From positions 1-21,808 of the IMG/VR virus record IMGVR_UViG_3300010396_000105: DNA of 21,808 bases. The stretch is one strand, 5' to 3'. The DNA is from a virus. Shown here piece after piece: positions 1 to 21,808 of this stretch; within the stretch, counting starts at the first letter, position 1, and every line of letters begins with the position of its first letter. The notes under the pieces are model-generated. The model had not been told where the DNA came from, did no database searches, and saw nothing but the letters and a program-made list of their open reading frames with translations. The position numbers were made by a program, and so were the translations under genes.

Positions 1-1390
1 CCGGATAACGTGGCTCGATCGGCGTGGGCCCTTCGAGGTCCGTCAGGTAGAAAGCGCAGAGCGGTTGAATGTTGTTTTCTTCGAGGTGATCGAAGCCGGG
101 TTGAAAATCCGTACCGCCGCCGCCGAACATCTCCAGTTCGATATCGCTGGACTCAGGCGTATATTCGACCACCTTCTGAACTTCGGTGTCGATATAGACC
201 ACAATGAGCTTCTCGGGGCGCACATCCCGAACCATGCCGCGCAGTTCGCCGCCGAACTGTTCCCGCAGATGATACGTTGAGCCGCTGGTATCCACGAAGA
301 TCACCAGCGTGCCAACATGCTCTTTACACGGCCCCGGCAGGATCATATCGAACGCTGCCATATAGCGTCGATTGGGAGTATGGAAGCTCGAGCGCGTCTG
401 AATGTTGTTATCCACAAACTGCCGCGTGATTGCTACCCAATCGACACCAGGCTCGCGAGATTCTTGAAGTGCTTCCGCTAGCGCACCGGGCATTTGGCCT
501 GCTTTGGACGCTTGCCGTTCGGCCGTGCGAGCCGCCAGATCCCATTCGTCCTCGTCGCCATCCTCGCCCGGTTCTGGACCGTCTTCGAAGTCGCCCGTTG
601 GTGAATCCTGCATGGGGTACTTCGCTTCATCGTTTGAGCCGTCGCCCTGTCCATCGGCAGAGCCATCGCCCTCGTTCTCGCCGGCGTCTTCACCCCCTGA
701 CGCATCGCCTTCGCCGGACCCATTCTCTCCGTCTTGCTGATCGTCCGAATCCTCCTCGCCCGAACCGTCAGGACCGCTATCGTCCTCCTGGCCCAATTCT
801 GGACCATCGTTACCATTCTCGTCCGATTTGTCGCTATCTTGTTCCTCCTGCGACTCGTCATCCTGGCAGGATTGAGGCTCATCCGAATCGTCGTCGTCCG
901 ACTCTTTGGTATCGTCCGATTCTTGCGGCTGCGGAGCTGGCGGTTTCGGCGGTTCGTTTTGGGCTTCCCGCCAAGAGAAGATCTCTTCTGCGCTCATACC
1001 ATCGAACTGCTCATCCAGCAAAACATTGGGGCTCAGTTCGAAACCCGCGTTTTGCAAGATCAGGTTGAGCCTGTAGTCGCACGCCTCATTCCATTTGAGA
1101 TTGTCGCGGCTGCCGCGGCGCCATAGATCCTTGAGTGCCGGGTGGCCGATCTCGTGCGCCATCAGGAACTCTTTCTGCTTGGGTGTGAGCGAGCCCCAAT
1201 ACTCGGGGTTGATTTCGACACTGACGCCATCCGTGTGCGCCGTCTTAATCGAGGGATTGATCTCCCAATCGAGCTTGTACGCAAGAAACGCAAATGCCGG
1301 CACGCGATGGAGCATACGCTCGCGCGTCTGCTCGATGTCTTTGCGAAACTGCCGCTCTAGGAGGGATTCAGTCTTGGCCGCTGTTGCCAC
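1..1390 (-). CDS. vWA-domain putative metallopeptidase (COG3864/DUF2201-like), 3' end cut by window
   Basis: The frame is open from a GTG at 1390 to the left edge (about 463 codons, C-terminus missing). The GTG is chosen because GGGAG lies 8 bases upstream; it overlaps the upstream gene by 23 bases. Residues 79-83 read HEIGH, an HEXXH zinc-binding motif, followed by ALKDLWRRG and NEACDYRLN, as in the DUF2201 N-terminal metallopeptidase-like domain. Residues about 150-270 form a very acidic D/E/S/G-rich linker. A von Willebrand A domain follows: VIFVDTSGST near residue 365 is a MIDAS DxSxS motif, with GGGTDFQPGF and FYLTDLEG further on. In this family such proteins occur beside MoxR-type ATPases, as here (2854-3942). 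Protease activity is not demonstrated; the role in a phage is inferred only from context. Confidence 0.88.
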   Translation of the reverse strand, partial: MATAAKTESLLERQFRKDIEQTRERMLHRVPAFAFLAYKLDWEINPSIKTAHTDGVSVEINPEYWGSLTPKQKEFLMAHEIGHPALKDLWRRGSRDNLKWNEACDYRLNLILQNAGFELSPNVLLDEQFDGMSAEEIFSWREAQNEPPKPPAPQPQESDDTKESDDDDSDEPQSCQDDESQEEQDSDKSDENGNDGPELGQEDDSGPDGSGEEDSDDQQDGENGSGEGDASGGEDAGENEGDGSADGQGDGSNDEAKYPMQDSPTGDFEDGPEPGEDGDEDEWDLAARTAERQASKAGQMPGALAEALQESREPGVDWVAITRQFVDNNIQTRSSFHTPNRRYMAAFDMILPGPCKEHVGTLVIFVDTSGSTYHLREQFGGELRGMVRDVRPEKLIVVYIDTEVQKVVEYTPESSDIELEMFGGGGTDFQPGFDHLEENNIQPLCAFYLTDLEGPTPIEPRYP

Positions 1391-1586
1391 GTGATTCACT
1401 CCCGTACTGTTCCATCAGCCGATCGACAGTCATGTGTGATAGATCGTCGTTGCCGTCAGCTTCCGCACAATCCAGCTCATACTCCAGAACGCTCAGGGCA
1501 TTCCAGTAGAGTGTCTGGGCTTCGAGCGCGTCATCTAGCGCGGCCTGAATTGCGGGCGTATTCTCCTTGAGTTCGACCGTAGTCAT
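1368..1586 (-). CDS. Hypothetical acidic small protein (72 aa)
   Basis: The protein begins MTTVELKENTPAIQAALDDA and is acidic and predicted helical, with no recognisable domain. The ATG at 1586 is preferred over an in-frame ATG seven codons upstream, because AAAGGAACGAAA lies directly before it; the upstream start would put this ribosome-binding site inside the gene. Its end overlaps the start of the vWA gene by 23 bases in another frame, so the two are probably translationally coupled. It sits between the DUF3150-like gene and the vWA gene, so it may be an accessory of that module. This is inference from position. Confidence 0.7.
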   Translation of the reverse strand: MTTVELKENTPAIQAALDDALEAQTLYWNALSVLEYELDCAEADGNDDLSHMTVDRLMEQYGSESRGNSGQD

Positions 1587-1614
1587 TTTCGTTCCTTTCT
1601 CTGCCAATCAGCAG
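1587..1614 (-). promoter_or_regulatory. Leader unit a: short hairpin plus AAAGGAACGAAAA ribosome-binding site
   Basis: On the - strand CTGC-tgattg-GCAG (1601-1614) is followed after two bases by AAAGGAACGAAAA next to the ATG at 1586. It is one of a family of leaders in this window. This copy lacks the usual TC after CGAA and has the shortest spacing to the start codon. Confidence 0.6.
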
Positions 1615-1665
1615 GCCCGGTTGCACTCACCCGTCGAATGCAACCGTCGTCTGCTTACTAGCGCT

Positions 1666-2769
1666 TTAGTACAGATCCGCTACTTGCTCGAGGATCTCTT
1701 CGGCCTGCGCCTTCACGTCGGCTTTCAGCGGAACACTGTTTCGAACATCGGCCGCGCTGTTCGTCGTGACCAGCGTCTCGAGCTTCTTCGCAAGCGCTTC
1801 GAGTCTCGAATCACCGGTGATGTTCAATTGCGGCACGCGGCTCGCGAATCGCGCGACGGATTTGAACAGATCTTCGCGAATAGCCGTCGCTTTCTTCCCG
1901 TTCTGGATCTCCGTCAGCTCTGTCTCGAACGCTGCGAGCTTTTCCGGTGTCAACGCGCCGGGCGTCGCCAGTATCGTTTGCAGTTCGGCTTGCAGCGCGG
2001 CAACTTTCACCTGTGGATCCACGACCTCTTCATCGAGCGCGGCGGTGAGTCGCTCGATCATCGCGGCCATTTCGTCGTACAGCGTGTCCATTGCTGCCGT
2101 CACAGCGTCCTGAGCGAACTGCTTTTCTTCCGCCCGAATCTGATCGATGATGTCTCTGCTTAAATCGACCCGGATATCAGCGCCGTCTGGAATACTCATG
2201 GTGCGGAACGAGGCCCGAAACCGTGTCTTCACCTGATCGAGCGTTGGGTAATCGGTCTCGCGATAAGCACCACCCAGCAGCGTTTTGGCCCGTTCTTTGG
2301 CTTCGGCATAGCGCGATTGACCGCTTGCCCCGATAGATTCGAGTTCGCTGATGACTAACGCGTCGTACTCAGTGATCGCGTCCATGATTTCCTTACGAGC
2401 ATCCGGATAAGCCGTGGCAGCCAAGATGCGCGTGGACCAAACGTTACCCCACGGCATCGACCAGCGTTTGAATGTCGAGGTGATCTTGTTCGCGGCCGTC
2501 CGCAGCTTCGCCAGAGACTCTTTCGGCAGCACGCTTTTCGTCGCGCGAATCAACTCCGCGTCCTGAATGCCGTTGTCGAAGACAAGCTGATCGCGCAGAT
2601 CTTCCGCCGTCACTTGCGCCGACCATTCCTTCACATTCACGATGACCAGTAGGGCTCGACTGCGAATGTCTACATGGCCTCGCGTGGGAGCTTCCGGTGT
2701 GCCAGGCGTTTGCTCTGGCGCGTTCAGCCGAACAGTCACATGCCGGCGTTTTCTCGGTTCACGTTTCAT
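1666..2769 (-). CDS. DUF3150-like helical protein of the MoxR/vWA module (367 aa)
   Basis: The protein starts MKREPRKRRHVTVRLN; the ATG at 2769 is chosen because AAAGGAACGAATC lies at 2777-2789. An in-frame start 18 codons upstream would translate the leader itself. After a basic N-terminal tail and a strand-like segment (SRALLVIVNVKEWSAQVT) the protein is almost all helical and charged, with EL/AE-rich coiled-coil-like stretches to the C-terminus. The order and content (segments such as LRTAANKITSTFKRWSMPWG and YDALVISELESIG) resemble DUF3150 proteins, which I know from ATPase-DUF3150-vWA gene trios in phages and mobile elements. I assign this from architecture and neighbours, not a profile search. 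A substrate adaptor or scaffold for the ATPase/vWA pair is plausible but unproven. Confidence 0.65.
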   Translation of the reverse strand: MKREPRKRRHVTVRLNAPEQTPGTPEAPTRGHVDIRSRALLVIVNVKEWSAQVTAEDLRDQLVFDNGIQDAELIRATKSVLPKESLAKLRTAANKITSTFKRWSMPWGNVWSTRILAATAYPDARKEIMDAITEYDALVISELESIGASGQSRYAEAKERAKTLLGGAYRETDYPTLDQVKTRFRASFRTMSIPDGADIRVDLSRDIIDQIRAEEKQFAQDAVTAAMDTLYDEMAAMIERLTAALDEEVVDPQVKVAALQAELQTILATPGALTPEKLAAFETELTEIQNGKKATAIREDLFKSVARFASRVPQLNITGDSRLEALAKKLETLVTTNSAADVRNSVPLKADVKAQAEEILEQVADLY

Positions 2770-2776
2770 TGGTTTC

Positions 2777-2809
2777 GATTCGTTCCTTTCTGTTTCCCCG
2801 ATCTTCGGG
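2777..2809 (-). promoter_or_regulatory. Leader unit b: hairpin plus AAAGGAACGAATC
   Basis: On the - strand CCCGA-aga-TCGGG (2797-2809, 5-bp stem) is followed by seven bases and then AAAGGAACGAATC (2777-2789), seven bases before the ATG at 2769. The same core occurs before several other genes in the window. Confidence 0.6.
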
Positions 2810-2853
2810 CTTGCAGCGCCCACGTTTACAATGAGCGCTGTGTAGTCCGGCTA

Positions 2854-3942
2854 TCAGGCTGCGAAGGACCAGTTAATGCTCGAATTGGTGAATAGGTCCG
2901 GCCGCTTGGCTGCCCAGGCGGTATACTGCGGCGTCGCTGTCACTTTCTTGCCATGCTTGCCAACCGCCATGTGCATCAGCAGAGTATCGAACTCGCTCGG
3001 CAGCCGCTCCGCATATTTGCGAATTGCCGAGAACTTCACCGGATCGCCCGAGTGATAGGCCAGCGCTCCGCACACGGCATACAGGATCGACGGGTTATCG
3101 GGTATCCGGGCCGTCGTCGGATTCTTGAGAATGTCGTCCGGCCGGATATTCGCCATGTAGATCTGAAAGAACGTCATGAACTGCCGCCCCACTGCGGATC
3201 CAACGCTGCCGACCACGTCCGCTTCGATCAGCCGTTCTGTCACCTGTAGCCTCAAAGCTACAGTCAGCGATTCACTGAACATCGCCCAGGTACGTGGATT
3301 GGCTGAAGACTTCAGCTTAGGATCGAACAGGTGAAGCATCTCCGGATGCAGCCGCAGGAACGCGATCACGGCCGGCTCGATCTCGTTCTGTGCCGCCCAT
3401 TCGCACCAATCGTCCAGATCAGGGATCACACACACATGCTTGAAACGAAGATTGAATGCGGAGCTGGTTCGAATCACCCCGGGATCATCCTCGTAGTTGC
3501 CGGCCACGAGTGTGACCATCTCGCTCGGCAGCTGATGTTCGCCGATCACCTTATCCCGCACCGGCTGCAGGGCGACATTGAGCATTTGCATGTTGTTGCG
3601 ATTCACTTCATCAATGAACCATACGCATTTTCCGGCATCCGCTGGCGGGATGAACGCTGGGCGCCGATAGCCTGATTGATCGTCCCCGATATTCTTGGGC
3701 ATCCCGTACAGGTCCACCACGTCGCGCCCAAGGAGCCTGGTCTCGAAGTATTTCCGGCCACTCGCGACGCTGACGCGGCGAATGACTTCGGTCTTGCCTA
3801 CCCCTGGATCGCCCCACAGGAATACAGGCTGCCCAGCCTCAATCTGAATCTGCAGGAATGCTTTGCATTCCGACATCTTTAGCGTGATTAATTCGTCCTG
3901 AAGCGGCGGTTTTCGGCCGATTTGTGCCCCATTTCGACTCAT
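2854..3942 (-). CDS. MoxR-type AAA+ ATPase (362 aa)
   Basis: This is a single AAA+ domain of the MoxR type. Walker A GDPGVGKT is at residues 44-51 and Walker B VWFIDE at 107-112. A sensor-1 asparagine lies in VAGNYED (N149), and an NLRFKHV segment follows near 164-170, where MoxR proteins carry NRF. The segment GRDVVDLYGMPK (72-83) and WCEWAAQNEI also match MoxR/COG0714 proteins, which are chaperone-like ATPases working with vWA-domain partners; such a partner is encoded downstream (1-1390). The ATG at 3942 has AAAGGAAACGAATC upstream (3948-3961). The enzyme is expected to be cytoplasmic and hexameric. Its target is unknown, but the three-gene set makes activation or remodelling of a protein by the vWA/HEXXH partner the best guess. 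Confidence 0.92.
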   Translation of the reverse strand: MSRNGAQIGRKPPLQDELITLKMSECKAFLQIQIEAGQPVFLWGDPGVGKTEVIRRVSVASGRKYFETRLLGRDVVDLYGMPKNIGDDQSGYRRPAFIPPADAGKCVWFIDEVNRNNMQMLNVALQPVRDKVIGEHQLPSEMVTLVAGNYEDDPGVIRTSSAFNLRFKHVCVIPDLDDWCEWAAQNEIEPAVIAFLRLHPEMLHLFDPKLKSSANPRTWAMFSESLTVALRLQVTERLIEADVVGSVGSAVGRQFMTFFQIYMANIRPDDILKNPTTARIPDNPSILYAVCGALAYHSGDPVKFSAIRKYAERLPSEFDTLLMHMAVGKHGKKVTATPQYTAWAAKRPDLFTNSSINWSFAA

Positions 3943-3947
3943 TATTT

Positions 3948-3988
3948 GATTCGTTTCCTTTCTTTCGTTTACCTTCCCGATCGCCGGG
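3948..3988 (-). promoter_or_regulatory. Leader unit c: hairpin plus AAAGGAAACGAATC
   Basis: The core at 3948-3961 has one extra A compared with the other copies. Upstream on the - strand lies CCCG-gcgat-CGGG (3976-3988). It precedes the MoxR-type ATPase start, with five bases between the core and the ATG. Confidence 0.55.
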
Positions 3989-4031
3989 CTCTGAGCCCAA
4001 AACTTAACAAATAGCTGTCTGTTAAGTTTTG
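3986..4031. repeat. Nested perfect inverted repeats in the gap before the ATPase gene
   Basis: GGGCTC-t-GAGCCC (3986-3998) is directly joined to a second perfect repeat, CAAAACTTAACA (3998-4009) and TGTTAAGTTTTG (4020-4031), with a 10-base spacer. The 12-bp arms are AT-rich and carry no T-tract on the - strand, so this is not a classic terminator. It may be an RNA-processing hairpin or a protein-binding operator between the two parts of the leftward operon. Confidence 0.7.
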
Positions 4032-4045
4032 AGCCAGCTGTCCGA

Positions 4046-4333
4046 TTACCAGGTCACGCGCACGACGGTGATGATGTCTTCCATTTCTCGGTCGACAGCA
4101 AATCGCGTGGCGAACATCTCGCTGAGGATGGCCGTTCGAATGTCGTGAGCTTCGTTCTCGTCGTAGGGCATCGCTTGCCCGCGGGATGTGAACTGATGCC
4201 CGTCCCAATAACCGTTCACGCCGTCGTGCACCGTAAATGCCGGCCACACGATGTGAAAGTCGGCTTGTGTACGGCCGATCGCCGGAAACTGGCTGATATC
4301 GCCCGGGTCGCCTTCGTGCCAAGGCCGGCTCAA
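4046..4333 (-). CDS. Hypothetical protein (95 aa)
   Basis: No family is recognised. The protein has an aromatic-rich N-terminal half (FHIVWPAFTVHDGVNGYWDG) and an acidic helical C-terminal half ending in EDIITVVRVTW. The start is TTG at 4333, inside the stop region of the upstream gene (TTGA overlap), which suggests translational coupling; the only other in-frame start, at MPYDENEAHD, would remove half the protein. It is the last gene before the inverted-repeat gap that precedes the ATPase gene. Confidence 0.65.
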   Translation of the reverse strand: MSRPWHEGDPGDISQFPAIGRTQADFHIVWPAFTVHDGVNGYWDGHQFTSRGQAMPYDENEAHDIRTAILSEMFATRFAVDREMEDIITVVRVTW

Positions 4334-4839
4334 GACTTCACCGCCTTAGTGTCAAACTCCCCCGCTGTTCCTTCCTCGCCGCATCTGCGGCAGATCATCA
4401 AGCTATTGTCGCTCCAGGCGTGCCCGGCTTCCGGATCGAGTGCCGTTTTCGTCTCGCCATCCTCGAACTGCTCGAGATCGGCAGTCGCTTGCACCACCAC
4501 CGCTAACTCATTGGTGCACTTGCACGCCGGACATCGGTATCGAAACCGGCTCTCTGGCGGATCATTGAGCCCATTTCTTAGCGCAACTTCATAGAGAAGC
4601 GCTACGAGGCGCTGGCGGTCCTGACTAACGATCTGGTCTTCTGGAAGCTCAAGCAGATATCGAGTCCCGTCCGATGGTCCGTCCGATGGTCCGTTGGGTG
4701 GCAATTGCTCGATATACCATTGATCCGCATAGACCAGGACAAACTCTGCTTCATCCTCGGCCTGATAGCCGCCGTTTTTCGCAAGCACGTGGGGTCGAAC
4801 AAACCTTACGCTTGCTTCGAATTCACTGAGTGTCATCAT
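4330..4839 (-). CDS. Hypothetical protein with C-terminal zinc ribbon (169 aa)
   Basis: It starts MMTLSEFEASVRFVRPHVLA; the first ATG (4839) overlaps the upstream stop as ATGA. The C-terminal half carries two cysteine pairs, CPACKC and CRRC, about 45 residues apart, forming a likely zinc-binding ribbon. In the middle a perfect 12-base tandem repeat (4667-4690) encodes GPSDGPSD, probably a flexible linker that can change length by slippage. No enzyme motif is seen. The frame stays open well upstream of 4839, but that extension runs antisense to nothing useful and overlaps the upstream gene, so the shorter form is preferred. Confidence 0.7.
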   Translation of the reverse strand: MMTLSEFEASVRFVRPHVLAKNGGYQAEDEAEFVLVYADQWYIEQLPPNGPSDGPSDGTRYLLELPEDQIVSQDRQRLVALLYEVALRNGLNDPPESRFRYRCPACKCTNELAVVVQATADLEQFEDGETKTALDPEAGHAWSDNSLMICRRCGEEGTAGEFDTKAVKS

Positions 4840-5051
4840 TTGGTCTCCCGATCCGGTCTCCCGAATGCTTTCTCGCGCGCTCGATCTCGCGCGGCGCGGA
4901 AGTTGTCTCGAATGCTCACCGCTTGGTCTACCAGTTCGCGAGCCTGCGGAAGCCCGCCCAACTCGATAATGATGCTTTCCAGAAACACGTGGACAGCGCC
5001 CGCTTCCAGGGAAAGCTCTTGATACGCGCCTAATGGATTCGTACCTGCCAT
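4836..5051 (-). CDS. Hypothetical small helical protein (71 aa)
   Basis: It begins MAGTNPLGAYQELSLEAGAV, with two predicted helices; the second is rich in A, R and E (SIRDNFRAARDRAREKAFG). No family is recognised. The ATG at 5051 follows AAAGGAACGAATT by two bases, and the stop codon is overlapped by the next gene (ATGA at 4836-4839). It lies inside the leftward operon, and its neighbours on both sides carry cysteine-pair ribbons or are unknown. Confidence 0.68.
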   Translation of the reverse strand: MAGTNPLGAYQELSLEAGAVHVFLESIIIELGGLPQARELVDQAVSIRDNFRAARDRAREKAFGRPDRETK

Positions 5052-5053
5052 TC

Positions 5054-5092
5054 AATTCGTTCCTTTCTCTGTTGTACTCCCGAATCACCGGG
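5054..5092 (-). promoter_or_regulatory. Leader unit d: hairpin plus AAAGGAACGAATT
   Basis: On the - strand CCCG-gtgatt-CGGG (5079-5092) precedes the core AAAGGAACGAATT (5054-5066), which is two bases from the ATG at 5051. The last base of the core differs (T for C). Confidence 0.58.
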
Positions 5093-5131
5093 TGAAGTGC
5101 CGCGCCTGCGGAGAACGCGGCAAACATCCGG

Positions 5132-5383
5132 TTACTTGGGGCGACCCATCGTCCTGATCTGTTCCGCAAGGATTCCGTAGTCGATTCCCGCCGCCTCTTC
5201 TGGAAGGACACCGAGGCGGGCGTTATACCGCTTCTTGAACTCATCCCAAATCTCCGGAAACGCGAGCTGTAGCCGCCCGAGGTTTTGAGTGTCAGCTTTC
5301 CGCATAGCAGCCATAATCAGGGAGCTAAATGGCGGGTCTTCGGCGCTTATTAAACTCGAGTAGTGGTAAGAATGTAGACTCAT
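5132..5383 (-). CDS. Hypothetical protein (83 aa)
   Basis: The sequence MSLHSYHYSSLISAEDPPFS is followed by a helical segment with LGRLQLAFPEIWDEFKKRY, reminiscent of small phage proteins that regulate or pack against a larger partner, but no family can be named. Its start overlaps the upstream stop as ATGA (5380-5383), so it is probably translated by coupling from the zinc-ribbon gene. An internal ATG (MAAMRKAD) is possible but has no better ribosome-binding site. Confidence 0.65.
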   Translation of the reverse strand: MSLHSYHYSSLISAEDPPFSSLIMAAMRKADTQNLGRLQLAFPEIWDEFKKRYNARLGVLPEEAAGIDYGILAEQIRTMGRPK

Positions 5384-5862
5384 AGGGCAACTCCGTGGGC
5401 AGCGAGCAACTCTCTCAGCGCTGCCAGCTCGGCGAGCTGAGCTTTCATGACCGTGTTCACGCCCGATCCACTGCCGCGCTTGCGCGGCGTTGGTTGACCA
5501 AGCCTCGCATCCATCGCCTTGTTCTGGGCGATTCGTCTCTCCATCTGTTCTCGTGGGGTTAGAAGGTGATACGCCGGTGATTCATTGCCTAGCGTCTGCT
5601 GGGCAGCGAGCATCTCGGCCCGATTCTGCTTTCGTCTTGTCTCGGCCGCCGATTCATAAGGCGCCGGCTTATCCGTGATCCAGCAACGCTCATCTTTGGC
5701 TGAACACGACCAGCAGTAATGCCACCAACCGAGTGCGCCTGGCTGAACGGCTCGGAAGACGTCCTCCGATCCACAGTACGCGCATCCCTTGAAGTATGAG
5801 CCGACTTTGTAATACAGCTTCGTCTCGCGCCAAGCGACTGGATGAACGGTCCGGACGGCCAT
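5380..5862 (-). CDS. Zinc-ribbon protein with coiled-coil tail (160 aa)
   Basis: The N-terminal third has CAYCGSEDVF and, about 23 residues on, CWSCSAKDERC, giving a CxxC...CxxC zinc ribbon. The remainder is helical and rich in A, R, Q and E (REQMERRIAQNKAMDARLG), with a basic stretch TPRKRGSGSG before a final leucine-rich helix. Nucleic-acid binding is plausible from the ribbon plus basic patch but is not shown. The ATG at 5862 is only two bases after the stop of a 50-residue gene, and its own stop is overlapped by the next gene. Confidence 0.72.
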   Translation of the reverse strand: MAVRTVHPVAWRETKLYYKVGSYFKGCAYCGSEDVFRAVQPGALGWWHYCWSCSAKDERCWITDKPAPYESAAETRRKQNRAEMLAAQQTLGNESPAYHLLTPREQMERRIAQNKAMDARLGQPTPRKRGSGSGVNTVMKAQLAELAALRELLAAHGVAL

Positions 5863-5864
5863 CT

Positions 5865-6017
5865 TTAACCGCGCCTCCCGATTTTCACCAACCGCGCAGA
5901 GGAAACGTAGACTTCAGCCATAGCTAAACTCTCGGCTCTCCTTCCGCTGATCGGACCACCCCAAAGGATTCTCACAAAGAAATCAACATCCTTCAAATAC
6001 TTCACTATTAGATTCAT
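5865..6017 (-). CDS. Hypothetical small protein (50 aa), first gene of leftward operon
   Basis: The frame reads MNLIVKYLKDVDFFVRILWG and ends VKIGRRG. AAAGGGATGG (6022-6031) is four bases upstream of the ATG at 6017, a good ribosome-binding site. The stop is two bases from the next ATG, so the gene is in register with the operon. No domain is recognised. It is the first gene after the candidate promoter near 6168. Confidence 0.6.
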   Translation of the reverse strand: MNLIVKYLKDVDFFVRILWGGPISGRRAESLAMAEVYVSSARLVKIGRRG

Positions 6018-6021
6018 ATAT

Positions 6022-6072
6022 CCATCCCTTTCTCTTCCTGTGTCCTCACTGCCCGTCCACCGCGCAGCGGTG
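6022..6072 (-). promoter_or_regulatory. Leader unit e: perfect hairpin plus AAAGGGATGG
   Basis: On the - strand CACCGC-tgc-GCGGTG (6058-6072, 6-bp stem) precedes AAAGGGATGG (6022-6031) and the ATG at 6017. The hairpin-then-purine-core arrangement matches the other leaders, but the core is divergent. Confidence 0.5.
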
Positions 6073-6163
6073 AACCGTCAGCTTCTCAGTCTTTACGAAC
6101 GAACTCGTCCTGACCATACGCACCTATCCCAGGTTTTCTGGCTGGTTGAAAGTGACACACTTC

Positions 6164-6172
6164 ATTGTATCA
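6164..6172 (-). promoter_or_regulatory. Candidate extended -10 promoter for the leftward operon
   Basis: The - strand reads TGATACAAT, an extended -10 (TGnTACAAT). A weak -35-like TTCTCA lies 17 bases upstream of TACAAT. Transcription would start about 140 bases before the first gene (ATG 6017). The sequence match is good at the -10 only. Confidence 0.4.
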
Positions 6173-6561
6173 GGGCATACTGGAAGTGAGAAGCATAAAA
6201 AGTACTGTTTTCAAGCACATGGCCGATTGGGATATTGACGGTCGCAATTCCGTTCTGTGCTTTCCCCGAATCGATACGGACGCGCGAATCACAGCGAGAG
6301 GCACGGAAGAAAAACCGCCGCCGCGCTCGTCACAAACGCGAGAGAACCGATTTCTGTCGGCGCGTATATAACAATGGTCTTCTGAGACGAAAGCGGCCGC
6401 TCGAGCTGCTTGGTGAGCGAAAACGTAATGCCGTGATATCAAAACGGGCTAGATTCACGCAAAACAGCCGATTTCGTAAGTACGTTGCGAATGAACCACT
6501 TAGTCACGGTCGCTCACGGGACGAGTATCGCGTTTGCGAAGAGGCCCAAACGTGAAGCGAC

Positions 6562-6660
6562 TGTACCACTAATGTGCACTTGTGGAACGGTTTTCTGCCA
6601 GAGTGACTGTCAATAGAATCAGTTACTTAGGCTCACAGCTAGAGGTACATTTGTGGTACA
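6562..6660. repeat. Inverted pair of 16-17-bp sites, possible operators
   Basis: TGTACCACTAATGTGC is on the + strand at 6562-6577. TGTACCACAAATGTACC is on the - strand at 6644-6660. The two copies share 14 of 16 positions, face each other and are about 65 bases apart. Paired operator-like sites between two operons suggest a repressor or activator target, but no matching regulator is identified. Confidence 0.5.
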
Positions 6661-6864
6661 TTTTGTCCAAGTCAGAAATGACTTCCTACAGCGGCCATCG
6701 GCGCGGGCTCTAACCATGCCCCAAAGCTGGCCGTTCTTTTTAACGAGCCATCCCATCGTCGAGCGAGGGATACGCAAGACCGCCGACGTAGCGCCTCGGC
6801 ATGGGATTCGGTTAGGGCTGGCGTTCGAGCGCGTGGCTCCAGGCCGCAGTCCGCCTGGTGAATG

Positions 6865-6882
6865 GGGGAGCCGAAGCTCCCC
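6865..6882 (-). terminator. Stable UUCG hairpin at the end of the short leftward operon
   Basis: On the - strand GGGGAGC-TTCG-GCTCCCC forms a 7-bp stem closed by a UUCG tetraloop, two bases after the stop of the 52-residue gene. There is no T-tract after it (CATTCACC follows), so it may stabilise or process the 3' end rather than terminate intrinsically. Confidence 0.5.
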
Positions 6883-6884
6883 GA

Positions 6885-7043
6885 TTAGTGAATGGCCGCT
6901 AGCAGCCGGCCGAGATTAGTGGCGATCGTGTGCATCGCATCGGCGCCCAGGTTACTCGTCACGAGTCCCAGGATCGCGAAGTAGAGCAGGAACGCCGCGA
7001 GCGTGGTCGTGCGAGCGAGATAGTCCCTGCAGCGTTGAATCAC
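6885..7043 (-). CDS. Small single-span membrane protein (52 aa)
   Basis: The frame reads MIQRCRDYLARTTLAAFLLY, with a hydrophobic segment of about 20 residues (LAAFLLYFAILGLVTSNLGA) after a basic N-terminus, so one membrane span with the N-terminus in the cytoplasm is likely. The GTG start at 7043 overlaps the upstream stop (GTGA), and GGGAG lies 9 bases upstream. It is the last gene of a three-gene leftward operon of very small proteins. Function is unknown; small phage membrane proteins can be holin-like, antiholin or superinfection-exclusion factors, but nothing here decides between them. Confidence 0.62.
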   Translation of the reverse strand: MIQRCRDYLARTTTLAAFLLYFAILGLVTSNLGADAMHTIATNLGRLLAAIH

Positions 7044-7171
7044 AGGAGTTTTCTCCCTAGCAGCTGCCAGCCGAGATATTGACAGTAGTAGCGGAGTGCA
7101 GCTGGTACTTCGCGGTAATTCACTGTGAGCGATAGACGCGCTCCGCTTGCATCTTTGAAAGTCAGTTCCAT
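7040..7171 (-). CDS. Hypothetical small protein (43 aa)
   Basis: It reads MELTFKDASGARLSLTVNYR and then a helical tail ending QLLGRKLL. The ATG at 7171 is chosen because AAAGGAACGAATC (7178-7190) precedes it; a longer in-frame version would translate the leader hairpin. The stop is overlapped by the GTG of the next gene. No family is recognised. Confidence 0.6.
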   Translation of the reverse strand: MELTFKDASGARLSLTVNYREVPAALRYYCQYLGWQLLGRKLL

Positions 7172-7177
7172 TGTTTT

Positions 7178-7217
7178 GATTCGTTCCTTTAGCCTGATCA
7201 TCAGCACACGGAGGCTA
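7178..7217 (-). promoter_or_regulatory. Leader unit f: hairpin abutting AAAGGAACGAATC
   Basis: On the - strand TAGCCT...AGGCTA (7190-7217, 6-bp stem, 16-base loop) runs directly into AAAGGAACGAATC (7178-7190), six bases from the ATG at 7171. Here the hairpin 3' arm shares a base with the ribosome-binding site, so folding could influence translation. Confidence 0.58.
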
Positions 7218-7226
7218 TCCCGTATG

Positions 7227-7248
7227 AACGGGGAGACATCTCCCCGTT
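7227..7248. repeat. Perfect 10-bp inverted repeat after the first gene of the short operon
   Basis: AACGGGGAGA-ca-TCTCCCCGTT is a perfect hairpin with a two-base loop, placed five bases after the stop codon at 7253-7255. No T-tract follows on the - strand. It may be an intergenic RNA processing or stability element separating the two cistrons. Confidence 0.65.
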
Positions 7249-7252
7249 TCAC

Positions 7253-7651
7253 TTACTGCTTCGGTAGCAGTGAAGCCGCTATCGCGCGGGCTTGACTGAG
7301 CACTTCCGCCAGCTCCGCTGCGTTCCTGTCACTGTTAATCCTGCGTGTCTCACTCGCCTTGAACGCAGCTTGTGTACGTGTCTCCTGAAGCTTCGCCTTG
7401 TCCTCTTCTGACATGAGAGACTCTTTGATGTCCTTCACCATTGCGGCTTTGACGCCTGGCGTCGCTTGGACATACGCCTGACTTGCCTTGAGAGCTTGAA
7501 TGGTAGGATGCTCGTCCCGGTTGCCCTTGCTGGTCTGTTTGGTACTCAGCGCTTCTATGCGCATCATGAGAGAACGGATAAGCTCCGCTTGTGGATCTAG
7601 AGTGAAGTCTGGAGTCTGAGCAGACTCGTCCTGTACGGTTTTCTTTGACAT
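7253..7651 (-). CDS. Hypothetical helical protein (132 aa)
   Basis: It starts MSKKTVQDESAQTPDFTLDP; the ATG at 7651 lies seven bases downstream of AAAGGAACGAATC, and an in-frame start 14 codons upstream would read through the leader. The protein is mostly helical and rich in K, E, A and Q, with no cysteines and no known motif. It is the first gene after a consensus promoter, so it is probably expressed early or strongly. Lysine/glutamate-rich helices would fit a small binding or inhibitor protein, but no function can be assigned. Confidence 0.68.
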   Translation of the reverse strand: MSKKTVQDESAQTPDFTLDPQAELIRSLMMRIEALSTKQTSKGNRDEHPTIQALKASQAYVQATPGVKAAMVKDIKESLMSEEDKAKLQETRTQAAFKASETRRINSDRNAAELAEVLSQARAIAASLLPKQ

Positions 7652-7658
7652 TGTTTTT

Positions 7659-7694
7659 GATTCGTTCCTTTGTGTATTGATATCTGAAGACACA
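7659..7694 (-). promoter_or_regulatory. Leader unit g: AT-rich hairpin plus AAAGGAACGAATC
   Basis: On the - strand TGTGT...ACACA (7671-7694, weak 5-bp stem) overlaps the core AAAGGAACGAATC (7659-7671) by one base, before the ATG at 7651. The stem is weak; the core is identical to units b and f. Confidence 0.55.
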
Positions 7695-7742
7695 CGTATG
7701 GTTAACGTTTAATCGTTTATCATCATGCTATTCATTAACTAA

Positions 7743-7770
7743 ATTATATCGCGGCATACTTGCACTGCAA
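7743..7770 (-). promoter_or_regulatory. Sigma70-type promoter for the short leftward operon
   Basis: On the - strand TTGCAG, a 16-base spacer and a perfect TATAAT (complement at 7743-7748) are present in an AT-rich stretch. Transcription would start about 85 bases before the ATG at 7651. This is the best promoter match in the window. Confidence 0.68.
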
Positions 7771-7840
7771 CATTTATTTTCTCTTGAATCACAGACTTAG
7801 TACTAGGTACACCCCGAAAACAATAGGATCGAAACCAGGT

Positions 7841-8048
7841 ACTGCAGAATAGTCATCTCAGCAGTCGGAGTGGTTTTTGAACCAATTCTGCGGGGCGGTG
7901 AGAGGGTATGACGGCGAGATGTGGTGAGAGGGTTCGAAGCAGGCGAGCACTACGATTCCGTTGATGGAACCTTAGCTTTCCGATTAATTACCTTTTTCAA
8001 CGCCGCTCCGTTTTCTCATGATTTTCCGGGGCGGCGTTTCTTTGTTTG
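7841..8048 (+). ncRNA. Candidate structured non-coding RNA ending in a terminator
   Basis: GCAGAAT (7844-7850) pairs perfectly with ATTCTGC (7885-7891), and a small hairpin TGGTT-tttg-AACCA (7871-7884) stacks directly on the 3' arm. Two copies of GGTGAGAGGG (7897-7906, 7923-7932) follow, and the stretch ends in a strong rho-independent terminator. No gene of useful length lies between, and no clear + strand promoter was found, so the 5' end is undefined. Alternatively the terminator serves a transcript that starts further left. Confidence 0.35.
7999..8047 (+). terminator. Rho-independent terminator (+ strand)
   Basis: AACGCCGCTCCG (7999-8010) pairs with CGGGGCGGCGTT (8027-8038), giving 12 bp with one G-T pair, followed by TTTCTTTGTTT. 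On the opposite strand the stem is followed by GAAAAAGG, so it is directional for + strand transcripts. Confidence 0.75.
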
Positions 8049-8484
8049 GGTGCGACCTTCAAAAAACTCTGGGTGTGCGAGAGGCCGATTTCTGTAAACC
8101 GGTGAGGCGGATTGCCACCCATTTCTCCTCCGTAATGTCCGACAGAAAGACACTGCTCAAAATTTCCGAACAGGCTGATGAGGTAGTTGGAAGAGTGACA
8201 AGGCAGATGTCAGGCGGGCCAGCGGCCTGCGGGCAACCGGCCCGGTGTGCTCTGGAGTGTTCTTATCGATCGATTCTTCGCTCCTTTCAGGCCTTACGGG
8301 CGATGGAACCATTATGACGTATCGACTGCGCGCACGGTGATTTCCGGAAGCAGATCGTACAGCGTCTCTGGGATCTGGCCCGGATCGATTCGCGGGTATG
8401 GAATCAGTATATGCTCCGGAACAGCAAATTAAGCTAGACTGATGGGTGGCGGAAGAGTATCTGGACCTTTTCCGGCGATGAGCA
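8049..8484. other. Intergenic stretch without a convincing gene
   Basis: Open frames here have no ribosome-binding site and low-complexity, arginine-rich translations. On the - strand at 8435-8319 a 38-codon frame follows a TAA and reads like protein (LIPYPRIDPGQIPETLYDLL) but has no usable start, so it may be a decayed gene end. The segment around 8268-8290 (GATTCTTCGCTCCTTTCAGG) resembles interspersed intergenic repeats of some bacterial genomes. Nothing else is seen. Confidence 0.35.
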
Positions 8485-8748
8485 ATGGCCGCAATCCTGA
8501 AATCGCTCGTTACCGGCGTTCTCACCGAAGAGGCGCAGCGTCAGTACTTGTTTTGGGAAAACAAACTCAACGAGGCGGCAAAGCGCGGCCCTGGATATAA
8601 CGGGAACATCATCGTGCAAGTAACCGGGCAGCGGGAGCCGTTGCAGCCGGCAGTCCTCGATAAGCTCAAACACGAATTCGAATACGCCGGTTGGAAGCTT
8701 GTGCGTGTCTATGATCCGCGCGACGGCGACTACCTGAAACTCAGCTAA
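8485..8748 (+). CDS. Hypothetical protein (87 aa), + strand orphan
   Basis: It begins MAAILKSLVTGVLTEEAQRQ and ends VRVYDPRDGDYLKLS. The first half is helical; the second has alternating strands (NIIVQVTGQ, GWKLVRVYD) in a small alpha/beta layout. The ATG at 8485 lacks a clear ribosome-binding site. It is transcribed toward, and overlaps by four bases, the end of the leftward gene at 8745. It is the only + strand gene left of the late module. Family unknown; the composition looks like a real protein. Confidence 0.6.
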   Translation: MAAILKSLVTGVLTEEAQRQYLFWENKLNEAAKRGPGYNGNIIVQVTGQREPLQPAVLDKLKHEFEYAGWKLVRVYDPRDGDYLKLS

Positions 8749-8963
8749 CGACAGGTAGGTAACGCACCAATCCACTGGATGAACGCCCGCTCCTTATAGC
8801 GCACGACCATCAGCTCTTCTGGTTTTAATCCGGTCCGCATGCTGAAGCTCCATACCTCCATCTCCAGCCGTAACGCCTCGCGCCGCATGTGCTCATCGAT
8901 GATTCCCTGAATCTCGTCTCGGACCAGATCCCTAGTTATTTCCCAACCCACCCCGACGCTCAT
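8745..8963 (-). CDS. Hypothetical protein (72 aa)
   Basis: The sequence MSVGVGWEITRDLVRDEIQG is followed by an amphipathic helix with REALRLEMEVWSF and a C-terminal YKERAFIQWIGALPTC. No family is recognised. Its start overlaps the upstream stop (ATGA at 8960-8963). It is the last gene of a three-gene leftward cluster inserted between the left operons and the late genes. Confidence 0.62.
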   Translation of the reverse strand: MSVGVGWEITRDLVRDEIQGIIDEHMRREALRLEMEVWSFSMRTGLKPEELMVVRYKERAFIQWIGALPTCR

Positions 8964-9298
8964 ATAAAGGCGCGCAGCGAGAACGCCACGCTCACATCCT
9001 CGTCGCGGACAGGAAAGCCCTCATCGTCCAGGTCGCGTTCGATCTCTTCGCGATTGCAGTGGAACCGCTCCTGGATGAAGTCCACTAAACGCTGCCGCTG
9101 GCCGGCATCCAATTTCGAGAGGTCGAGATCGTAGACTTGCGTTTCTTGCCCGCCCAAGTCAGCCGCGTGAGAAGCAAGCGCCTTCAACGGAACTGCGGTC
9201 GAGCCCAGAACCTTGTGCCATTGCTCGTAGCGCGGTGAATCCTGGCGCAAGATAGCCCACCATAGACGGTTCTCTTGCCTCACACTCGCGGAGGCCAT
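8960..9298 (-). CDS. Hypothetical protein (112 aa)
   Basis: It begins MASASVRQENRLWWAILRQD; the ATG at 9298 is chosen because GGAAGGGA lies seven bases upstream. The longer frame reaching 9370 would overlap the upstream gene by 90 bases. The C-terminal half contains LSKLDAGQRQRLVDFIQERF and an acidic segment IERDLDDEGFPVRDEDVSVA. No catalytic motif is seen. It overlaps the upstream gene by 19 bases and the downstream gene by 4, so the three genes are tightly coupled. Confidence 0.65.
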   Translation of the reverse strand: MASASVRQENRLWWAILRQDSPRYEQWHKVLGSTAVPLKALASHAADLGGQETQVYDLDLSKLDAGQRQRLVDFIQERFHCNREEIERDLDDEGFPVRDEDVSVAFSLRAFI

Positions 9299-9483
9299 TG
9301 CCACGTCCCTTCCTCGGTCCCTTCCTTCACGTTGTAGCGCATGGACTGACTGAAGCGGCCGAACACGCACAGGCGCAGTGTTCCATCCTGCTCCACGCCC
9401 TGCACGATCGCCGGCATGAGGTCTTCGCCGCCGACCGCTACAACCTCCCGGTATATGACAATTCTCCCCATCGTAGGCTTCAT
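9280..9483 (-). CDS. Small beta-rich phage protein (67 aa)
   Basis: It reads MKPTMGRIVIYREVVAVGGE and ends EEGTWQWPPRV. The pattern (V-I-Y, MPAIVQGV, DGTLRLCVFG, GTWQWPPRV) matches a type of small beta-barrel-like phage protein I have seen encoded near terminase or structural genes, usually with the ending GTWHWP. No function is established for it. The ATG at 9483 is preferred to a TTG at 9534 because conserved-looking sequence starts near MGRIVIY, though neither start has a strong ribosome-binding site. It is the first gene of the leftward cluster. Confidence 0.62.
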   Translation of the reverse strand: MKPTMGRIVIYREVVAVGGEDLMPAIVQGVEQDGTLRLCVFGRFSQSMRYNVKEGTEEGTWQWPPRV

Positions 9484-9597
9484 GTCTTCGAGCTTATCGC
9501 GATGTGAGAGAAAATACGCGAGCCCACCCCACAATTAAGTCGATACCTCTCAGTGAGAACATTTCCGATCATGTAAACGCGTTGCTGTACCCGACCC

Positions 9598-10173
9598 TTG
9601 CAGCGGTTCTACCGCTCGCGTTTCGAGTTTTCGAGAGATCCTTTTCTGTCCCATTCCCAAAACGTCACGGTTCGGATTCCGACCTACCGAGCAAACGGCC
9701 AGCGGCGCCGGGATTACTCGCTTGCAACAATTGAACGCCTCGAAGCGATCGGCAAGGTGATCGTACAGCGCGACGAAGCAGGGCAGATCGTTGCGGCTCA
9801 GTTTCGCCCGAGACCAGAACCCCGACCCAGGCAAACGAACACGATTTCGACCGGGACCTACTATTCCTATGAGGAACTGGTGATAGGAGCAGGACATTAC
9901 ATCTGGACCCACAAGGATCTGAAACGAGATGCGGCGAAAATCGTCGGGGCGGAAGCGAAAGAAGAGAATGAGTTACTGAAGCAAATCTTCTTCGCGGTGC
10001 CGAGCTCCTGTATGACGGCGCCGGTTACCCACGCGATCGCCGATGCGATCAGCGTCGGAAGCAAGAAGCATCGCCTCACCGTCGAGTGTCAGCGCGCGGA
10101 ACGAAAAGCGGCCCGAAAGGCCAGACGTCGTGAAAAAGCCAAGAGCAAGAAAGCACTACCCCAAGCAGTCTGA
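9598..10173 (+). CDS. Hypothetical basic protein at start of late module (191 aa)
   Basis: The open frame starts at a TTG (9598) without a good ribosome-binding site, so the true start is uncertain. The segment VRIPTYRANGQRRRDYSLAT suggests the conserved part begins near residue 24. The middle has EAIGKVIVQRDEAGQIVAAQ, and the C-terminus is very basic (RAERKAARKARRREKAKSKK), which fits nucleic-acid contact. It directly precedes small genes leading into the terminase, and its 3' end is overlapped by the next gene. No family name is assigned. Confidence 0.6.
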   Translation: MQRFYRSRFEFSRDPFLSHSQNVTVRIPTYRANGQRRRDYSLATIERLEAIGKVIVQRDEAGQIVAAQFRPRPEPRPRQTNTISTGTYYSYEELVIGAGHYIWTHKDLKRDAAKIVGAEAKEENELLKQIFFAVPSSCMTAPVTHAIADAISVGSKKHRLTVECQRAERKAARKARRREKAKSKKALPQAV

Positions 10174-10294
10174 GGAGCAACCCACGCTGGCAGAAGTTAT
10201 CTGTCGGCTACGCGAGCGCGGCGAATGCGCCTGCACCGCTGATCGCTGCCTGCTGCGGGACGTCAACGGTAAGCCCTTATACTACCCGGATTGA
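10130..10294 (+). CDS. Hypothetical small protein (54 aa)
   Basis: The frame reads MKKPRARKHYPKQSEEQPTL (GTG start) and continues EVICRLRERGECACTADRCL before ending NGKPLYYPD. AAAGG lies nine bases upstream of the GTG at 10130. It overlaps the preceding gene by 44 bases in another frame. A cluster of three cysteines (CACTADRC) may bind metal or form a small structural site. No family recognised. Confidence 0.55.
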   Translation: MKKPRARKHYPKQSEEQPTLAEVICRLRERGECACTADRCLLRDVNGKPLYYPD

Positions 10295-10300
10295 ACACCC

Positions 10301-10522
10301 ATGAGCATCACCGATCCTATCTCTGAAGCGGCCATGTCGAAATGGACCGACCTCAACCGATACCGGCTCGCCCGCTGGTTCAAACAGAACGCGAAGAAGG
10401 GTTCAAAAGATTGCGCTTGCGGTGCGCGGATCTCGCGAACGAAACCCGCTTGCCTTGCCTGCACGTTGGCGGCTGAGCAATCTGCGGCAACGAACGAAAC
10501 AACGGCTGGCGAGAATGCCTGA
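10301..10522 (+). CDS. Small zinc-finger-like protein (73 aa)
   Basis: It begins MSITDPISEAAMSKWTDLNR and contains CACGARISRTKPACLAC, a CxC...CxxC cluster that could bind zinc. The N-terminal half is helical and basic. An internal ATG (MSKWTDLNRY, residue 12) is an alternative start; neither start has a strong ribosome-binding site. Its stop region (ATGCCTGA) contains the start of the small terminase gene, which suggests coupling. A packaging-accessory role is only inferred from position. Confidence 0.58.
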   Translation: MSITDPISEAAMSKWTDLNRYRLARWFKQNAKKGSKDCACGARISRTKPACLACTLAAEQSAATNETTAGENA

Positions 10523-11015
10523 CAAGAAACGGGGTCGCCCGGCGACCAATATCCCAATCCCTCAGCTCGAGGCCTTGTGTCAGGTCCACGCTACCGACGC
10601 GGAGATCGCGGCCCATTTCGGATGCTCCACCAAGACGATCGAGCGGTTGAAAAAAAAACCGCGCTACAAGACGGTTTTCGAACGTGGCAAAGCCGATGGA
10701 AAGATCAGCTTACGCCGCGCCCAATACCAAGAAGCTCTGAAGGGTAGCCCCTCGATGCTCATCTGGTTGGGGAAACAGCTCCTCGGACAGAAGGAAAAAC
10801 TCGAGGCCTCTGGCCCCAATGGGGGACCCATTCAGATCGAGGCGGTCCGGACCATGCTCGATGGCATGACGGATCAGGACTTCAAGCGCCTGGCTCACGA
10901 GAACGGTCTCAGTGAGCAAGAGCTGGCAAAGTTCGGAGAAGTGATCGATATCACTCCAATCAAGCCGACTGTCGCCGCGCTTTTGCCTCCGCCAGACGGC
11001 GCCGGTACCGCTTAA
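10515..11015 (+). CDS. terS: Terminase small subunit (166 aa)
   Basis: A helix-turn-helix is visible near residues 26-45 (TDAEIAAHFGCSTKTIERLK), followed by GKISLRRAQYQEALKGSPSM and IWLGKQLLGQKEK, a succession typical of phage small terminase subunits that recognise the packaging site. The ATG at 10515 sits in the stop region of the preceding gene with GGCGAG just upstream. The C-terminal part (DQDFKRLAHENGLSEQELAK) is acidic and probably serves assembly or large-subunit contact. A run of nine A bases (10650-10658) encodes the KKK after the recognition helix. The 3' end is overlapped by an antisense gene (10960-11427). Confidence 0.85.
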   Translation: MPDKKRGRPATNIPIPQLEALCQVHATDAEIAAHFGCSTKTIERLKKKPRYKTVFERGKADGKISLRRAQYQEALKGSPSMLIWLGKQLLGQKEKLEASGPNGGPIQIEAVRTMLDGMTDQDFKRLAHENGLSEQELAKFGEVIDITPIKPTVAALLPPPDGAGTA

Positions 11016-11427
11016 TCCCTTCGTCTACCCATCGGCGAACGATTACCTGTGGTTTGACGGCCGGGTGCACTTCGTGCCGAACCCGCTCGAGCATCTCGAT
11101 TTGTTCCGGAGAAAAACGGACCTGGGTAACTTGCGTGAGGTTGCCGGCCAATTCTTGAAATTCTTGTTCCACCGGGCTCTCATCCACGAAGGCACTGGCT
11201 AACTCCTGCGTGCTTGGCGCTTGCTGCTCCCCGTTCTCCCAGGAAACGAGGCCCATGTAGATCAGGGCGCGCGTCATATCCGTTCGACTCTCGTATCCTT
11301 CGGCCTTCCAGAAGGCAGCCATCTTGGCCCACAAGGGACTGTCAATCTTGAGCACATAGCGGTACTTGGTTTTACCGCCCTCCTGAACTGCATTCGGAAC
11401 GTCCTCAGCGGTGGATGTGCGTGACAT
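10960..11427 (-). CDS. Ribbon-helix-helix-like putative regulator, antisense between terminase genes (155 aa)
   Basis: The N-terminal half reads KTKYRYVLKIDSPLWAKMAA followed by FWKAEGYESRTDMTRALIYM, a strand-helix-helix pattern like CopG/Arc-type ribbon-helix-helix DNA-binding proteins. The C-terminal half contains a second helical block (FSPEQIEMLERVRHEVHP) and a basic tail (KRYRRRLAEAKARR). It is transcribed against the late genes and overlaps the end of the small terminase gene by 56 bases. Only 51 bases separate its ATG from the large terminase start, so it could regulate that divergent region. The DNA-binding assignment is by pattern only. Confidence 0.62.
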   Translation of the reverse strand: MSRTSTAEDVPNAVQEGGKTKYRYVLKIDSPLWAKMAAFWKAEGYESRTDMTRALIYMGLVSWENGEQQAPSTQELASAFVDESPVEQEFQELAGNLTQVTQVRFSPEQIEMLERVRHEVHPAVKPQVIVRRWVDEGIKRYRRRLAEAKARRQSA

Positions 11428-11434
11428 TACACGT

Positions 11435-11443
11435 ATTTTAGCA
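11435..11443 (-). promoter_or_regulatory. Candidate extended -10 for the antisense regulator gene
   Basis: The - strand reads TGCTAAAAT ending eight bases before the ATG at 11427, so the transcript would be almost leaderless. No good -35 is visible. The match is suggestive only. Confidence 0.3.
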
Positions 11444-11478
11444 TGCCGGGATACATTTTGTTAGTACTGTAGGTTTAC

Positions 11479-13173
11479 TTGAATCCGACCGTTACCCGAG
11501 AACTGCTGCTTGAAGCCGCAGCGCGTCGGGCAAAGCTGAAAGAGAAGGAAGTTAAGCTAGCCGCCGCTCGCGAACATCTTCTCCCGTACATCGAGTACAC
11601 CAAGCCGAGCTACCGCACAGGCTGGTTTCATCGAGAGGTCTGCGTAATCTTCGAACGATTCTTAGAAGACGTTGTCGCCGGCAAACGGCCGCGTGTCATT
11701 CTTTGCGGTCCGCCGCAGCATGGCAAAACGGAAATAGCCTCCCGGCGCTTTCCCACATGGGCGGAAGGCAAATATCCGAATCTCCGGTTCATCTGCGCTT
11801 CCTATGCGGCCACCTGGGCCGATGCGATCTCCGGAGACCGGCAGCGCATTATGGCCCAGCCGGAATACCAGGACATTTTCCCGGAAGTCCAACTCACCAA
11901 GAAACGGGCTGAAGAAGTACAGACGAGTGCCGGCGGGTTCATGCTGGCGGCTGGCGTCGACTGCGGCATCACCGGCCGTTCTGCCGATATCGGCGTTATC
12001 GACGATCCGATCAAGGGTTACAAAGAGGCCACCTCGGAATTAACCAAGAACGCTATCTGGAACTGGTATCGAACCGATTTCTACACCCGGCTTCAATCCG
12101 GCGCAGGCGTGATCGTCATGCAAACCAGGTGGGCGGAAGACGATCTCGTGGGCCGATTGCTCGATGAGGCAAAGAATGACGGTGAGCAATGGCAAGTTTA
12201 TAACTTCCCGGCAATCGCCGAACAGGATGAAGCTCATCGGAAAAAGGGAGACCCGCTCTCTCCGGAACGCTTCGACCTGAGCGACCTGCAATCCATGCAG
12301 CGCGTGCAAGGCTCTTACGCCTGGAGTGCGTTATATCAGGGACGCCCAGCGCCGGCCGAGGGTCTGATGCTGAAGCGAGACTTCTGGCGCTACTACAAGC
12401 GCGAGGAAGTCCCGAAATTCCAGCTCATCGTGGTTTCACTCGACGCGGCCTTCAAGGAAACGACTGACAGCGATCATGTGTCGCTGCAGGCGTGGGGCTT
12501 CGTTGGATCACGAGGCTATTGTCTCGATCGCATCTGCGAGCGCATGGGGTATACAGCTACCAAGGCCGCCGCATATGCAATGGCTCAAAAGTGGAAGGCG
12601 CATGTCCTGCTGATTGAAGACAAGGCCAACGGTTCCGCCGTAATCGAAGAGTTGGGCCGATCGCCGATCAGCACAAAAACCTCCGTCATTGCGGTCCAGC
12701 CGGCGGGCGGCAAGCTCGCGCGTGCGTGGCCGTTTTCGGCAGATCTGGAAGCCGGCAATGCGTATCTGCCGGAGTTCGAGCCGTGGGCCCAAGAAATCGT
12801 TGAATACGCGGCGAAGTTTCCGACCTCGCCCATGGATCACGATATCGACGCTTGCACCCAGGTGTTCAACTGGCGGCGCGAAAACATGCATGGCCTCTTC
12901 GATTTTTATGAGTCGGAAACCGCCGCGCTGCTCGAAAAGCAGACGAATGGAACATTGATGGCCCCCTTAACGAAGATCCAGGTTTGCGAACAGACTCCGC
13001 AATGCCCACAGTGCACCTCGTTTGCCGTTCGTAAGACCCAGACCGGGCCGGACGGCGAGAAGTATTTCCGGTGCAATCAGTGCAGCCACGCCTGGCTAGA
13101 AAACTCAACGGCCGCGCCGCTCGAGAAATTGGCCTGGAGCCGAAGCGCAACGCTAGAGAGATTTCTGATGTAA
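11479..13173 (+). CDS. terL: Terminase large subunit with C-terminal zinc ribbon (564 aa)
   Basis: The ATPase domain has Walker A GPPQHGKT (77-84), Walker B IGVIDDP (171-177) and a coupling-motif-like VIVMQTRW (211-218). The nuclease domain shows VVSLDAAF with the first acidic residue, LLIEDKANG with the second and SPMDHDIDAC with the C-terminal aspartates, as expected for RNase H-fold TerL nucleases. The protein packages DNA into the prohead through the portal, cutting concatemers with TerS. The start is TTG at 11479 with a weak AGG upstream; no better in-frame start precedes the conserved region. Unusually, residues 509-535 form a CPQC...CNQC zinc ribbon after the nuclease domain, followed by a 29-residue tail. 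Confidence 0.95.
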   Translation: MNPTVTRELLLEAAARRAKLKEKEVKLAAAREHLLPYIEYTKPSYRTGWFHREVCVIFERFLEDVVAGKRPRVILCGPPQHGKTEIASRRFPTWAEGKYPNLRFICASYAATWADAISGDRQRIMAQPEYQDIFPEVQLTKKRAEEVQTSAGGFMLAAGVDCGITGRSADIGVIDDPIKGYKEATSELTKNAIWNWYRTDFYTRLQSGAGVIVMQTRWAEDDLVGRLLDEAKNDGEQWQVYNFPAIAEQDEAHRKKGDPLSPERFDLSDLQSMQRVQGSYAWSALYQGRPAPAEGLMLKRDFWRYYKREEVPKFQLIVVSLDAAFKETTDSDHVSLQAWGFVGSRGYCLDRICERMGYTATKAAAYAMAQKWKAHVLLIEDKANGSAVIEELGRSPISTKTSVIAVQPAGGKLARAWPFSADLEAGNAYLPEFEPWAQEIVEYAAKFPTSPMDHDIDACTQVFNWRRENMHGLFDFYESETAALLEKQTNGTLMAPLTKIQVCEQTPQCPQCTSFAVRKTQTGPDGEKYFRCNQCSHAWLENSTAAPLEKLAWSRSATLERFLM

Positions 13174-13190
13174 CTGGCTCTATCCTTCCG

Positions 13191-13325
13191 ATGCTCTATG
13201 CCTGTTACCTGCGTGTCGAGGCCTTCACTCGGCCAGGACTCGCGTGGTGGCGGTCCATGCTTTTTTTTGAAGACGCTTCCGGCCGGATCGACCGCGCCCT
13301 GGTTGTTCATGTCTCCCTCAATTGA
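13191..13325 (+). CDS. Hypothetical small protein (44 aa)
   Basis: It reads MLYACYLRVEAFTRPGLAWW and ends RIDRALVVHVSLN. It lies between terL and the membrane coiled-coil gene, starting 17 bases after the terL stop and overlapping the next gene by 17 bases. The translation has normal protein composition, but there is no clear ribosome-binding site, so reinitiation after terL would be needed. A run of eight T bases (13261-13268) encodes LFF and is a possible slippage site. Confidence 0.42.
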   Translation: MLYACYLRVEAFTRPGLAWWRSMLFFEDASGRIDRALVVHVSLN

Positions 13326-13674
13326 TCACGACGAGCAGATGCCGAACGTAGAATACCGGACCGCAGAGCCGAAGTTTCCCAGCTGGCTGCCTATGTTGAT
13401 CTGGTCCGTCGTGGCCTTTCTCGTGGGTGCCGTCTTCAGCGCCGGCATGGGCTGGGGCAAGAACGATTCGACGCTTCAATCGCTCAATACACAGCTGGCG
13501 GAAATCAAAGGACAGCTGGGTGTCCTAACGGAGAAATATATTGCCTCGGATAAATCGGGCGCCCAAAAGCTGCAGGAACTCGATGATCACTTCAGCCGCG
13601 TAGAGGATCACCTCACGCATGATGACGAGCGGCTCGATGCCATCGAAGGATTGAGGCTCTTCCGAAGAAAGTAA
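13309..13674 (+). CDS. Membrane-anchored coiled-coil protein (121 aa)
   Basis: After a short hydrophilic N-terminus, residues about 26-48 are a membrane span (MLIWSVVAFLVGAVFSAGMG). It is followed by a long coiled coil with heptad leucines (LNTQLAEIKGQLGVLTEKYI and onward to the C-terminus). An ATG at 13339 (MPNVEYRTAE) is an equally possible start. The layout is compatible with a phage lysis accessory or membrane-associated assembly factor, similar in outline to small coiled-coil holin partners, but no family can be claimed. It sits between terL and the portal, outside the usual lysis position. Confidence 0.65.
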   Translation: MSPSIDHDEQMPNVEYRTAEPKFPSWLPMLIWSVVAFLVGAVFSAGMGWGKNDSTLQSLNTQLAEIKGQLGVLTEKYIASDKSGAQKLQELDDHFSRVEDHLTHDDERLDAIEGLRLFRRK

Positions 13675-13749
13675 CTGGCGACACCTGCCAGCGGTTCCTA
13701 GGTTGCCACAAGTGGTGCGGCCACCGGGAGAGCCACCGGTCAGTCAACT

Positions 13750-13971
13750 ATGGGTTTTTTTAGATCACTTTTCAATCGATGGAACTATCACCGCGCCCGC
13801 GTGGACGTAAGCGACAAGTGTCCGGCTTGCGGTCATCGTAGCGGCACGATTTTCGCCTGTCCTGTTCGTGCCCTGATCGTACACTCCTGCAACGTTTGCC
13901 AAGCCAAATGGGGTTCACCCTTTGTTCTCAAGGCAGAGCGCTGGCTGCCGAAAGAGACCAAGGAATTCTAA
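13750..13971 (+). CDS. Zinc-ribbon protein (73 aa)
   Basis: It starts MGFFRSLFNRWNYHRARVDV and carries CPACGH, ACPVRA and CNVCQA: a CxxC...CxxC ribbon with an extra cysteine between the pairs. The N-terminus is basic and aromatic. It resembles small phage zinc-ribbon proteins of unknown role found around portal genes. The preceding 75 bases contain two copies of GCCACCGG and a CTGGC/GCCAG hairpin but no good ribosome-binding site. Confidence 0.65.
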   Translation: MGFFRSLFNRWNYHRARVDVSDKCPACGHRSGTIFACPVRALIVHSCNVCQAKWGSPFVLKAERWLPKETKEF

Positions 13972-14003
13972 ATGCATCCACCGGTAATTGTTTGGTAACA
14001 AGA

Positions 14004-14048
14004 AACCCGCCAGGGTTTGCCCAGCGGGTTGAAAGAAAGGAACGAATC
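14004..14048 (+). promoter_or_regulatory. Leader unit h: hairpin plus AAAGGAACGAATC before the portal region
   Basis: AACCCGC (14004-14010) pairs perfectly with GCGGGTT (14024-14030). Five bases later the core AAAGGAACGAATC (14036-14048) occurs, one base before a GTG. It is the only + strand copy of the leader family and stands at the head of the capsid gene block. Confidence 0.62.
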
Positions 14049-14049
14049 A

Positions 14050-14148
14050 GTGTCGCGTTCAAGGACGGTCTCGGAAGAGACTTGGCAGGAACGAAAACCG
14101 ATTACGTCGCTCCTATCTTCTCACGCTAATTCATGTCAGGTCAATTGA
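14050..14148 (+). CDS. Short upstream ORF overlapping the portal start (32 aa)
   Basis: The frame begins with GTG one base after the AAAGGAACGAATC core and reads MSRSRTVSEETWQERKPITS to a TGA 16 bases inside the portal gene. The portal ATG (14133) has no ribosome-binding site of its own, so translation of this peptide could deliver ribosomes to it. The peptide has no recognisable domain; its value may be only regulatory. Confidence 0.42.
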   Translation: MSRSRTVSEETWQERKPITSLLSSHANSCQVN

Positions 14149-16370
14149 TTAGGCCGCCCCAGGCGGCGCTCGTACCGGTACCAGTTCGCGCGCAGAACAT
14201 CCGCAATCTGGATACGGATCAGTGGTTTGGGCCGTTACAGCCGCTTCAGCCGATCGCGCCGATTGGTACTCAGCCGAGACAGTTCGAGTACCTGCCCGGG
14301 CAAAATCTCATTTGGCAGCCACGCGCCGATGAGCCGATTTCGTTTCAGGACATGATCTACATGGCCGATAACTGTGACCTGGTTCGCATTGTTATCGAAG
14401 CCTTGAAGGATCAGATTTGCATGCGCGAGTGGCAGGTACGCGTAGTTGCACAGCCCGGCGAGTCGCAAAAGGACCGAGCTACCCGAACGGCAAGTGATCC
14501 GCGGATTGCTCAGTGGACTTCGTTTCTGAAATGGCCGAACCCGGATCAGTGTTGGAGCGATTTTCTGCGCATGCTGCTCGAGGACCTCTTTGTTCTCGAC
14601 GCGCCTTCGATTCTCCTGCAGCGGACGCTGGCCGGCAAACTCGGTGCCTTGCGAGTCATCGATGGGCAGACCATCACACGTCTGATTGATGACCAGGGGT
14701 TTACCCCACAGCCGCCCAATGCTGCCTATCAGCAGATCCTGTACGGCATGCCCGCTGTGGATCTGACTGTCGACGATCTGATCTACCGGCCACGCAATCA
14801 GCGTGCCAGGAAGATCTACGGCTTTTCGCAGGTCGAACAGATCCTGCTCACACTGAACATCGCCATTCGGCGACAGAGATTCCAGTTGAGCTACTACACG
14901 GAAGGAAACGTCCCGGAAGCCCTCTACACGATGCCCAAAGACATCACGGAGGATCGTATCCGCGAGTTTCAAAGTTGGTTCGATCTGCAGATGGCTGGCA
15001 ATCTTGCCAACCGGCGCCGCATCTGGTTTATCCCTGGAGACGACAAGGGTGTGAACCGGCTGCACTGGACGAAAGAAGCATTGCTCAAGGATGAGGCGGA
15101 TGAGTGGTTTGCCCGCATTATCTGTTTCGCGTTTCGCATCAGCCCGAAAGAGCTGATCAAGATCATGAACCGGGCGACCGCGGCCGAAAGCCAGGACTCG
15201 TCCGAAGAGATGGGCGTTCATGTCATGTGCGAGTGGATTTCGGAGACCGTCAACTGGATCATCCAGCGCAAGGCAGGCGATGCCGATCTCGAGTTTGTCT
15301 TCAACCAGAAGCGGGAAGCGGACATTCTCAAGCAAGCGCAAACCGATAGGATCTATGCTGACTCCGGTATCCGCAATCGCAACGAAATTCGCGAAGACCT
15401 CGGCGACGATCCCTCGCCAGATCCGAATGCCGATATTCTGGGCATCACTACCCAACAGGGTTTTTTACCTCTCGACCTCGCCCAGAAACAGATTCAGGCG
15501 GAGATGTCCGCAACCGGCGCGGGGGCTTCGCCCGGCGAAAAACGTCCCGCCGTCTCAAGCAAAGCGCCCGCCCCGAAGCAGAACAGCTCAAAAGTTCTGA
15601 AGGTAGACGGCCAGCTGCTACCCGGTCTGTCCAGTGCGAGTACGGTAGACACCTTCGCCCAAAAGGTGGAGAGCTTCCTGCATGATGCGGCCAGCAGAGC
15701 TGCAAGTAAAGCGGAGACGCCCTACATCCGAAAAGCGGCCGGAGACGAGGAGTTGGATGACCTACTGGACGCTATTGACAGCGCGATCGATTGGGACCTG
15801 CTGGTGGAGGCTACCTCTCAGGAGCTATTTCGCGCGACTGCACAGGGCGCCTCGGTCGGCATCGGTCAAGCTCAGATAAACGACATTGGAACAGTAGCCA
15901 AGGCAAGCGATGCAGCTGCCGACTATGCGAAGAAACGTGCCGCCGAAATGGTGGGTAAGCGTTGGAAGAACGGCCAGCTGATCGACAACCCGGACGCGCA
16001 GTGGCGGATTGACAAGACCACGCGTACTATTCTGCGCGAACTGATCGAGAAGGCGTTCTCGGAAGGCATCTCCCGTCACGAGCTCGCCCAGCGCATCAAG
16101 GCCTCGACCGCATTCGATGATTCGAGAGCCAAGATGATTGCGCGCACGGAAATCGTCCGCGCTCAGTCGATGGGTCAGGTTGCAGTCTGGAAGACGGTCG
16201 AGACAGACCCGCATGTCCGTTGGCTTGCCGGCGGCGCGAATCCATGCCCCGAATGTCTTAGGAACCAAGCAGCCGGCTCGCTCCCGTTAGGAAAAGCGTT
16301 TCCCAGCGGCGATATTGTCCCGGGAGCTCACCCGAATTGCAATTGTTCGCTGCTTCTTTCGCGCGTATGA
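14133..16370 (+). CDS. Portal protein fused to MuF-type head morphogenesis domain (745 aa)
   Basis: Residues about 60-445 are a phage portal domain: the segments DDLIYRPRNQRARKIYGFSQ, LSYYTEGNVPEALY and ICFAFRISPKELIKIMN are typical of portal proteins that form the dodecameric DNA channel at the capsid vertex. After a P/S/K-rich linker (455-490), residues about 500-745 are a phage Mu F-like domain, with IARTEIVRA (669-677), CPEC (705-708) and HPNCNC (733-738). In most phages these are two genes; here one frame carries both without a stop. Start is ATG at 14133 without a clear ribosome-binding site. The stop overlaps the next start as ATGA. Confidence 0.92.
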   Translation: MSGQLIRPPQAALVPVPVRAQNIRNLDTDQWFGPLQPLQPIAPIGTQPRQFEYLPGQNLIWQPRADEPISFQDMIYMADNCDLVRIVIEALKDQICMREWQVRVVAQPGESQKDRATRTASDPRIAQWTSFLKWPNPDQCWSDFLRMLLEDLFVLDAPSILLQRTLAGKLGALRVIDGQTITRLIDDQGFTPQPPNAAYQQILYGMPAVDLTVDDLIYRPRNQRARKIYGFSQVEQILLTLNIAIRRQRFQLSYYTEGNVPEALYTMPKDITEDRIREFQSWFDLQMAGNLANRRRIWFIPGDDKGVNRLHWTKEALLKDEADEWFARIICFAFRISPKELIKIMNRATAAESQDSSEEMGVHVMCEWISETVNWIIQRKAGDADLEFVFNQKREADILKQAQTDRIYADSGIRNRNEIREDLGDDPSPDPNADILGITTQQGFLPLDLAQKQIQAEMSATGAGASPGEKRPAVSSKAPAPKQNSSKVLKVDGQLLPGLSSASTVDTFAQKVESFLHDAASRAASKAETPYIRKAAGDEELDDLLDAIDSAIDWDLLVEATSQELFRATAQGASVGIGQAQINDIGTVAKASDAAADYAKKRAAEMVGKRWKNGQLIDNPDAQWRIDKTTRTILRELIEKAFSEGISRHELAQRIKASTAFDDSRAKMIARTEIVRAQSMGQVAVWKTVETDPHVRWLAGGANPCPECLRNQAAGSLPLGKAFPSGDIVPGAHPNCNCSLLLSRV

Positions 16371-16450
16371 ACGCTTACAACGAGGACGATGTCGCGTTTG
16401 TCACCTTCGTGATCTTCCTCTTTATGATTATTTGCCTAGCCTCGAGATGA
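16367..16450 (+). CDS. Tiny membrane peptide linked by two ATGA overlaps (27 aa)
   Basis: The frame MNAYNEDDVAFVTFVIFLFM ends IICLASR. Residues 9-24 are strongly hydrophobic after an acidic N-terminus, so it would be a single-span peptide. It starts in the stop codon of the portal gene (ATGA, 16367-16370) and its own stop overlaps the next start (ATGA, 16447-16450). This perfect stitching on both sides supports a real gene. Position just before the holin-like gene suggests a lysis role, by context only. Confidence 0.55.
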   Translation: MNAYNEDDVAFVTFVIFLFMIICLASR

Positions 16451-16605
16451 TCTTGCCGAACTGGCTCGCTGCGTTTCTGTTGAAGTATTTCGGCCGCTGG
16501 TTCGAAGTGGTCGAAGTGAAGTGTCGGCATTGCGGAATGTTCGTCCCGAAGGATTTCGCACAGTCGCATTTGTGCTACTTTCACCCCGAAGAAAAACACC
16601 TCTGA
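16447..16605 (+). CDS. Small zinc-finger-like protein (52 aa)
   Basis: It reads MILPNWLAAFLLKYFGRWFE and then VKCRHCG...SHLCYFH. CxxC (26-29) with H41, C43 and H46 forms a plausible zinc site. The N-terminal 20 residues are hydrophobic and aromatic and may lie on a membrane. The start is fixed by the ATGA overlap with the 27-residue peptide. No family is recognised; it sits between structural and holin-like genes. Confidence 0.6.
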   Translation: MILPNWLAAFLLKYFGRWFEVVEVKCRHCGMFVPKDFAQSHLCYFHPEEKHL

Positions 16606-16609
16606 ATCT

Positions 16610-16798
16610 ATGAACCCAAAGCTTCGCATCTGGCTGCATGGCCTGGTTGCCGCAGCCATTGGCGGAGCTGCGGCCGCCCTCACGACTCTCGACCCGCAAA
16701 AGCCGATGAATTGGAAGGCCATCGGGATCACCGCTGCCGTAACGGCTGCCGGGTATCTGCGGCAATCGCCCATTCCTTCGTCCACCGACAAGCAATGA
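16610..16798 (+). CDS. Putative holin (62 aa)
   Basis: The protein MNPKLRIWLHGLVAAAIGGA has two hydrophobic segments (about 9-26 and 35-49) separated by a short polar turn (LDPQKPMNWK), and ends AGYLRQSPIPSSTDKQ. Size, two spans and the Y-L-x-Q-S-P ending agree with small class II-like phage holins, which permeabilise the inner membrane at lysis. No endolysin is present in the window, so this is a prediction from topology. Start ATG at 16610, five bases after the previous stop. Confidence 0.6.
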   Translation: MNPKLRIWLHGLVAAAIGGAAAALTTLDPQKPMNWKAIGITAAVTAAGYLRQSPIPSSTDKQ

Positions 16799-16801
16799 CC
16801 G

Positions 16802-17002
16802 ATGGACGAGGACGACGAGTGGGACTGCGAGACCGCTCTCGAACAACTTGGCTGGCTTACGGAACAAAAGCGCTGCTCCTATGCAACTGAACAAATTTAT
16901 TCCACTCGTCAAGATCGACGAAGGCACGCACACCGTGTGGGGCCTCGCCACCGCAGAGATTCCCGACAAGACGGGCGAGATCTGCGATTACGAAGCGACT
17001 AA
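16802..17002 (+). CDS. Doubtful small acidic ORF overlapping the protease gene
   Basis: It begins MDEDDEWDCETALEQLGWLT three bases after the holin stop, but from about residue 28 it runs through the first part of the protease gene in another frame with R/H-rich, shadow-like translation. If real, only the first part carries information. It is listed because the 80-base gap before the protease ATG is otherwise unexplained. Confidence 0.22.
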   Translation: MDEDDEWDCETALEQLGWLTEQKRCSYATEQIYSTRQDRRRHAHRVGPRHRRDSRQDGRDLRLRSD

Positions 17003-18017
17003 GAAGTCCTATCAGAGCTGGTCGCGGGAAGCGCTCGAGAAGACTACCGCTGCCGGACAGGAGCCGTCGTTCGGCAACGTCCGGTTGATGCACCAGCTGG
17101 AAGTCGCCGGAAAGGTCACCAAGCTCGAGTTTCGGGATGACGTGAAGCAGGTCTGGCTCGCCAGTCAACCCGCCAACGATGAGATCTGGAAGCTGCTCAA
17201 GGGTGGCTTCCTTACCGGGTACTCCCAAGGCGGCGACTACCTCTGGAAACGACGCGACGGAAAGTACACACGCTACGCCGCGAAGATCACCGAGGTCAGT
17301 TACGTCGATAACCCAGCGTTGGGAGACGCCACATTCACTTACGTCAAGGCAGACGGTTCTATGGAACTCAGAAAGTTTGCCAACAAAATTCAAAGGGCCG
17401 GGACACCGGCAATCAAAGGAGTCATTATGCCGGAATTAGAGAACACCGGAGCTCTCGAACACCTCCAAAAAGCCAAAGAGGCGATCGAAGCGCAGCACGC
17501 CGCCACGCTCGAGCACTTGAATAAGTGCGTTGAGTTTGTGAGTCAGGCGGAAGAGATGCAGAAGTCGGCTGCCAAGGCCGCAGCGGATGCGGACAAGAAG
17601 AAGTCCAAAGAAGCGGACAAGGCGATGGCGGACTGCGACGAAGCCGAGAAAGCCAAGGCCAAAAAAGCCAAAGAGGACGATGACGACGCGGATGACAAGA
17701 AGAAGGCTGCTAAGGCCGAAGTCTCCGATCTTGCGAAAGCAACTCAGTTCGACTCTGTGCTGAAGGGCATGCAGGACCAGTTTGCCGAGTTCATGACGAA
17801 TCTCAGCAAGACGCTCGAGGCGCCCAAGGCTGTTTCTGGCGCGGGCCGCGCGGTCTCTAAGACCGAGGACAATGGCGGCGGCGCCCAGAAAGGACAGGCT
17901 TCCGGAGTTGTATTCAAGGCGCAGGCAGCAGCTGGCGCATTGAAAACTTCCGATGAGTTCGAGAAGGCTATGCAAGCTGCGTTCGCCAGTGGCACGCCCC
18001 TCGGAGCGGCAGTCTAA
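16881..18017 (+). CDS. XkdF-like prohead protease fused to scaffold domain (378 aa)
   Basis: The N-terminal domain MQLNKFIPLVKIDEGTHTVW...GLATAEIPDKTGEICDY matches XkdF-type phage serine proteases. A histidine in NVRLMHQ (H71) and a serine in LTGYSQGG (S115) are candidate catalytic residues, and EVSYVDNPAL follows. Such enzymes cut scaffold and capsid during head maturation. From about residue 183 the protein changes to a highly charged, helical, A/K/E/D-rich scaffold-like region with DDDDADDKKK, ending in a hydrophobic helix. Protease and scaffold are thus in one polypeptide. The ATG at 16881 is preferred over a TTG at 16848 on conserved N-terminal pattern. Confidence 0.82.
   Translation: MQLNKFIPLVKIDEGTHTVWGLATAEIPDKTGEICDYEATKKSYQSWSREALEKTTAAGQEPSFGNVRLMHQLEVAGKVTKLEFRDDVKQVWLASQPANDEIWKLLKGGFLTGYSQGGDYLWKRRDGKYTRYAAKITEVSYVDNPALGDATFTYVKADGSMELRKFANKIQRAGTPAIKGVIMPELENTGALEHLQKAKEAIEAQHAATLEHLNKCVEFVSQAEEMQKSAAKAAADADKKKSKEADKAMADCDEAEKAKAKKAKEDDDDADDKKKAAKAEVSDLAKATQFDSVLKGMQDQFAEFMTNLSKTLEAPKAVSGAGRAVSKTEDNGGGAQKGQASGVVFKAQAAAGALKTSDEFEKAMQAAFASGTPLGAAV
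17427..18017 (+). CDS. Nested in-frame scaffolding protein (196 aa)
   Basis: An internal ATG, codon 183 of the protease gene, has AAAGGAG at 17415-17421 with a five-base spacer, one of the strongest ribosome-binding sites in the window. The product starts MPELENTGALEHLQKAKEAI and consists only of the charged helical scaffold region. This copies the arrangement of lambda C/Nu3, where the scaffold is made from an internal start of the protease gene. Separate scaffold synthesis would supply the excess needed for capsid assembly. Protein-level proof is absent. Confidence 0.65.
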   Translation: MPELENTGALEHLQKAKEAIEAQHAATLEHLNKCVEFVSQAEEMQKSAAKAAADADKKKSKEADKAMADCDEAEKAKAKKAKEDDDDADDKKKAAKAEVSDLAKATQFDSVLKGMQDQFAEFMTNLSKTLEAPKAVSGAGRAVSKTEDNGGGAQKGQASGVVFKAQAAAGALKTSDEFEKAMQAAFASGTPLGAAV

Positions 18018-18074
18018 GCCGCTTAGTTTTTTCCTCCGTCAGTTCTTCCCATTTTTCTTCCCCAAAGGATTTTT

Positions 18075-19595
18075 ATGAGTTTAGAGTTGCTAGACCAGTC
18101 GCAATACGCGCACATGGCCGCGCAAGCCACGAAGGCCTTGCGCAAAGATGCGACCACTCAAGGCATTACGACCGGCCTTGGGATGGTCTTCTTTGACCTT
18201 CGACCACCGGCCTACCTGCTGTATCCCCTCAACACGCCCCTGCGAAACAGTATTCCTCGCAGCGGGAAAGTGAACGCGGGTGTAGGTACGGCCGCGCACT
18301 GGAAAGCGTATGTAAACCCCAACGCGACCTCGAACTACTCGGGCGTCGCGGAAGGGCAACGCAACGCCTTCCTCAGCTTCCAGGAGAAAGACTACACCGC
18401 CGCTTATAAAGAAATCGGCCAAGAGTCTTTCACCACGTTCACCGGGCAGTTTGCTGGCGAAGGGTTCACCGACCCAATGGCCGATTCGCAAACCATGGTG
18501 CTGCACAGCATCATGCTGTCGGAAGAGGGGATGCTTCTCGGCGGAAACGCCTCGAACGCCCTCGGAACGCCGGCACAGCCCACTGTTGTACTGAAGACCG
18601 GGACCGGTATCACGACTGCGACCAATGTTTCCGTTGCCGTCGTGGCCTTGACCCATTTCGGTTACCAGATTCAGGGCGGCTCTGCGGCCGTAGCGAACGG
18701 CTTGGCGCCCACCACCACGCGGAATAACGCGGACGGCACGACCACGACTGTCAATGGTGGGACCAGCCACATCTCCGCAATGTCGGCTGTTGTCACAACG
18801 ACCGGCGGCACGCTGACTGTTCTGGCATCGGTTACACCGATTGCGGGCGCAGTGGCGTATGCCTGGTATGTCAACTCGACGGATGCTTCCAGCCCGTCAT
18901 TGTCGAACGCCAAGCTCGCGGCTGTGACGACCGCACCCAGCTACCTCATCTCGGCCTTGCCGAATAGCGGCAACCAGACTGGTGCGGCCACCGGCCTAAA
19001 CACCGACTGCTCCCAGAATTCGCTCAGCTTCGATGGTCTTCTGACGATCGCAGCCATGAACGGGATCTGGAACAACCTGAACGGCGCCAGCCTGACGCCG
19101 AACTCCGATGGGACGATCCAGGAGTTTGAGACAGTGCTTTCCACTTTGTGGAATAACTACCAGGCGACCGTCGACGCAATTTACGTGTCCAGCGATCAGC
19201 TGTCTCTGGTTACCCGCGCCATTATGGCCGGCTCCGGCGGCAACCCGTCTGCCTTCCGCTTTAATCTCGCGGCTGGTGGAGAGCAGGGCAAAATCGTGGG
19301 CGGCTCTTTGGCAGTCAGCTATCTGAGCAAGTACACCATGACCGGTGTGAAGGATATCCCGATCAAGCTGCACCCTGCTTTGACACCCGGGACGATCTAT
19401 TTTGACATCTCGACCAATCCCTATCCTAATAGCCGGTTGACGAATGTCCGAGAGATCCTGACGCAACGGGATTACTACACGTTGCTCTATCCTCTGCGGA
19501 CCCGTCGTTGGGAGTACGGTACGTATGTGCACGAAGTCCTGGCACATCGTCTCCCTCAATTGACGGCCGTCATCAGCGGCGCTGCAACGAGCTAA
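18075..19595 (+). CDS. Major capsid protein with Ig-like insertion (506 aa)
   Basis: Location directly after protease/scaffold, AAAGGA five bases before the ATG, and sequence style identify the major capsid protein. The N-terminal part (residues 1-160) has QEKDYTAAYKEIGQESFTTF, and the C-terminal part has NVREILTQRDYYTLLYPLRT, as seen in HK97-fold capsid proteins of large-capsid phages. Between about residues 165 and 312 lies a T/S/G/V-rich, strand-forming insertion with VSVAVVALTHFGYQIQGG and VLASVTPIAGAVAYAWYVNS, reminiscent of fibronectin/Ig-like repeats, likely exposed on the capsid surface. A cleavable delta domain is not obvious, because the scaffold is separate. Confidence 0.85.
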   Translation: MSLELLDQSQYAHMAAQATKALRKDATTQGITTGLGMVFFDLRPPAYLLYPLNTPLRNSIPRSGKVNAGVGTAAHWKAYVNPNATSNYSGVAEGQRNAFLSFQEKDYTAAYKEIGQESFTTFTGQFAGEGFTDPMADSQTMVLHSIMLSEEGMLLGGNASNALGTPAQPTVVLKTGTGITTATNVSVAVVALTHFGYQIQGGSAAVANGLAPTTTRNNADGTTTTVNGGTSHISAMSAVVTTTGGTLTVLASVTPIAGAVAYAWYVNSTDASSPSLSNAKLAAVTTAPSYLISALPNSGNQTGAATGLNTDCSQNSLSFDGLLTIAAMNGIWNNLNGASLTPNSDGTIQEFETVLSTLWNNYQATVDAIYVSSDQLSLVTRAIMAGSGGNPSAFRFNLAAGGEQGKIVGGSLAVSYLSKYTMTGVKDIPIKLHPALTPGTIYFDISTNPYPNSRLTNVREILTQRDYYTLLYPLRTRRWEYGTYVHEVLAHRLPQLTAVISGAATS

Positions 19596-19654
19596 CCGCT
19601 CGTTCTCTAGTTTGGGCGGGCTGCGTGTTGTCCTTTCTACCCGGCTCGCCCGCC

Positions 19655-19701
19655 GGAGGCTGTTACTCGGGTGTTCCAGCCTCCTGGTTTCTTTTCTTAA
19701 C
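19655..19701 (+). terminator. Terminator or attenuator after the capsid gene
   Basis: GGAGGCTG (19655-19662) pairs perfectly with CAGCCTCC (19677-19684), followed by TGGTTTCTTTTCTT. A second possible stem GGCGGGC/GCCCGCC lies just upstream. Partial termination after the major capsid gene would raise its transcript level relative to the tail genes. Confidence 0.65.
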
Positions 19702-19724
19702 ATTCGACTCAGTTTGCAGGAATC

Positions 19725-19748
19725 CGTTATTTCGTTATTTCGTTAAAT
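19725..19748 (+). repeat. Tandem 8-base repeat across a start codon
   Basis: CGTTATTT is repeated exactly (19725-19732, 19733-19740), and a third, altered copy, CGTTAAAT, runs into the ATG at 19747. No ribosome-binding site lies within it; the nearest AGGAA is about 25 bases upstream. Confidence 0.6.
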
Positions 19749-20352
19749 GTCCGCCAACGCGATCGATTTGTGCACGGTCGCAGATATTCATGCGTATCTC
19801 GGCATCGCCGGCGCGAGCGATGATCCGGAAATTCAATCGCTCATCACCGCCGCGAGTCAGTATTGGCTCACCCGGACCTGCCGCGGATCGCTGAACTCGG
19901 TTCAGCAGTACAACGAACGGTATGACGGCAATGGCCGCGACGAACTTATGTTGCGGCAGTGGCCGATTCGTCAAATCAACTCTCTCTCGGTCTTAGGGAT
20001 GCCCATCCCGGCCAGCCCGGATTATATTCAGCCGGGTTACGTGATCGGGCCTAGGCAGACCTCCCTCGTCATTATCGGCGCCGGCAACTACGGCTTTGGC
20101 TTCTATGCCATGAACTTTGAATGCGGCCGGCTCAATGTCGCCGTCGATTATGACGCTGGTTACGACCAGACACCGGCAGATGTGCAGGAAGCGGTGATCA
20201 AACAGGTCGCCGTCAAGTACACCCGCCGCAAGAACACCGACCAGGAATCCGTATCCCTGCCGCAAGGCGGAGGCGTGGTTCGCTTCCGGAGCTGGGAACT
20301 GCCTCCGGAAGTCGAATGCGTGATCCAGGCTTATCGGCGGCTATGGCCCTAG
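19747..20352 (+). CDS. Head-tail connector protein (gp6-like, 201 aa)
   Basis: The N-terminus CTVADIHAYLGIAGASDDPE followed by IQSLITAASQYWLTRTCRGS is the typical opening of gp6-type head-tail adaptors, which join the portal to the neck. The middle is beta-rich (NVAVDYDAGYDQTPADVQEA), and a helical C-terminus carries KQVAVKYTRRKNTDQES. Placement after the capsid and before the neck gene agrees. The start is ATG at 19747 inside a tandem repeat. It overlaps the next gene by 10 bases. Confidence 0.75.
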   Translation: MSANAIDLCTVADIHAYLGIAGASDDPEIQSLITAASQYWLTRTCRGSLNSVQQYNERYDGNGRDELMLRQWPIRQINSLSVLGMPIPASPDYIQPGYVIGPRQTSLVIIGAGNYGFGFYAMNFECGRLNVAVDYDAGYDQTPADVQEAVIKQVAVKYTRRKNTDQESVSLPQGGGVVRFRSWELPPEVECVIQAYRRLWP

Positions 20353-20891
20353 CCAGCCAGACGCCGTATTTTTTCTTTAACGACGAGGAAGCGCTCGAAG
20401 CACTCGTCACAGTAAAGACGCGTAGCGCCCGGCTGCAGCTCGCGCTCGAAGAGAAGATCAACGAACTCGATGAGCGGCTCGTTGAGCGGATCCAGACCCA
20501 AAAGCTGCTCGGCCAGGTTCTGAAGTATCGCTCCGGAACACTCTTCCGATCCATCAACGCCATCCCTGCGGTGAGCACGCCTTCGGGTGTCATCGGCGGT
20601 GTGGAAGGAGCGGCCGGCCCGGCATTCTACGGCAAGTTTCACGAACAGGAAGTCGATCATAGCTGGACGATCGAAGCCTTCGACAAGAAAGCGCTGCGCT
20701 TTCTGATCAACGGGAAAGTATTTATTCGCCGCATGGTTACCCATCCGCCACTGCCGCAACGCAGTTTTGTGCGTTCAGCCCAGGAAGAGATGGAGCCGGA
20801 ATTTATCACTGAAATCGAAGCCCTCTGCGCTTCTGTCTTGCGCGCTCAGCCGCGAGACGCGCGCGGCCGCTTTACCAGTTTCAACAACTAG
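20343..20891 (+). CDS. Neck/head-tail joining protein (gp10/gpG-like, 182 aa)
   Basis: The ATG at 20343 starts MALASQTPYFFFNDEEALEA. A helical region (ARLQLALEEKINELDERLVE) is followed by LFRSINAIPAVSTPSGVIGG and the strand pattern LRFLINGKVFIRRMVTHPPL with RSFVRSAQEE, which is typical of HK97 gp10 and Mu G-type proteins involved in joining head and tail. The length of about 180 residues is a little longer than HK97 gp10. It overlaps the connector gene, so the two are probably coupled. Confidence 0.7.
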   Translation: MALASQTPYFFFNDEEALEALVTVKTRSARLQLALEEKINELDERLVERIQTQKLLGQVLKYRSGTLFRSINAIPAVSTPSGVIGGVEGAAGPAFYGKFHEQEVDHSWTIEAFDKKALRFLINGKVFIRRMVTHPPLPQRSFVRSAQEEMEPEFITEIEALCASVLRAQPRDARGRFTSFNN

Positions 20892-20905
20892 AAAAGAGCA
20901 CCCGA

Positions 20906-21079
20906 TTGCCACTTATTTGTGAACTCAAGTCCTACGTATGGAAACGCGACCAACAATGGGTTTGTCTGGCCCCTGGCGCGAACAGAGTTGTCAAATTTGA
21001 CGATTGGTCACAGGCTATACGCTTTGCGTTTTGGGCCTATGACAATTCGCCCTACTTCGTGAAAGCGGCAGCCGCGTGA
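20906..21079 (+). CDS. Hypothetical small protein (57 aa)
   Basis: The frame starts with TTG at 20906, with AAGAG about nine bases upstream, and reads MPLICELKSYVWKRDQQWVC, ending FVKAAAA. It has aromatic-rich strand-helix character (DDWSQAIRFAFWAYDNSPYF). Its TGA overlaps the GTG of the next gene (GTGA, 21076-21079). It lies between neck and tail terminator genes, where small unknown genes are common. Confidence 0.55.
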   Translation: MPLICELKSYVWKRDQQWVCLAPGANRVVKFDDWSQAIRFAFWAYDNSPYFVKAAAA

Positions 21080-21534
21080 ACTCGCCCCGCGAAGCGCAAT
21101 TCAATGCCCTGCTTGCGCTCATCGGTACGGCCCAAATCAATAGCCGACCGGCGTTCGTCACGACCTCGCGCAAATTTGTGCAGTGGGAAAGCACCAACGA
21201 TCCCGATCTGCCCATGGCGATCGTCACCAAGGGCTTCGAATTCGCCTCCCAGAACAATTCGCGCGGCGAGACCCGTTGGCGAGTCAAGGCCCTCTTGTGG
21301 ATCTATTGCCTGCACGCGCCTGATTCTACCGTGCCCGGCACGCAACTCAACGATCTGCTCGATGCCGTCGAGACCGTTCTAAAGCCACCCGCTTGGGATG
21401 GTGCTCGACAGACCCTCGGCGATCTAGTCGACCACGCATACATCGATGGGGAAATTATCGTCTCGGAAGGCTCCCTTCCAGATGACCGCTATTCCATCGC
21501 CGTCTTGCCGATCACGTTGGAAACCGGGGTTTAG
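21076..21534 (+). CDS. Tail terminator / tail completion protein (152 aa)
   Basis: It starts GTG (MNSPREAQFNALLALIGTAQ) and includes FVTTSRKFVQWESTNDPDLP, LNDLLDAVETVLKPP, QTLGDLVDHAYIDGEIIVSE and AVLPITLE. This order (PAF.T.SRK, LN.LLDA, QTLG..V, DG.I) is usual for siphovirus tail terminator proteins that cap the tail tube for head joining. It directly precedes the tail tube gene. The GTG start is supported by the overlap with the preceding stop. Confidence 0.72.
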   Translation: MNSPREAQFNALLALIGTAQINSRPAFVTTSRKFVQWESTNDPDLPMAIVTKGFEFASQNNSRGETRWRVKALLWIYCLHAPDSTVPGTQLNDLLDAVETVLKPPAWDGARQTLGDLVDHAYIDGEIIVSEGSLPDDRYSIAVLPITLETGV

Positions 21535-21551
21535 CCCCACTTCGAAATCCC

Positions 21552-21592
21552 TGCTGGGTGTTACTCGGCAGTCCTCTTCAGCAATTTTCTTT
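21552..21592 (+). terminator. Weak terminator-like hairpin before the tail tube gene
   Basis: TGCTG (21552-21556) can pair with CAGCA (21579-21583), followed by ATTTTCTTT. The stem is short. The loop holds TGTTACTCGG, a 10-mer that also sits in the hairpin after the capsid gene. Confidence 0.3.
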
Positions 21593-21608
21593 AGGAGTTT
21601 AGACCAGT

Positions 21609-21808
21609 ATGTCCTCGTACATCCAGTTCGGTAGCGGTCGTTTATACCTTAATCCGGTCGCCGGCAACTTACCAACTAACCCAACCCCGGTTCAGGGGAT
21701 GACCATCCAAGACGTCCAGGTGGATATCTCGGGCGAAGTGAAGGAGCTCAAGGGCGCCTCTCAGTTCCCCGACGATGTGGCAGCTGGCGACAAGAAGGGC
21801 TCCGGTAA
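21609..21808 (+). CDS. Tail tube (major tail) protein, 3' end outside window
   Basis: The first 66 residues are visible: MSSYIQFGSGRLYLNPVAGN, then QGMTIQDVQVDISGEVKELK and GASQFPDDVAAGDKKGSG. The G-x-L-x-x-P beginning, LQDV-type strand and KEL.G..QFP pattern agree with phage tail tube or major tail proteins. The ATG at 21609 has AGGAG about 11 bases upstream. It continues past the right edge. Confidence 0.72.
   Translation, partial: MSSYIQFGSGRLYLNPVAGNLPTNPTPVQGMTIQDVQVDISGEVKELKGASQFPDDVAAGDKKGSG

What the first reader, a model, noticed from the sequence alone, without database searches (positions are those of the whole stretch)
1..3942. Phage-borne MoxR ATPase / DUF3150-like / vWA-HEXXH module
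Three leftward genes combine a MoxR-type AAA+ ATPase, a helical DUF3150-like protein and a vWA protein that also has an HEIGH metallopeptidase-like motif and a long acidic linker. In bacteria such pairs work as chaperone-like activation machines. In a phage this could be a host-takeover, assembly or defence-related device, and its function is not established. The set takes up 4 kb in a phage segment with otherwise small unknown genes, so it is likely important to the phage.
Basis: partly seen in the sequence, partly recalled or inferred. Interest (0 to 1): 0.65.

Follow-up and report, generated by a model that had tools for sequence, protein, structure and literature searches.

The report
Three-part AAA+ machine on phages
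The window really does carry a three-gene molecular machine (an ATP-driven ring protein, a helper protein and a protease/adaptor protein) that recurs, nearly always as the same trio, in many phages and on large bacterial plasmids; its exact target is unknown, but it tends to sit with early and DNA-replication genes rather than with particle-building genes.

Summary
Positions 2854-3942, 1666-2769 and 2-1399 (all leftward) encode a midasin/MoxR-type AAA+ ATPase, a divergent DUF3150 protein and a DUF2201 protein (zincin-like domain with HEIGH, disordered acidic linker, vWA with a complete MIDAS). The last gene is cut by the record's left end.

The trio recurs. Of 120 non-redundant viral loci, 100 carry all three genes. 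In a reciprocal search starting from the DUF3150 protein alone, 76 of 79 loci had all three, in three gene orders. Trios also lie on about 40 large plasmids and in scattered genomes.

The ATPase + metallopeptidase-vWA pair is already in print (N4 gp24/gp25; Iyer et al. 2021, proposed virion assembly). New here: DUF3150 as a near-constant third partner, the trio on plasmids, frequent company of Nmad5 and DNA-replication genes, and a repeated leader shared with other leftward genes. Plasmid occurrence and N4 middle expression argue against virion assembly. Best reading: an ATP-driven remodelling/clipping machine of the early or DNA-metabolism programme. Target unknown.

The parts
2854..3942 (-). 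AAA+ ATPase, midasin/MoxR-type (AAA_5), 362 aa; PHROG 1297; relative of N4 gp24
   Evidence: best PDB profile match is a Midasin AAA domain, E 2.5e-29; K50 in 187 of 191 relatives (the other 4 are gaps), N149, R166 and R217 in 191 of 191
1666..2769 (-). Divergent DUF3150 protein (third component); the ORF opens at 2823 but ATG 2769 is the likely start; alpha/beta head plus C-terminal helical bundle
   Evidence: AF2 model pLDDT 89.3, pTM 0.77; BFVD match to a phage DUF3150 protein E 6e-14; start site
2..1399 (-). DUF2201 protein: zincin-like metallopeptidase domain (residues ~1-150), acidic disordered linker (~165-280), vWA/MIDAS domain (~336-465+); cut off by the record's end; PHROG 1314; relative of N4 gp25
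1142..1156 (-). HEIGH (HEXXH) codons, vWA-protein residues 82-86
   Evidence: computed from the frame of ORF 2-1399; conservation
278..292 (-). MIDAS DTSGS codons, vWA-protein residues 370-374
   Evidence: computed from the frame of ORF 2-1399; conservation
1368..1607 (-). Small 79-aa ORF between the DUF3150 and vWA genes, overlapping the vWA start; uncertain gene
   Evidence: no Pfam, PHROG or NCBIfam hit
2773..2789 (-). Leader/RBS repeat AAAGGAACGAATCnAAA ahead of the DUF3150 ATG (2769)
   Evidence: 6 sites (0-3 mismatches) in the window against 0.17 expected
3944..3960 (-). Variant copy of the same leader repeat (3 mismatches) directly ahead of the ATPase ATG

Best explanation
The three genes encode one ATP-driven protein-remodelling machine of mobile elements. 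Shown: the ATPase has intact AAA+ motifs; the partner protein has an intact MIDAS in a vWA domain and an intact HEXXH + Asp zincin-type site, joined by a flexible acidic linker; a DUF3150 protein accompanies them in most relatives. Inferred: the ATPase forms a ring as MoxR/midasin proteins do; the vWA/MIDAS domain grips an acidic residue of a substrate or adaptor; DUF3150 is a third subunit that docks or selects substrate; ATP hydrolysis pulls the target apart or out of a complex, and the zincin domain may clip it. Also inferred: the target belongs to DNA replication, DNA metabolism or host takeover during the early/middle phase, not to the virion.
For: Three-way linkage: 100 of 120 non-redundant viral loci have all three genes; reciprocal DUF3150-seeded search 76 of 79; three gene orders, always co-directional; correlated distances r 0.61-0.78 against at most 0.13 in permutations. 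Anatomy: HEXXH residues 149-152 of 155, D108 153, MIDAS 154-155 of 155; AAA motifs. Fold: weak Foldseek matches of the vWA model to NorQD (E 0.025), to human MDN1-MIDAS/UBL and to selecase, a metallopeptidase; VIA-align Z about 10 to vWA domains. ATPase profile best match Midasin, E 2.5e-29. Early/DNA context: recurrent neighbours are a DNA-polymerase-type exonuclease, primase/helicase, PD-(D/E)XK nuclease and SNF2 helicase; terminase genes lie on the other strand in most loci where seen; N4 gp24/gp25 are middle transcripts (PMC4193335). Plasmids without virions carry whole trios. Shared leader with other leftward genes in the window.
Against: No biochemical or genetic test of any member was found. 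Ring formation, MIDAS ligand, peptidase activity and target are inferred. N4-like phages and many bacteria have the pair without DUF3150, so DUF3150 is not universally needed. Some plasmid and desulfobacterial copies have lost HEXXH, so proteolysis cannot be the core activity everywhere. The correlated distances were not corrected for shared ancestry. Proximity to replication genes does not prove a replication role.
Confidence: 0.5

Rival explanations
1. Virion-assembly chaperone-protease: the machine folds or clips structural proteins during head or tail maturation, as proposed by Iyer et al. 2021 for the jumbo-phage pair and inferred from experiments for the MoxR-vWA pair p618/p892 of the archaeal virus ATV.
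For: PMC7824862 proposes it; ATV p618 is in virions and interacts with virion proteins, one located in the tails (PMC4124505); S-TIM5 has an Hsp20 gene next to its pair and a virion-protein gene nearby.
Against: Trios on plasmids that make no virion; N4 gp24/gp25 are middle genes; terminase genes lie mostly on the strand opposite the trio, as in this window.
Confidence: 0.17
2. Counter-defence or host-takeover device: the machine disassembles or cleaves a host immune complex, or another host protein, on behalf of phages and plasmids.
For: Shared by phages and plasmids, sporadic in the genomes sampled, accompanied by Nmad5 in 31 of 120 loci, a gene whose mutation alters Tmn sensing in Dhillonvirus (PMC11846954).
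Against: Core status of the pair in Schitoviridae by at least one method (PMC7650795) is broader than expected for a dedicated anti-defence gene. No known anti-defence family was identified among the neighbours searched.
Confidence: 0.18
3. Metal-cofactor or chelatase-like activation: a CobS/CobT-like AAA-vWA pair inserting a metal or activating an enzyme.
For: The ATPase matches the porphyrin-biosynthesis PHROG 249 at 6.4e-6; NorQ-NorD and CbbQ-CbbO pairs activate enzymes (own knowledge; NorQD is the top fold match).
Against: No chelatase large subunit or recurrent metalloenzyme was seen next to the trios; a HEXXH domain is not part of CobT (own knowledge).
Confidence: 0.08

Closest known systems
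Phage N4 gp24/gp25 (Schitoviridae pair)
   Same: Homologous ATPase and metallopeptidase-vWA protein, adjacent and co-directional; HEXXH and MIDAS conserved.
   Different: No DUF3150 gene between or near them in the N4-like loci examined.
MoxR AAA+ / metallopeptidase-vWA pair of group 2.2 jumbo phages (Iyer et al. 2021, PMC7824862)
   Same: Same two-domain architecture of the vWA partner and the same kind of ATPase.
   Different: Described as a pair; no third component and no plasmid context in the passages read; virion-assembly role proposed there.
Midasin (Rea1/MDN1)
   Same: Closest solved AAA domains by profile (E 2.5e-29); MIDAS domain acting with an AAA ring.
   Different: Midasin is one giant chain acting on pre-ribosomes and has no zincin domain (own knowledge); here three separate proteins.
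NorQ-NorD, RavA-ViaA, CbbQ-CbbO bacterial MoxR-vWA pairs
   Same: AAA+ ATPase plus separate vWA protein; NorQD is the top Foldseek match of the vWA model (E 0.025).
   Different: Weak match; no metallopeptidase domain and no DUF3150 (own knowledge); host roles.
ATV p618/p892 (archaeal virus MoxR-vWA)
   Same: Virus-encoded MoxR-type ATPase with a vWA partner, binding shown (PMC4124505).
   Different: No peptidase domain in ATV's pair; tail development in an archaeal virus.
MoxR-vWA ternary conflict systems (VMAP, iSTAND, FtsH, beta-propeller; PMC7159879)
   Same: Three components built on a MoxR-vWA core; weak bpMoxR match (21.3 of 27 bits).
   Different: Third component is DUF3150, not VMAP, iSTAND, FtsH or a beta-propeller; carried here by phages and plasmids.

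Membership tests
MoxR/midasin-type AAA+ ATPase | Intact Walker A, Walker B, sensor 1 Asn and conserved arginines | tested here: met
   K50 187/191, D111 189/191, N149, R166 and R217 191/191 across relatives; the role of the two arginines as fingers is inferred
   11.7 bits against 27; AAA_5 PF07728 is met instead, 26.7 against 22
MoxR/midasin-type AAA+ ATPase | Gene next to a vWA partner | tested here: met
MoxR/midasin-type AAA+ ATPase | Hexameric ring and helix-2 insert | not tested
   the two structure jobs went to the other two proteins; oligomers cannot be predicted here
DUF2201 metallopeptidase-vWA | PF13203 and PF09967 above cut-off | tested here: met
   130 and 57.1 bits against 23.2 and 26.4
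DUF2201 metallopeptidase-vWA | HEXXH plus downstream Asp, and DxSxS MIDAS | tested here: met
   present in the window; conserved in about 96% and over 99% of 155 sequences
DUF2201 metallopeptidase-vWA | Peptidase activity | not testable with these tools
   sequence and model only
DUF3150 (PF11348) | Pfam cut-off met by the window protein itself | tested here: not met
   no hit
DUF3150 (PF11348) | Homology to members that hit the profile | tested here: met
   26 of 76 aligned relatives hit PF11348, best 8.3e-12; predicted fold matches a phage DUF3150 protein, E 6e-14. Hence 'divergent relative', not a profile-level member
N4 gp24/gp25 pair | Homology of both proteins and co-directional proximity | tested here: met
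   here a DUF3150 gene lies between them
MoxR-vWA ternary conflict systems | bpMoxR cut-off or one of the named third components | tested here: not met
   bpMoxR 21.3 of 27 bits; no such Pfam domain on the third protein
CobS/CobT cobaltochelatase | CobN-like large subunit in the neighbourhood | tested here: inconclusive
   not among the recurrent neighbours identified; the record is a fragment

The most novel reading that the evidence does not exclude
DUF3150 is an obligate third subunit of a distinct mobile-element AAA+ machine, shared by phages and conjugative plasmids, that remodels or clips a DNA-metabolism or host complex early in infection or plasmid entry; Nmad5 is an extra or alternative partner.
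Probability: 0.4. Interest if true: 0.68.

Novelty: new variant of a known kind. Interest (0 to 1): 0.5.

Why it matters
N4 gp24/gp25 are counted among the core genes of a phage family, yet no tested function was found for them here. Tying their wider family to a fixed third protein and to plasmids that make no virions turns a vague 'phage chaperone' into a defined three-part system with testable residues (Walker, MIDAS, HEXXH), and points experiments towards DNA metabolism or host proteins instead of particle assembly. It also indicates that the 'HNH endonuclease' label given to PHROG 1314, and to N4 gp25 in RefSeq, has no support in the domains found.

Tried and rejected
Close relatives of the window itself: megablast against phages found none; viral-contig scans with the middle protein, the ATPase and the first two-row alignment found none. 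Phage G gp569 as a DUF3150 protein: rejected, it looks like a coiled coil. VBP47 ORF 5431-6732 as its vWA: rejected, wrong ORF, so its partner was not identified. DUF3150 and Nmad5 as one family: no profile match. PF11348 search in the window and three phage records: nothing. Solved-structure profile search for the DUF3150 protein gave only chance-level hits; its fold had no PDB match better than E 0.37 and the VIA-align rows are generic helical bundles, which does not show that the fold is new. A link to CobS/DUF3150/vWA genes that I recall from SXT/IncC elements was not supported by the plasmid search (one search lists none) or the papers. Papers holding the word DUF3150: none.

Full report
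What is there. The window is a complete 21,808-bp virus record, classed as a linear fragment. Three leftward ORFs fill its left end. The vWA gene (2-1399) carries PF13203 and PF09967, that is DUF2201, and runs off the record. The middle protein has no Pfam hit of its own, yet it is homologous to proteins annotated DUF3150, and 26 of 76 relatives hit PF11348. Its ORF opens at GTG 2823, but ATG 2769 has a better ribosome-binding site and a leader shared with other leftward genes.

Surroundings. The right half is a rightward head/packaging module: small and large terminase subunits, a portal gene joined to a MuF-like domain, and a head-tail adaptor. The leftward genes between it and the trio have no assignable function. 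A 17-base leader, AAAGGAACGAATCnAAA, occurs six times with up to three mismatches against 0.17 expected; five sites are on the leftward strand, including those ahead of the ATPase and DUF3150 genes. This suggests that the trio belongs to the leftward regulatory unit, divergent from the structural genes.

Conserved residues. Among 155 vWA proteins from phages, plasmids, genomes and viral contigs, the HEXXH residues are kept in 152, 149 and 152, the downstream Asp in 153, and the MIDAS DxSxS in 155, 155 and 154. The exceptions inform: two plasmid copies (Paraburkholderia dioscoreae, Variovorax) have lost HEXXH and two desulfobacterial copies have HTVMH, all with an intact MIDAS. Two further non-matches are truncated or gapped, and one protein (L092) has Thr for the last MIDAS serine. 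So the MIDAS function is the constant one, and peptidase activity is usual but dispensable. In 191 aligned ATPases the sensor Asn and two arginines never vary.

Recurrence. A profile of the vWA protein retrieved 80 viral loci; 58 hold all three genes, 51 in the order ATPase-DUF3150-vWA, 5 with DUF3150 first and 2 with it last; 6 more have DUF3150 and vWA only, and 15 have ATPase and vWA only. Starting instead from the DUF3150 protein, 76 of 79 newly fetched loci hold all three on one strand, and two of the other three lie at a contig edge. Some contigs are shared by the two searches. After removing duplicates, 100 of 120 viral loci hold the trio. Loci were chosen by similarity, so these are proportions among relatives, not prevalence in phages. 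Pairwise distances of the three proteins correlate (r 0.61-0.78; permutation maximum 0.13), without correction for shared ancestry.

Beyond phages. Thirty-nine plasmid records hold the DUF3150 protein and 54 the vWA protein, mostly large Burkholderiales plasmids. In the nine loci read in detail with both (L014-L017 and L019-L023) the order is the same, with an ATPase upstream; in L016 other genes intervene, and in L023 the ATPase frame is split. Three lie near a PRTRC cassette (L015, L017, L020) and four directly upstream of type IV secretion genes (L015, L020, L022, L023). Among 70 genome loci fetched by the vWA profile, 26 hold the trio, some of them plausibly plasmids or prophages. In sampled genomes the DUF3150 family is sporadic: 2 others of 198 in the phylum of L050's genome and none of 184 others in the class of L044's. 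In the short stretches fetched for those two, the full trio was not confirmed.

Neighbours in viral loci. Recurrent families include a DNA-polymerase-type 3'-5' exonuclease (26 loci), Nmad5 (31 loci, 9 of them without DUF3150, where it can fill the middle slot), an HslV-family peptidase (14), primase/helicase (11, mostly on the other strand), a PD-(D/E)XK nuclease (8) and an SNF2 helicase (6). Terminase clusters lie mostly on the strand opposite the trio. Nmad5 and DUF3150 are not detectably related. In Dhillonvirus, a single nmad5 change abolishes sensing by the Tmn defence (PMC11846954); whether that bears on this system is unknown.

Structure. The DUF3150 model is confident (pLDDT 89.3, pTM 0.77): an alpha/beta head and a C-terminal helical bundle. 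Its significant viral-library matches are a protein named DUF3150 and uncharacterised phage proteins. The vWA model shows an N-terminal domain whose helix 73-88 carries HEIGH, a disordered acidic linker, and a vWA domain. Foldseek's best matches, all weak, include NorQD, human MDN1-MIDAS and the metallopeptidase selecase; VIA-align gives Z about 10 to vWA domains over 104-108 residues. The ATPase profile's best solved relative is a Midasin AAA domain (E 2.5e-29).

How it most likely works. Shown: intact motifs, and three proteins that travel together. Inferred: an AAA+ ring with a MIDAS partner that grips an acidic residue, as midasin does (own knowledge of that system), a DUF3150 subunit that docks or selects, and an optional clip by the zincin domain. 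Early/DNA context, plasmid occurrence and N4 middle expression (PMC4193335) favour a DNA-metabolism or host-directed target over virion assembly, the role proposed for the jumbo-phage pair (PMC7824862). I hold this at 0.5.

Known or new. The pair is known: N4 gp24/gp25 and the jumbo-phage MoxR plus metallopeptidase-vWA pair. No paper in the library holds the word DUF3150, so the trio seems undescribed there; most subscription papers are not covered. I file it as a new variant of a known kind.

Noticed in passing
window 2773-2789, 3944-3960, 5050-5066, 7174-7190, 7655-7671 (-); 14036-14052 (+): Repeated leader AAAGGAACGAATCnAAA (6 sites, 0.17 expected); on the leftward strand it precedes start codons, suggesting a shared RBS/leader and later starts (e.g. 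ATG 2769, about 7171 and 7651) than the longest ORFs.
   Followed up: partly
PHROG 1314; N4 gp25 in NC_008720 and similar records: The metallopeptidase-vWA family is labelled 'HNH endonuclease' in PHROGs and RefSeq phage records; Pfam finds no HNH domain in the window's member.
   Followed up: partly
L106, L137, L138, L143, L147, L155, L162, L166: In these phage loci an Nmad5-type protein sits between the ATPase and vWA genes where DUF3150 usually is; in 22 other loci Nmad5 accompanies a DUF3150 gene.
   Followed up: partly
L015 and L021 (plasmids), L029 and L035 (genomes): HEXXH degenerate (LKVMQ, ATVLH, HTVMH twice) with the MIDAS intact.
   Followed up: partly
L247:5759-6202 and similar genes in 13 other loci: An HslV-family peptidase (PHROG 1040, E 1e-22) lies downstream of the trio on the same strand in 14 non-redundant viral loci.
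   Followed up: no
L015, L017, L020, L022, L023: On Burkholderiales plasmids the trio lies near a PRTRC (ParB/ThiF-related) cassette (L015, L017, L020) and/or just upstream of type IV secretion genes (L015, L020, L022, L023).
   Followed up: no
window 14133-16370 (+): The portal protein appears fused to a MuF-like head-morphogenesis domain (PHROG 2662 nearly full length, PHROG 2468 at the C-terminus).
   Followed up: no
window 18075-19595 (+): 506-aa protein of PHROG 13692 (unknown function, E 4.8e-81) where a major capsid gene would be expected.
   Followed up: no
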